This document shows, one piece after another, positions 1 through 64,000 of a stretch of DNA of 64,000 bases. Under the pieces are notes generated by a model, which was given only the letters and a program-made list of their open reading frames with translations, was not told the DNA's origin and did not search any database. The stretch's first letter is position 1. Each line of letters starts with the position of its first letter. The stretch lies in the NCBI GenBank assembly GCA_029834535.1, contig JAQMWT010000040.1, positions 310,001-374,000 on the forward strand, read 5' to 3'. Origin of the DNA: Chrysophaeum taylorii (taxonomy: Eukaryota; Sar; Pelagophyceae; Pelagomonadales; Pelagomonadaceae). The translations under genes were made by a program, and so were the position numbers.

Positions 1-802
1 ATCGCGGAGAGAAGCCCGGGCCAAAGATGACGCTCTCGTTCTGTCGGGTCGTTGGGGTGGCTGGCGATCGCCCGATCGTCGATGGCGTCGCCGGTGCCAT
101 CTCGTGGTCGTCCATGTCGCTCAAACAAATCAAATCAAATCGTCGTGGCGGGCGCGCGGCGACCTTTGTCTTCTAACGACCGATTATTATTCAAGCGCCG
201 GGCTTACTTACTGGTTACGACGTTGGAGTTGCCGTTGAAGTCTCCAGAAAACGAAATGAGGGTAAGGGTTATATTCAGCGTGAGGCCAGCACGCACACGT
301 ATTATATGCATACGCATATTTCATAACGTAATGAACTTATGCGAAGCTTGCGACGAAAGATTCGTTTAGTGTTGGTCCTCTATACGTTGGGTGTTTGGCC
401 CCTGCCTGGCGCGCGTTTTTTTTTGCGAATCTTGCACAAACATCACCTGGACTTCGTCCCGAAACTTCGCGTGACGGAGGCGCTCCGCGGAGGGATACAC
501 CGACACATAGGGAGAGAGAGAGACCTGCAAATCACCCACTCTCCGTAGATTTTTGGAAGCCGTCGCCGACGCCGCCGCCAGCACCGCTCGAGGAGCACAA
601 AGGAACCGGGGCGTCGTTACAATCTCTTTAGACTCAATTCAAGTTGGTCATCACGTGCGTCGAATTAGGTGTGTAATAAACCCGTGACTTGTTGTCAGCG
701 GGCCACTAAGTAACGTCGCTTGGAGAGAGGCGGGACGGTCGAGAGGAAGGGGAGTCGCCGACGTTACGCATCCATTGGCAAAAGATCTGTAGAAAGTGAT
801 AC
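1..802. other. No gene recognised
   Basis: Short overlapping open frames occur on both strands, but none has a recognisable domain, a targeting signal or an uninterrupted length above about 105 residues. Composition is less GC-rich than the genic core. I see no RNA gene or strong repeat here. Confidence 0.5.
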
Positions 803-1093
803 TTAGAGGTCAGCAGAAGAGGCGTAAGTTGCGCAGCCGAGGCCCGCTCGACATAAATCGCAATCGCAGGTGCTTCGAAGACGTGGGGCGGAGCACGCGT
901 CGCAATTACAGCCACGAGCATGCAGAGGTCGCACCGAAGCAGTAGGGATCACCGTGGCAAAGGTGCGTAGGGGCGCGCGCACCACCTGATGCGAGACCGC
1001 CGCTTGGAAAGCATTCGCAGTGCGCGACATAGCGCCGAGGAACAACACGACTATGGAGAGGAGGAGTGAGCTCATCTCACGCAGGGCGGTCAT
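803..1093 (-). CDS. Candidate small Cys-rich protein with plastid-type presequence
   Basis: The 96-residue frame starts at the ATG at 1093; the open frame runs three codons further up, to a TTG. Residues 1-28 form a hydrophobic signal peptide ending in SRTANA, followed by FQAA. This Ala-Phe junction resembles the ASAFAP-type cleavage motif of secondary-plastid targeting in stramenopiles, followed by a basic, Ser/Thr-bearing transit-like stretch. The C-terminal part has two similar Cys clusters (CNCDAC and CDCDLC), which could bind metal or form disulphides. No family is recognised. It could be the first exon of a longer gene, but no convincing donor is seen. The surrounding 4 kb is gene-poor, so this could be fortuitous. 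Confidence 0.4.
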   Translation of the reverse strand: MTALREMSSLLLSIVVLFLGAMSRTANAFQAAVSHQVVRAPLRTFATVIPTASVRPLHARGCNCDACSAPRLRSTCDCDLCRAGLGCATYASSADL

Positions 1094-4000
1094 GATCTTC
1101 AAGTGCTGTTCTCTCTTAGCGATGTATGTGGCGCAATGCTTTTGAAATCTTCTTCAGTGACGCTTTCTTGACGGGGGTAGGATTCATCAACTTGGGGGAG
1201 CGCGTGCAAACAAAATTGGAGAGATACACTTACCCATACAAACCCGTTGTAGTTTTCCAAAGTTGAAATCCGAAAAGAAACCTGTGAAGCCAAGTCACAC
1301 TATGCGTGATGCGGCGGTTCCGTTCTCGTGAAGAGAGCCGAACAACCTGTGGTGTTGCGTTCAATTCCTCCAAATGTGGAGATGCGCCATCGCTTCTCGC
1401 TCTCTTCTAAAAACAGCTGAAGAGCACACAGTTTGGCCGTTTCTACGGCGGAGGATCTGGCGGCAGGCACAACGCACTTTGGCTTTTCCGGAAGATGTTT
1501 GACATTTTAATGTGCCGAAAAGACTGACTGGACTGTGCGAGGGCAGACCACCCACATGGAGCTTGTGACGACCGTGATGAGCACAAAGGCTCTCCGCCCT
1601 GAACTCAAAGACATTTAAGGTCGCAGACATAGTGGCGGAGGCGAAGCTCGTCGAGATCGTGCGATGGACAGATGGCTTCAGACAGGCGATACGGAACGGG
1701 CTGATCCGAGTGGCGACAACCTGGTCCTTACTTAAGAAGCACGCACGCCCAGCGTTTTTAAAGACATTGCACGTGGACTTGACTTCGCCCACGTTATCGT
1801 GATGATAGTGCCCACCACGAAGGAGTTCAAGAACCCGGCTTTTATTACCCTTGAGCGCTCACCTCCTTGCACTCTTTGCCCAACTCTCGGCGGCGAGATG
1901 CCAGCAATCGCACCATGACGCCGACATTGCCTAGGAGAGCCACGCGTCGCTCCTGTCGAACATTTCGTCGGACGCCCAACTCCCGCTGCCATCAGCACAA
2001 TCGCTCTCGTCGTTGCCAGATAAGTCGCACGCTGGAGCACCGCCGTCGTCGTCGTCCTGGAGCTTGGTGAGGGAGCTATCGAGGTCGCCGCGTACTTCTC
2101 CGAATCTGCCGTCGCTATTTCAAGAGTGCTCCTGGCGACTCCCAAGCCCGAGGTACGTGACGTGTCGGGCGACGACACACGCGCGGACAAGAGAAGACGA
2201 GGCAGAGAAGAATCCGACGAGACTCTAAAGTTTATTTTTTTGAGGTCTCCGTGCTCTCAATGACAAGATTACGAGCACACTCTGAGCAAGAAGAAAATGA
2301 ATTATTCCGCAGACGAATGGACGCGGTATCTCCAACTAGTGCCCGGCAAGATTTTAGACTAAGGAATGCATTAATGAGGCACTGCTTCGCGAGATTGACC
2401 TCAACGCAAACGGCAGCCTCGACACTACTGCAAAGGGTGTCTCCAATGGTGATTCGCAGGCTCATCAAACAGAGGCTCCGCGAAGAAGAGATCCAATTCT
2501 TGCGCACCCATCAAACGACGACATAATCTATTTTTTTATCGACATGTTCAAGGTCGAATTCATCTATCACGAGCGTGTCGCTGTCGTCCGACAATCGCTC
2601 TTTGGCGCACGGCGGGATGAACATGCAAGTTTATGATTGTTTTTATGATGTCGTGCTATGCGAGCTCGAATTCTGAGGCCACCGCCAGAAGCAGGTTTTG
2701 GCCGTTGGGCTCACGCGCCACATCGAGGTTTTGCCACGGGTTTATTCAAGAGTGGAGTCGAATGGCTCACCATCCAGGTGACGCAATATGTCTCGCACAA
2801 CATCATCGGTTGCTTGTTGATGTGTTTTTTTTGAATGTACGACGCGGCGTCGTGCCGGACGATACGGCGCTTCTTGTGCACGAGTATAAACATGGGAGTG
2901 ACGTACTTGCTGAGCGGCGGCAAGCGAGGGCAACCGCGATCTTACGGTGGGCGGCGGCGATAACGCCGCATCTATATACAGCCTCAAGTTCCTTCTCGAT
3001 TCCGTCCACAGTGTCAACTTTCTTGACCGACGGCCTCTCGCTGTCACATAGTCTGCGACACGACCACAGAGGGACACGAGCTAACTGAACTGGAGGCTCG
3101 CGCAGCTGATTATTGCGCAGTAGCTCACCGAATCCACCGACGTTGTCTGCTGGGACTACGACTCAGACGACGACGCAACATATGGCATTGGCATCATGCT
3201 GCAGCATCTCCGCGTTCCTTCGACAAATGAAGTGGATATCTGAAGGATCCTTCTCGGCTATGTCATCGCATACTCCTATGGCAACCGCCGCATGCCAGTC
3301 GTGGGGCTTAATGTGGCGGCGCTTTGCTTTTCTGGGGTGGCCCACCGGTGACCGTGTGCGCGCGACCGGCACGGTACGTGACGCCGTTGGCGGCGAGCAA
3401 CGTGAAGAAGGTATCGTCAAGCGCTACCAGCATAAAACTGATCACGACCTTTAAGCCCCCAGACGCGCACCCCATTTCTTAGCAGTCGTCGACCTTTACC
3501 CCACCCCACCTTAGCAGGCAGGATTCTCGCGAATGTCGTTCTAGTCGTCATCGTCGGCTTGGCCATAAATGTCGCACCGAGGCTTCGGGACGGCGAGCGC
3601 GACGTTCGTTCCACGCGCTTGTGCGGCGGCGCAAGTTCAACAAGCGTCATAAGGCCTTATGCGATCGTCGACTGAAGCACAAAGAGTGGTTGGTATCTGC
3701 TGGTTGGTATCTACGACGTCGACGCATGCGACAACGAACAAAGCCCCTCCTCCGACATCCCTTCCCAGCGCTATTATGTTGTTCTTTGAGATCATGGTCT
3801 TCGCCTTAATAATCATCATCATCTATCTTCGTCAAGCCGTTGATAGCTCAGTCAATAACAGCGCCTGCGGAAACGTCGAGATCTTCGCGTTACAAAAAGA
3901 GGCCTACATTACAAAAAGAGGCCTACAACAACATGCCCAAAACCGCATCCCGTATGGTGGTAAGAAAAGCTCCGACTCTCTGTCCTCTTTTCGACCATTA

Positions 4001-4162
4001 GTAGCATCCGACTGTCTTTCTGGTTCATCCCGCCGCGCCGCTACACACGCGCTCTTGAGTCCCCCAATTAGTTCATTAGCTTCACGTCGACGTGCCCATC
4101 ACCGCCTTCCAGCACGAGCGTCTAAAGCACCACCGCCGGCGGGTCACCTCTTTCTCGAGATA
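1094..4162. other. Gene-poor, probably decayed sequence
   Basis: Several medium open frames exist on the minus strand (1361..1792, 1732..2190, 2742..3077) and plus strand (2633..3088, 3659..4675). They are rich in Arg and Ser, overlap each other and show no domain I can name. The plus-strand frame 3659..4675 largely lies opposite the desaturase gene and is its shadow. A stretch near 2711..2923 on the minus strand looks vaguely retroelement-like, but I cannot support that. Confidence 0.4.
3890..3927. repeat. Perfect 19-bp tandem duplication
   Basis: TTACAAAAAGAGGCCTACA occurs twice head to tail with no spacer. It lies in non-genic DNA about 240 bp beyond the stop of the minus-strand desaturase-family gene. 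It is simple replication slippage or a footprint; no coding role is seen. Confidence 0.8.
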
Positions 4163-4876
4163 TTAGGCGAGCTTGGGAGGAGCGTAGTCGCGGTACCAGC
4201 CGAAGACGTAATCCCAGAGCATGATGTACTGTCCAAAGTTCTGCTCGGGCCAGCGGTGGTGGACGTCGTGGTTCTTGACGTCGTAGAGGCCGGGGATACG
4301 AAAGCCGAGTCTGGTGTGGTTGAGCGAGGCGAGGACACCCCCAGCGACAACGAAGGTAAGGACGGCCAGAACATGGCACGGAATGACAACGACAACAAGG
4401 AGATGAAAGTACTCGCCAACAAGAAACTCGAATGGATGAACGTTGATCGCGTCGTACTGGCCGCGCGTCGGCGAGATTTGGCGGTGGTGGTGCTTATGGA
4501 CGTACTTGTACACCGCGCGCGCGTGCAAGAATCGATGGAACGACGCGTACATAAGATCGTACAACACGAAGAACGCCCCAAGGCTTCCGACAGTATTCAA
4601 CAGAGTGATCTCGGAGAGCTTCCAGGCGACGCTGGGGAGAGTCCAGACAGCGCGCAACAAGTGGTACACGAATAACACAGTGAGGAGTTTGTTGACGGCA
4701 ATGTACGTACGGTCGAGAGGTTCGAGGGTATCGAGATGCTGCTTCGGGTTATGGGGCAACGGCGCTCTCGACCGTAACGCTACCGCCGTGATGAGGTTCA
4801 CGCCTCGCGCGAGGGCCTCCATCGACGCCAAGATAAGAGCGCTGAATGCCACGCTGTGCGCCATCCAAACCAACAT
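4163..4876 (-). CDS. Fatty acid hydroxylase / sterol desaturase superfamily membrane protein
   Basis: The 237-residue integral membrane di-iron enzyme starts at an ATG. It carries the three histidine clusters of the superfamily: HRFLH (H114, H118), HKHHH (H127, H130, H131) and HDVHH (H203, H206, H207). The companion HPFE motif is at 147-150. Hydrophobic segments lie near residues 1-22, 62-80, 92-112 and 152-185, so the clusters face one side of the ER membrane as in C-5 sterol desaturase and C-4 methylsterol oxidase. The length is short for ERG3/ERG25 but normal for small algal members. The family uses O2 and reduced cytochrome b5. The substrate (sterol, fatty acid or carotenoid) cannot be assigned. 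No intron or close neighbour gene is seen. Confidence 0.88.
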   Translation of the reverse strand: MLVWMAHSVAFSALILASMEALARGVNLITAVALRSRAPLPHNPKQHLDTLEPLDRTYIAVNKLLTVLFVYHLLRAVWTLPSVAWKLSEITLLNTVGSLGAFFVLYDLMYASFHRFLHARAVYKYVHKHHHRQISPTRGQYDAINVHPFEFLVGEYFHLLVVVVIPCHVLAVLTFVVAGGVLASLNHTRLGFRIPGLYDVKNHDVHHRWPEQNFGQYIMLWDYVFGWYRDYAPPKLA

Positions 4877-5555
4877 GGTGGACCACGTCAGTTATTAGGC
4901 GAGGGTTTTCGAGTGCTTCTGGCTCAAGCTCTTGGGGGGGCTTTAGAAAGTTATAACTGGGATTACTTTAAAGGGGGGATGCGGTAGCGCGAGTGCGGTG
5001 TTGGGATATGTAAGTGGCTGGTTAGGGCAGAGGCAAAGGTACCCAGTCGGTGGTACCTAGAAAGCGGGTGTACTCCGGGGCCTTTTGATGATCCCGGAAA
5101 CCTACATCCGGGCATCGCCGAACTGCGGGGTAGGCGACCAGAGGAGGGGCCCAATCCGCACGGCGTACGCGTTCTGCCGCCGGACGTCCGTGCGGCGGTG
5201 TGTGACGTCCTGCTGGGCTGTTTAGGGAGGGGAATGAGACAGCCTCCGTGACGTCAATGGCGGTACAGTCTCATTTGTGTACGTTACGAAAATATTTCGT
5301 CGAACACCCAGGATATTTTTCGATAGTCTAGTGGAACACTAGCTAGCAGGACAAGAGCGCGTAGCAGCAACCGACGGACAGCAAAAAGCGTAGCGTGAGT
5401 CACGTAGGCTAGCGGAATGTTCAACGGAGCCACTTTGCTCCAGTACCCGCAAAAACAAGAGTCCTCGCACCACAGGGGAAGAGCAAGTCGTGGCTCGTTG
5501 CGCTCGCTTTTAGGTGCCGCTCATTCGCGCTCGCCCTGGTATCACTCCCAACCAC

Positions 5556-5571
5556 GGGGCAGTACTGCCCC
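5556..5571. repeat. 16-bp perfect palindrome GGGGCAGTACTGCCCC
   Basis: The palindrome is centred on TA. Its left part, extended to AACCACGGGGCAGTACT (5550..5566), recurs exactly at 9723..9739, next to decayed transposase copy A. This suggests it is a terminal sequence of that transposon family, with a TA between two inverted ends. No nearby gene explains it. Confidence 0.6.
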
Positions 5572-5714
5572 GCGCCCTAACCAGGACGGCAGTCAAAATT
5601 TCTAATGCCTTTGAGAACCTTACCTTGATTGCCGTATGGGACGGCACCTTCTGAACCTGCGCCTTGCGAGGGCATCCGTCCTCCCGGCGAAGGTTGGCAC
5701 CTGTCGCTTCCCGG

Positions 5715-5826
5715 GCGGGCCGGGTAGAAGCCGGAACGTTCGCAGCGGGACGGGGTATGACGCAGGAGGAAAAGTTAACGACGAGTTGGTTGTCAGCCAC
5801 GTCGCGGTCTCCGCTTCGCATGGCGA
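5715..5826. repeat. Dispersed repeat, copy 1
   Basis: This stretch is closely similar to 63718..63836. Shared blocks include GCGGGCCGG, AGCCGGAACGTTCGCAG, GGGACGGGGTATG, ACGAGTTGGTTGTCAG and the following TCGCGGTCTCC. Similarity may continue weakly to about 5870. Both copies lie next to other transposon-like sequences, so they are probably terminal or internal pieces of the same mobile family. Confidence 0.75.
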
Positions 5827-6044
5827 TAGTTGTCAAACCACCCCCGACGCTCCTTTTTGCACGCCTCGTCTGAACCCTCTCTGATTCTGATCCTGCGCGG
5901 TACGGCGTTGGGCCCCATGCACTTGGCTGGCATTACAAAACAATTATAAAATTAATGCCTCGGCCCAGACCTCACTGGCGAAAGAGAGACTATTCAGTGT
6001 TGGTCTGAGCAAGTGGATATTAATGAATGAACCCCTTGGTCTGA

Positions 6045-6240
6045 GGAATAGTCCGTGTGCACGGTCGTGCGCACAAACTTGCCGTGCACCGTGCCTACGT
6101 GCCGTGCACACGCGGGCGGCGTCCTCGCCATTTTCGTACATAACGTCCGTGCCTGTTCCGTGCAGCTTTTGCGGTGGTACAGCGCCACCGTGCCGCGATG
6201 ATGTGCCGTTCTTTTTTCCAAGTGGCTCTGCACGGTGCAG
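6045..6240. repeat. Cluster of CCGTGC / GTGCACGG words
   Basis: About ten copies of CCGTGC or its complement occur within roughly 190 bp, including GTGCACGG, CCGTGCAC and CCGTGCAGC. Spacing is irregular, so it is not a clean tandem repeat. It lies 400-600 bp upstream of the HSF-RING start and could be a decayed satellite or a binding-site cluster. Confidence 0.4.
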
Positions 6241-6663
6241 GATTTTTAGTACACGGGCTGATCTGATATTTGTACTACTTTAGTAGGTAGTAGTACAAAA
6301 AAAAAATTATACGCAGAACATAAAGTACAAAAATCTCTTTCGCCATTGTAGCGTAGTTAAGTCGTAAGATGATCTTCCCATGACGCCTCATGACGTTCGT
6401 CATTTTTCACGACGTTGTGGACATTTTGAAGTTATCATTCATTTTTTGACGGATTCAATCATGGAGATACTAATGTAGGTATTCTCGAAAAAGGCCCCGC
6501 AATCCTCAAGACGGAACACAGTTTTTCGGAGAATTTGATTCAACTTGGGTCCCAAAATCTTGGCTTTCCCTCGGAACACCATTGGTCGGCAAAATTCGTA
6601 TTCTCTTTTCTCTAGATACATTCGGCAGTAGGAACATCAGACATAGAAGGGAGTGAGACGCGC

Positions 6664-8635
6664 ATGGAAGATAGCTACGTCCACCTATGGCGCTCGCAGT
6701 GGGTCGACGCGACACCGGGTCAGGCGAGGCCGACGCCGCGCTTCGCCGCCCAGGTCGCCGAAACTGTCGGCGCCACTCAAAATATGTGGCCTCCGGGTAT
6801 CACCTCCTCCTTGCTCCAGGGGGACGGCGCGTCAGTGTCTCACGCGTCGAAGCGCCCCCGCGTCTCGCGGAATGCGGTATTCGATCAGGGCTACGGCTTC
6901 CCGCTCAAGAAGAAGCGCAAGTACAAACCGCGCGTACGGAAGCACCCGGTTCCTTTCCTCTCGAATCTTGTACAGATGTTCGAGGCGCGTCCTTCGTTTG
7001 AGGTCTCGAGCGTGAACGCGCTCTTATTAGGAGTTGCCGGACTTCATCCAGTGGCGCGAGGGTGCGCGCGAGGACGACGCCCTGTGACGCCACACGCGGA
7101 TTTCATAGGCGACATCGTTATCCCAGACCCTAAAAAACTCGAGGCGCGTTGTCTGTTTGCCCGTCGTCCCCGAGCACCGAGCGCAGAAGAAGCTCGCAGT
7201 CTACTTCCGCCACGGGAACTACAATTCCTTCCTACGACAGCTCAATAACGTGCGTTTTTCTCTCTCTCAAAGTCTCCTTTATCACAGATACCTTACTCAG
7301 TTCGGGTTCAACAAGATCGACGCGCCGAACGCGTCGTACACCCTCTACGCCAAAGTGACGGGCAAAAAGGTGAATACCATCACGGAACTGCTCGCGCTCC
7401 GACCACGAGAGCGCAAGACGGTGCTCTCTGACCGCTCCTTCGACGGCGCCGCGCTCGACCCCGCCCAACGCCAGCTTGCCGCGCCGTGCCTCACCGCGCC
7501 CGACGACGGCTTTCATCCGCTTCTTCAAGTCTCCTTCCGTCACCAAACCCACCATAAACAACAACAACAACAACAACAATCTCAGCAGTCGCAGCAGCCG
7601 TGGACGGCCGCGCGGCAACAGCACGACGAGACGACAAACGCGGTCAACCGCCGTCACCTTTTTCCCTCCGAGCACGTTCAAACGATTCAACCGCCGGAGG
7701 CACACATCCTCGAAGACCAGCAGATGCTTCACTTCCAGTTGCAGCAAATGCACCAGACTCGCCAGCAGCAGCAACCGCTACTCGCCGTCCAGCTGCAGCA
7801 GCAGCATCAGCCGACGCATCATCACGACGACGTGGGAGTCGCGTCGTGCGACGCCAACATCTCGCCACCTCATTTGGCATACGCGACCGGCGACGTCGTC
7901 GACAACGGTCCGTATCACTACGAACTCGCGTCTCCTACCGGGAGCAGCGAGCCAGACTTCTCGGATTCCGCGCCAACGCGCACCCCAATGAAGCGAGCGG
8001 TGATGAGCGACGCCGAGGCGCTCTTATCCCTAAGCGGAAACAAAAATCCCAAAAAGGAGGAAGGCCGCGCGTGCGCTCGCCAAGACGAAGACGACACCGC
8101 CGCCAAGGAACAACATCACCGGCTTCCTGACGTAATACAGACCTACCCGCCTCCACAAAAGCGTGTTGCCGTCTCGCCGACGCCGCGGTGGCATATCACC
8201 CGGCAGCGGCCGTCGAGTGACGGTGGTTGGCGGAAGAGCTCCGCCGAATTTCCTCAACCGCACCCGAACGAAATACCGGCAGCGGCGCGACTGTCATCGT
8301 CGCCGCCCTCGTCTCACATCTTGCCGACGGAGCGACTTCCCCAGCATCGGTCGTACGCGCCATCCACCAGAATCAAAAAAAATGAATACATGGCGGCGGC
8401 AGCGGCGCTGGAGCGCGAAACGCACGCGATACCCACCCACAGCTTAGCGATGCGCGCTGTTATTGACGAGCTTCGCACTTGTGTCGTGTGCTTTGACAAG
8501 TCGCGCGCGTGCGTCTTCGCGGATTGCGGGCATTTCGTTCTGTGCCTGTCCTGCGCCGTGGGGCACTCACGAAGGGAAGTGCCGTGTCCCTTCTGTCGGT
8601 GCAAACTCGTGTTGGATCAAGCCCTGCCCTTGTAG
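6664..8635 (+). CDS. Heat shock factor-type DNA-binding protein with C-terminal RING finger
   Basis: I infer five exons from homology: 6664..6984, 7031..7061, 7109..7143, 7187..7249 and 7301..8635 (594 residues). Exon 1 carries a basic nuclear-localisation stretch (KKKRKYKPRVRK) and the start of the HSF domain (VPFLSNLVQMFE). Exons 2-4 give ELPDFIQWREG, DIVIPDPKKLE and YFRHGNYNSFLRQLNN. Exon 5 continues FGFNKID, reproducing the helix-turn-helix core of HSF. A Gln/His-rich middle follows, with a run of eight Gln, resembling an activation region. The end is a C3HC4 RING: CVVC, ADCGHFVLCLSC, CPFC. The protein probably binds heat-shock-type elements in the nucleus and may act as a ubiquitin ligase. 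The 51-bp last intron is in frame and would otherwise add 17 residues. Introns 1 and 3 need GC-AG ends. Confidence 0.85.
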
Positions 8636-9639
8636 CGCGCTCCCTCCCATCAAGCTACCAGCTATATTGTCTTTTCCCCGCGTTTGGATCCGAGACTCTC
8701 AACTCAATGCACTATCCCGTCAGCAGCATAGAGTTGAGCCCCTCGCTTGGCCTTTCTACTTGTCATGACTCCCTTGATGCTGCCTTCACGTGTGCAGGCC
8801 ACAAGCAACTGCACCGTCGCCTTAGCCGTAGCTGCCAGTCACTATCCACGCCTCATCAGTGGTGCTCGTGGATATCATCCTCCCGGATTCTCGCATCGCC
8901 GTAATCCCGCGGCATAGCGCATAGTAGCCTAGTATAGAAGACGCGGCACTTCCTGGCTTGCCACTGATTCGCCGAATACATTGCAAATCAGTCCCTCGAT
9001 ATATGACCCGTCAAATTGTCGAGGTCACTCCGTCGAGGCGGTCTCGCTCAGTACGCGCGAGTGGAAGTGGGAACAGTCTGAACTTCGCTTCAGTTCTTGC
9101 CAACAGTTGGAATTGAGTCGGCTAGCTTCAGGAAAGGTGGTAGACACAGGCCGAAGCTTCCCACACGGAGTCCCATAGATCTTATTTCAAGCCGTGTTAA
9201 TAAATTAGCCTGAGGTTCTCAAATTCGAATCAACAAAAACAAAAGATTCTCGGTATTCCCAGAATTGAGGCAAAAACGCTCGGATCTCTCCTGGCCTCCT
9301 AAGGCAAATTGGCGATGAGGAATGAAGGCTTAAAACTAGACCCTAATCTCCGTTTTCCCGAACACAAAACGAAAAACCAAGTGGGCGATGGGCGGGGCGA
9401 AAAGTCCGCAAGGATCGGCTGGCTTTTTTGTCCGTGGTCACGTTGACCTAAATCGGGGGAAGGTGACGCCATCGCTCCAAATACAACATCGGAACATCCG
9501 GTGTATTGGGAATGTCTGTGGGCCCAATTAGGGTCGGGAGATAAGAATGCGCCTCTTGCGCGCTGGGGTCGCTTCTAGTGTCCTGGTCTTTCCACTTGGC
9601 GTCCTCGGGGAAGACCGGCGTCGGGGCCCGCGAACGCAG
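8636..9639. other. No gene recognised
   Basis: About 1 kb between the HSF-RING stop and transposase relic A. Only short unconvincing frames are present. Composition becomes more AT-rich around 9180-9260. No repeats of note. Confidence 0.5.
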
Positions 9640-11760
9640 CTATGCAAAGTCGTCTATGTCGTCGATGTCCATCGTCGTCTCCTCCTCCACCTCCTCGTAA
9701 TTGTTGTCCTTTTCAACCTTTAAACCACGGGGCAGTACTCTTCCCTGTGCTTATACATGGAGCGCCAGGAAGCTGGTTTGGAGCCGCTGAAGAAGGTGGG
9801 GCGTTTCGCGCGGAGCCACTGGAACGTCAACCAGCCCGACTTTCTTGAGACCGTCCTTGTTGCTTTCATCGAATACCGCCTCGATGGTCAGGTCAAGTCC
9901 CCTTTTTGCCAGGCGCATGCGCGAGGTCTCCTATACGACCAAGGGTGTACCCCCCTGACCATCCCCCCGCACGGCCCTTTGCGGAGATGAGCGAGTTTCG
10001 ACATGCTGAGAGGCTCGACGACAGGAAGTCATCTACGCGAATAGCTTAACTTCTCGGCATATGGGAAGCTCCAGACACGAGGAGAGTCGCCGCCGGAGCA
10101 AAGGAGCCGCGCCGCTGGGTGAGGGACCTTCAGTCAGAATGCGGTGTGATACGCGAGGGCGAACGTCGAGGTGGTCACCTTTTTCGGCATCCGCGGGCCC
10201 GTCACCGCGGCCGTCGGCAACTGCCGCCGCCTCGCGCTCGGCTCTGCACTTACTCTACCCGCAGGCCTTCTTCTTTTTCAAATTCAAGGAGGTCTCACAC
10301 CTGATGAGGCGTCGCAACCCCCCGATCGGAAGATCCGAGCAGCCGTTCTTGCATCGCGTTCGTGATTTCCGCGTTGGTCGCGTCTTGCTTGGCGCGCATC
10401 TAGGTCTCGTCCTCCTGGGCGCGGGCCGCCTCCTTGGCTTTACGCTCGCCCAGGAGGTCCGACAGCACACTTGGTCAAACCATGCCCGTCGGTGATTTGA
10501 ATGCGGGTGTCTGTCTGATACGCCGCTCTTCCTAGTCAACTCCAGGATACGCGCCTCCTCGGGGTTGACCTCACGCTCGGACTGCCGCCACTTGATGATT
10601 GATACCCTGGACGTGGCTGTCATGACAGGCCATGACAGTATTGCACTTGCGGTTGATGGTGGCCGGCACAACGCAGGAGTCGCCAAGGCCAGCCGCGGAC
10701 TTCATCTTGGCATTACCCTTTCCGTCGACATATTGGGGTGTCTCGTCGAGGTTCAGGACGCGGGCGGGGGTTGACGATGATTCCGCCCTCGTCCAGGATT
10801 CCCGCGTCAACGTTTTCAGCCCGGACGCCGTGGATACCTATGAAAGTGCTCATCGACCATTTCGTTGCTGTTCACAACGGGCCGCTTGGCCTCCATCTTC
10901 TGCTGGACCTTCTTGGTGAGCTTAGTCGTGTGCTGCGCGTAGTTCTAAGCAGGCGAAGGAATTGTGCGAGCGTACACCTCGGGGTGCAGAGAATCTCGAA
11001 GGCGGCGGGCGTCGTTGAAGCTCAAGCGCTAGCGGCCGCCCTTGCGGCGGTTCTGGACCCGTCGTGTTAGCAAAATGTGGATTACCTTGATGCCGATCTC
11101 CTCGTCGCCGGCCGCCTCCCGCACCCGGCTTATCTGAAACACCCAATCCACCAGCGCCTTCTCGCTTCGCTCTCCGTGAACAGCAATACGTCCCGGCGCA
11201 CGTGCGTCTTGGCGTCCTCCTGGGAGACCAGTCGCCCCTTGAGCCCGTCATGAATCTGCGTCACAGTAATGACGCCCTAACACTCCGAGTGCTAGGTCGA
11301 GCACCTCTTCGCCCCGACAACGTTCTCCTGACATTATTTGATGGCATCCGCGAAGATTTGCTCCGCAAGCCGCTTCTTCTCAGCGTCCGTCGTCGCCTTC
11401 TTCGCGTTGAACTTGAGCTCTGGTTTCGACTGACGCATCTTCCGCGCCGGCTTTGACTTTTGGCTCCTTTGGCGGCATCGCCTCTTTCACGCACGGCGAC
11501 AGCGCCTAGGTCACGGCGACAGTTGCGACTTTTCGGATGCACCCTTCAAGATTGCCCTGAGCATGTTATGATGGCGACGGGGCCAGGCGCTGAGTGGCGT
11601 GCACAAAAAAAAGGCTATGACGTGCTCTGGGCTAAGGATGGCACGAATCGAAGTGCGCTGTTGCTCGACGTCGACGTGAACGCTCTCGCGATACTCCGTT
11701 GCGTCGACGACGAGGAGGAGGCCAAGGACCTGCAGACGAAACGCAGCGTGCTGGGTTAAT
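9640..11760 (-). pseudogene. Decayed DDE transposase (pogo/CENP-B-like), copy A
   Basis: On the minus strand, transposase-like pieces appear in order in different frames with stops between them. Near 11460-11340 is a Lys-rich N-terminal piece (KATTDAEKKRLAEQIF). Near 11160-11040 is a helix-turn-helix-like piece (EKALVDWVFQISRVREAAG). At 10571..10810 is the best piece, with VLNLDETPQYVDGKGNAK, the typical surroundings of the first catalytic Asp in the DDE fold. A last piece near 9890-9770 (SNKDGLKKVGLVDVPVA) resembles the C-terminal NKRAWIEAGLFPYPA of copy B. No continuous reading frame remains, so it is almost certainly dead. Exact ends are unknown. The sequence AACCACGGGGCAGTACT at 9723 may mark one terminus. 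Confidence 0.6.
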
Positions 11761-12745
11761 GGTCAGCGCCACGGAAGATTAGCTCTGCAAGAGATCGCGG
11801 TGATGCTACTCAACATAGTTTTTCGTCCCAATCGTATTGCCGTTTTGCACGAGGTGATGGTGCCCGGGCTCGGCTTTGAGCCCCGGGGCTACGACAGCGT
11901 CCTGTTACAATGCGTTCGTTTGCTCGCGTAAGCGGCTTCTTCTTCTTCTCTTCTTCTTTAATTGAGGAGAGGAGTGGACAGGACATCAGTTCGGAGTTCG
12001 TGGAGCTCGATGATGAACTGGATTGAGTGGTTCCTCCTTCAGCATCTTCGCCAGCACCATGAGAGCTCGTGCGACATAACGGCTCGTGACGGCTAGAGAG
12101 GCTAAGTTGAGGTCCTCAAATGGGCGCGAGTTGGCGCGAACGGGTGGAGCGGCGAATAGACGTGAGTCTCGGGCAAGTCGCAAGTCTGTCCTCGAATGAG
12201 CGCGGTTAAAAAACGGATATCCTTGCAGCGCGTGCACCTGCTTCTGAGCGGCTGAAACCGGGCACATCGAGATCATCGAGTGGGCGCCGCGCTTAAACGG
12301 ACGCGCTCTAAAGCGTCGGCGGCAGCAGTGGAAAGTGGCGGCCACTTCGAGGTCATCTAATGGGAGTGTCTGTGGAACAGGAAGAGTCACGCGCGGTAGC
12401 CGCAAATTACGGCAACCGCGACTCTCTCAAGGGTGTTTCAGTCAGTACACCCGTGGTGGAATGCGCAGGCGACGCCGGCGCCGCGAGGGGGGAAGCCGTC
12501 TCTCCGCCAACTGTACGTAGAGGCGTGGACATCTAGCGGCTCTTATGTGGGCTCGCGCTCTCGATGTTCCTCGTGAACGTGGGACACGACGATCCGGGGC
12601 GACATCCATAAAGAAAAGAGGGCCGACGGAAACCCGACGACCTCGTGGCCTCTGGGCGTCGCACACCTATAACAAGAGCAGGGCGTGCTCTTCTACGCCT
12701 AAAGCTAGCTATGCTGGGATAGATATCTATCACAGGGGTCCGACT
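11761..12745. other. No gene recognised
   Basis: About 1 kb between transposase relic A and the 3' end of the TBCB gene. Short frames on both strands are Arg-rich shadows without domains. The part nearest 12745 probably contains the TBCB 3' UTR. Confidence 0.5.
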
Positions 12746-13648
12746 TCACAGCTCCTCGTCGTCGTCGTCCTCCTCCTCGTCGTCGTCGTCAAGGATCTCG
12801 GGAAAGTCGCCAACCTCGACGTTTTTCGGTCGGACGAAGGTGCCGTGGTTTGGTGGCGCCTCGAAGATTCGGTTGCCCTTGATAGAGCCGTCGTTCTTGC
12901 CGAGGGGTTCATCCAAGCACACGCCGACCCAGACGCCGTCCTGTAAGTCGGGGACGCAACCGAGGAAGGCGACGACGCCGCGACGGGCGCCGGGCGCGAC
13001 CCGGCATCTCGCCCCCAACACGACGTGCTTGGCGTCGTCGAGGGTCGGGGCCGCATCACCGACAGGTTTGGCCACTTTGCGCTGCTCGCGGAAATACTCG
13101 CGAAGCGTGCCCTTGCGCTGGTCGTAGGTCTCGTCGGACATTACGTACTTTTCGACGAGTTCGACGTTCTCGAGGGCGCCTCCCCTCGATATCGAGTGGG
13201 GGTCGAGGTCGCGGACGTGGATGGTCATGCCTGACTGCACCGAGTAATACCCCAACATCTTCGAATCATCGTCGAGCGCGCAGATGTCAGCGCCGCCGTC
13301 TCGCAAAACGAGCCGCTGGCTGCTCGCGGGAGTGCCGTGGTGCAGGTAGAGCCTCGCCTTGAGGTCAGCGATAGTCGTGTGGAGATTGAACCGCAGCGAC
13401 AGCATGCGCTGGTTCAGGTTCTCGTGCGTCACCTCGACGGCGACGACGTCCTCCGGCAACAGGTCGTACTGCTCGCCGTCTTTTGCGGTCACCCAGTCCC
13501 GGATGGCGCGCATGTCGGCGTTCTCTATGCGCTCGCCTCCGGGTGAGGAGGAGGAAGAAGAAGAAGAACAAGCCGACGATTTCGCCTGCGCGGCGAACCG
13601 ACGATCCCGGCCGAGGGTCTCCGCGAGGGTGCCATCGACGTCTTCCAT
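12746..13648 (-). CDS. TBCB: Tubulin-folding cofactor B (TBCB)
   Basis: The 300-residue cytosolic cofactor captures alpha-tubulin after the chaperonin and works with TBCE in tubulin folding and recycling. The frame remains open for 56 codons upstream, but that extension is low-complexity; the ATG at 13648 beginning MEDVDG is the natural start. Residues about 69-147 form a ubiquitin-like fold (LRFNLHTTIADLKARL, ending GMTIHVRDLDP). A coiled linker contains YDQRKGTLREYFREQRK. Residues about 210-277 are a CAP-Gly domain with VWVGVCLDEPLGKNDGSIKG and NHGTFVRP. The tail is acidic and ends DEEL rather than the tyrosinated-like DMI/EEY seen in animals. It shares a 182-bp divergent promoter region with the ACT-domain gene. 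Confidence 0.95.
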   Translation of the reverse strand: MEDVDGTLAETLGRDRRFAAQAKSSACSSSSSSSSPGGERIENADMRAIRDWVTAKDGEQYDLLPEDVVAVEVTHENLNQRMLSLRFNLHTTIADLKARLYLHHGTPASSQRLVLRDGGADICALDDDSKMLGYYSVQSGMTIHVRDLDPHSISRGGALENVELVEKYVMSDETYDQRKGTLREYFREQRKVAKPVGDAAPTLDDAKHVVLGARCRVAPGARRGVVAFLGCVPDLQDGVWVGVCLDEPLGKNDGSIKGNRIFEAPPNHGTFVRPKNVEVGDFPEILDDDDEEEDDDDEEL

Positions 13649-13830
13649 CGCGTCGCTGTTGCAACGGTTCCTTCTCTCAATGTTGTTGTTCCGTCCGTTA
13701 GTTATGGTTGTTTCAAAAATGCCCAGTACGTACGTAACGTTACAAAATCCCCCCCCCCCAATAGAGTAGAGCAACAACAAGTAAGGGTTAGTTTGAAGAC
13801 AGAAAATTCGTCGCACGCGAGTTGAAGAAG
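13649..13830. promoter_or_regulatory. Divergent promoter region TBCB / ACT-domain gene
   Basis: Only 182 bp separate the ATGs of two divergent genes, so it must hold both 5' UTRs and core promoters. It contains a run of about eleven C (or G) near 13750 and an AT-rich stretch on each side. No clear TATA box is visible. Confidence 0.6.
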
Positions 13831-14451
13831 ATGCGCGCCGCGCGGCGGTATATCGTCCAGATGCCGCGGGGCGAGGTGCCGCAGTTCTTCGTCAGGGTCG
13901 ACGGCACGCACCGGAGCGGTTTGATGAAGGACGCGGCAAAGTTGATCGCGAGCCGCGGGGCAAGCATTGCCTCCTCGCAGAAGATCGTCCTCGGGCAGAA
14001 GTTTTCGCTCCTCATGCACGTCTGGGTGCCCGGGACTGCGCCAAAGGCCGAGGAATTTCAGAAGGAACTTTCAAAGGCGGTCGGGTCCGGGGTTTCGTGC
14101 GTCGTTGACAAGCTCGACGCCGGGAGCTCTGACGAATATAAACTCGCGAGGTGTCCTCTCGAGCGCCGCCTCACCATCACTTGCCCGCAACGTCCGGGGC
14201 TGATATTCGCGGTCACGGATCTCTTGACCGCGCAGGGGTGCAATATCCCAAAGCTCGAGACAAAGACCTATTTTGCCGCTGATGAGACCGTCTTCCACCT
14301 CGATGCCCTCGTCCAGCTTCCCGAAGCGGCCAATGCCGACACGGTCGGCAAGGAGCTCGAGCTCATCATGGAGACCAACATCGACCGCGGCCTCAAGATT
14401 AGCTGGGACGACAGCGGCGCCCATCGCATAAACGTCCTCGAAGGCGCCTGA
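13831..14451 (+). CDS. Tandem ACT-domain regulatory protein (GcvR-like)
   Basis: The 206-residue soluble protein starts at the ATG at 13831. An upstream in-frame TTG, preceded by no better signal, extends the open frame by three codons. Two ACT folds are visible. The first, about residues 14-90, reads QFFVRVDGTHRSGLMKDAA and then GASIASSQK. The second, about 113-195, reads RLTITCPQRPGLIFAVTDLL and then GCNIPKLETK. This arrangement matches GcvR and other stand-alone ACT proteins that sense amino acids. No catalytic domain is attached. The ligand and partner are unknown. The UBR1-type gene follows on the same strand after 224 bp. Confidence 0.85.
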   Translation: MRAARRYIVQMPRGEVPQFFVRVDGTHRSGLMKDAAKLIASRGASIASSQKIVLGQKFSLLMHVWVPGTAPKAEEFQKELSKAVGSGVSCVVDKLDAGSSDEYKLARCPLERRLTITCPQRPGLIFAVTDLLTAQGCNIPKLETKTYFAADETVFHLDALVQLPEAANADTVGKELELIMETNIDRGLKISWDDSGAHRINVLEGA

Positions 14452-14675
14452 TGACGGGTCCAAAACGCTACCCGAAAAAAATGCCGGCCCCGAAGAAGAA
14501 GAAGAAGAAGAAGAGTAAACTAAACTAAACCCGGGAGTCGAGTCGCGTGGTTGGTTGAAGCACGGACGGACTTCACAGGTGGGGCCACCACGGTGCCGGT
14601 TCTGGGATTGAAGGTTGGGGCTGGGAAGCAGTACAAAGTATAGAAAAAAGTATGTAGTTGGTGCCAACCTCGAAG

Positions 14676-17600
14676 ATGGCCGGTGTCGATCAAGTTCGAC
14701 GCGAGCTGGGGTCGTCCGAGGAAGAGGGGTCGCAGTCTATTTGGTTGTGCGCACGGAGCGCCGCAGGTCGCGCCGGGCTCGTGGACCTGATGTACTCGAC
14801 GAGTGGTAGTAGCAGCAATCCGAACGCGAGCGTTCGGATTGCGCGGTCGCTGCTGGTGCCCGAGTTGGAGGATGTGGAGAGCTCGACGGAGGGTTTGGAG
14901 GCGTTGCTGTCGTGCGCGGCGTGCGCGCGGACGCTGGATCCGTCGGAAAACGACAGCAACGGCGTGGGCGCGACGCGGGCGCTCGAGGAGGTCGGTCGGC
15001 TGGCGCCGCGGCAGGTGTGCCAGTACGTATTCAAGCGGAACGACATCGTGTGGATCTGCCGGACGTGCCAGGCCGACGAGACGTGCGTCATGTGCAACGA
15101 GTGCTACCGGGAGTCGAGCCACCCGGGCCACGACGTTTACTTCTACAAGGCGCAGGCGGGCGGGTGTTGCGACTGCTTTCCGGTCGAAGACCACCAGCTC
15201 TTGACGAGCGGCGGGTTCAAGTTCTTCGACGAGCTCGAAGGCACCGAGCTCTTCGCGGGCTACGATCCCCGGACGGAGGAAATCGTGTACGAGCGAGCGT
15301 CGAGGGTCGTGATGCGCGAGCTCGAGCCCGAGGAAGATCTCGCCGAGATTTCCAACGCGAAAGAGGCTCGGAGGTGGCGGGGACCGGACGGCTCATTCTC
15401 TGGCACCGAGGAGGAAGAAGAAGGGGTCTCGGTGATCGCGACCAGAGGCCACGACATGTACGTGCGTGGTTCGAGCGGGTTCGTGAAGCGCAAGGCCGCG
15501 GGAGTCGCGACGCAGCGGCGACCGATCGGGCTGCTCGCGCGCGCGGCCGGCGGGAGGCGCGCGGCGACCGACTCGGAGAGATGGCTCCGGACATTCGGTG
15601 CCGACACCGAGGCCAAGGTGGTGGCGTTTTTGGAATTTTACGGCTGCTGGCTCGCCGAGGGTATGATTTTTGGGGGAAACGACGACGACGACGACGACGA
15701 GTCGCGGGCCGAGGCGTTGGTCGGGGTTACTAAAGAAGGCGGCGGCGAGGCCGCGCGTTTTATTTTTCCGTGGGTGTTTGGACTCGGACGAGACCGCGCG
15801 CGAGCGATCGTGCGGGGTCTCTCTCGGAAAGAAAACTCCGTGTCGACGGCGTGCGTCGCCTTCAGAGACCAAGTCGTTCGCCTGTGCCTGCACGCCGGGT
15901 ACGCGGTCGGCTTCCGCCGGGACGAAAAAGATTCGTGGCGCGTCACTTTCTCGGAGACTCCGCGCGCGGCCGAGCCGAGGCTAGATTCCGGGAGGGACGT
16001 GACGCGAGTCTTCCGTTCTCGTTCTACCCGACGAGTATGGTGCGCGACGCTGCGGGTTGGACACGTCGTCGTGCGACGCGCTCGTCGCGTCGACGGCGTC
16101 GTCCTCGAGGCCTCGGTCCCGACTATCCAGGGAAACTGCGGCGACGCGGACGCCTGGGATCCCGCGGGCTTTTGCGCGCGGCACGGCGCGAACGCGGCCG
16201 TCGATCCGCTGCGCGCGGCGCCGCGCGAGCTCGTCGACCAGTGTGCGGCCGTCGTCGACGAGTGCGCGCGCGCGATTCTCCTCGCGTGCGCCGACGCGGT
16301 CGGCGCCTACGCCCTAACGGACGACGAGGACGCGAGCGCGTGCGAGGAGGAGGACGAGGGCTCGCGCGCCGCGCGCGCGGCGGCCGCCGCGCTTCGGGCG
16401 TGCGCTCGGCGGTTTGGCGGCGCCGCCGCGAGAAGGCGATCGGATAGTAGGCGCGACGACGAGTACGTCGCGCTCGTGCTGCACCAGGACGACGTCCACA
16501 CGTACGAGGAGGTGATGTCGCCGCTCCAGATGCTGGGGCTCGCGGCGCGCGAGAGTCGGGCCCTCGCGCTCGAGGCGCACGACGCGGGCGAGTCGGTCGT
16601 GCGGCGCGGCACGCGACGCCGCATTCGGCAGCTCGCGGCCGTGCTTCGCGGACGCGGCGTTTTGGTGAGCGTTCGGTCGCGCGAGACTACGGCCCGGGGC
16701 GAGACGGCCCGCGCGGCGATCCGATGGCTCCACCGCCTCGCGATGAGCTCGGACGCGCTCTGCCGCCTCGTCTGCGACCGTTTTGATTTCGACGCGCTCA
16801 AGGCGCTCCTCCGCGCCGACGCCCGCCTCTCCAAACCGACGGTCCTCGCGCTCCACGCGCTCTACCTGACCCTCATGGCCGACCAGCAGTTCAAGAGGGT
16901 CATCGCGACGGCCTACGCGGCCGTCTACGCCGAGATGACGGCCGACTACGCGCGCGGCGTCGGCGTTTCCGACCGCGCCCTCTACTCGCTCAGCGTCCAG
17001 TTCTTGAACCGCGCGACCTTTGTCGTCGACCTCGTCGAGCGCCACGCGCTCCTCGAGACCCTCGCCGTCTCTCTCTGCGCCGCGCTCGATACCGCTGCCG
17101 AACCGCGAGAAGAAGAAGAAGAAGAAGAAGAAGAAGAAGAAGAAGAACAACAACAACAACATGAGTCGTCGCCCTCGTCGATCCCGTTCGTCGCGCTTCC
17201 CGAGGCGCTTTCGCGGGACGACGAGGCTCGAGAGTTCTGCGAATCGGCGACCGCGCGTCGCGTCGTCGGCATGGCCCACGTCGTTCTCCTGCACCGGCGG
17301 TACTCGCCCATCATCGCCGACTTGAAGTGTGTCCTGAACATCGAGGGCATGGCCGAGCAGTTTGTCGCGCGGTGCCTGGCCTCCTGGCTGAGCGCGCTCG
17401 CGCGCGTCCACGGCGTCGACGCCCAGACGCGCCGCACGCACCTCGACGCTCACGTCGAGTGGGAGAACCGCGAGTGGATGTTCGCCTTCAACGTCAACAT
17501 CTCGGTCTCGAGCGTCTTCGACGTCCTCGCCGCCTGGGTCCGCCGCGCGTGGACCAGCCCGGCGGCGCCCGCCAAGTGCGCGCTCGTCGAGTCCCTCTGC

Positions 17601-20600
17601 CTCGCCGCGCTCGCGATTCTCGGCAAACGCTTGCCTTTGAAGAAGAAGAAGAAGAATAAAGAAGAAGAAGAAGAAAGGCTCGACCTGGACGCCGCGTTGC
17701 GGCGCGGGCGGCTGTTCGCGGGCAAGCCGAGCTTCCACTTGCCGCTCCACCGGTTCGTCGCGCACGTCGCGTGCGAAGTCGCCAAGAGCAAGGGCCTAAA
17801 CGGCGTGCTGGCGTCGGTGTTGTCGCGGCTGGCCGCGCTTCCTACGACCTCGCTCGCGGCCGTCGTCGACGAGCCGCTGTGCGCGTTGCGGCTCGCGGCC
17901 CAGATCCGCGTCGGCTTGTGGCGAAGAAACGGCCACGCGATGAACGACCAGCTCATGAACTACTCGGAGCCGCCGTTTTGCAAGATGTTCCGGGACCTCG
18001 ACCTGGCCTTCCTTCAGTTGGTCGGGGTCGCCTACGGCGCCTCGAACGCGGCGCGGCACGTGCTCTTTCGCTTCGACTCGGCCGGCCCTTTGCTGCGGCG
18101 GCAGCACTCCTCTTCCTCCGACGCGGCGCCGCGTCCGGGACGCGAGGACGGGCTCGCCGAGAGGGAGAGACGCGACTCGTCGGCAAACCTCGCCGAGGAG
18201 GCGCTCTTGCTGCTGATCTTGATGGCGACCGAGGTGCCGCGGTCGCCCGACGACGACGAGGAGCCCCCGAGCCCGCCCGAGGTGGCCAAGACGCGGCGCG
18301 GGGCCGTGGACGTCGGGGCCCCGGGGGCCGCGCGTTCCGCGAGAGTCGCGGCGAACGTTCGCCGCGAGCTCGTGCATCGGCTCGCGGCGGGACCGTGCAC
18401 GCGCAGCGAGGTCCACGAGAGCTTCCAGCTGATCCCAAAGTCGGACGCGATGCCGGCGGCAGTTTTGGAGCGCATCCTCGAAGACGTCGCGGCGCGGCGG
18501 CCGGCCAAGGGCCTCGAACCCGAAAAACTCGAGCTCAGATCCGAGTGCTGGGCCGAGTTCGACGCGACGTTCTACCACCTCTCGCCGCAGGCCCGCGCCC
18601 GGGCCCTCGAGGCGATGCCGGCGGTCGGCGACGATTCGCCGATCGTCGGCCCGCCCCCGCCCGAACACCCGGCCTTCTCGAATTTCCGAAGAGATATTCT
18701 CGCGTGCGACGTCGTCCAGACGGCGGTCCGCGCGGCCCTCGCGAATCAATCCTGGACGACCGAGACCCTCGTCGGCACGGCGATCCACCTCCTCACGCTC
18801 GCCGCCCACGTCCTGCCGGCGCCCGCGTTTTCAGAACTCCTTTCGCGCGGCGACCCGTCGACCCTCGATCTCGTCGCGCGTCTCCTCCTCGAGGACGACG
18901 AGGGGGGGGGACGCCGCCTCGAGCCCAAGACGCGCGCGGGCGCGCGCTGGCTCGAGATTCGGGCGGCAGCTTCCGGTCTCCGCGCGCGAGAAGAAAAAAA
19001 GCCGCCGCCGCCGCCGCGAGAAAAGCAGCCGCCGCGAGAAAAGCCGTCGCCGCGCGAAGACGACCGCGGCAAACAGGCGCGCGACCGGATCCTCGCGTCG
19101 ATGAAACTCAAGTCCGACGCCTTCATGAGCATCCTCGACGACGACGACGACGAGGAGGAGGAGGAGGTGCTGCTGCCTGACTACGAAAGAGCGGCGGACC
19201 ACGAGATTCCGGCTCGTTTGGTCGTCCGCGACGACGTCGAGTGCATCGTGTGTCGCGAGCGCGGCTCGCGGACTCGGCCTCTCGGGTACGTCGCCTTTGC
19301 TCAGCGATCGCGAGCTCTCGCGCGCCGCGAATCGACGGGGACCTGCGGCGTCTTCGTTCGCCAGTGCGGCCACGCGCTCCACTACGACTGCTTCGACGAC
19401 TATTTCGCGACCGTCGTCCAAAGGTCCGAGGCGGCGGGCCACGTCGTCCTCGACGTCTCCACCGGCGAGTTCCAGTGTCCGCTCTGCAAGGTCCTCTCCA
19501 ACGCGATCGTCCCGGCCCTCGACGCCTTTCGCGCTCTTCCGCCGCCGGCTGCTGCTGCCGTCGAAGACGACGATTCGCTACCGCCCCCCGTCTGCGGACC
19601 TCCGTGCGGAACGCTCGATTCGCTGCTCGCGGCCCGTCGCGACGACGACGACGACGACGACGAGATTCCCGCTCTCTACGAGGCCGCGGCCCGTTCAGAG
19701 CGCGACGCGCCCGAGAACGCGCCCTCGCCCTCGAGAATCGAACGCCGGGATTGCAAAGAAGTCGCGGACGAAATTTCGAAATGGGCGACCGAAGGCCTCG
19801 CGGTCGCGCTCGCCTCGCGCGAAGAGCTCCCGGCGGTCCTCGACCCCGTCGTCCGCCGATTTCTCGTCTCGATGGGCGAAATCAACCGCGACAACAAGCT
19901 CGCGAAGGGCTACGAGGGGGCCGTCGCCTCGGTCGACGTCCTCGCGACTTCCCTCGCCTGCACGGTTTCGCTCGCCGATCACCAACAAAAGGAGATCGCC
20001 CGCTGTGCGCGCCTCGCCGACGTCCTCCGGTACGCGACCGCGGTCGCGCGAGCCGACCTCCGCGCCGCGCTTTCCGCCTCGCTCCTCGACGCCTCGCGCG
20101 ACGACGACGTGTCCTACTCCATGGCCGTCGACGACAACGCCGACCGTCGTCCAAACGCGAAGAGGCCTCTCCTCCGCGCGAACATCCTTTCTGTCTTGGC
20201 TCTTTTGCTCGCCGTTTTCGACGACGACCACCACCACCACCACCAAACCCTGCCTCCGATTCCCGTGCTCCTCGGCTTCCTCGCCCTCGCCGTCGCCGCG
20301 CAGCGCGCCTACCTCGACGACGACGACGCGTCGTCGAGACGCGACGATGGTCGTCTCGGCGCGGCGACTTTTTTTTTCGAAGAACGAGGAGGAGGTTCTG
20401 CGCGCTACGACGACGTGGCTGTCAGAGATTTTTTGAGACGCGCGACCCTCCTCCTCGACGCCTGGGGCCACCGCGTGCCGAAACGACCCCCCGACCCCGA
20501 CGCTCCCCTCGACGCCTGGCGACGCTATCTAGGGATCCCTTCGGTCGAAGCGATGCTCGCCTTCCCCGCCCTATCCTCCGCCGTTCGTCGATGGGCAGAA

Positions 20601-21117
20601 AGAGCCGATGCCGACGCCGACGTGGCCGCCGACCCGCCCGCGGCTTCCTACGCTGACCTCGTCCCCCTCCCGACCGCCTACACCGAGCTCCACACCCAGC
20701 TCACCGCCAAAACAAACTCGGAACACCCCGCCGTCTGCCTCGTTTGCGGCGACGTCCTCTGCGCCGCCGGCAAGGGCGCCTGCACGCGCCACGCCCTCGC
20801 CTGCGGCGCCGGCACCGGCATCTTCTTCCTCCTCCAGGAGTGCTCCCTCCTCCTCGTCCACGGACACCGCGCGGCCTACTTTGCCTCGCCCTACGTCGAC
20901 GCCTACGGCGAGCGCCACGGCCAGTTCCGCGGCCGGCCCCTCTTCCTCGATCCCGCCCGCGTCGACGTCGTTCGCCGCATGTGGGCCACCCACGCCGTCG
21001 CCGACCAGGTCGTGCAGTCCAGATCCACGAGCAGGTTGGTTTTTTTTTCTCTAATTATTTCTGAGATGACGCGACGACCCCCGCCGCAGGCAAATCATCA
21101 TCAACGACTACTACTGA
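14676..21117 (+). CDS. UBR1: UBR1-type N-recognin E3 ubiquitin ligase containing an intein
   Basis: Exons 14676..21034 and 21090..21117 encode a 2128-residue precursor (1807 after intein removal). It recognises destabilising N-terminal residues and ubiquitinates the substrate with an E2. The UBR box begins near residue 115 (CQYVFKRND, then CRTCQADETCVMCNECY, HPGHD, GGCCD). It is interrupted by the intein at residues 167-487 and resumes CGDADAW and FCARHG at 488-504. A ClpS-like N-domain for bulky type 2 N-ends lies about 595-665 (LVLHQDDVHTYEEVM). A RING-H2 lies about 1519-1602 (CIVC, QCGHALHYDC, CPLC). A C-terminal UAIN-like autoinhibitory region lies about 1975-2128 (VCLVCGD, GRPLFLDPARVDVVRRMW). 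The 55-bp intron (gttggt...cgcag) shifts the frame to a short tail, QIIINDYY. The start is the ATG at 14676; an in-frame TTG lies upstream. Confidence 0.93.
15174..16136 (+). mobile_element. Intein (321 residues) inserted in the UBR box
   Basis: The open frame continues through 963 bp that do not belong to the UBR box. The insert begins with Cys (CFPVEDHQLLTSGGFKF, block A) and has block B with the TxxH signature (VIATRGHDMYVR, about insert residues 84-97). It carries two LAGLIDADG-like motifs (FYGCWLAEGMI near 160 and VRGLSRKENSV near 211, followed by LCLHAGYAVGF), then block F (VWCATLRVGHVVVRR near 286). It ends VPTIQGN directly before a Cys extein residue. Deleting it joins GGCCD to CGDADAW, the exact UBR consensus. 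Asp is at -1 and Cys at +1. The penultimate residue is Gly instead of the usual His, and both endonuclease acids appear as Glu. An intron is unlikely because the whole length is coding and matches Hint/endonuclease blocks. Confidence 0.93.
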
Positions 21118-21297
21118 TTGATCTCTCTTCTTTCTGGTCCCGTTTTGTCAGTCACACAGGAAGAACAACAACAACAACAACAACAAGAGACTTTTATTCT
21201 GGAAAAGAAAAGGAAAGGAGGGGAGGGTGCCCGCCCTCCTTTGTTTGTATACGTTTGTTTGTTTGTTTGTAGGATATATATAGGCGACGTACTACTA

Positions 21298-21765
21298 TCA
21301 TCTGACAAAGGCGGGCGAGGTGACGCGAAAGGGCCTGGTGGTGGCAACCAAAGGGTGGGCGTGGGGTCGATCCCCGCTCACGACGCCGGCGCGGTAGCAC
21401 GCGCCACAGCGACAGTACTCGCGCGGACAGATCTCGCACTCGTAGCGCACCGCGTCGTCGGGGATCGTTCGGTCGCACTCGTCGCAGAACCAGACCCAAG
21501 CCATCTCGTACTCCTCCTCCTCCTCCTCCTCCTCCTCCGGCTCATCGGTAGACTTTTTTGTCGACGGCCACGACTCGCCCCAAAGCGTCGTCTGGCGCCC
21601 GGTCTTGGGTATGTTGAACATCGGACGAAGCGGTTGCTTCGAGACGGTCCGCAAGTTTTGGTAGAGGGACGGTGCCTTCTCGACTAGGCTCTCGGCGAAT
21701 CGGACGCGCTTCGCGGTCTTCGGCAAGCCGTTTTTTTTCAGGCACGACTTCTTTCGCTTCTTCAT
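21298..21765 (-). CDS. Small ZZ-like zinc-finger protein
   Basis: The 155-residue protein starts MKKRKKSCLKKNG at the ATG at 21765; the frame stays open upstream over the start of the divergent gene. The N-terminal half is basic, with a nuclear-signal-like stretch and KRVRF. The middle is a run of ten Glu. The C-terminal 60 residues hold paired Cys and His resembling a ZZ zinc finger: WFCDEC, VRYECEIC, YCRCGAC, HAHPL. ZZ domains bind N-terminal peptides or SUMO in larger proteins. The partner here is unknown. It converges on the UBR1-type gene (180 bp between stops) and is 81 bp head to head with the CCDC57-like gene. Confidence 0.7.
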   Translation of the reverse strand: MKKRKKSCLKKNGLPKTAKRVRFAESLVEKAPSLYQNLRTVSKQPLRPMFNIPKTGRQTTLWGESWPSTKKSTDEPEEEEEEEEEYEMAWVWFCDECDRTIPDDAVRYECEICPREYCRCGACYRAGVVSGDRPHAHPLVATTRPFRVTSPAFVR

Positions 21766-21846
21766 CACGACTCGACGACACGACGACGAGGGTTTTGACA
21801 AAAGAAGACCACCTCTAAGAGACGGTTTTATTGTTAAATCTCGATA
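21766..21846. promoter_or_regulatory. Divergent promoter region, 81 bp
   Basis: This is the space between the ATG of the ZZ-like protein (minus) and the ATG of the CCDC57-like protein (plus). It is short and AT-richer than either gene (TTTTATTGTTAAATC just before 21847). No TATA box is evident. Confidence 0.5.
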
Positions 21847-23973
21847 ATGCTGGCCGAGCGCGACGACCGGGCGCTCAAGGTGCTGATCGAGGCCAAGGAG
21901 CGCGAGCTCGGCGAGCTCGCCGAGTACCGGATCAGGCAACTCGAGGAGCACGCGCGGTCGCGCGAGGAGGCGTTGGAGGTGAGCAGCCAGCGGCTCGCCA
22001 AGCTCCGGGAAGATTTCAAGTACAACCTCGAGCTGATCGAGGAGCGAGACGCGGAGCTTGCGAGCCTCGATGCCGTGGTGGAGCAGCTGAAGGAGGCGTC
22101 GCAGGAGAAGGACGGCGTGATCTCCGAGCTGCGGGTGGCGGTCGCCGAGGGCGAGAAGACGCTCGAGAGCCGGACCAAGGAGAGCGGGGAGCGCGAGGCG
22201 TACTGGCAGGCCAAGGTCCGCGAGGCACGCGAGGAGTGCGACGTGCTGCGGTGGACGAGCGCGGACGTGCAGCGCAAGCAGCGGGAGGCGGAGGCGGCGC
22301 TACGGGCCGAGTGCGCGGCGCGCGTGCGCGACGCGGCCGAGGCCTCGGAGTCGGCGCGCCGCGAGCTCGCGGCCGCGCTCGAGGAGGCGGCCGCGCGGCG
22401 CGACGCCGAGGGACGGTGCCGCGACGAGGCGGCGGCCGAGGCGCGGCGCGCGGCCGAGGCCCGCGCCGAGAGCGCGGCGCGGCGCGCCGAGGCGGCGGCG
22501 CGCGCCAAGGCCGACGCGGAGGGAGCCGCCGAGGCGGCCGAGGCGCGCGCGCGCGACGCCGAGCAGCAGCTGCAGCGCGAGCGGTGGGAGCGCGACGACG
22601 CGCAGCGGCGCGCGGCTCTGCGAGAAAAGGAGCTCGAGGAGCGCGTCGCGGGGCTGCGGGCGGCGGCCGCGCGCGCGGACGACGACGCGCGCGCGCGCGT
22701 CGCCGAGCTGGGCGCGCGCCTCGAGGCGCTCGAGCGCGAGGCGGCGAGCCACGAGGCGCGCGCGGCCGCGGCGCGCGAGGCGGCCGAGCTGCGGGAGGCC
22801 GACGCGCGCCAGCGGGTCGCGGCGGCCGAGGCCGGCGAGGCGCGGGCGCGCGCGGAGCGAGCCGAGGTCGCGCGAGAGCTAGAGGCCGAGACGCGCGCGG
22901 CGCGCGCGGCCTTCGAGGCCGAAACGCGCGCGGCGCGCGCGGCCTTCGAGGCCGAGGCCGCCGCGGCGGAGGCCGCCGCGCGGTCCCGCGAGCGCCGCCT
23001 CGAGGAGCAGCAGGCGGCGGCGGCGCGCGAGGCGCGCGCCCTGCTCGACGACCGAGAGGCGCGCCTCGCGCGAGTCAAGGCCGACCTCCGCGCCAAGACG
23101 GACGAAATCGCCCGGCTCTCCGTGCCGCCAGTCCTCGACCTGCGCGCGCGCGTCGACGCCGCCGTCGGGAACGAGCTGGGTGAGCTGGGCGAGCGGGGCG
23201 AGCGGGGCGAGCTGGGTTCGCCGCTCTTCTCCGACGACGCCGGCGGCGCCGCGGCGGTTTTTGGGTCCGTCGTCGACGATGCCGACGAGCGCCGCGGCGC
23301 GGCGATCTCCGCGATGCGCGCCGAGCTCGAGACGATCAGGGCCGACGCGGCGCGCGCCGCCGCGGACCGCGACGCCGAGCTCGAGGCGCTGCGGCGTCGC
23401 GAGGCCGACGCCGTCCGCGACCTCCGAGCAGAAAAGCGCGACCTCGAGGACGACCTCGCCCGCTCCCGGGCCAAGGTGGCGGCTATGAGCCTCGAGCGCC
23501 GCCAACTCATGGACATATCCAACGCCCTGCGCTCCGAGCTCCGCCGTCGTAACCAATCTCCCGCGTCGGAAGTAGAAGATCGAGGACCTCGACGAACGGC
23601 GCCCGCGGATAGCCTTCTGCTGCCGCCGCCGCCGCCCAGACATCGCCGCGCAAAAGTTGTTATTTATGATAAGAGCGACGACGACGAGCCGAGAAGAAGA
23701 GACGTCCCGCGCGCGAAAAGAAAGTCCGAGCTCGCATCGCTCCGCGCGCACCTTCGCGACCGCGAACCTCCCCTCCCGGAAGAAGAAGAAGAAGAAGAAG
23801 AAGAAAAGGAGGAGGAGGAGGATGTCGACGACGCCCCGCCTCCAGCCCCTGCTTCGCGCGGCCGCGCCAAAAGGAGGACCGGCGGCCTGCTCCAGAAGGC
23901 CAAGAAGAAGCCGCCCCCCCCGCGCAGGGTGCGAAACTACAACATCGTCGACGACGAGGAGTTTCGGTCGTAG
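21847..23973 (+). CDS. Coiled-coil protein, CCDC57-like
   Basis: The 708-residue protein is almost wholly predicted coiled coil. Residues about 1-130 resemble the N-terminus of CCDC57, including KLREDFKYNLELIEERDAEL followed by a D-A pair, then a region like YWQAKVREAREECDVLRW. In animals CCDC57 is a centriolar-satellite and microtubule-associated protein needed for centriole duplication and cilia. Residues about 130-380 are Ala/Glu/Arg-rich heptads containing an imperfect duplication (ETRAARAAFEA twice). The C-terminus is basic with poly-Glu. A long frame on the opposite strand is a composition shadow. The stop lies 6 bp from the stop of the next, convergent gene. The family call rests on the N-terminal motif only. 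Confidence 0.65.
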   Translation: MLAERDDRALKVLIEAKERELGELAEYRIRQLEEHARSREEALEVSSQRLAKLREDFKYNLELIEERDAELASLDAVVEQLKEASQEKDGVISELRVAVAEGEKTLESRTKESGEREAYWQAKVREAREECDVLRWTSADVQRKQREAEAALRAECAARVRDAAEASESARRELAAALEEAAARRDAEGRCRDEAAAEARRAAEARAESAARRAEAAARAKADAEGAAEAAEARARDAEQQLQRERWERDDAQRRAALREKELEERVAGLRAAAARADDDARARVAELGARLEALEREAASHEARAAAAREAAELREADARQRVAAAEAGEARARAERAEVARELEAETRAARAAFEAETRAARAAFEAEAAAAEAAARSRERRLEEQQAAAAREARALLDDREARLARVKADLRAKTDEIARLSVPPVLDLRARVDAAVGNELGELGERGERGELGSPLFSDDAGGAAAVFGSVVDDADERRGAAISAMRAELETIRADAARAAADRDAELEALRRREADAVRDLRAEKRDLEDDLARSRAKVAAMSLERRQLMDISNALRSELRRRNQSPASEVEDRGPRRTAPADSLLLPPPPPRHRRAKVVIYDKSDDDEPRRRDVPRAKRKSELASLRAHLRDREPPLPEEEEEEEEEKEEEEDVDDAPPPAPASRGRAKRRTGGLLQKAKKKPPPPRRVRNYNIVDDEEFRS

Positions 23974-23979
23974 GAGGTG

Positions 23980-24720
23980 CTAAAATTCAACTTTGGCGAG
24001 GTCGATCTCGCAGTGGGGGGCGGCGAGCCGGAACGCGTCGCGGGCCTCGTCGGCCGCGCAGACGATGGTGAGGTGCGTAACGTCCCGCTTCTGGAGTTTT
24101 TGCATCGCGAATTTCGCGGCGTCCTCGACATCCTTGGACGCGCCCTCGACCTCGATGGTCGCCCGAGCGCCGGGCGACGGCGCGAACGTGTCTATCGACA
24201 GAACTCTCACGACCTCGCGCAGAATAACGTCGCCGAGCGTCAGTACGTCCGTCCAGCGGCGTCGGCCCCCGGCTGTTATGACGTGGACGTACTTGCCCCG
24301 GTCGCACAGCAGGCGAATCTGGTCGCAGGCCGACGCGACGAGCTTCTTGAAGTCGCCGCTCACCTCCTCCATGCTGCTCAGCTCGTAGACGTCCTTCCAC
24401 GACGTCTTGTCCAGGACGGCCTCTGGAACGGCCGTGCCGTGCGCGACGACGACGAGTCCCACTTCGTTTTCCTTCTTTTTGTCGAGCCGCCGACGGTTTG
24501 TTGGGGGGGTCGCGCGCTCTTCGGGGGGGGTGACGATGCTCTCGTCGAATCGCCGACGGTGCAACGGAGGGGGGGGGGTGGCGCGCTCGTCGCTTTCCGG
24601 CGGCGGAAGGGGGACCTCGCCCCTCTTCGAGGCCTCGCTTCTTCTCGTATTATCGGACGCCGCCTTGTCGTCGCGATCGGGAGCACCAGGAGCGGGAGCC
24701 TCGTCGACGCCGCCGCCCAT
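23980..24720 (-). CDS. Unknown conserved-looking protein
   Basis: The 246-residue protein starts at the ATG at 24720 (MGGGVDEAPAPG). The upstream in-frame extension is low quality. The first 100 residues are charged, Pro/Arg-rich and probably disordered, with repeated PPEERATPP-like pieces. Residues about 100-246 look like a compact alpha/beta domain (GLVVVAHGTAVPEAVL, YVHVITAGGRRRWTDVL, LTIVCAADEARDAF). I do not recognise the family and give no function. It is convergent with the CCDC57-like gene (6 bp) and co-oriented with the Tul1-like gene upstream. Confidence 0.6.
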   Translation of the reverse strand: MGGGVDEAPAPGAPDRDDKAASDNTRRSEASKRGEVPLPPPESDERATPPPPLHRRRFDESIVTPPEERATPPTNRRRLDKKKENEVGLVVVAHGTAVPEAVLDKTSWKDVYELSSMEEVSGDFKKLVASACDQIRLLCDRGKYVHVITAGGRRRWTDVLTLGDVILREVVRVLSIDTFAPSPGARATIEVEGASKDVEDAAKFAMQKLQKRDVTHLTIVCAADEARDAFRLAAPHCEIDLAKVEF

Positions 24721-25180
24721 CGGCCGCACACGCGGAGAAAATATTTGTGTATTCTCAAGAATTGTGAGGAGCCGACTTCTTATTATTAAAAGATTTCGGG
24801 TAATAATCCTATAAGCGTTTTGCCGGGAGTACGAGTCGAGCCGCCGCGGCCAACGAAAAAGGTGGGGGGGGGGTCCCATAGCTTCTTCCAGAAAAAATGC
24901 GACGCCGCGCCGCAACCTTTCGCGGGCGGGCGGGCGGGCGGTAGATATCTAAAATAGAATTCCGATGGTGGTGACCGCGTCGATCGCATCGCGATGCCCG
25001 GGGGTAGTCGAATCGCATCGCATCGCATCGCATCGCATCGCGCATCGCATCGCGCATCACATCACGTCACGACAAATCGCATCGAAGGGAGTGCTCAAGG
25101 GAGAAGGCGAAAGAAGAAGGGGGGTGCGACATACATACCACTAGTCTCCGCCGCCGTAGGTGCCGCCGGGCGCGAGAGGG

Positions 25181-25212
<32 letters not shown>

Positions 25213-25224
25213 TAGAGTACTATA
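24721..25224. other. Intergenic region with short repeats
   Basis: About 500 bp between the start of the unknown gene and the stop of the Tul1-like gene. It holds a G-run, a (GCATC)n tract and a (GAC)n tract at 25185-25212. No gene is seen. Confidence 0.6.
25012..25072. repeat. (GCATC)n microsatellite
   Basis: About eight GCATC units, some interrupted by CG, grading into CATCACATCACG. Intergenic. Confidence 0.85.
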
Positions 25225-27543
25225 CTAGATCGGGGGGAGGGTGCTTCGGCAGACGGGGCACTCCATCTTGAACTGCATCCACTGGAGAAGACAGGAGTCG
25301 TGGAAGACCTGCGGTGGCGCGGCATCATCGAGGCGGAGATGAAAGGTAGCGACAATAAAAAAAAAGGCCAGCAAAAAACTCACGTGGTCGCAGGGCGTTA
25401 TGAGGTGGTTTCGGGCCGAGGGCATGACGTCCTGGAAGCAAATGACGCACTCGAAGCCGCGTTCGTCGGCGAGCGGCGCATCCGCATCCGCATCCGCATC
25501 CGAAGAGGTGGCGTTTGTTTGCGAAAGAGAGGAGGGAAGGGGGGGGCGCGGCCTCCGGGGGGGGGGCGGGAGGGGTCGGCGATAGTCGTAGCGCGCGGGC
25601 AGAAAGCATCGCGGGACGAAGAAGCGAGGGCCGAGTCTGGTCTGGGCCTTGAGGACGGCGACCTGCAGGGCCTGCCAGGCGAGCAGGAGGAGGCAGAAGA
25701 GGGGCCTGAGTTTAGCGTTGGTGATGATAATGCCGACGAGGGAGTAGGGGTAGGCGTAGACGTAAAGAGGTGCGACGAGTCGCGAGAGGGCCATGCCATA
25801 GAGGTAGGAGTCGTGGAAGGGCTGGGCGTACTCGTAGCGGGCGTTGCGGACGATCTGGGGAAGCCAGAAGGAGTAGGCAACGAGAGTAACTAGTCTGACG
25901 TCGTCGCGACTCGCGTATACCGCGCAGAGGGCGGCGAAGAGAGCAAAGTAGAATTGGGCGTGGAGGATGGCGAGTTGTCGTCTGGTGGAGGCGCCGAGCC
26001 AGAAGCGCTGGGGGTCGTGGGCCTGGAAGACGACGACGACGTAGCGCATTTCGACGACGCAGAAGATAACGAGCTCGAAGAAGGCGACCGAGGCGAAGGC
26101 GGCGAACAAGTTCTGGACGGCCGCGCAGAGGAGGAGATTCGCAACGCAGAGGACGGCGTCGATGAGAGACTGGGCGGCGACGCAGAGGAGCGAGACGCGG
26201 GCGGCAACCGCCTGGGTTCTCGAAAAGTGGAGCTGACGAAAGAGGAGTACGATCTGGACGACGCAGACCGAAGTCATGAGGAGCGAGTAGCCGAGGGCCG
26301 CGCGGCGCGCGGCGTCCCAGTCGATGCGATTTGCCTCGGCTGTCAGCTTGATGTCCATGCCGCAGCCCGTGATGGTGCCGACGAGCCGGAGCGCGAGCAG
26401 GTCGGTGCCCCTTTGTTTTTCGGTCGTCGTCGCCTTCTCGCGGACGGTCGGGTCTTCCTCGAGGTCGACGAGGAAAGCACACCTGCCGTGGCGGTAGACG
26501 TCGTCCCTCAGGGGCCGGAGGGGGTATGCGACCCGCCGCTCCGTCTTGAGAAAGAACGATCCCCCCTCTTCCTCGCCGTCGTCGTCGTCGTCGTCGTCGT
26601 CGTAGACTCGCGGACTTTTAGATTCGTTTCCCCGAAAGAGCGGGGGCACGCGGTCGAGGGTGAAGTTCGAACGCGCCGTGGCGCTCCGCCGGGGTTTGCG
26701 GCTCGGCCTTGGGAGGAGCGCGGCGACGACGAGCTCGAGCGAGTAGCCGTCGACGAGCCCCTCCATCGAAACGGACGCGGTCTTCCGAAGGGTTTCGCCG
26801 TCGGGGCCCATCAGGACCTCGAGCCGTCGTCGCTCCTCGAGGTGACGCCTCGTGCCCGCGCGTTCGGCGCGGCGCATCCACCGCGCGCCGCCGCCGCGGA
26901 GCTGCTGCGGGGACCGCGATCGGTTCCGGAAAAGTACTGGTGCTTCTTCTTCCGCACCGGCGGTCGAGTTCTCGGGGCGGCGGCGGCGGCGGCGGACTCG
27001 AGTCCACCGGAGCTCGAGGTCTCTGGTCGGGTCCGGATTCCCGATATTCGCGACCATCGCGAGACGCCCGAAAGGGTGAAAGTAGAGGCCAAAGGCCGAG
27101 ACAAAAATTGACTTGTCGGTCGCGGGGTCCGTCAGGCTCACGAGCGCGCGGGCTACGGAAAGCTCGCGAAACCCCTCGATACCCATCATCTCGACGTGCA
27201 CGACGGCGAGACCCCCCGTCGTGGTGGGACCGTGCGTCCCGTTGCGCGTCCACTCGCACTTGCCCTGGTAGAGTCCCGTCACGTTCGCGAACTGCCGGTC
27301 TGGCGGTCGCCTCGTCGCGGACGCGGCCTCGTCGAGCCGCGCGCGAAGCCGGACCTGCTTCTGCTCCTTGGAGGAGACCTCGCGCGGCGGAGCCTCGAGG
27401 ACGCGGGGGGGACGCGTGTCGAGGAGCAGCAGCAGGCAGCACACGAACACCCCGGCCTGGAGCATTCGCTGCCGCTGCCGCAGCGCCGCCTCCGCCGGCG
27501 ACAGACCCACCGCCGGCGGAGGATCGATCTGAAAAGGCAGCAT
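25225..27543 (-). CDS. Tul1/FLY-type transmembrane RING E3 ubiquitin ligase
   Basis: Exons 25384..27543 and 25225..25308 give 747 residues. The first Met codon is the ATG at 27543; a GTG seven codons upstream is also in frame. An N-terminal signal anchor (AGVFVCCLLLLLD) precedes a long luminal region with N-glycosylation sites, which includes the conserved GLYQGKCEW near the start. Several hydrophobic helices follow from about residue 430 (SLLMTSVCVVQIVLLF to QALQVAVLKAQTRLGPRFFVP). The cytosolic C-terminal RING reads CVICFQD, TPCDHVFHDSCLLQW, CPVCR. The 75-bp intron (gtgagt...cgcag) splits the RING between DH and VFHD and is in frame. Relatives act in Golgi/endosome membrane-protein quality control (Dsc complex Tul1) and in plant pectin-related sorting (FLY1/2). 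Confidence 0.9.
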   Translation of the reverse strand: MLPFQIDPPPAVGLSPAEAALRQRQRMLQAGVFVCCLLLLLDTRPPRVLEAPPREVSSKEQKQVRLRARLDEAASATRRPPDRQFANVTGLYQGKCEWTRNGTHGPTTTGGLAVVHVEMMGIEGFRELSVARALVSLTDPATDKSIFVSAFGLYFHPFGRLAMVANIGNPDPTRDLELRWTRVRRRRRRPENSTAGAEEEAPVLFRNRSRSPQQLRGGGARWMRRAERAGTRRHLEERRRLEVLMGPDGETLRKTASVSMEGLVDGYSLELVVAALLPRPSRKPRRSATARSNFTLDRVPPLFRGNESKSPRVYDDDDDDDDGEEEGGSFFLKTERRVAYPLRPLRDDVYRHGRCAFLVDLEEDPTVREKATTTEKQRGTDLLALRLVGTITGCGMDIKLTAEANRIDWDAARRAALGYSLLMTSVCVVQIVLLFRQLHFSRTQAVAARVSLLCVAAQSLIDAVLCVANLLLCAAVQNLFAAFASVAFFELVIFCVVEMRYVVVVFQAHDPQRFWLGASTRRQLAILHAQFYFALFAALCAVYASRDDVRLVTLVAYSFWLPQIVRNARYEYAQPFHDSYLYGMALSRLVAPLYVYAYPYSLVGIIITNAKLRPLFCLLLLAWQALQVAVLKAQTRLGPRFFVPRCFLPARYDYRRPLPPPPRRPRPPLPSSLSQTNATSSDADADADAPLADERGFECVICFQDVMPSARNHLITPCDHVSFLLAFFFIVATFHLRLDDAAPPQVFHDSCLLQWMQFKMECPVCRSTLPPI

Positions 27544-27699
27544 TCGTCCGCGGTTCCGCCGCACCTCGGCCGTCCTTTTCTAGTACCTCAAAAAAGGAGG
27601 ACGAGGACTGCCAGTCGGTCGAGCCCCATACCCTTAATGAGAAATAATAAATAACACTCGGGATCGATCGATCATCATACTATAGAGAGAGCTAGAGAG
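27544..27699. promoter_or_regulatory. Divergent promoter region Tul1-like / kinase
   Basis: The 156 bp between two divergent ATGs contain AATAATAAATAACAC and repeated GATC words (GGGATCGATCGATCATCAT). It must serve both genes. Confidence 0.5.
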
Positions 27700-30243
27700 A
27701 TGTGGACCGCAACCTTGTGGGCCCTCGTCGCCGCGAACGCGGTGGTCTTCGTCCTCAACACCCTGGGGTTCGTGGCCATCTCGCGGCAGACGCGGTTCTA
27801 CAAACTCGAGGAGCTCTGGGGAGACTCGGTGTCGGCGCGGCACACGATCCTCCCGGCGTGGCGGCCGATGCTGGTCGCGACCTGTGTTGTGCTGGCCGTC
27901 GCCTCGACGGCCGAGGCGGTGGCGCTCGTCGCGTACGCCGTGGTGCGTCGCGGCCGCATCACTCGTCAAGACGCGATGGCCTGGCACGACCTGAGCGCTC
28001 TAGCGTTCCTGAGTCTCGACGGCTTGGTACCGTCGATCGTCACGCAGCACGCCGTCTCCAAGGACTCGTTCCGACGATCGGTCTCCTTCGCGACCCTCCA
28101 GTTTTTGGTCAACACGGCCTTTTGGGCCTGCAAGCTCGCGCTGCGACGGCGCCACAGCCTCGCCCAGGCCTTTCTGAGCGCCGCGCTCCTCGTCTCGGCC
28201 GGCTTGCTGCCGACGGGTCTGCTCGTCGCGACGTTGAGCGGGGCCTTCAGGACGCGCGTCCGGCTCCACAGCCGCACCCACAGGGCGGCCTTCGTCCTCT
28301 ACACCTGCGTCGACGCCTCCTGGATGCTGAGCTTTTCGCTGCGCGCGACGGGCGTCGTCGACCTAAAAGTCGCGATAGTCTTCGTCGTCCTCATGCTCCT
28401 TCTCCAGCTTTTGCTGCCGATCGCGACGCACAAGACCCTCGTCGCCGACACTAAATTCTGGCGCGGCCTGGGGAGGTACAACGCGAACGCGCGATTCCGG
28501 GACGGCCTCCGGCTCTCCGAGCTCTGCCGCGGCTCGAGCCAGTCGTCGATCGTCGGCGCCGACCCCAAACAACAACAACAACAACAACAACAAAACAACA
28601 GCATAACCAGCGGGGGAAACAACAACAACAACAACTCGACGCGGCGGTCGAGCGGCCGGGTCTCGTCGTCGACGCGGCGTCGGCCCGAGATGGGGCTCGA
28701 GGTGGCCTCGGCCAAGCTCCAGGACGTCATCGAGACCGCCTACCGGGACAAGAGCATGCTGGAATTCGAGAACCTGACGATCGACGCGGACGTCATCGGC
28801 AAGGGCACGACGGCCTTCGTGTACCGCGGCCGCTACAAAAGCGATGCCGTGGCCGTCAAGGTGTTCAACCCGGCGGAAATCACCGAGGAGTACGTGGCGA
28901 CCTTTGGTCAGGAAATCCACCTCATGGCCCAGCTCCGCCACCGGAACGTCCTCATGCTCTACGGGCTCTGCGTCCGGCCGCCGCAGATCTGCGCCGTCTT
29001 CGAACTCTGCGAGTCGGGGTCCCTCGCGAGCGCGATGGCCGCCGCCGTGGCCGCGGAGGCCTGGGACGCCGAGGCGCGGCTCCGGTGCGCCTTCGACTGC
29101 GCGTCGGCGGTCGCTTACCTCCACTCGGCCTCGGTGTGGCACCGCGACGTCAAGCTCGACAACTTTCTGGTCGCGCGCGACGGCACCGTCAAGCTCTGCG
29201 ACTTTGGCGAGAGCGTCCGCCGCACCACCGCCGCGTCGAGGGGTGACCACCTCGACCCGCCGCCCGTCGTCGAACGCTCCTCTTCGAGCCACGCGGCGAC
29301 GACCGGCACGACCGGCTCCTTCGACGACCCGCCCGTCGATCCGCGGCGATCGAGGACGAGCCTCGTGCTCAAGCTCGTGGCCGAGCGCCTCTGGCCGCCG
29401 CCGCCCGCGCGGTCCCCCGCCCGCTTCGCCTCCCCAAAGCTCGTGGCCCACCTCTCGCGCCCCCCCCCCGACGAACCCGACGACTCGCTAAGGCTCGAGA
29501 TCGTCGGCACCGTCGCCTACATGGCGCCCGAGCTCATCGCCGCCAAGAGAGAGTACACCGAGGCCGTCGACGTCTTCGCGCTCGGGGTCGTCCTGCGCTG
29601 CGTCTGGACGGCCGAGCCCGACCCGTGGCCGCGCGACCTCCAGACCTTTGAAATTTTCGACAGGGTCGAGCGCGGCGAGCGCCCGGCGCTCGGCGACGAC
29701 TGTCCCGACCCCGTCGCCGGCATCGTTACCGCCTCCTGGGCCCACGACTGCGAAGACCGCCCCAACGCCGACGCGATCCGCCACCGCTTAATCAGAGCCC
29801 TCGACGACCTCTGCGGTCCCGACGCTGTCGCCCGCCTCCGACGCCACGCTTCGAGGCACCCGCGATGTCAGCGCACGACGCGCACCACCTCCCTCGTCGA
29901 CCGCCTCTTCTTCGCGACGCGCTCCTTCTCCATCAAGAAGGACGACGACGACCAAAACGACGAGCCCCGAGTTCCGGGCGGCGGCGTCCCCATGACCCCG
30001 CGCGCTGTCGCGGGTGAGGATCCCAAAACCCGCCCCGGCGGGTCCGCGCGCTGGGAGGAGTCGGACGCCTCCCCGACCAGGTCCTTCGCCCCCGACGAGG
30101 ACCCCCTGCGCGACGACGACCACGACGACGAGGACGAGGTGGGCCCCGCGCGCGACGTCGAAGACCCCGCGCGGCTCTCTCCTCCGGAGGAAGAACGCCA
30201 GAAAAACGCGATGCCTTCTCTGGACGCCTGCATGATGGCGTAA
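27700..30243 (+). CDS. Seven-transmembrane receptor-like TKL protein kinase
   Basis: The 847-residue single-exon protein has seven hydrophobic helices in residues about 4-250 (from LWALVAANAVVFVLNTLGF to VAIVFVVLMLLLQLLLPIA). A low-complexity linker has nine Gln and Asn/Ser runs. The kinase domain starts near 362. It has the Gly loop IGKGTTAFVYRG, VAVK (Lys about 387), HRDVKLDN (catalytic Asp 483), DFG (501-503) and GTVAYMAPE (about 603-611). All catalytic residues are present, so it should be active. Motif style (HRNVL, HRDVKLDN) fits the tyrosine-kinase-like group. The DFG-to-APE segment is about 108 residues instead of 20-35, with a Ser/Thr/Pro-rich insert. The acidic C-tail has no domain. 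GPCR-TKL fusions are known from stramenopiles; a ligand cannot be inferred. Confidence 0.88.
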   Translation: MWTATLWALVAANAVVFVLNTLGFVAISRQTRFYKLEELWGDSVSARHTILPAWRPMLVATCVVLAVASTAEAVALVAYAVVRRGRITRQDAMAWHDLSALAFLSLDGLVPSIVTQHAVSKDSFRRSVSFATLQFLVNTAFWACKLALRRRHSLAQAFLSAALLVSAGLLPTGLLVATLSGAFRTRVRLHSRTHRAAFVLYTCVDASWMLSFSLRATGVVDLKVAIVFVVLMLLLQLLLPIATHKTLVADTKFWRGLGRYNANARFRDGLRLSELCRGSSQSSIVGADPKQQQQQQQQNNSITSGGNNNNNNSTRRSSGRVSSSTRRRPEMGLEVASAKLQDVIETAYRDKSMLEFENLTIDADVIGKGTTAFVYRGRYKSDAVAVKVFNPAEITEEYVATFGQEIHLMAQLRHRNVLMLYGLCVRPPQICAVFELCESGSLASAMAAAVAAEAWDAEARLRCAFDCASAVAYLHSASVWHRDVKLDNFLVARDGTVKLCDFGESVRRTTAASRGDHLDPPPVVERSSSSHAATTGTTGSFDDPPVDPRRSRTSLVLKLVAERLWPPPPARSPARFASPKLVAHLSRPPPDEPDDSLRLEIVGTVAYMAPELIAAKREYTEAVDVFALGVVLRCVWTAEPDPWPRDLQTFEIFDRVERGERPALGDDCPDPVAGIVTASWAHDCEDRPNADAIRHRLIRALDDLCGPDAVARLRRHASRHPRCQRTTRTTSLVDRLFFATRSFSIKKDDDDQNDEPRVPGGGVPMTPRAVAGEDPKTRPGGSARWEESDASPTRSFAPDEDPLRDDDHDDEDEVGPARDVEDPARLSPPEEERQKNAMPSLDACMMA

Positions 30244-30414
30244 CGACGACCACTGGAAAAGTAACGTCGTCGTCCTTTTCCTCTCTTCCCTTTCCTTCCC
30301 TTCCCTCCCCTTCCGGGTGTGTCAAGTCAAATCATTCAATCAACTGAGCTACCCAACCATCCTTCGGTTGATGATGCTGCAGCAGACCGGGCTCCTGCTG
30401 TCGAACCGTCAAAA

Positions 30415-30440
30415 ACCGAACCGAACCGAACCGAACCGAA
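30415..30440. repeat. (ACCGA)n microsatellite
   Basis: Five ACCGA units in the kinase/helical-repeat intergenic region. Confidence 0.85.
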
Positions 30441-30522
30441 CACAACACACCTGCCTGTTGATGATCTTTGTCGCGCGCGCAACACAACAAACAAACGCTT
30501 GCGCCGCCGCCGCCGCCGTAAA

Positions 30523-30566
30523 CAACAAGAACAACTAAAACAACTATTGTTTAGTTGTTCTTGTTG
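30523..30566. promoter_or_regulatory. 17-bp perfect inverted repeat (hairpin)
   Basis: CAACAAGAACAACTAAA at 30523..30539 and its exact complement at 30550..30566 are separated by 10 bases. The structure ends 55 bp before the ATG at 30622, so it may lie in the 5' UTR or core promoter. It could be a transcript hairpin or a small palindromic insertion. Confidence 0.65.
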
Positions 30567-30621
30567 GAGACTTGTTGTTGGTCCGCAGAGCGAATCCTTG
30601 TTTCTTCCAACAAGGTAGAAA

Positions 30622-33600
30622 ATGTTGGCGCGGTGCACGAAGACAGTGCTGACGGCGCCGGGCGGGGACGAGGCGCTGGAGGAGGCGTGCCTCCGGGCGT
30701 GCCGGGGGGGAAAGGCGTCGGGGAAGGGCGAGGCGTCGGTGCGCGGTGCAATAGAGTACTTGGAGTCGATTCTCCTCCGGTCCGCCGATGACCCTTCGGA
30801 GCGCCAGGGCGGCGCGAGCGCGGCGATCTGGGCGCAGGCTTTGACGGCGGCGACGCGGGCCCAGAAAAAGAACGACGAGGACCTCAAACGGCGCGCGGGC
30901 CTGTTCGCGCGGTGGCTCCTCGCGCGCGACTTTTCGTCGGGTCCGGAACTCGTAGGTACGGCCGTCGTGGTTTCGGGGCGCGCCCAAGAGGAAAAAACGT
31001 GGGCCCGCCTCGCCGCCGCCGAGATGACGCGGCGAGCGTGCCACGTGGAGCCCGTGTGGACGGGCGACGCCTTTGGCGCGGTGGCCCCGGGGGCGGCGGC
31101 CGCTTTCGGCGCGCGCGGCCTTTGCTCGGCGTTCGTCGAGGCGTGCGTCGGGACGACCGCGCCGACGCGGGCCGCCCTCGGGGCCTCGCAGGCCCTGCAC
31201 GAGGTGACCCACGCCCTCGCGCGCGGCGCAGCCTGGGCGGCGGCGGCGGCGGCGGCAGAAAAGTCGTCGGACGAGAGCGACTCGGACGACGACGACGACG
31301 CGCGCGAGGCGAGGGCGAGGGCGAAGATCGGCGTCCGGTGCCGCGAGGCGCTCTGGGGCCTGCGGGCCGGACTCGCGGCCGTGTGCCGGGTCGAGACGCG
31401 GTGGTACGGCCCGGCCTCGACGCACCGCGCGGCCTACGTGGCGGCCGTCGCCGACCTCCGGTCCGAGATGGGCGGCGACGCGCTCTCGCTCGAATCTGGC
31501 GAGTACGACGCCGCGGGCGCGGCGGCGGCCGCCGCGCGCCGCGACTCGACCGTCGCGCGCGGCTGCGAGGGCGTCGCCGAGATATTCGCCGCTGCCGACG
31601 AGGCCGACCGCGACGGCGACGAGGCCCGCGCGAGGGACATGCGCGCGGCGGCGCGCGGCGCGCTCGACGCGAGCGCGGCGAGGCTCGCGTGGCTCGTGCG
31701 GGTCGTGCCCCCCGACGAGCTCGCGCGCGACTGGGGTGCTTCCAAGGACGCCGCGGCGGTCTCGGCGCTCGAAGATTTGGCCCGCGAGCTCGCGGGCGTT
31801 GCCGTCGACGACGATGGCGACGTGGACTCGGACGACGACGATCTCGTCGGTCGAGAGTACTTCCGCAAGATCGTCGAAAGGAAGGCGGCCGTCGCCGACG
31901 TGCGCCGCGCCGTCGCGCGACGCCTCTGCCTCCTCCTCGGCCAGCTCAAGCGCAAGCGCCTCGAGGACATCTTCGACCGACGTCCCGACCTCCAGCAGAG
32001 CCTCCACAATTCGACCTCCTACCTCCTCAAGCTCAAGACCGGCGGCGGCGAAGACGCGAAGACTTCGGGCGACGACTTTGTGGCCCTCGTCAACGCGGCG
32101 ACGACCTCCCTCGCTGCGATCGCGACGAAACGCGTCCTCGACACCGCCTTTTCTTCTTCCGCCGCCGCCGGATCCCCTGGCTCCGAGCAAATCGCGACCC
32201 TCGCCGCTCCGCTACTCGCCATCCTCGACGACGACCGTCGCGACTCCGTTTCGGCGACCGTCGGCGAGCTCGTCGCTCCCCTCGCCCTCGTCGACGGCTC
32301 CCCGGTGCTCCGCGACATCCTCGGTCGCGCGACCCGAGACAAGTCGTTGCCGGCCCTCGACGCCCTCGCGTCCATCCTCGATCGGGCCTTTGTCGACGAC
32401 GTCGACGACCGCGCCTCGAGAAGAGCCGCGCGCAAAATCGTCGCCGAAGATCTCGTCGCCTGCCTCGCGAACGGCGCCCCTACCTCGGTGGTGGCCGAAA
32501 AAATGGCCGGACTCTTCTCGAGGCTCGACGCCGACGTCGCTATCCCCATGATTTGCGCCCGACTCGCCACCGACGAAAAGACGAATCGCCAGGCGCTCGA
32601 AAACGCGATGGGCGCGTGCCTTGCCGACGGCAAAAACCCCGCGAGCGCCGTCGACCATCTCGCGCACGCCCTCAGGAACCTCCACGCTACTGATGGTAAT
32701 AATAATACTGCGGCCTCCTCCTCCAAGGACGAGGACGACGACGGCATCTCTCTCGCGCCGTGGGTCCGGCGGGTCCTCGATCGCGTCCCGGCGTGGATGG
32801 CCAAGCTCGCCGCGTCTGGCGGCGACCGCTGGACTCGCGCCGCGGAGACCGCCGCGCGCCGCGCGGCCTCCAGCGCCAAGGACTCCGTCGCCCTCCGCAT
32901 CTGGGGAGCCGTCGTCGACTCCCTCGCCGACGACGCCGACCCTACTCCCTGTCGCAGAGCCCTGCGCCGGATCATCCTAGCCGTCGAGCGCCAGCCCGAC
33001 CTCGCTTCGGACGCCGACCGAGAAGCCCTCCTCTTCGAGCGTCTCGCGCCGCTCCTCGCCTTGAAACGCGTCCCTGTCGGGACCTGGACGGTGCGCTCTT
33101 CGTTTTCTTCGTTTTCTTCTTCTACGACCTATGCTCGCAGGCGGTGCATCGGTGGCATGGTCCTGCCGACCGTCCCACCACCTCGGACGACGAGGACGAG
33201 GACGACGACGAGGACGACTCCCACTCCGACTCCGACTCGGACTCGAGGGGGCTGACTACCGAACGCGCCGCGGCCGCGTGTCGCAAGCGCGCGTACGCCT
33301 CATCAGAGCACAATACCGTCTCGACCATCGCCGCCGAAGTTCTCGGGCGCTTACCGCCGTCGCTGGGCGCCGTCGAGGCGGCCCCAGCGCTCGACGCCTT
33401 CCTCGCGCGCCGAGACGAACCGAGCGCCGACAGGGCGCGCGTCGCGACCTACGCTCTCTGTGAGTCCAGTCGAGTTTGTCGATACCCGAAGACAAGACCT
33501 TTGCAGGCCACGCGAGCTCTGTGCACGGTCTCGCCGCCGTGCGCGGCACGGGCGCGCTCGGAGCCGTGCTGCGCGCTCTCGCGACGGAAGAGGACGACGC

Positions 33601-34468
33601 TTCGCTCGTTCGAGTGCAGCAGGGCTGCGCGCACGTGCGTTTCTATCGCCCTCAACTTTTGCGACCGACCGATGCCACGCAGGCGCTCGCGATGCTCGTG
33701 GGCGCCGAGATCGGCGCCCAACCCGAAGACAAGACGAGGACGCGTCTTCTTCTGGTGAGCGAGATCGAGGAGACCCAACAATCGCCGACCATAACGCGAC
33801 TCTTGATACGGCTCGCGTCGACCTTTGGTGTTGTTTCGGGGGAGGACCTGGAGCGGTCGATTCGCGAAGCACTGGCGCTCGTCCTCTTGGCCGACGACGT
33901 GAGCGAGATAGCGTCGACGCTCGCGCGCGCGCTCGAGGACGCGGACGCGGGCGCGTTGCGCGTGGGATGCGTCAACGCGCTCGTCGTCCCCGCGCAGCAG
34001 CTCGCGAGCCCAGGCCTCGGGTTCTTCGCAGACGACGTCGGAAGCAGTGCGCTCCGATGCGCCGGGGCCGTCGTGTGCGGTGCCGAGGCCTCTTTGATTA
34101 AGAACCGGGCCGTCGCCAAATCTTGCGCGGCCGCGTGGCTCCAGCTCGTCTTCGTCCTGCTCGTCCGGACCTCGAGGCTCCCCCGGGGAGTCACCGCCAC
34201 GGACCTCTTCGGCGTGGCCCTCCAAGCCGCGCGCCACAGCCCGGCCTCGAGCACCCCCCCCGACGTCGGGCTGCGACGGAACGGACTCAAGCTCCTCGCG
34301 GCGGTCCTCGGCGTGCTCCGGGAAAGCCTCGCCGATTTGCCGCCGGCCTCCTCGGTCCAGGCGATCTCGCAGCTCCGCGGGATCGCGGCGATGGATCCCG
34401 ACCGCGACCTCCGCCAACTCGCGACCACGCTCGTCGAGGCCCTCGCGGCCGCCGAGGGCACAAAATAA
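30622..34468 (+). CDS. Large helical-repeat (HEAT/ARM-like) protein, family not recognised
   Basis: I infer three exons: 30622..33090, 33141..33459 and 33507..34468 (1249 residues). The introns are 50 bp (gtgcgc...cgcag) and 47 bp (gtgagt...ttgcag). Both joins move between frames exactly, which supports the model. The product is Ala/Arg/Leu-rich and dominated by helix pairs of HEAT/ARM character throughout. Two acidic Ser/Asp tracts are present, one near residue 215 (SDESDSDDDDD) and one in exon 2 (DEDEDDDEDDSHSDSDSDS). There are no transmembrane segments or catalytic motifs. I considered condensin, TBCD, TANGO6 and TEL2-type scaffolds and could not assign it. The UNC-45 gene begins 74 bp after its stop. 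Confidence 0.75.
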
Positions 34469-34542
34469 TAAATAAGTGAGGGTTTTTAATTGTTTGTGGT
34501 GTCTGTCTGTCTGTCACCAAGACTTGGAAAAAAGTACTAATA

Positions 34543-37500
34543 ATGGAGGCGGCCGTCGAGCTGAAATCGAAAGGAAACGCGGCGTTCTCGTCGGGGGACG
34601 AGGAGGGGGCCGTCGCTGCGTATACCCGTGGCATCGAGGCGCTCGATGCCATAGAGAAGTCGCAGTCTTCGAACGGAGGAGGAGGAGGAGGAGCGGTCGA
34701 GCTACGGTGCACGATCCTGTGTAACCGCGCCGCGTGCTTCCTCAAGCAGCGGAAGTATTCGGCGTGCGTGGCCGACTGCGACGAGGCGCTCGCCCTGGAT
34801 GGCGGGCGCGTCAAGGCGCTGTACCGGCGCGCCAAGGCGCGCGCCGAGCTCGGCGAGATCGAGGACGCGTTCCGGGACGCGACGCGGTGCGCGAGGCTGG
34901 GGTCGATCGACGCGCAGGCCCTCGCGCGGGACCTCAAGGTGCGCGTGAGCGAGGCGTTGGAAAAGAAGGGGGCCTTCGAGTCGCCCGTCGCGCAGCTCGC
35001 GACGAAGATCGCCGAGGCGCGGGTCGTCGAGGACGACTCGTGGCGCGCGGCTTGCGGGCTGTCGGCGGGCGACTCGGACGCGGCAAAAACCATGTGGCGG
35101 CGCGGCGCCGTCGAGCGCGCGATGCGCGAGACGAAGAACCCCCTCGCCGTGCGGCTGGTGGGAGCCTGCTGCGCCGCCGCCTCCGAGGCACCGCAGCTCG
35201 AAGGGCTGCGAGAGTTGCTGCGCGCGCGCGGACCCGATCTCGCCCGCCTCGACGATAGCGTCGTCCCGACGCTCGCCGTCGCCTCGCGTCTCGCCGAGGA
35301 TATCGAGGAGGAGGACGACGACAGTAGTAGCAAGACCACTATCGTTGCGGACGTGGCGGCCGTCGCCCTCCTCGAGTCGAGGAGGTCGGGGGTCCGCGAC
35401 GGCGCGATGGACGTGTTAGTCAAACTGTTTTCTCCGAGCGACAAAGCCGAGAATTATTTGGAGAAAACGAAGAAGAAGAAGAAGCTCGGGCCGCTCGCGG
35501 CGATGATGGAGAAGGAGAGCGATCGCGAGCGGCGGAATCGGGAACGCGCCGCCCAGGAGGCGAAGCGGCGGCGGCTCGCTTCGCGTCTGAGCGACGCGTG
35601 CCTCGACGAGGAGAAGGGCGCGTGGTGCCGAGGGCTCTGGCGGCTGCTGGATTCGGAGGACGACAACGAACGCCGCAAGGCCCAGGCCGTCGTCGCGCGC
35701 ATGATGCGGGCCGTCGCGGTGCCGGCGGCCCTCGACAAGACCTACGAGCTCGAGTGGGAGGCGACGGCCGTCGACGAGTGCGGCCCGAAGGACCTCGTCT
35801 CGCGGTTCGACGACGAGAACGTCGACGACGTCGTCGATGCCAAGGACCTCGCGCGCCGTCGCAGGCTCGCGTCGCTCGTGTCGGCGGCCCACCTCGCCTC
35901 GTCGCATTTCGGGGCCCGCGCCCTCGAGCTCTTGTTTGATCATCCGGCCGCCGACCTCCTGCGACTCGTCGAGGCCAAGGACGAGATCGCGGCGGCCGTC
36001 GCGGCCGACGCGCTCTCGGCGGCCGCGTCCTCCGACGAGGGTCGCGCTCTCCTCGAGCCCCTCGTGTCTGCGGGGGCCCTCGAGGGCCTCATGGAATCGC
36101 CCGCGCTCCCCAAGGCCGCGCGCTCTGCTGCTGCCACGGCGGTAGCCAAGCTCGGACTGGCGGCCAAGGCCCTCAAGGCCGGCGCCTCGGAGACCGGCAG
36201 GCTCCTCGACGCCTCGGTGGCGCTCCTCCGCGAGGCGAGCGCCGACGGCTCCTCGGACGCGGTCGAGCGCGCGATCGAGGTCCTCGCCGCCATGTGCGGC
36301 AACTCCCACGTCAAGGAGGAACTCGCGCACGGCTCGGGGCGCGTCGCGGGCAACGCGCTCGATTCGCTCTGCAAGCTCGAAACGCGCGGCTCGGATCCCG
36401 CCGCCTTCGGCCTCGCGACCATCTTCGCCGCCATCACCGTCACCAACAACGAGCTCCGCCAGCGCCATTTCCGCGAAAAGGAAATGGACATCACGCCAGA
36501 ACAGTACGACGAACTTCAACGAATCACCAAGCAAAAGGCGGAAGACGACGCCGACAAGGACGACGACGATCTGTGCAAAAAACGCTGCCGCAAGCTCGCG
36601 CTCGCGGACGGCGTCGCCGCCCTCGCGCGCCTCGCCTCGACGAACCCCTCGAGCGCCACGGCCGCTTGCCTCGCCGAGACCCTCTCGAATCTCGCGAAGG
36701 ACGACGCCCTCCGCGGCACTCTCGTCCAACAAGGCGGCTTCAAAGCCGCCGTCTCCCTCGCCGCCGACGACGCGCACCCCGACGCCTGCCGCGTAAACGC
36801 CGCCCACGCCGCCGCGAAGGTCCTCGTCACCACCAACCCCAACATGCTCACCGACCCGCAACGCCTCTCGGCCATCCGACCCCTCGTCTGGCTCTGCCGG
36901 CAGTTCAAGGCCCTCGAGCTCGCGCACTTCGAGGCCGCCATGGCCCTCACCAACCTCGCCTCCCTCGGCGAGACGGCCAAGCGACGCGTCGCCAAAGAAA
37001 AGGGCATCCCAGCCCTCGAGTACCTCCAGTTCTCGTCCAACGAGATGGTCCAGCGCGCCGCGACCGAAGCCCTCTGCAACATGGTCCCCGACGAGGACTT
37101 CCTCGCGCACCTCAAGAAACCCCAAAAGCTCAAGCTATGGTTCGCCTTTTCCCTCGAGTACGACCGCGACCTCCCGCTCGCCCGCGCCGCCATCGGCTGC
37201 ATGGCCATGGCCTCCGCCTGCGAAGGCATGCCCAAGGACATGGCCGCCTGCGAAAATTGCTTTTCTGCGCTCGCCGAGCACCTCAAACACCACCGCGAAC
37301 ACCCCGACCTCCTTCACCGCGCCGCCTACTGCGTGAGTCCTTTCGTCGTCCTTTTTTTCCTCCTCTCATTTTTTTCTATAATTATTAGGTTGCCAACTTG
37401 GCCCGCGACCTCGATTCGAGGCCGCCCCTCCTCGCCACCAACATCCCCGCTCTCGTCCGGACGGCGGCCACCACCCTCATCGACGTCGACAACTACGCCC

Positions 37501-37613
37501 TCCTCGACACCCTCGCCGACGCCGTCGACGCGCTCAAGCGCCAGCCCCCCCCCCGCGACGACGACGACGACGACGACGACGCCACTCGCGCCGCCGCCGC
37601 GGAGCGCGCGTAA
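34543..37613 (+). CDS. UNC45: UNC-45-type TPR/UCS myosin co-chaperone
   Basis: Exons 34543..37332 and 37389..37613 give 1004 residues. The 56-bp intron (gtgagt...attag) joins RAAYC to VANLARDL. Residues about 3-120 are three TPRs (AVELKSKGNAAFSSGDEEGA, LCNRAACFLKQRKYSACV, ALYRRAKARAELGE), the site where UNC-45 binds Hsp90/Hsp70 tails. A central ARM region follows. The UCS domain occupies roughly residues 600-1000, with FEAAMALTNLASLGETAKRR and VQRAATEALCNMV, typical for myosin binding. The C-terminus is poly-Asp then Ala/Arg. It folds and assembles myosin motors in the cytosol. Its stop codon abuts that of the convergent small thylakoid gene. Confidence 0.92.
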
Positions 37614-37973
37614 CTAAGGGTATATATCGTCGTCGTCGTCGTCGGTCCGCGACAACTTGTCCAGGAGCCCCTTGACGCCCGCCGCAAAGCTCAGAGCAAT
37701 CCACCCATATGCGACGGCCGTACCTACGCCCGTGTCCCCGCCTTCCTTCGTCTCGGCGTGTGCGGGGGCGGCCACGACGCCGCCTGCGACGCCGAGCCAC
37801 AATTCTCGTCGTCTCACACCCACGCCAGCGTTTTCTCGCACGTCTCGCTTCTTGCAACTCGGCGGAGTGATGATCGTGCCCTTGGGCGCCGCACGGAGAC
37901 TAGAAGGCCCTGCGACCGCTGCGACAGTCGTCACAAAGACCACCTCGACGACGATTGCGATCCAACAACGCAT
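37614..37973 (-). CDS. Predicted thylakoid protein with signal, transit and twin-Arg segments
   Basis: The 119-residue protein begins with a hydrophobic signal peptide (about 1-22). A basic transit-like stretch follows, then RRRELWLGVAGGVVAAPAHA (about 54-73), a typical twin-arginine thylakoid signal with an AHA cleavage site. The mature part is about 46 residues, with one predicted membrane helix (VAYGWIALSFAAGVKGLL) and an acidic tail DDDDDDIYP. This three-part targeting fits a small thylakoid-lumen or thylakoid-membrane protein of a complex plastid. The exact family is not recognised. Its stop TAG directly follows the UNC-45 stop TAA on the other strand, so the two genes must overlap in their 3' UTRs. 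Confidence 0.7.
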   Translation of the reverse strand: MRCWIAIVVEVVFVTTVAAVAGPSSLRAAPKGTIITPPSCKKRDVRENAGVGVRRRELWLGVAGGVVAAPAHAETKEGGDTGVGTAVAYGWIALSFAAGVKGLLDKLSRTDDDDDDIYP

Positions 37974-38959
37974 GAGACTCGACCCGAACCCTCGTTTTCG
38001 GAGCGCTACGACTTAAACGTAGCCCAGCACCATCAAGGGGACCGCCACACCCTTTTTTCCCTCCCTCCTCGCCGTGGCACGGGCGGTTCGGCACCGGAAG
38101 ACAGACACTGCGGCGAACGAGAACGGTTCCTCTTAATGAACCGGCAATGAATGACCCTTTGAGACATTTTTATGGATGCGGCGCGAGCTGCTGGAGTGTC
38201 TGGTGCAGCACCACGTCCCCCGAACATGACATTGGGGCGAGCGTCTCGCAAGCGTTTATAGGTAGCTCGCTCGCTCGCTCGCTGCTAGACTCCACGCTCA
38301 TCGATGGGTGCAGTTGGCTGTCGCCAAAACGATAATTGTTCTTGCCCGAGCAAACGAGCTGCGGCTTTACTTCTAGCGTCGCCGACCGGCCGCAGGCGCC
38401 TCATGCTTTACGTCGTATGAGCTGCTGCTGCCTGAAGAGTACACTTGAGCTTCGATGTCTTCGCAGCTGTCTCATCCCACGAAACACGACCGGAGCTGGC
38501 ACCGGCGTAACAATTACTTACGCGTGATGCGCGGCGACAAAAAACTGGCCGTATGCCTCATACGTGCGTCTTTTCGCGTGCATGCTATTATCTGCAAATA
38601 ACGCGCAAATGTAGAACAGGATCGCACGGAGCTCCTTCTTGATTTTGGTATCCACCATGCGAACTCGTCGAGTGTCAGTAATGAGTGAGTGAGTGAGTGA
38701 GTGCGTACAGATGGTGCCTGGTACTATAGCCAGATAGATTTATTCTGCATATCGAGATTTTTTTTTGCACCACTTTAATGCGGCGACGACGTGTGGACTG
38801 CATTTTCGGCATTTTATGGTGGATAACTGGATTAGACTGATGGTCGCACCGCCCGCATCAAGAAGAAGAAGAAGCCCATTCATTCATTTTCTTGGCGCGC
38901 GGAGACTCTCTCTCTCTATAAAGGGTAAGGGTCAATGAGTTAACGCGAACTTGAAGAAG
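37974..38959. other. Intergenic region upstream of the MDR oxidoreductase
   Basis: About 1 kb without a recognised gene. It contains a (GAGT)n tract near 38684-38703 and, close to the next gene, a CT-rich stretch followed by a TATA-like box. Confidence 0.55.
38917..38922 (+). promoter_or_regulatory. TATA-like box
   Basis: TATAAA follows a (CT)n tract, 38 bp before the ATG at 38960. That is close to the start codon, so transcription would begin nearly at the ATG, consistent with very short leaders in this genome. Confidence 0.45.
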
Positions 38960-39871
38960 ATGTGGGGCGCCATCTACGACTTACGGGCTCCCGAAGGCGT
39001 GCGCGTTGCCCGGCGGCCCAAACCGCGCGGCGTGGTCGTCCGCGTTGTTGCAGCCGGAATGAACCCGGTCGACGCCAAGTTCGTGGTTGGCGACAAGATA
39101 TCGTGCTGCGCCGAGCGCATCGCGAACGGGCACGGAGTTGGCTTTGATTTTTCTGGCGTGACCGAATCCGGGGACGCCGTTTTCGGGATACTGGGACCGT
39201 TTCAAGGAAGTGTGTCAGAATTCGTCAGGATCTCGCCGTCGCAGGTCGCGCCGAAACCCAAGTCATTATCCTTCGTGGAAGCAGCCGCGCTTCCCGTTTG
39301 CGGACTCACGAGTCTTGCCCTTCGAGGCGAAAGGGTGCTCGTAATCGGGGCCTCGGGTGGCGTCGGACATCTCGCGGTGCAGGTCGCGGTCGCGAGAGGC
39401 GCCGCAGTTACCGGAATTTCCTCTTCGAGAAATTCGGAATTCGTGAAGAGTTTGGGCGCGACTCCCGTCGCCTACGACGGCAATGATTTTCATCTCGAGG
39501 GTCCGTTCGATGCCGTGCTCGACACGGTACATTCGAGCGATCCTAGAGATTGTGATTACCGGGAGATCGTGCGCGGGGCAAGATACGTCACCACCGGGGG
39601 ACACTTTTCCGACTGGTTCAAGGCAGGCGTGAAGAAACTTACGGGCATTTCCCTCTTCCCAAAGGACAGGGAGCTCTTCTGGATCGACCCCTTCAGAGCA
39701 GCGAATGGCCTCCGAGAGCTCGCCGACTTGGCGGACACCCGCGGCCTAAAACCCCACGTTTCCGAGGTTCTCCCATTCACGGACGAGGGCCTCCGGGCGG
39801 CCTTCAAACAACTCCGTTCCCGTCGCACCGTCGGCAAAATTGTCATCCAGGTCTCGGATCCCCGTTCGTAG
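38960..39871 (+). CDS. Zinc-independent MDR-family oxidoreductase (quinone oxidoreductase-like)
   Basis: The 303-residue soluble enzyme starts at the ATG at 38960; an in-frame TTG lies three codons upstream. The N-terminal GroES-like fold contains VVVRVVAAGMNPVDAKFVVG and GHGVGFDFSGVTESG. The nucleotide fold has VLVIGASGGVGHLAVQVA at about residue 128, the glycine-rich NADPH motif. The end, VGKIVIQV, is typical of the family. The zinc-binding Cys cluster of classical alcohol dehydrogenases is absent. It resembles RTN4IP1 and bacterial quinone reductases. A specific substrate cannot be named. No plastid or mitochondrial presequence is obvious. Confidence 0.88.
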   Translation: MWGAIYDLRAPEGVRVARRPKPRGVVVRVVAAGMNPVDAKFVVGDKISCCAERIANGHGVGFDFSGVTESGDAVFGILGPFQGSVSEFVRISPSQVAPKPKSLSFVEAAALPVCGLTSLALRGERVLVIGASGGVGHLAVQVAVARGAAVTGISSSRNSEFVKSLGATPVAYDGNDFHLEGPFDAVLDTVHSSDPRDCDYREIVRGARYVTTGGHFSDWFKAGVKKLTGISLFPKDRELFWIDPFRAANGLRELADLADTRGLKPHVSEVLPFTDEGLRAAFKQLRSRRTVGKIVIQVSDPRS

Positions 39872-41240
39872 TTTTCGTGTCGTTGTTGTTGTACACGCGA
39901 CAAGACCACCCCTGTGCGACGTGGTGTTTACGTTTTTTGCTTTCGCGATATTGCCGTGTTGTAGATATGGTGAGCATTCTTGCCTCCTTGCCTGCGTTTG
40001 GGGGCTCCATCGATCGTTCGTTCTAGAAGATTTTTTTCGCCACAATTATAGAATTCAATATTCAACGGACGGAGAAAAGATAAAAGAAGCCTCGAGATTG
40101 CAGGATATGCTTAAATTTGTGGTGGTTGTGGCGGTCGCTCGCGCTGAGGGGACGTGCTCAGGCACCCAGATTCATTCTCCTGAATATCGACATGGGCCTC
40201 GGGACAGTCAGTCGTCGTCCCGTGGAGTTCGCAGGGTGCGCTCAGAGTTGATGAGAGACGCGCTCCACGAGAACCACGAGCCCGTGTCGATCACCGCGCT
40301 GGGACCTTGTCGGACGTCTTTCGTTTGGAATAATTGGTACCCAAGGTCAAAGCTGTGCATAATTTGGCTGGAAATGGAATCACAACATGAAAATTTTCAA
40401 CTTTTATTACCAGTCCAGCGTCAACCATCTCGCCGTCAAAGCAATTCTCAAATCACCTACAATCTTCTATCCTTTTTTTTCGAGTTGGCATTTCGGGAAA
40501 TCATTGACGTCTATGAGAGAGAGACATCGGGAGATCACATCCTCCAACTCATACTGCTTGCTGGCTTGTTTCGGGCGTGGTCGGCTAGTAGGCCTGGTCG
40601 AAATAGTTGTTTGGCAGGCTTGCTTGGCTTGGCTAATTCAACATGGGGTGGCGGCTAGCTTGGCTGGTTCATATATACTATTATGGTTACATTGTAGCAA
40701 CTCCCAGGCTCATAGAGCCAGAGCGTTGTATGATCGCTCAAAGGAAGAGAAACACGAAGTGAGAGAAGACAAAAGACAACCGCAGAGGAAGGCGATGGAG
40801 AAAGCAAACAGAAAAATGGCAAGCAGACGGAATATGTCAACGCGAATCGGAGGCTTGGTTGGCTTGGCTTGGTCGGCTAGGTTTGCCCGGGTTGATCGGT
40901 ATAGGTGGGTGCCTTGTGTGGCTTAGTTGACTTGGTCGGCATGGGCGGGTTGGTTTTGGCTTGGCTTGGACGTCTTGATCCTAGGTCTGCTTAATCGGCC
41001 TGGTCGGTTTGGTCGGCACGAATGAGTGCCTTATTTAGATTATGAGGTCGGCTTTGTTGCCTCGATCGACCAGGCCTAGTCGGCCTTGACTGGTTTGCTT
41101 GGTAGTCGTCTTAATTGGGACAATAGGCTCGTTGGCTTGGTCGGCTTGCTTTCGTTTGCACGACTGGCTCATAACCTTGGTCGGCGCTGTTGGCTTGCAA
41201 GACGGAATCTTATCCACCAACTCCGTACTCATGAGAAGCC
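39872..41240. repeat. Intergenic region with degenerate TTGGTCGGC-type repeats
   Basis: From about 40570 to 41200 the plus strand is filled with imperfect copies of TTGGCTTGG and TTGGTCGGC, 8-12 bp apart, interrupted by unrelated stretches (40660-40830). It looks like an old, diverged minisatellite. Open frames here are by-products. 39872-40560 shows no gene. Confidence 0.6.
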
Positions 41241-41256
41241 CCGCAGTGAGGGGTAT

Positions 41257-42060
41257 ATGGAGCGGTTCTCTTACGACATCCAGCTAATGCTCGGCTTTAG
41301 CCGAATGTGGCCTGACTTCTTCTTTTCATCCCTGCTGGCGCGGGCACATGCCGTCCAGAGGTACAACAGCAAGACGCAGCACCTCGAGGCGGACGACGGT
41401 CGACAGATCGAGATTTCGCAGAAGTCCTATCGAGACTGAATGCGCAAAGTGAAAGCCGGGCGCTCCATCAACGGGCGGACCTTCCCCAAAGACCTGGAAG
41501 CGGACGTCAATAAAGCCGAGATGGACGCCTTCAGGGCCCAACTCGCGGCCCATCTAATCAAAAGCAAGGAGGAAAAGGCCGAAAGACGCAATCTTTTAGA
41601 GCGCGCCGGACAGCAGAACGAGAACGACGAGAACGAGACCGACAAGAACGAGACCGACGAGAAGGAGAACGCGATGACGCCTGAGACTCCGAACACCCCG
41701 GTCCTGGCGTCGGAAAACGGTGCAATCCCGACGTCGACCACGTGCCGCGGCCGACTCAACCTCATTTCGTCGACCTCTCGCGCTCCGCCGACGCCGCCGT
41801 CGTCGCCACAGCCGTCGCCGCCGCGGCAAGTGGTCAAGCGTAGGCATGCCGCCGACATCGCCGGCGTCAAGATGCAGCCCACGCGTAGCATGGTTACGCG
41901 GCAGAACCCGCGCGGCCTCGGAATGGCGTCCGAGGCCGCCAAGGGACCCGCATCGGTCGCGGCAGTCGATGGACAACGAAGTTTTTCGTGGAAAAAAAAA
42001 TTATATACTTCGAATCATACGGGTGTGATCCAAGAGGCGACGACGACCAGGTGCTGGTAG
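41257..42060 (+). other. Uncertain ORF pair in one frame, split by a TGA
   Basis: A frame readable from about 41257 (MERFSYDIQLML) runs to a single TGA at 41437..41439 and then continues in the same frame to 42060 (MRKVKAGRSING onward). The second part has an ENDENETDKNETDEKEN tract, a Pro/Ser-rich middle and a basic segment (PPRQVVKRRHAAD). No domain is recognised. It may be a pseudogene, an exon of an unknown gene or chance. Composition is closer to genes than to the repeats upstream. Confidence 0.3.
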
Positions 42061-42373
42061 TTCGACGACGAGCGTGACGGTCGCGTGGACGTCTCGTTAC
42101 GAGGCGGATCCTCCCTCCTTGTCCGCACCGGAACAGCGTACGCGCTCCCCGCCGGCGCTCTCTTCGTCAAGGTCGCCTTCAACCAGAATATTGGACGACG
42201 AGCTCCCTCCTTCCGCATCGATGGTGGTCAGCTTCGGGACTGCCACTTCGTGTCTTGGAACTCGAGTAAGTAGCTGCTACGTAGACATCCCCAGATGACG
42301 GAAGTGGGGAAGCGGCACTCACCAGAATCTAGGCTCGCTAGTAAAGTATGAACTAGGACTGCTTCCTTTGATG
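42061..42373. other. No gene recognised
   Basis: The gap before the methyltransferase stop on the minus strand. No repeat or motif of note. Confidence 0.5.
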
Positions 42374-43471
42374 TTAGGACGTTGCCCTGGCCGTTTTTAC
42401 AGTATATCTTGCGCTTCCGGAAAAAGTGGAAGCGACCCTCGGAGACTTCAAACTCAGAGAGCAGGCTTTGCGGAGGTGGAAGGTCAGGGCGCGCTGCATC
42501 CCACCGCTGCCGCTGAGGGGTGCGGCGTCGTCGTGGACGAGGTCGATGTCGATGTCACGGTTTTCGGTGTGGCAAAACTCGAGGATGTCGTTGGGGTCGC
42601 CAAACTCCATGCGGCGGGGGCCGACGAGACATATGCGGGAGACACGGCGATACGCGACGGCGACGGCCCGAAGGAGGGTCTTCTTTGCGGCCGTCGTAAA
42701 GCCGTTCCAAAAGGCGGTCACGACGACGTCGTCGTCGTCCGTCGGGCCTCCGAAGAGACCGAGAAGCCAGTGCGAGACGTTGGCCGGAGTCAGCATGCAG
42801 ATGTCCGTGCCGCACGCAAGGGCGGCGATGAGGGGGTGCGTGAAGCGCTTCTGGAGCTCCGATTTCATCGACTCGAACTTGGGTACAAGGGCGTCGAAAT
42901 CGGTGATTTCGATGCCGTAGGCTCTCTTCGCGCCAAGCGCTAAAGCGCCGAGCATCATACGGCCATCGCCCGCGCCAACGTCGAGGTACGTCTTTCCTGC
43001 GATGTTGAGCCGCTTAAGCGCAGTCAGCGCCGCACCCGCCGTCAGCGTCCCGCAAAGGCCGGCGCCATAGTTCCCGAGGTCATGTTCGAACCTCCGAGAG
43101 ATGGACATGGCAATGTCAAACTCTTTGCGACGCACGCCGCCATCCTTCTCGTCGTTGATCGCGTCGTTGAGGATGCCATCGGTCGTCATAGTTGTGCTGC
43201 TGCTGCTGGTGGTCATGCTGGTGCTGCTGCTGGTCGAGGCTACGTTTTTGCGCGGACGGCCGCGGCGAGGTACTGGCTCTCTGCTTTCAGCGAGCAGGAC
43301 TTGGAAGAGGTGGGCTTCCATTTCCGTCTTACTTTTCGCAGACCGACGCAAGTTGCGCCGCTTGTTATAGTACATGTAGCGCGGGACCACGACAGTCTGG
43401 CCGCGGTACGACACTTCCACCGGCTCGTGGTGATTGCGTTTGTAGTTGGGGCTGGCACTCCGGCGCCCCAT
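42374..43471 (-). CDS. SAM-dependent methyltransferase with AT-hook-like motif
   Basis: The 365-residue protein starts at the ATG at 43471; the frame stays open ten codons further up, to a TTG. The N-terminal region is basic, with an AT-hook core (RRGRPRKN) followed by a Ser/Thr-rich linker. From about residue 135 there is a class I Rossmann methyltransferase fold. Motif I is KTYLDVGAGDGRMMLGALAL, followed by the acidic loop AYGIEI, and a later strand contains VVVTAFWNGF. The arrangement recalls DOT1-like enzymes, but the substrate (histone, other protein, nucleic acid) cannot be decided. The AT-hook suggests a nuclear, chromatin-related role. No intron is needed. Confidence 0.7.
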   Translation of the reverse strand: MGRRSASPNYKRNHHEPVEVSYRGQTVVVPRYMYYNKRRNLRRSAKSKTEMEAHLFQVLLAESREPVPRRGRPRKNVASTSSSTSMTTSSSSTTMTTDGILNDAINDEKDGGVRRKEFDIAMSISRRFEHDLGNYGAGLCGTLTAGAALTALKRLNIAGKTYLDVGAGDGRMMLGALALGAKRAYGIEITDFDALVPKFESMKSELQKRFTHPLIAALACGTDICMLTPANVSHWLLGLFGGPTDDDDVVVTAFWNGFTTAAKKTLLRAVAVAYRRVSRICLVGPRRMEFGDPNDILEFCHTENRDIDIDLVHDDAAPLSGSGGMQRALTFHLRKACSLSLKSPRVASTFSGSARYTVKTARATS

Positions 43472-43928
43472 GACTGCAAAACCAAACACCCTGAACAACA
43501 ACAGAGGATTTCACTTACCCGGGTTAAGAGCGGGTAAAGTGTTGATGTGGAAATGCCGTTGAAGATGTTTGGAGACCAACGTGGTCTCGAGCGAGTGTTC
43601 GAGTGATTTTCTATGCACGCATGCCTTCCTTCGGCGGTTGGGACATGCGTTAAGAAAGTCCAGACCAGCCTCACGAACTCGATTCGCAGAAGCCTCCATC
43701 TCTGAGCTGGGCGTTGGGAATTTATCTCGCTGACTTGCCACTAGCGCTAACAAAGGCATTATTTGGCTCGACTCAAAAAACCAGAGGCCATTTAAAAGGT
43801 CGTGTTCTGATAGAATATCGCAGAACCGCATGCGCAAACCCGTTCATATCTGAGCGAGTTCACGCACCATCAAGCCACTCGAGCACCCGCCCAAGAAGCG
43901 TCCGATCGTAGTTTCGCAAGAAGAAGGC
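43472..43928. other. No gene recognised
   Basis: 457 bp between two minus-strand genes. It presumably contains the methyltransferase promoter and the 3' UTR of the EF-hand protein gene. Short frames only. Confidence 0.5.
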
Positions 43929-46400
43929 TTAATTGGTGTAGATATGGACGCGCTCCGAGCCAGGACCATCGTAGTTTAGCAAGGCAGTTTCCTCGAACAA
44001 GTCACCAGAGACAGTGTGGACAACCGGGACCACGTGAAATTGGACGTCTGGTTTGGCGTGACGTGCAAGTTCGACGAGCTCGAGACCTCCGCCGAAACAG
44101 ACGACGTGTTTGGCAGACGTGTACCGCAGCGCGCTGACTGCTCGCCATGCCCGATCGGACACGCCACGAGGGCGGGGCTGGCGTGGGATGGCTTCGTCAA
44201 TTCTCGGCGAGGCCTCGTCGAACATCGCCACGACACTATCCGCGACCTCCATACCCGTCCACGACCTACTGAGGCTGCTGCGTTCGGCGACACCAAGGCC
44301 TTCGCCCCACGCCGCCAAGCGGATCCCCCGGGCAGCAAACGTCGGCAAGAGGGCGGTGTAGCCTGATTTGGTGATGGGCGTCCCATCCCAAAACAGTACC
44401 CGCGCACCGAGGTGCGCCGGGTTTGACACGAGTTCGACCGACGTGCGGACTGCAGACGAGTTCGTGAGGACGCTAAAGTCGATGCCATCGGCGAACCCAG
44501 TCAAATGAACGCAAGGGACATCTTGAAGCACAGCCGCGTCCGCGCTCGTCCACGGGCGAATCCGGAGCCTTGACCCGGGTTTTCCTCCTTCGAGGTAATC
44601 GACAGACCAAGGCTCGCGTCGCGCGACGCTTGACTCGAACGACCGTTGCCCGCCAACAAGTCCCAAGTCCCCTTCTTCTTCTTCTTTCTCCTCTTCTTCT
44701 TCTTCTTCTTCGAGCAATGTCGCTGAGAAGCGAAATTCAGGAGGAAATCGCGGCGGGCTCAGTTCATCATCATCGGCACAGGACGGTACTCCTGACGACG
44801 TCACGACAGTCGCACCATCGTCCGTCGCCAAGAATTCAGAATCTTCTTCATATTGAGAGAGCACGTCGTGCGAATTGTCCAATCCACACGTAAGTGGTTC
44901 CAGAGGTGTCGATTTGGATCTCATCACAATACTGTGATTCGGCATTTCTTCTTCTTCAGATCGAGTCATGGAGCTCGACGACGCTGACTCGGCAGCGGCG
45001 TGAGAAATCGAGGCGATGTCGAGCTCGGCACAGAGGGCTGGCGTCGCGTGCGGCCGCAGACTATCGAGATTGTCATCTCGGCATGTATCCTCGATGACGC
45101 TACAGGACCCTTCGCTCGTCACTTCCGCGGCGCGTGCTGCAGCAAATCGCGCTTCCTCCGCAGCCTCCTTAACGCGGATATGTTCTGGCACGGTGATGTT
45201 GCGGTCGATTCGTGAAGAAAGTTCAGTATGTGCCATGTCGCCCAGGTGCCCGTGCTCCGAAGTCTGCAAAAATACGCTCGGGGATAACGGCTGGCGCTCG
45301 GACGCAGCCTCGTTATTATTATCACCTGCGAGACGGCACGCGCCATTGCTCGTCGTGTCGTCGGACGTTTCCGGCAACACATCGTGGGGACTGCAATTAT
45401 CGTCAGAGACGCCGACGTCCGCGTCAGATTCGTTCGTTTCTAGGACTACTACTAAGTCCGAAGCGCTGCCAACAACTCGAGCTGCTGCTGTCATCGGACG
45501 ACTTTCGGCGCACAGCGAAGTTCGATCTACGTCCACGTCGTCGTCGTCAGCCCGGTTGGCTTCCAAGGCACCCGAGCCATCGTCGGCAGCGCGTCCAACA
45601 GGAGGAGGATGTTCGTTAGCAGCAGTAAGACCGCGAGTGTTTCTAGCATCGTTTTTTCGAGGAGCAAATTGCGGTGAAGCGAGCTTTGGCTCGTCTCTAC
45701 TTGATATTCTCGAAGGATTGCGCGCCTCGGCGCTCGGCGCGGGGCCCGCGACCACGGCTGGAGCAGGCGCGGTGCGATTGTCGCCGATCATCAACAAGTC
45801 TTGCACCAACAACATCGCCTCGAGAAATTTCCCGTCGAAAGGAGGAAGGCCGAAGAGGTCCTGCATCACTCTCGCAAATCGTTGCGCGTCGATCGGCTCC
45901 TCCGAGTCAACAGAAGAACGGACCAGGGCTTCAAAATGAGAGCGAAGGAAAGCAGGCGGATTTCGCCGGGCGTACTCGTCGAAGACGCCGAAAAGCATGG
46001 CCAGTCCCATGCTTACGCAGCTAAGCAACGCGATTAGTTCGACTCGGCGCAAGGATCCGTTGCCCTCGATGTCGAAGAGCGAAAACAACGCAACAAGTTG
46101 CGCAATCCCTGCTTTCGATTCCGGTCTTTCCTCTTCATGGACAACGCAGCACAGCGCCCCGAGCAGCGCGAGTACGTTGATGCGGTCGATTGGCTGGCCT
46201 TGACATGTGTGCTTGCCGAACGCAGCCGCAATGTGCTCAGCCATTTCAGGTTTCTTCGGGAACAACAACCGACGGGCTTGGTCGGCTGTCATGAGGACGG
46301 CAGATTTGAGCTTCTTCTTGTGCATGGCAACTGCCCGCTGCACATCGGGGAGCGTGCACGCAGCAATGATGATGTATCGAGAGCCCGTTCTTTGTAGCAT
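43929..46400 (-). CDS. Large protein with an EF-hand-like loop, function unknown
   Basis: The 823-residue single-exon protein starts at an ATG. Residues about 70-200 are helical and contain one convincing calcium loop (FDIEGNGSLRRVEL), preceded and followed by helices as in EF-hand pairs. Residues about 210-600 are acidic, Ser/Thr/Asp-rich and probably disordered, with an eight-residue Glu run near 575. The last 220 residues form a compact alpha/beta domain (RLRIRPWTSADAAVLQDVP, SGYTALLPTFAARGIRLAAW, KHVVCFGGGLELVELA). I do not recognise that domain. It is possibly calcium-regulated. It diverges from the TylF-like gene with 119 bp between ATGs. Confidence 0.7.
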   Translation of the reverse strand: MLQRTGSRYIIIAACTLPDVQRAVAMHKKKLKSAVLMTADQARRLLFPKKPEMAEHIAAAFGKHTCQGQPIDRINVLALLGALCCVVHEEERPESKAGIAQLVALFSLFDIEGNGSLRRVELIALLSCVSMGLAMLFGVFDEYARRNPPAFLRSHFEALVRSSVDSEEPIDAQRFARVMQDLFGLPPFDGKFLEAMLLVQDLLMIGDNRTAPAPAVVAGPAPSAEARNPSRISSRDEPKLASPQFAPRKNDARNTRGLTAANEHPPPVGRAADDGSGALEANRADDDDVDVDRTSLCAESRPMTAAARVVGSASDLVVVLETNESDADVGVSDDNCSPHDVLPETSDDTTSNGACRLAGDNNNEAASERQPLSPSVFLQTSEHGHLGDMAHTELSSRIDRNITVPEHIRVKEAAEEARFAAARAAEVTSEGSCSVIEDTCRDDNLDSLRPHATPALCAELDIASISHAAAESASSSSMTRSEEEEMPNHSIVMRSKSTPLEPLTCGLDNSHDVLSQYEEDSEFLATDDGATVVTSSGVPSCADDDELSPPRFPPEFRFSATLLEEEEEEEEKEEEEGDLGLVGGQRSFESSVARREPWSVDYLEGGKPGSRLRIRPWTSADAAVLQDVPCVHLTGFADGIDFSVLTNSSAVRTSVELVSNPAHLGARVLFWDGTPITKSGYTALLPTFAARGIRLAAWGEGLGVAERSSLSRSWTGMEVADSVVAMFDEASPRIDEAIPRQPRPRGVSDRAWRAVSALRYTSAKHVVCFGGGLELVELARHAKPDVQFHVVPVVHTVSGDLFEETALLNYDGPGSERVHIYTN

Positions 46401-46519
46401 AATAATACACCCAGGTCTACTGGCGGCGCTAGCAATCCTACGTTCCGTTGAGAAGAAAGAGTGTCCGTTGCCGTTGTAGCGCCCGAGTTCTTCTTGTGCG
46501 CGGCGGCGAAATCTCTGAA

Positions 46520-48343
46520 ATGGTGTTGTGCGGGCTCCTCGTCCTCGTCGTCCTCATACTTCGCGTCGTCAAGGCTCAAGAATCCGCGGAGTTGCTCGCG
46601 CTCGACTTGACGGTGGACGGCCAGGCGACGCGGTTGGTGCTGAAGGAAGGCCAGGCGTACGTTGATGCCGCGAGACAAGCGTGCAAGAGCACAACGGAAC
46701 CGTTTGCGACGGATAACTGTGTCAGCGGGGCCGTGTCGATCATCGTCGCCCAGCACCTTCGACGGAGCGAGGGCTCTGCGAACACGCTCGCGTCGCCGGG
46801 GTTGTCGCTCGTTCGCGAGACGCTCGCCAATTACGATCCGGTCAAGTACGACGGCAATAGTCCGCTCCACGTGGATATTGAACTGCCCATCCAGACGAAA
46901 CGAACGGTCTGCGACAGCGAACAGTGCTGGGAGCTCGACGCGGTCGACGGGGTGCCGCCCGCGAACCACACGCTTCACGTCCCGGCGTGGGCTGCCAACA
47001 CGAGCGCGACGTCGAGGGAGGTTGCGAGCGTTCTCGATCTCTGGCGCGCCGAGGACGTCGCATTGCTGGAGCACCGAGTCGCGTTGGAACGAACGCGCAA
47101 GGCAACGCCGGTCGATATCCGGCTGCACCGCACCGCCGCGGACGCGCCCGTCGCGAGCTTCGACGGCTTCTACCCGACCTACTTTGTGCTCCACACGCCG
47201 TCGCTTTATTTCGACGCGCAGCGTATCAAGGTGGCTGGTTCCTTTTATCCGCCAGATGATGGCGACGTGTGCGTGAGCGTCGTCAGCTCCCGTCAGACGA
47301 CGACGACGACGACGTTGTCCCCTCCTTTAGAGGAGGTGGAGCTGGAGGAGGAGAAAATTAACGCGCCACCCGAGGCGTGCTTTGATCGCGCATACAACGC
47401 CCAGCTATCGGGTTTCGCCGACGCCCAAGGCTCCCATCGACTGACGGTGCGGCTCCGAGCGCGAAACGGCCAGCATGCGATCGGCGAGGGCGACGCGGCG
47501 ACCTTCGTGGCGGCACCCCCTTTGAGGCCTTCCAAGTCCGACGCGACGACCGAGCGGTTCCTCAACCTCCTTCGGAATGCGGTTGCCGGTTGGTTGTATC
47601 TCGACAACGCCGGCGACGATCCGGCCGCCGCGGGGCCTCTCGCCCCCGGGTGGACGGGCCACACGATGGTGGGCGTCCACAAGTTGGACTGGATTCACGC
47701 GATGATAGAGGGCCTGGTCCGCGACGGCGTTCGGGGCGACCTCATCGAGTGCGGCGCCTGGCGCGGGGGCGCGTCCATATTTATGAAGGGCGTGCTCGAC
47801 GCCCTCGAGCCCCGAGGGCAGCGTCGCGTCCTGGTCGCCGATACCTTCCGGGGCTTTCCGTCGGCCTCGGCGAACGACACGGTCGATACAGACGGGTGGG
47901 CTCTCCAGAATTTTGGGGTCGGGGGGGCCGAGGCCGTCAAGAAGACTTTCGAGCGCTACGGCTTGTTCGACGATCGCGTCGTGCTCCTCGAGGGCCTCTT
48001 CAACGACACGCTCCCGCGCGCGCCGACTACGAGCGTGGCGCTCCTCCGCCTCGACTGCGACATGTACCGCTCGACGCTCGACGCCCTCGACGCGCTCTAC
48101 GATCGCGTCGAGACCGGGGGGATCATCGTGCACAACAACTGGCAGTACACGAGCGCTCGCGCGGCCTTGTTGCATTTCCGCCAGCAGCGGAACATCGAGT
48201 ACATGCCCTTGCACCTCGTAAGTTTCTCCCGTGTTGTGTTGACGACTGACTGACTGACTTGACTCGACTCGACTCGACTCGACTCGACTCTCTATGGTGC
48301 TTTTTAGGTCGATGGGAATGCCATGGCTTTCATCAAGGAATAA
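46520..48343 (+). CDS. Secreted TylF/macrocin-type O-methyltransferase
   Basis: Exons 46520..48217 and 48308..48343 give 577 residues. The 90-bp intron (gtaagt...tttttag) contains a (GACTC)n tract and joins MPLHL to VDGNAMAFIKE. The ATG at 46520 begins a clear signal peptide (MVLCGLLVLVVLILRVVKA). Residues about 25-330 are an unassigned extracytoplasmic region with several Cys and N-glycosylation sites. Residues about 360-577 match the TylF/MycF family: DLIECGAWRGGASIFMKG is the SAM motif, RVLVADTFRGFP follows, then LLRLDCDMYRSTLDALDAL and GGIIVHNNW with metal-ligand-type acids. The family methylates sugar hydroxyls. The signal peptide puts it in the secretory pathway, so glycan methylation is a reasonable guess. 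Confidence 0.87.
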
Positions 48344-48803
48344 AACCTCGCCACTGCGACGAACAAGGGAGGTAGCCCGTGCTAACAACAACAGCCTTAA
48401 CAGCAGAAGCAGCAGCAGCAATAGCATGATCATGGCAATTAAGCAGTAGTTGTAGTTGTAGTTAGTAAAAAATCGACGGGAAAGGCGAGATATAGTTGTT
48501 GCCGTCGTCGTGCAGGAGCAGAAGAAGGAGAATGATAAAATTCTCAAAGGAAGCAACGAACCACGACCTGGTTCGCGTTCGACGCACGAACTCGGTCCGT
48601 GCTCGCAGTGGTTCGCCGCATCCCAACAGCGCGCGAACGCGAACTCGCCGCCAGCACGAACCCGAGCGAACCCGAACTCACTGCGAACGCGAACGGACAA
48701 ATCTCCCTCTTAGCAGTCGACCATTAAAGACAGACTAATCTTCATGCAGCACACACACACACCCCTCTTAGCAGTCGACCTTTGTGAAGACAGACTTATC
48801 TCC
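48344..48803. other. Intergenic, low-complexity
   Basis: CAG/AAC-type stretches follow the TylF-like stop. From about 48710 there are partial copies of the CTCTTAGCAGTCGAC element (48710 and 48766), with following AAAGACAGAC-like words. Confidence 0.55.
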
Positions 48804-49140
48804 GCCCGTCAGGCACATCCCTCATACCCCACAAACCCACCCACATCCTTCATGCTCCCCACACGCACCCCCCCCTCTTAGCAGTCGACATTTAAAGACA
48901 GACAAATCTCCCTGCGAACGGAAACCGGTAGCGAGGCACGAACCAGAGAAAAGGAATACAGTGTAGAGAACACGAACCCTGGGTTATAAAAGGTCGACTG
49001 CTAAGAGGGGGGGGGGGGGAGTGCGTGTGGTGTGTGTTCAATGTCGACTGCTAAGAGGGGGGTGCGTGTGGGGGGCATGAAGGATGTGGGTGGGTTTGTG
49101 GGGTAGGTGGTGTGGGGTGTGAAGGATGTGCCTGACGGGC
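48804..49140. mobile_element. Foldback (MITE-like) element
   Basis: The left arm 48804..48891 and right arm 49041..49140 are near-perfect inverted copies, 88 and 100 bp. Both carry GCCCGTCAGGCACATCC at the outer end, ACAAACCCACCCACATCCTT in the middle and CTCTTAGCAGTCGACAT at the inner end. The 149-bp spacer contains a further inverted copy, GGTCGACTGCTAAGAGG, at 48992. The right arm has about 12 extra bases. No coding capacity. A related pair of CTTAGCAGTCGACT sequences occurs at 63614..63680, beside transposase relic B. Confidence 0.7.
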
Positions 49141-49537
49141 TTGGATAGGTATGCGCGACCCTTCCTCATCTACGCAGCTAAAACGAGACCACGCGTGCTG
49201 GTAGAAAGACTCTCCTGAAGACAGCAACGAACCCCGGGGCGGAGGTTCGTAGTGCAGGACAATAAATAAGTGCCTGGCCGAGAGCGCGGCGCGACCAATC
49301 GATCGGGACTGATCTCAAGGTTTCTGGACGAGCAAGCAACATCGGCCGAACACTGACCCTGACCGAACGATGCCCCGGGGGAGGGACCTTCAGCAGCGAA
49401 AGCGCATCGCGACAAGCGTACTGAGGAACAGCAGGTAGCTGTGAAACAAAGCCGACGCTGCAGAGGCTCGAAGCGCCTTCTTCCAGCCGCGACCAGCTGC
49501 GAGGAAACGAGCCAAGTCCGTCAGGGACAACGGTGGA

Positions 49538-50401
49538 GTGCGTGACGACGAGGACGACGTACACAATGAGGTGATGTTCGAAGCAGAACTGGTCAGGCCA
49601 ACTCCTGGAAGTACCGACCCGAGTGACCTCCACGTCGACGTGACCGATGTGAATCCAAGCAATTTGTGTGGGCTCGGCGCCTTCGACCTGCAAGAGTACA
49701 GAGCTCTAGTGTCGGGTTTTGTACCGACAGCACTCGATCGCGAAGGCGTCATCCCGGGCGAGCTCCTGCGCGGATGGACAATTATGTCTCGTTCTTCGGC
49801 TGACGGTGGTCGCTCTTGGCCCCAAGGAACTGTCCTCCGTCCTGCGGAAGCCGACACGACGCTCTGTTCGCATGTGCGAATGGGCAACTCGGTAGTCGAC
49901 CTCTTGTTGGCCCCGTCGCACTGCAGGGATGGGCTTAGCGTCGCGGCTACGGAACCGCCCCCTTGGTTTCGGATCGTACGCAATGCAGATTTCGCCGACG
50001 TGATGCGCAGTCTTATCGACGAGCAAATGATGGAATGCGCACGCCGACGGCAGAACGAGGTGGGCAACGGGCACTGTGGCTACCGCGGTAGCGTGCGGGA
50101 GGTTCTCCTGAAGCGCGGTAATTGCGTCGACTCAATCACTGCCGCGCACGTCGAGATGTCGCACGATGTGGTTGCAAGAGGATTGGAGGACAACCCTGAC
50201 GCCATCGTCAAGCTGTCACTCGACCCCGACTCCGCGGAGCACGTTGCAAGGAGGCCATCGGATCTTCGCGCCGTCGACTGCACTCAGCCCTGCGACCGCG
50301 ACTACTGGTTCGGCGGCACCGACTCGATGGAAGGTCTAGTCCCAGGCCAATGTTTACTCGACTTCGCTTTTGGACATCGCTGTTCAGAGATTCAACGCTG
50401 A
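49538..50401 (+). CDS. Uncertain hypothetical ORF
   Basis: A 287-codon open frame begins at a GTG; the first ATG is at 49574. No domain, signal or membrane segment is recognised, and base composition is less biased than in neighbouring real genes. The opposite strand is also open in pieces. It includes YRALVSGFVPTALDREGV and DYWFGGTDSMEGL, which do not match anything I know. It may be an exon, a decayed gene or chance. Confidence 0.3.
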   Translation: MRDDEDDVHNEVMFEAELVRPTPGSTDPSDLHVDVTDVNPSNLCGLGAFDLQEYRALVSGFVPTALDREGVIPGELLRGWTIMSRSSADGGRSWPQGTVLRPAEADTTLCSHVRMGNSVVDLLLAPSHCRDGLSVAATEPPPWFRIVRNADFADVMRSLIDEQMMECARRRQNEVGNGHCGYRGSVREVLLKRGNCVDSITAAHVEMSHDVVARGLEDNPDAIVKLSLDPDSAEHVARRPSDLRAVDCTQPCDRDYWFGGTDSMEGLVPGQCLLDFAFGHRCSEIQR

Positions 50402-51069
50402 TGGGACCTTCGAAGACGTGCCGATCAGTCGCTGGACACCGAGTCTGGATGACCAGGTATTCGAGCACGACGGCAGAGTTCACTACACATCCTGTGTAAG
50501 CGTCGAACTTGAGCAGGCTGCCATCACAGTACATAGACGGCTACCCGCAGCCTGGTTATGCGCTCGCAACGAGCGACACTTAGTGCTAGTGCTCGCGCTT
50601 GCCGCATTGACTGAAGATACATAGTGCGCAAGCTAGATAGGGCGCGGGAGTGCGAGGTGCGAGCTCGACCCATCAGCGTCGAGACGAGGACGAACTTCCT
50701 TCTTCTGTCTTTTCGCACATCAAAATAATAGAATTTCTAGAGCCCGCGCTGTGAAACCAGAGCCGATCGATCGCTCGCTCACGCGCGCTCCTCTCCCAAT
50801 CTCCGAGAGCATAAATAAGTGAATTCGAACCGGAGGAGGAGAGGGTCCGCCCCTCGGCTTCCATCCTCAGCACTGGCAGCAACGGCAGCAGCACCACCCA
50901 GCAGCGGCAGCAGCAGCAGCACCACCCAGCAGCGGCAGCACCAGCAGCAGCAGCACCACCCAGCAGCAGCAGCAGCAGCAGCACCACCCAGCAGCGGCAG
51001 CACCAGCAGCAGCAGCAGCGAATGGAAGAGGTGGTCGATCGTTCACGATATGCAGGAACTTCTTTCATT
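50402..51069. other. Intergenic region, 3' of the RhoGEF gene
   Basis: No gene recognised. The part nearest 51069 should be the RhoGEF 3' UTR and contains the CAG-rich tandem repeat. Confidence 0.5.
50874..51020. repeat. CAG-rich minisatellite
   Basis: Imperfect units of about 30 bp built from CAGCAGCGGCAGCAC, (CAG)n and CACCACC are repeated about four times. It ends 50 bp beyond the RhoGEF stop, so it is probably transcribed in the 3' UTR and is not part of the protein. Confidence 0.75.
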
Positions 51070-53472
51070 TTAGGGAGCCGCGTCGAAGAGGGTGCGCCTG
51101 GAGGAGAAGGAGATGGCGGTGGTGGAGGAGGGTACGAACCCAAAGAGGGTCGAGGCCTTTGCGCGAGCGTGGTGCGTTGCGTTGGACTCCGAGTTGCGGC
51201 GCTGGAGGAGGGGCGGGCGAGTGGAGGAAGAAGTTGATGAATTCCGATGATAATTTTTGTGGGTGTCAAACGCGCGCGGGAGGTTGGCGACCTCGTCCCT
51301 CAAGTCGGCGAGGGTGCCGAGCCAGGCGTTCTTTGCTCTGGGCGAGTCGGCGCGGAGGACGACGACGCGTCCGACGGTCGTCTCGATCCGGAAGAGGGTG
51401 TCATCGTCGTTGTCGTCGAAGAGGAGGGTATCGTCGTCGTCGCAGTCGACGTCCTCGAGCTTGGATTCGTCGAGGTGTCGTGTCGAATAGGCGACGGAAT
51501 CGTCGCACGGTTCGATCGCGGATATCTCGTCGTAGGCGAGATCGTGGAGGAGTCGGCCCTTAGTTTCCTTGGTGGCGTCGGCGAGGAGCTGCTTTGATTT
51601 CGAGGTCGGGGGGCTGGAATTGGTCGAGAAAATGAAGGAGCGACGGCGCGACAGTTCCTGGCGCTGCCTGTCGAGGAGGGCGCGCGCCGACGAAGACGAT
51701 TGCTGTTGTTGTTGTTGTTGTTGTTGTTGTTTTGTCGAGGATGGTCGTCGCGCTACGAGGAGGAGGCGGTCCGAGAGCGCAAGGGCGCGGACGGGGCGGA
51801 CCCCCACGCGGCCGCCCGTGGCCCCATACCTAATTTCCTCGAGCTGTCCCTCCTTGAGGAGCTTGCGCGTGGGGACGTCGAGGAGGGAGCCGAGCGATTC
51901 CGGCTCGAGGATCTGGACGAGTCTCTTGAAGGCGACGTCGCCCTGGAGGGTCTGGTCGACGTGTCTGAGGGCATCCTGGACCGCGTCGACGGCGAGTTCG
52001 GCGTCTTTCGCGTCGACGTGGTCGGCGGGGGTGAGGCGCACGAGCTCGCCCAAGAGGCGCGCGTAATCGCGGAGGCGCTCGACCGGCGCCGACAACGCGC
52101 CCGAGACGTCGAGGTCGTCGTCGTCGAGGAGGCTCGACAAAAAGGCGCGGGCCTGGACCGTCTCCTGGAAGCGGCGCGCGTAGGCGGCGAACATCTTGAA
52201 GAAGGGTCCGAAACGCCGGAACACGTAGCCCGCGCGGCACTCGTACAGGAGGTCGGAATCGTCGTCGAGCGATAAGCGGTGGCCGCGGTCGACGGCGCCC
52301 GTGGACAAGAGGCGTCGAGGTCGCGGCAACTGGGCGTCGAGGTCGGCACGGAGCTTTTGCGAGAGCTGGCTGAGCCCCTCGCACTCGGCGACCAGCTTGA
52401 GGACGTCCTGGACAAAGAAGCGCTGCTCGGGCGCGACGCGCGGCGTGTCCGTCTTGCGCCTCAGAGGCTGCGCGATGCGTTCGTCGAGGGTCCGCAGCCT
52501 CAGCGCAAACTCGTCCTCGGACCTCGCGATCTCGCGCACGACGTTGGCGCGCGTCAAAAAGGCCTTGGAGACGCGGGTTTTCGAGGGCGGGAGGTACTTG
52601 CACTTGACGGCCGCGAGGAGCTCAGCCTCCGAGCCGCCCGAGCGCGACAGGAGAGCGTCGACTTCGCGGATCTTCGCGGGCTTCTTGGCCGCATAAATCG
52701 CGAAAATCTCCGCCCGGGCCGCAGCCTTGGACGCTGCCAGGACCGCCTGGTGCGCGACCTCGATGGCCACCGACGCGATCGGCGTCATAACCGGCTGATT
52801 TTCGTATTTGCGCTCGATAGCCTCGAGCAGCGCTTCCTCGTTGCCCGCGCCGCACCGATCGAGAAGCGCGTCGACGTGCGGCAGCTTGGCCGGGTTGTGT
52901 CGCTCGTAAAACTTACGCATCTCCCTCCGGATCTCCTCCCGCGACCGCGATCTGGCGCCCGCGGCGAGCGGACGCACGTTCGCCAGTCCGACTTCGCTCT
53001 CGACGCTTCCGTCGTCGTAGGCGACCGTAAACGTCGACCCGTCCCGCGACGTCGCCGCGATCTTACCCCGGTAGTAGATAGGCCCCGACTGCCACCGCGC
53101 CTCCACGGCAGCGCCGACCTCGTACCCAAACTCCTCCTCCGCCTCCTCCAACGCGAACAGGTCGTAACACAACAAACGCTCCCTCTCTTTCGCCATCACC
53201 GGCGGCGTCGACACCGACCGACGAATCTTGCGCGAGGGCCCGAACCGGAACCAAGACGTCTCCGCCGCCTCCATCCTCTCCTCGTCGTCCTGCCGCCGCC
53301 CGAGTCGAGCCACCCGCTCCGCGACCCGCCGACGCTCCGACTCGACTTCCGACGCGAGCGGATCGTGCACGCTCAGCCTCACCGGCTCGGGTGACCTCTT
53401 TCTCTCCTTCTGCAGCCGCGCCATGCGCTCCGCGAGCGCCTGCCGCTCCAACCCGACCTCGGTCTCGATCAT
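51070..53472 (-). CDS. Tudor-like / RhoGEF (DH-PH) protein
   Basis: The 800-residue protein is counted from the ATG at 53472; the open frame continues 21 codons upstream to a TTG, so a short 5' exon is possible. The N-terminus is a coiled coil. Residues about 120-169 are Tudor/Agenet-like (VEARWQSGPIYYRGKI, then FTVAYDDGSVES). Two copies of a 45-residue helical motif follow (FYERHNPAKLPHVDALLDR and IYAAKKPAKIREVDALLSR, each ending in KY). A DH domain occupies about 310-530 (ANVVREIARSEDEFALRL, RLRDYARLLGELVRLTP). A PH-like domain follows (LLKEGQLEEIRYGATG), split by poly-Gln and an acidic loop. DH-PH proteins load GTP on Rho/Rac GTPases to steer actin. The Tudor attachment is unusual. Confidence 0.78.
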   Translation of the reverse strand: MIETEVGLERQALAERMARLQKERKRSPEPVRLSVHDPLASEVESERRRVAERVARLGRRQDDEERMEAAETSWFRFGPSRKIRRSVSTPPVMAKERERLLCYDLFALEEAEEEFGYEVGAAVEARWQSGPIYYRGKIAATSRDGSTFTVAYDDGSVESEVGLANVRPLAAGARSRSREEIRREMRKFYERHNPAKLPHVDALLDRCGAGNEEALLEAIERKYENQPVMTPIASVAIEVAHQAVLAASKAAARAEIFAIYAAKKPAKIREVDALLSRSGGSEAELLAAVKCKYLPPSKTRVSKAFLTRANVVREIARSEDEFALRLRTLDERIAQPLRRKTDTPRVAPEQRFFVQDVLKLVAECEGLSQLSQKLRADLDAQLPRPRRLLSTGAVDRGHRLSLDDDSDLLYECRAGYVFRRFGPFFKMFAAYARRFQETVQARAFLSSLLDDDDLDVSGALSAPVERLRDYARLLGELVRLTPADHVDAKDAELAVDAVQDALRHVDQTLQGDVAFKRLVQILEPESLGSLLDVPTRKLLKEGQLEEIRYGATGGRVGVRPVRALALSDRLLLVARRPSSTKQQQQQQQQQQSSSSARALLDRQRQELSRRRSFIFSTNSSPPTSKSKQLLADATKETKGRLLHDLAYDEISAIEPCDDSVAYSTRHLDESKLEDVDCDDDDTLLFDDNDDDTLFRIETTVGRVVVLRADSPRAKNAWLGTLADLRDEVANLPRAFDTHKNYHRNSSTSSSTRPPLLQRRNSESNATHHARAKASTLFGFVPSSTTAISFSSRRTLFDAAP

Positions 53473-53819
53473 CTCCCTTCTAAGGACCCCATAAAGACTC
53501 CAGTCGAACTCCTCTGCCTTAAGAAAGTCAGGCAATCATTCTCTCGATAGGACATCCAAGAAAAGGGCAACTTCAACGGTCGTCAGTTTACTTACTTACT
53601 TTCTTCTGAAAAGGACCCGACCGGACTTTTCGGTGTCTACCCACCCACCCACAACGGTACGTAGAGCTTATTTTTAGTTCATCCGGGTGGGGGGGGGAAT
53701 CATCCCACCGCAACAGAAAAGTATACACTTGCTTATTATTAATGCGATCCGTTGTTGACCTTTTTAAAAAAGTGTTATGTCGTCGAATGCCGCGCGGCTG
53801 GCGGCTTGAATGTTGTTGT
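53473..53819. other. Intergenic
   Basis: 347 bp between the RhoGEF start and the PDZ protein stop. It has a TTACTTACTTACTTTC stretch, CCCACCCACCCAC and a G-run. It may hold a short 5' exon of the RhoGEF gene. Nothing else is seen. Confidence 0.45.
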
Positions 53820-55167
53820 TCAGACGACCGTCAGCTGAAAAGCCGGGGCATTGTGGTCGACGGCGGCGGACGCGCGCATGGTTCGAAACACCCGGAGGGC
53901 CTCGAGGCGCGCCCGCGCAGCGCTGGTGGTCGCCGTCACCTCGAGCGGCTTTGTGGTGGTCTCGGCGACGTGTGACGCGACAATGGAGAGAGTCCGGACC
54001 CGGGCCTGCCAGACGAGCGAGTAGCCGTAGAGATCCTCGACGCCCGCGCTCCCGCACTGGAGCGAGAGGGCCGGGGCGTCGTCGAGGCAATCGCCCTCCT
54101 CCAAAACCAAGTCGAGCCGTCGAGTCGTTCGGAGGTCCTCGCGAAACAACCCGCCCGGAACGAGCGATCGGCGGAGCTCGTCGCCGCAGTAGACCCGGAG
54201 CGTCCCGAGGACGGTACAGTTCCGGACGCGGACCCGGAACGAGCGGGTTTCTCCGAGACCCACCACAAAGGCTGCCGCGGGCTGATGCGAAGGAGGCACG
54301 CGCTCCGCGAGCCTCTCTTCGCCTTCGGTCTCGAACCTCCAGGTCTGTTGTTGCGCAGCTCCGCGGAATGTCAAGGCGAGGCCGTCCCCTGCCCGGCGCA
54401 AGCGCTGCAGAGTCGCGCCAAAGTCGTCCAGGTTGCGGACCGGCGCGCCGTTGACGGCCGCGACGAGCAATCCCGCGCGGATCCTATCGTCGCGAGCCGC
54501 CTGGTACCCGGTTTGCACCGAGTGGACCACGATTCGGTCGCGGCTCGCCTCGTACTCGAGCTGCATGCCGAGGGGCTTGCCGATGTCGAAATCCACCGTG
54601 ACCACCTCGGTGGTGGTGGTGGTGGTGGTGGTGGGTTCCTCGGAAGCGGTCCCTTCGGAAGCGATCGCGACGACATCGTCGCGGACGAGGCGAGCGCCGA
54701 TCACCACCAAGACGTCCGCCTCGTCGTTTTGGCGCATCTGGCCGGTGGAAAGGCAGATCGTATGGGTCCCGCGGGGGCCGACCGTCGCATACGACAAGGC
54801 GCGCGTCAGCGTGTTCTGGCTCGCGTACAGATTCAACGATTTGCTTTCGTGGTCGTTGACGCACCGCAACCACGGCCCGTAGCGGCTTTTCGATCCTTCT
54901 TCCTCCGATCTGCGACGCCGGCGCGTTCGCTGGATGTGGGCGGCCTCCGCGACGCCGCGCGCCTCCACGCTCAGGAGCCGGTGCAGCTCCGAAACGATCT
55001 CGTACTCGACCTCGCGCGGGTAGGTCGGGGGCGCCACCACCGCGGGCTCCTCTTTTCTTGGGGATACCTCGACCCGCGACGCCTCGACCTGCCACTGGAG
55101 CTGCTGCAGCGACGCCGCCCCGCTCGCGTCGAGTTGCATAAACGGCGGCAACGACGGCAGCGCTTCC

Positions 55168-55169
<2 letters not shown>
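53820..55169 (-). CDS. PDZ-domain protein
   Basis: The 449-residue soluble protein starts at an ATG. Residues about 194-275 are a PDZ fold. The carboxylate-binding loop reads KPLGMQLEYE, followed by IVVHSVQTGYQAA, then the GLLVAAVNGAPVRNLDDF hallmark and LTFRG. The region before it (residues 90-175) includes a conserved-looking SLNLYASQNTLTRALSYATV. The region after contains a beta-rich segment (RSFRVRVRNCTVLGTLRVYCG). There is no protease or kinase domain. It is probably a scaffold; partners are unknown. It lies in a run of four minus-strand genes, 78 bp from the aminotransferase stop. Confidence 0.8.

Positions 55170-55203
<34 letters not shown>
55168..55203. repeat. (ATAG)n microsatellite
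   Basis: About nine ATAG units immediately upstream of the PDZ protein ATG, hence in its 5' UTR or promoter. The next gene ends only about 45 bp further. Confidence 0.9.
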
Positions 55204-55247
55204 TACTCATAAAGAGAACGAATATATAAGTCTAAAATGATTCACTA

Positions 55248-56543
55248 TTATAATAACGACACGAGGTGAGGCTCCTGGGGGGGGGATAGGTCCTTCGTGA
55301 CGAAGGCCTCGAGGGCGTCCATAGCCCGCGCGAGGAGGGGGCGCGAGGTGGCGTAGGAAATGCGGATGGCACCGGGCGCGCCGAAGGCGTCCCCCGGCAC
55401 GAGCGCCAGGTTGCGAGCCTCGAGGAGCGCCGCGCAGAAGGCGGTCGACGTCTCGAGCGCCGACGACGGTCTTTTCTGGTGCGCCAAGCCCAGGCAAGGG
55501 GAGATATCGGGGAGGATGTAGAAGGCACCCTCCGGCGGGGGCGGGCACAAAATGCGAGGGCCCATCGCGACGAGCCTGGCGATCACGTAGTCGCGGCGCC
55601 GTTTGAATTCGCGAACGTGGTGATCCAGCGCGTCGTCGGGGAGATCCAAGGCGGCGAGACCGGCCGCCTGCGAGATCGAAGAGGCGCAGCTAGTGAGCTG
55701 GCCCTGGATTTTGGCGGCGACGGCGGCGACGGGGCGGGGGGCGGCGAGGTAGCCGAGGCGGTAGCCCGTCATCGCGTAGGCCTTCGAAAAGCCATTGATC
55801 ACCACCGTCCTTCGAAAGATGTCCTCCCCGAGGGCCGCGAAGGAGGTGTGGGGCGTCGTTTCGTAATGCAAGCGCTCGTAGATCTCGTCGGCGACGACGA
55901 ACGTTTCGGGAAATCCTTCGAGCACGTCCGCGATCTCCCGGAGGTCGGCGGCGCCCAGACACGCCCCCGTCGGGTTGCAGGGGTTGCAGAGGACGAGGAG
56001 CTTGGTGCGGTTGGTCATCGCGGCCCGGAGCGAGCTCGCGCGGAGCTTGTATCCGTTCTCGAGCGTCGTCTCGACTACGACGGGCGTCGCGCCGGCGAGC
56101 TTAGCGATCTCGGGGTACGAGACCCAGTAGGGCGCCGGGATCACGACCTCGTCCCCCGGCCCGCAGAGCGCGAGGACGGTCTCGTAGACGGCTTGCTTGG
56201 CGCCGTTGGTAACGACGATCTCGCTCGCCTCGTAACGCGTGCCCTTGCGGCGAGCGAGGTGCGCCGCAATCTTCGTGCGTAAAGCGAGCGTCCCGGCGAC
56301 GTCGGTGTACCGCGTCTCGGTGCGCGCGGCCTCCTGCGTCGCCCGCACGACGGCTTGGGGCGGCGCGAAATCGGGCTCCCCGACGCTCAGCGACACGACG
56401 TCTTCGCCCGCGGCGATCATGCGCTGGGTCAGCGCGTGGATCTCGATCGTCTTCGAGGGTGCGAGCCCCCGCGCGAGTGCCGAGAACTCGACGCAACGCG
56501 CGACCCACAACAACCGGCTCATCATCATCATCAACAACAACAT
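55248..56543 (-). CDS. Class I aminotransferase (aspartate/prephenate type)
   Basis: The 431-residue PLP enzyme starts at the ATG at 56543, after which several Met codons follow. The N-terminal 20 residues are hydrophobic and could be part of a targeting signal. Family motifs: SLSVGEPDF, the substrate loop APYWVSYPE, CNPCNPTG (about 186-193), ADEIY (D219, Y222 for PLP), NGFSKAYAMTGYRLGY (Schiff-base Lys254) and the C-terminal IRISYAT with the carboxylate-binding Arg. This is subgroup I-beta, as in bacterial-type aspartate aminotransferase and plant plastid prephenate aminotransferase. It interconverts aspartate and glutamate and possibly makes arogenate. It lies 45 bp after the stop of the Moco-sulfurase-like gene on the same strand. 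Confidence 0.93.
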   Translation of the reverse strand: MLLLMMMMSRLLWVARCVEFSALARGLAPSKTIEIHALTQRMIAAGEDVVSLSVGEPDFAPPQAVVRATQEAARTETRYTDVAGTLALRTKIAAHLARRKGTRYEASEIVVTNGAKQAVYETVLALCGPGDEVVIPAPYWVSYPEIAKLAGATPVVVETTLENGYKLRASSLRAAMTNRTKLLVLCNPCNPTGACLGAADLREIADVLEGFPETFVVADEIYERLHYETTPHTSFAALGEDIFRRTVVINGFSKAYAMTGYRLGYLAAPRPVAAVAAKIQGQLTSCASSISQAAGLAALDLPDDALDHHVREFKRRRDYVIARLVAMGPRILCPPPPEGAFYILPDISPCLGLAHQKRPSSALETSTAFCAALLEARNLALVPGDAFGAPGAIRISYATSRPLLARAMDALEAFVTKDLSPPQEPHLVSLL

Positions 56544-56588
56544 CACCGCGACGACGACGACGACGACAATAAAAAAAAAACTTTTTTT

Positions 56589-58148
56589 TTACGTCGATTT
56601 GAAGGCTTCCAAAAAGGCCGCCAGGGCCTCGACATCCTGGAAGGTGGAGAGGTAGCCGATCGAGGCGCGGAGGCTGCCCGTTGGGACCATGACGGAGAGG
56701 TCGGGGGTCGCGCACCAGGCCGAGGCGCCAGGGTCCGAGGCGAAGGAGACCTCGGCCCCCAGCTGACTCGCGGGGCACGCGACAAAGGCGGGACCCTGGC
56801 CGCAGCCCTGGAGAGAGGCGTCGTTGGCAAGGTGGTTGAGCGCCGTCGGCGGGAGGCCGAGGGCGTCGTAGGCAGCGCCGGGGTTGCACTCGGCCCCCGC
56901 GCGGACGTGAATTCCGGCTTTAGCAGCGGCTTCCATAACGTCGACGTGCGAGACGAGGTCGCCGTCGCTTTTCCGGACGTTGAAGTTGACGACGGGGCCC
57001 TTGGTCGAACCGCGGCGGTCCTCGGGGCCGTAGACTACCACGAGGAGTTCGCCGTTCGCATGTCTCAACGCGCGGAGGCGGTCGTCGAGGTAGTCGGCGA
57101 GCGTCTTTACGTGCTTCTGGATCTCGCGAGGGCCGCCGACGCGCGAAAGCGCGTTGAAGCCGTGTCGCAGCATTGCGATCCCCAAAAACGAGACCGTCCC
57201 GTCTTCGAATCGCTCGCAAATCCGCGATTTGAGGACCCTGAGGTCGTCTTCGGGAGCTCGGCCCGCGCCGGCGAGCGAGACGCTGCCGCCCCCCCAGTAG
57301 CACTTGGTCAGCTCTTCGGCCGTCGCGCGGCGCGCCACCAAGGCCCCCACTCCCGTCGGGGCGCCAAAGAGCTTGTAAAAGGACAGCGTCGCGAAGTCGA
57401 CGGGCGTTTTGGTGAGGTTGATCGGGTGCGTCGCGGCGAGCTTGGCGACGTCGACGAGCGCGCGCCATCGAGTTTGCCTCGCCACGACCTCCGCTGCCCA
57501 CTCCATCGGAAACATCTCGCCCGCGAAATTTTCCTCGCCGGGGTACGCGAACAAGCTCAGTTCTTCGGTCCCTCCCAAATCAGCGAGCCAGGCCTCGACG
57601 TCCCCGGGCTCGACGGCCGAAGCTCGAGCGCCTCGTTCTCTCGCGACGTCGCGAATGCCCAGCACCGAATTATGATTTTGCACCAAGTACTTGAATTCGC
57701 CGCCCGGTCTCCACGGAAAGGTCTCGGCGACGAGCCGCAGCGAGTCGGTGCAGGATCGCGTGAAAATGACTTCGTACTCGTCGGGAGACGCTCCGAGGTA
57801 TTCTAGAATTTGCAACCGCGCGGCCTCGACTGCCTCGGTCGACCGCGTCGACGACGCGCTCAGGGAATGCGGGTTTCCGTAGAGGGTACCCTTGAGGTCG
57901 CCGGCGATCTCGTCGATCTGGGACTCGGTGTACAGCGCGGACGCGGCCCAGTCGAGGTATGTATCTCCCGCGAGTCGACCCCCGAGCTCCTTGGACACGA
58001 ACGCATCAAAACTCGTGTTTAGGCTCTCGCGGTACCCGTACTCTCCGCCGAACGTGTCCAAGAACGCGTCTTTGCGTTCCTCGTCGGCGCCGCCAAAGAC
58101 GACGACGACGACGACGACGCCAACCAAGAAGAAGAGTTGTTTTTTCAT
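56589..58148 (-). CDS. Molybdenum cofactor sulfurase-like class V aminotransferase
   Basis: The 519-residue protein starts at an ATG with a hydrophobic N-terminus ([16 protein letters not shown]) acting as signal peptide or anchor, unusual because Moco sulfurase is normally cytosolic. Family features: [26 protein letters not shown] (90-100), [18 protein letters not shown], the PLP lysine in [17 protein letters not shown] (Lys259) and the sulfur-carrying Cys in AGAECNPGA (about 421). The C-terminal MOSC domain of full-length MOCOS/ABA3 is absent, so it is a stand-alone NifS-like half. The family transfers sulfur from cysteine to Moco for xanthine dehydrogenase and aldehyde oxidase. It diverges from the tandem isochorismatase gene with 69 bp between ATGs. 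Confidence 0.85.
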
Positions 58149-58217
58149 GAATGGAATGAATTTAGCGCGTTCTCTCTCTCATCATCAAGGCTGGTGCAAT
58201 TTCTACTTGAACTTATT
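58149..58217. promoter_or_regulatory. Divergent promoter region, 69 bp
   Basis: The only DNA between the ATGs of the Moco-sulfurase-like and tandem isochorismatase genes. It includes a TCTCTCTCTC tract. Both transcripts must start inside it or overlap. Confidence 0.6.
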
Positions 58218-59648
58218 ATGAAGATTGAGGCGACGCCCTACGCCTGGCCCTGCGGGGAGGACCCCCTCGAGGCCTCGACGACGGCGCTGATCCTGATCGA
58301 CATGCAAACCGACTTCTGCGGGAAGGGCGGCTACGTCGACGCCATGGGCTACGACATCTCGCTGACGCGAGCCCCAATCAAAGCGTTGCAAAAGGTGCTC
58401 GCGGTCGCGCGCGAGAAGGGCCTCCTGGTGCTCCACACGCGCGAGGGCCATCGGCCGAGCCTGATCGACCTGCCCGCCAACAAAAAATGGCGGAGCGAGT
58501 CGATCGGCGCGGGGATCGGGTCGTCCGGACCTCGCGGTCGCGTCCTAACGCGCGGCGAACCCGGCTGGGACCTCATTCCCGAGCTCTACCCGCTGCCGCA
58601 CGAGGATATCGTCGACAAACCCGGCAAAGGAACCTTCGTCGCGACGGACCTCGAGCTGATTTTGCGGAACCAGGGAATATCGAGGGTTATCGTCGGCGGC
58701 ATTACGACGGACGTCTGCGTTCATACGACGATGCGAGAGGGCAACGATCGCGGCTTTGAGTTTTTGTTGATCGAGGACGGCACGGCCGCGACCGACCCTG
58801 GAAACCACGCGAGCGCCTTGAAGATGGTGCACATGCAGGGAGGGGTCTTCGGAGCGACCGCCTCGTCGGACAATATTTGCTCCGTCTTGGAGACGCTCGC
58901 GGAGCGCCCTCCCCGGAACGCCGCCGCCGTGCGCTGGCCGCCGCCGCCTTTCCTCTTTCCTTCGCTCCCCGATCGTACGGACGTTGCGGTCGACGCCGAG
59001 CCAGCATTATTCCGTTTCAACCGAGGCAACGTCGCCCTAGTCATGATCGACTGGCAGCGCGACTTCCTCGACGCGGACGGCTTTGGCGCCTCGTTGGGCA
59101 ACGACGTCTCCGTGCTCGCGCCGGCCTTGGGGCCCGCGAAGAAGGCGCTCGAGGGCGCGCGCGCCGCGGGCATCCCCGTCGTCCACACGCTCGAGGCCCA
59201 CGCCCCAGATCTCGCCGATCTCGCGCCGGCTAAGAAGACGCGCTGTCCGGCCGTCGGCACCCGGATCGCGGCCGACCGCGGCCGCATCCTCGTACGCGGC
59301 GAACCCGGCAACGCGATCGTCGACGATCTCAAACCCCTTCCGGCCGAGATCCTCGTGCACAAACCGGGAAAGGGCGCCTTCTACAATACCAAACTCGCGA
59401 ACCATCTCTCGACCTTGCGCGCGTCGCACCTCGTTTTCACGGGAATCACAACGGAGGTCTGCGTCCAGACCACCGTCCGCGAGGCCGCCGACCGAGGTTT
59501 CGTCTGCCTCGTCCTCCGCGATGCCACCGCTTCCTACTTTCCCGCCTTCAAGCAAGCCACCCTCGACATGCTCAAGAGCCAGAACGCCATAGTCGCCTCC
59601 GTAACCGACACTTCGCACTTTCTCAACGCCCTCGACTGTTCCACCTAA
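58218..59648 (+). CDS. Tandem isochorismatase-fold amidohydrolase
   Basis: The 476-residue protein starts at the ATG at 58218. It consists of two complete cysteine-hydrolase domains of the isochorismatase superfamily joined by a Pro-rich linker ([10 protein letters not shown]). Domain 1 has LIDMQTDFC (Asp), VDKPGKGTF (Lys) and [12 protein letters not shown] (Cys). Domain 2 has [19 protein letters not shown] and [11 protein letters not shown]. Both Asp-Lys-Cys triads are therefore intact. The two halves also share RGEPG, pointing to an internal duplication. Such enzymes hydrolyse small amides such as ureidoacrylate, biuret or nicotinamide. The substrate is not settled. No targeting signal is seen. 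Head to head with the Moco-sulfurase-like gene. Confidence 0.9.
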
Positions 59649-61739
59649 TTTTTTCTAATTCACCGACGAAGCGAATTATTTTTACGCGACACGCATTATG
59701 CCCGGTCTCTGTTGTTGTTGTTGTTGTTATATCCCCGATGTACATACGAGAGACGACATTCGCCTGTTGTCTGTCTCTCGACCACCCCGATGCGACGACT
59801 CTTCTTGGCCGGCTCCGCTCTTGGCTTCGGCTTCCTTCTTGCTGGCCAAAAAAAAAAGAGCTCGTGCGCTACTTCGTGGTGATAGCCACTTACTATCATC
59901 CCATTTGTCAGCACCACGCGCGCTGCGCTTTTTTAGATTATTATTATCCGACGGACTCCTTCCTTCATGACAAAATCATGTCCATGGGGGTGCGTCGGAA
60001 GCGGAGTGCCGCGCAGGGGGGGCACAAGACGCGACCACCCTTCCGGAATTGCGGTCACCCCGTGAGCTTCCTTCTTCTTCTAAGGTCGGCGGAGTCGCTG
60101 CCGAGCCGATGTGATATCCGACGGCTCAACGAAGACACTACTGCGCAAAGAAAAAGAAACACGTATGAAGAATGAATGCGCGATTGATTCCATCCATTGG
60201 GGCGCTCAACTTCGCGCCAATATCATCCATCCATCCATCCAGAAAGAAAGAAAGAAAGAAAGAAAGGGGGGGGCTCGCGGGTCTTCTTATCCGAGATCTT
60301 GATGCGAGTGACCCCGCGACGATGGAGGTGCCTTGAATAGACAAATCCTCCACAGCTTAGCTTTGCGCAGTGGAAAGTGCAGAAGAACTCCTGCTCGTCT
60401 AAGTGTTTCGTCTCCTGCGTAATCGCGAAGTAAATCGGTAGCTACCCGAATCTTGCCTAGTGCACACAGGATAGTGTTTTTTTCCTTTGAATCCTCGACT
60501 ATCTCAAAAAGGAGTGGACGACTTACCTGGAGGACAGAGCGGACTCAACTAAATCGTTCGCGGAGCTCTCGAGGCACATTCGCTTGGGGCGGCTCACATC
60601 AGGTGGAGCTGGCATGGCGCAATTCAAATCGCAGCCCACCGTGTCTCCTTGGACCTCGGAGAACAAAGTGCTCGGACGAACGTCAAGCTGCTGGTTGGGC
60701 TCTCCGAATATCTAATGTCATTCATCACGACCTTCGTCCGGAAGGCATCACGCGACGCCGACCTCGGAGCGAGAATTAAGATTCCAGCGATCGATTTTGA
60801 CGACCATGCAGTAATTTCAGGTCATTTTTTGACGACGAGAAAGTATGCACCTAAATGTTTCGAATGACCACAGCTTTGAGGTGGGCGCATGGAGCGCCAT
60901 CTTCTTTCTCCAACTCACACAAGCACGTTGAAGTCGGGCGCGTCGATAGCGCCTCTTACCGGACTCTCGAGCTAGCTGGTCTCGCGGCTCGTAACGTAGC
61001 ACCACGATGGAGTCGAGAGTGTTTTTTGCGGTTTTCGCCGCACAGACGCGAGACGCGACCTCAGCTTGCTTGCAACAATCGTGAGGCAAAAAAAAAGTGG
61101 TGTGACACGATTTGTAGGGTACAACTCACAGGCTCAATTGCCAGACTCGTGGAGCACGGAGGAAGAGAAGGAACAGAAAGCCGCTGAGGACGGCGAGTTA
61201 TGTATGGCAAGCAACTCCCACGCTCAAAGAACCATAATGAAGAATTGCAAAGGGAGAGAAAGAAGTAAAGACCACGGTGGACGGCGAAGAAAGAGTAGAA
61301 CAGTGCACAGGGCGCAAGGCAGAAGAAGAGAGCAAAAGACATGTAGGAGAAAGGTAAAAAACGAAGAGGAGTATGTGCAAGCAAAGGAAGAAGAAAGGTG
61401 GCCCCCAAGGATGAGCCTGGCGAGCACAGAGAGATAGATTTAGTTAGTGGCAAGACTATACGCTATGAATCGATCGCTGCACAATGCCATACGTCCCGTA
61501 TTATTGCCGCCATACCTCGTTCCGAGTGAGGCGGCCGAGTGTCTTCAGAACGCATATCTTCCGTCGACAATGATGGCTCGAAAATCCGCCGGCACTGGGC
61601 ATTTCAGTTAGTACAAGTCGCGCGTACAGTTGCGTTTACGAGCGAAGCTCTTACTGGCGTGTTCTTAATGGACGAGAGATCTCGGCGTCGAAGGCGAAAT
61701 ATTCCATGTCCGCCGCTGTGTTCACAGGCGGCCGATGTG
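59649..61739. other. Gene-poor stretch
   Basis: About 2 kb with no recognised gene. It has a (TTG)n tract near 59710, (CCAT)n then (AAAG)n at 60225-60266, and a purine-rich stretch from about 61190 to 61420. Open frames up to 146 codons overlap on both strands without domains. Confidence 0.5.
60225..60267. repeat. Compound (CCAT)n-(AAAG)n microsatellite
   Basis: Four or five CCAT units followed by about six GAAA units and a G-run. Intergenic. Confidence 0.85.
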
Positions 61740-63600
61740 CTAAAGGTCAGCAGACGTCAGCCGGGCACTGGTGTCATCGACCTCGGTCTCATCCTTGCGA
61801 GGGCGCTTCAAGGTCGGGGCGGCGAGCATCGCGAAGTCGATCGAGCCCGAAAAGTCCGCCGCCAAGTCGGCCTTCTGCTTCGAAGTCCGGGTTTCTTCGG
61901 CTTGAGTCAGCCACAAGGGCCGCGCCGGGTAGGGGAAGAGCCCGGCTTCGATCCAGGCCCGCTTGTTGACCTCGCGTGAGAAGCCTTTTTGCCAGGCCGG
62001 CGTGACGCAGTCCATGAGTCGCGGAGGGTGAGTCTGCGGCTTGATTGCGGAGATACTTTGTGGAGAGGAACGTCTGCTTGGCCACGTAGAAGCCGACGCG
62101 GAGCTCGTTCTTGACCACCCAAAAGTTGACGAGGTCCTCGTCGCGGGTGCAGTGTGGTGTCCGTCGGACGAGGTACCAGCCGCTCGCGGCGAGGAAGGCG
62201 ACAACCGCCAAGTCCAGGTGAGCGCCGACGCCGTCGCTGATGATGATGGCGGGGTCGGCGGGGCAGACGGCCAGGCCATAAAGTGCTGAGCATGACGAGG
62301 AAGGCGAGTAAGCCGGCGGCGTCGTCGGAGCCCTTGGTGTTGGCGGTACCACTTGTTGAGACGTCGTGGCCGCGGATCCGCAGCGATTGGCCACGGCGGA
62401 TAGCGTCGACGTCGAATGTCTCGGCGGTGAAGCTGCAGTCGAAGCAAATTGGCTCCTAGTCGGCGGCGGTACTGCCGCCCATGACGTTCATGGGGATGCC
62501 GGAACTCTTGCACGCGATGGTCTGGCCCATGTCGTGCACGCCGACACTGACGATCCGCTCGCCCCTGCCTTTGCGTTGTCACCCTCGCCGTTGGTCGAGT
62601 TGCCCGCGCGATCATCTCGTCGATGGAGAACGTGCGGCCCCTCTTGTCTTCGACAATGATGAGCTTGGCTTCTTTAGGGACACCGCCTTTGTCCTTGTCG
62701 GCCTCGTCGTAGAATGGATTCTCGTGGGCCCAGCCCATGTGCTTGAGTGTCGCCTCGAAGTTGCGGCAGTGCTCCGCCACGAGCTCGGACCGCTGCCATT
62801 TTGCGCGTCAGGCGCGAGCTAGTTGCCCGTCGTGACGGCCACGTGCTCGCAAAAGCGCCGGTAGTACCAATCGTCCCACTTCGTCGTCACGTACCACATG
62901 GAGTTGTTGCCTTGGTCATCACGTCGAGGCTGGCACTTGTCCAGCACCATGAACAAGCGCGCACGCGGCGTGCCCGCGATGAGGCGCTGGGCGTAGTCGA
63001 TGACCATCCACTTGTAGACGGGGACGAGCATGGTGCGCAAGATGCCGACGAACTTGAAGAGCGTGTTGAAGGCGTCGGGTGTAAAGTTCGTCTCTGGGCC
63101 GCGAGCCTTCATCCCGTCGTCAACCTTCTCCATCTCCAGGTAGCGCTCGACCGACCGCCTGATGGATCATCGCCGTACAGCTTGGTGGCCTTCGCCATGA
63201 TCTCCTTCAAGCCCTACTTCTTGCCCATCGCCCACGCTGCGGCCCACTCCGTCGTCACCTTGAACATCCACACATCTCTTTGCGCTCCTACAGCGGCTTG
63301 TGTCCGGCACCACCGGGGCAGCGGCTGGCTCCGGCTCGGGCTCCGACACCTCCAAGGCCTTGATGGCCTCGAATTGGTCCGAATTCTGCTTGATGCACTT
63401 CACTTTATCGTAGACGCGCTTGGGTTATACCGCGCCCAGCTCAGGCTCCCCCTCGACGACAGTCTACAGCGCCGCCGACACCTTTCCGCCCAGTCGCACG
63501 ACAGCCGCATGCTTGACGAGATAGGTCATCTCGGCCCGCGTCGGCTTCGCGGGCTCGTGCGCAGTCTGTACGGCCGCGCGAGAAGGCCAGGCATTGCGCA
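61740..63600 (-). pseudogene. Decayed DDE transposase (pogo/CENP-B-like), copy B
   Basis: A transposase reads along the minus strand but in several frames. Near 63530-63300 is an N-terminal part (MTYLVKHAAVVRLGGKVSAAL, then VKCIKQNSDQFEAIKALEV). At 62819..63133 is TTKWDDWYYRRFCEHVAV. Near 62780 is HCRNFEATLKHMGWAHENP followed by FSIDEM. Near 62240-62090 is the DDE core (IISDGVGAHLDLAVVAFL, TPHCTRDEDLVNFWVVKNEL). Near 62000 is the C-terminal DCVTPAWQKGF and NKRAWIEAGLFPYPARPLWL. Frame changes between these parts show it is broken. It is more complete than copy A at 9.6-11.8 kb and of the same general family. Flanking repeats at 63.6-63.8 kb may be its end. Confidence 0.7.
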
Positions 63601-63613
63601 AACCAACCGTCTG

Positions 63614-63680
63614 AGTCGACTGCTAAGACCACCCACATCCTTCACGCTCCACACACACACCCCCCTCTTAGCAGTCGACT
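63614..63680. repeat. Short inverted repeat, AGTCGACTGCTAAGA family
   Basis: AGTCGACTGCTAAGA (63614) and its exact complement TCTTAGCAGTCGACT (63666..63680) are separated by 37 bases that include ACCCACATCCTTCACGCTCC. The same words make up the arms of the foldback element at 48804..49140. It lies immediately upstream of transposase relic B. Confidence 0.75.
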
Positions 63681-63717
63681 TTAAAGTTTAAAGACACAGA
63701 AAAGGGACCACACAACA

Positions 63718-63836
63718 GCGGGCCGGTTGGCAGCCGGAACGTTCGCAGTGGGACGGGGTATGGCCGGGGGGCGAAGACGGAAGGTTATCGACGAGTTGGT
63801 TGTCAGTCACATCGCGGTCTCCTCGTCGCATGGCGA
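63718..63836. repeat. Dispersed repeat, copy 2
   Basis: The counterpart of 5715..5826, in the same orientation, with long exact blocks and a few insertions. It lies about 120 bp outside transposase relic B. The remaining sequence to 64000 shows no gene. Confidence 0.75.
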
Positions 63837-64000
63837 CAAGCTTGATGGTCACTCTCCGCCGACCGACCTTTCGGCGCTCCTCGTCTACAGGCCCGTGATT
63901 CCGGACTGGCTCCTGTCGGTCCGGCCTGGCTCCCATGCTCGGGAGAGGTCTGAAGTTAGTTAGTTAGTTACAACAGCTCAGATTGGCGGGTGCGGGTTCG

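Follow-up and report, generated by a model that had tools for sequence, protein, structure and literature searches.

The zinc-binding core of a ubiquitin ligase gene in the pelagophyte Chrysophaeum taylorii is divided by 963 bp of in-frame sequence, which raises the question of what this insert is and how a complete UBR box could be made from the gene. The window analyzed here is a 64,000-nucleotide stretch of contig JAQMWT010000040.1 (C40), and Rfam and tRNA scans of it gave no matches. An open frame of 2204 codons, whose first ATG is at 14676, runs uninterrupted through the insert. Pfam matches to zf-UBR, ClpS, the UBR1-like winged helix, and PRT6_C in this frame identify the host as a UBR1/PRT6-type E3 ligase, and the database proteins P0035 and P0036 are 53 to 54% identical to it. 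Where these relatives end suggests a short 3′ intron in the host gene, into which the final codons of the frame probably run; from the frame alone, the mature length would be 1877 residues. The residues bordering the insert are 166 and 488 when counted from the first ATG, or 172 and 494 in open-frame numbering. The host features are as follows.

14658..21272, + strand: host open frame, UBR1/PRT6-type E3 ligase with the intein within (Pfam domains; identity to P0035/P0036).
15015..15173, + strand: N-terminal part of the UBR box (profile positions 1-54), last residues GGCCD (Pfam zf-UBR).
15174..16136, + strand: intein, 321 codons, Cys1 to Asn321 (frame reading, own-genome relatives, alignment, predicted fold).
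16137..16181, + strand: C-terminal part of the UBR box (profile positions 55-69), opening with the +1 Cys of CGDADAW (Pfam zf-UBR).

The sequence-only reading had described an in-frame insert that starts with Cys and ends in Gly-Asn before Cys, and the frame bears this out: the first codon is TGC (Cys1), the last two are GGA AAC (Gly-Asn), and the next is TGC (Cys+1). Also upheld was its claim that removal yields a match to the UBR core (GGCCD-CGDADAW). The flanks joined without the insert read GGCCDCGDADAW, and the zf-UBR score rose from 58.3 bits over profile positions 1-54 of 69 for the split box to 74.8 bits over the full length (1-69 of 69) for the joined one, which the solved UBR boxes of PRT6, UBR1, and UBR2 also match. 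Exact removal of the in-frame insert, as of a class-1 intein, restores a conserved host protein. The GC content of the insert is 0.652, compared to 0.657 and 0.681 for its flanks, and when 2000 first-order Markov sequences matched to it in composition were generated, only 2 were open over 321 codons.

Comparison with other UBR genes confirmed an exact insertion. When the UBR region was used as a query, 81 of 8000 scored candidates were retained as homologues, stramenopile names (diatom, Ectocarpus) among them, and GGCCDCGD was unbroken in all five orthologues examined (P0035, P0036, P0038, P0047, and P0056), the first three being the top-ranked of the 81 and P0038 occurring also in a transcriptome set. 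When 11 UBR proteins were aligned, the invariant columns passed from D172 straight to C494 of the window frame. A second UBR gene in the same genome, on contig C145, is 49% identical over the box and has an empty site that reads GGCCDCGDLEAW. Since this paralogue is intein-free, the host need not depend on splicing of the window copy. The homologue and own-genome searches found no relative carrying an intein at the same UBR site.

Analysis of the insert located intein blocks A, B, and F where they had been claimed. Two alignments were used: A3, consisting of 10 full-length copies (4 of its 10 rows contain exon joins made by eye), and A5, consisting of the window copy and 16 of the 33 database proteins found with the family alignment.

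15174..15215, + strand: block A, CFPVEDHQLLTSGG, with the Cys1 nucleophile (A3, A5).
15432..15467, + strand: block B, VIATRGHDMYVR, with Thr90-x-x-His93 (T90 and H93 invariant, 17/17 in A5).
15627..15668, + strand: degenerate LAGLIDADG motif 1, FLEFYGCWLAEGMI, which is FLEFYGFWLGDGSL in fuller relatives (alignment with relatives).
15663..15755, + strand: acidic, low-confidence remnant of the endonuclease domain, residues 164-194, pLDDT below 50 (AlphaFold2 model).
15798..15839, + strand: degenerate LAGLIDADG motif 2, ARAIVRGLSRKENS, which is ARAILRGLxxADGS in fuller relatives (alignment with relatives).
15864..15902, + strand: RDQVVRLCLHAGY, after motif 2, conserved in the family and in a viral-contig RNA polymerase intein (A3, profile alignment).
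16035..16079, + strand: block F, VWCATLRVGHVVVRR, with Cys290 (C290 invariant, 10/10 in A3 and 17/17 in A5).
16119..16136, + strand: block G, PTIQGN, with terminal Asn321 and a penultimate Gly (A3, 39-member table).

Invariant in all 10 rows of A3 were Cys1, L10-T11, G14-F15, H93, R231-D232, W289-C290, R301-R302, and N321, with T90 in at least 90% of the rows; in A5, C1, T90, H93, and C290 were invariant and N321 was present in at least 90%. The window copy has all of Cys1, TxxH, the block-F Cys, Asn321, and the +1 Cys. One class-1 feature, the penultimate His of block G, is absent and replaced by Gly320. A penultimate His is usual in inteins, not universal, and among 39 tabulated members (12 from this genome and 27 from the database, one-ended matches left out) the penultimate residue was Gly in 37, His in 1, and Lys in 1; the last residue was Asn in 37 and Gln in 2. 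The table was cut by a pattern requiring a Cys start and N or Q before C, S, or T at the end, so that Cys1 holds in it by construction. Its TxxH pattern matched block A (TEDHQLL or similar) in at least 5 rows, and the TxxH claim therefore rests on the alignments.

The two LAGLIDADG-like motifs that had been noticed are real by alignment with longer relatives; in the window copy, however, they are degenerate. Neither has the form of an active motif: motif 1 reads WLAEG, with Glu in place of the Asp of fuller relatives, motif 2 (SRKEN) is unrecognizable, and the region between them is short and partly disordered. The only copy in this genome with Asp in both motifs (WLGDGTL and FADGSE, from A3 and frame reading) is that in the C110 kinesin, and the copy in CDC27 has no endonuclease.

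A search of the insert for Hint and intein similarity gave a divided answer, positive by predicted fold and family profiles and silent with Pfam and NCBIfam for the copy alone. AlphaFold2, supplied with the window copy and 16 database relatives, produced a model with a mean pLDDT of 85.3 and a pTM of 0.85, in which only residues 164-194 fell below 50, and in this model the insert has the horseshoe Hint fold. Among the best 50 of 214 Foldseek matches in the PDB, the seven at E ≤ 0.001 were all inteins or intein endonucleases: PhoVMA (9.4e-8), four PI-SceI chains, 2cw7, and PI-PfuI. Weaker matches in the same 50, at E above 0.01, were to Hedgehog Hint, small or split inteins, and bacterial intein-like domains. 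Viral polymerase entries matched better. BFVD gave 117 matches at E ≤ 0.001, of which the best 50 were listed, the first being an RNA polymerase fragment of Emiliania huxleyi virus V2 (E of 2.7e-16, TM of 0.70 on the query). The first six comprised RNA polymerases of this virus, Hyperionvirus (rank 2), Catovirus (rank 4), and a Marseillevirus, a Pandoravirus DNA polymerase, and a phage "intein splicing domain"; the Emiliania huxleyi virus V2, Hyperionvirus, and Catovirus entries presumably match through an intein.

Sequence models were far less sensitive. The window copy alone had no match in Pfam or NCBIfam, including PF14890 and TIGR01445, and gave nothing useful against the protein database and viral contigs; against PDB sequences it retrieved no intein, only one chance match to a cell-division protein (E of 0.61), and the family profile likewise matched no PDB intein sequence. 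TIGR01445 hit 2 of the 10 members of A3 at E ≤ 1 (best, 4e-4) and, in the genome, the PP5 copy (24.6 bits, at the cut-off of 24.5) and RPC2, which carries a separate canonical intein. PF14890 (Intein_splicing) found no copy in this genome and had matches in 6 of 14 control genomes. For six database members, intein models were absent from the listed matches (for P0007, the best 25 of 36). However, PF14890 also misses the canonical RPC2 intein of this genome (25.5 bits, against 35.8 as protein), and its silence on the family is therefore weak evidence of novelty.

The UBR copy is one of many in this genome. A search of 70.8 Mb (697 contigs), with the window copy, three other copies from the genome, and one database relative as queries, found 13 copies with both ends, the UBR copy included, at nine sites in six gene families (UBR, PP5, channel, dynein, kinesin, and CDC27). 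The best relative of the window copy was the PP5 copy (residues 5-321, E of 1.3e-22), and others started at residue 1 or stopped at 321. The copies are listed below, with the intein at the slash.

C40: UBR gene, GGCCD/CGDADAW (frame reading).
C334: PP5 phosphatase, SAPNY/CDAMGNKG (frame reading, Pfam host).
C24: cyclic-nucleotide-gated ankyrin channel, two copies, ADVA/CVDRWK and DPN/SGDYD (frame reading).
C111 and C183: dynein heavy chains, two copies each, VFN/CDEG and GAWG/CFDEFNRL (frame reading).
C138: dynein, two copies, MRK/CFDN and VFN/CSDQ (frame reading).
C110: kinesin, LTLGN/C (frame reading, Pfam host).
C330: kinesin, in the same motor part as the C110 copy (frame reading, Pfam host).
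C40, 65 kb from the UBR copy: CDC27, VLH/CYLG (frame reading).

Pfam confirmed the hosts for the frames submitted, which were those of C334, C24 (first channel site), C330, C110, C111, C138 (outside the linker site), and C40. There were also two relics, a decayed copy immediately before the C330 kinesin intein and a short one with a stop on C552. Seven copies are interrupted by frame changes or in-frame stops, which we read as putative spliceosomal introns. Clear GT-AG ends were seen in channel copy b and in introns just before Cys1 of the second C111 dynein copy and of the decayed C330 copy; the remaining interrupted copies, including the first C111, first C183, and second C138 copies with their in-frame stops, may be damaged instead. 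The host gene families and introns place the intein family in the nuclear genome. Between the C111 and C183 dyneins, dN/dS was 0.31 for both the N and C parts of the first inteins and 0.38 (0.206/0.540) for the second inteins, with 100-codon pieces ranging from 0.25 to 0.61, compared to 0.05 to 0.16 for the dynein exteins. The dynein inteins, sister copies of the one in UBR, thus evolve as constrained proteins, less so than their hosts.

The family extends beyond this genome. With the family alignment as query, 33 of 7999 scored candidates in the database matched at E ≤ 0.01, and several more came from the UBR search; most are metagenomic, and their hosts were assigned by precomputed Pfam domains and sequence reading. 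The relatives, found among others in kinases, phosphatases, MCM, and helicases of eukaryotic type, are inserted directly before conserved Cys, Ser, or Thr residues. Hosts include dynein and MCM (GIC/CIDEFDKM), as well as protein tyrosine, dual-specificity, and myotubularin phosphatases, in which the insertion falls between H and C of the HC...R signature, this C being what we take to be the catalytic Cys. In protein kinases, the insertion precedes CDLKARN of the catalytic loop (P0026 and P0027) or, in several others, the stretch leading to DVW. Further hosts are RhoGAP, an SH2-like protein, carbamoyl-phosphate synthase, an Rpn11-like MPN protein, a deubiquitinase, a channel, and DHH1 helicases, one of them labeled as from the fungus Coemansia.

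A midpoint-rooted tree of 38 members, 12 of them from this genome (P0110, in which a motif is missing, and the second C183 dynein copy were omitted), had weak support at 13 of its 35 inner branches, yet some trends were apparent. First, same-site inteins of different records pair, as in dynein GAWG (95/76), MCM (100/98), and DHH1 (100/99). Second, two placements show that grouping by site is not a simple rule: the VFN copy of C138 does not join those of C111 and C183, and the kinesin copy of C330 has a dynein copy as its partner (91/73), with the C110 kinesin outside both (80/93). Third, the 12 own rows require 7 changes on the tree, two of them forced by well-supported branches, compared to a mean of 10.3 after shuffling (7 of 500 shuffles were as low). 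The own copies are therefore partly clustered, and a single recent burst within the genome was not supported. Our reading of these sequences is that inheritance or homing at old sites would be combined with occasional entry to new ones, some of it within the lineage.

Among viruses, the closest relative found in pattern-limited scans was an intein in the RNA polymerase beta of viral contig L024, the one match of the viral scan with A5. The family and this intein aligned in hhalign from motif 2 through block F (probability 99, E of 4.2e-18), and they share RDxxxxLxLHxGYSA after motif 2 and VWCxxxPxGxxxVRR in block F. However, the L024 intein ends in WCGN before Ser, whereas the UBR intein ends in GN before Cys. 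The scan of viral contigs with alignment A2 found none, as did that of prokaryote genomes with A1; the only viral match with A1, a phage-type protein on L023, was read as a chance PTIQGNC match. Since the viral scans are seeded with only a handful of short peptide patterns, absence from them is weak evidence.

How does the UBR intein compare with the known ones? PI-SceI (the yeast VMA1 intein), whose endonuclease is active, and PhoVMA are among the seven best PDB fold matches (E of 9.4e-8 to 9.1e-5) at 7 to 14% identity, whereas the UBR endonuclease is decayed. The RNA polymerase inteins of large DNA viruses are the top viral fold matches, but they differ in host gene and insertion site. The available text of PMC1635734 describes an intein in the RNA polymerase of EhV163, another Emiliania huxleyi virus isolate, and (in 2006) inteins in RPA2, RPB2, and RPC2, including those of a green alga and a slime mold. 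As far as the accessible text goes, Green et al. (2018) counted 257 inteins in nuclear and chloroplast genomes and gave three as the highest number for one nuclear genome; most of the nuclear inteins came from fungi, the great majority sat in Prp8, VMA1, or RNA polymerase, and a few belonged to a green alga, social amoebae, and other organisms (PMC5784728). The known nuclear inteins in these sources (PRP8, VMA1, RPA2/RPB2/RPC2, GLT1, CHS2, and ThrRS; PMC5784728 and PMC1635734) are likewise in frame at conserved sites, with Hint and with or without a LAGLIDADG endonuclease, but the UBR intein differs from these alleles in host gene and site. The words "ubiquitin," "dynein," "kinesin," and "kinase" do not occur in the main text of PMC5784728, and the accessible parts of two reviews (PMC7765530 and PMC12702839) mention nothing of the kind. 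The sequence-only reading knew of no intein in a UBR-family ligase, and no published record of one, or of the family, was found in the literature searched, most subscription papers lying outside its reach.

From its sequence and predicted fold, the UBR insert is very likely a class-1-type intein of a family colonizing nuclear genes, one that would be spliced from the precursor to restore the UBR box and whose endonuclease has decayed. That it is an intein at a new host site is supported by the insertion, the empty sites, homology, and the predicted Hint fold; that it splices, we infer from its residues. Class-1 splicing proceeds by formation of a thioester at Cys1, transfer to Cys+1, cyclization of Asn, and peptide-bond formation, and the residues for each step are present in the window copy. 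The gene would be transcribed and translated with the intein in place, and because the two Cys-rich halves of the core are kept apart, the precursor would be without a proper UBR zinc site. Cys1 would then convert the upstream peptide bond to a thioester, the N-terminal half would pass to the +1 Cys, the first residue of CGDADAW, and Asn321 would cyclize and free the intein of about 35 kDa, after which a peptide bond would join the flanks. The ligated junction peptide would read AQAGGCCDCGDADAWDPAGFCAR, and the restored GGCCDCGD would make the N-degron-binding box, as the conserved residues and the fold suggest. Since the endonuclease part has decayed, the window copy probably no longer homes, and it may survive because the host protein needs it to splice.

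The UBR box folds around zinc, and since the CGD half of this core begins with the +1 Cys, the ligase should not bind N-degrons before splicing. A bolder proposal, which we consider unlikely, is that an unrecognized class of nuclear inteins has invaded one new gene after another (kinases, phosphatases, motors, ubiquitin enzymes, and channels), often right before a catalytic or metal-binding residue, and is kept as a conditional splicing on-switch, so that in UBR, with its +1 Cys in the zinc core, zinc or redox state could gate production of the active N-degron ligase. The available text of PMC7360933 describes reversible inhibition of one mycobacterial intein by zinc, which makes zinc gating of the UBR intein a fair, if conjectural, idea.

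Somewhat less probable still is that the insert is an intein by descent that now fails to splice or only cleaves, the UBR gene being on its way out while the C145 paralogue does the work. The decayed endonuclease and the intein-free paralogue would fit such a fate, as would the branch of the UBR intein, whose length of 1.07 is about twice the median of 0.53, although no branch was flagged as long. However, the splice-site residues are all intact, and the host frame has stayed open over its whole length, with its similarity to relatives and all four domains still recognizable. We give very little credence to the idea that the Hint domain performs another kind of self-processing, cleavage only, with two separate UBR fragments as its intended product. 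Hedgehog Hog and bacterial intein-like domains do not ligate their flanks as inteins do, and they share the Hint fold and appear among the weaker fold matches; the UBR intein, in contrast, keeps the terminal Asn and the +1 Cys needed for ligation, and its UBR, dynein, and kinesin hosts are split mid-domain, where cleavage would destroy a folded domain.

Finally, two findings had been named beforehand as refuting an intein: a lack of Hint-fold similarity, which is countered by the predicted fold and the family profiles, and removal as an intron. From 60 nt beyond the ends of the insert to 200 nt into it, no GT-AG, GC-AG, or AT-AC pair restores the uninterrupted protein; the deletion can be placed at six positions with identical resulting DNA, none of which has such ends, and no canonical intron near the ends excises the insert exactly. 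Excision at the RNA level as an unusual spliceosomal intron is thus scarcely credible, for although GT-AG introns occur in this genome, some within or adjoining sister inteins, and one in-frame GT-AG pair (15183-16130) lies near the insert ends, removal at this pair would leave CFPGN in the zinc core, and the insert has an open frame, is conserved at the protein level, and is predicted to fold like an intein.

We call the UBR insert an intein in kind and its family, given its many signaling and motor hosts and the number of copies that one nucleus contains, a new form of intein. Nuclear inteins have been viewed as a rarity found mainly in fungi, in PRP8, VMA1, and RNA polymerase subunits (PMC5784728, available text), and here a single nuclear genome holds 13 copies in six gene families. 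As PF14890 is silent on every copy and on the canonical RPC2 intein, surveys based on models can miss such elements. The family may offer new inteins with noncanonical ends for protein engineering. Two questions become testable with it: by which routes inteins reach new nuclear sites, and whether protein splicing may serve in a eukaryote as an active-site switch for enzymes.

Several elements of the intein family in the Chrysophaeum taylorii genome, and the genes set beside them, lie at the following positions.

C40:259239-259898, minus strand: mini-intein of CDC27 (L020)
C552:124484-124603: solitary C-terminal relic of the family (L021)
C330:332086-334856: kinesin with apparent tandem inteins (L014)
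C330:331930-332086: spliceosomal intron near the intein Cys1 of this kinesin, by eye
C111:10440-10690: spliceosomal intron near the intein Cys1 of a dynein (L012), by eye
C145:47766-48059, minus strand: second UBR gene (L028)
C398:324039 onward: RNA polymerase III second-subunit gene with an intein (positions 58-3246 of L025)

The mini-intein of CDC27 belongs to the same family and shares its contig with the UBR copy, at a distance of 65 kb; it spans 220 residues and has no endonuclease. The relic on C552 carries an in-frame TAA. The second UBR gene is free of an intein, and its UBR box is 49% identical to that of the window gene.

The intein of the RNA polymerase III second subunit is different from the family and of canonical type, with junctions QWGML/CVEPGALVL at the start and VTHN/CPADTPEGE at the end (slashes mark the intein boundaries). 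It scored 28.9 bits with TIGR01445, above the cut-off, and 25.5 with PF14890, below the cut-off of 35.8.

Among the database proteins, Gln replaces Asn before the +1 Cys in family members P0012, P0013, and P0114. P0013 (carbamoyl-phosphate synthase) and P0104 (DHH1 helicase) each carry one family intein and an apparent second, more canonical one; the ends of these apparent second inteins read LTGN/C and VVTHN/S. P0037, recorded under a Dehalococcoidales MAG (a bacterium), is a kinase of eukaryotic, DYRK-like type that carries two inteins of the family; its source is probably a misbinned contig.

The kinesin reads as two inteins in tandem, a decayed mini-intein followed directly by a complete one; the former has TPSEQ in place of the expected TxxH and lacks the terminal Asn. 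By eye, the 3′ ends of the introns in this kinesin and in the dynein fall no more than one codon from the intein Cys1. This may be due to chance, or else it may be a clue to how the element entered these genes.
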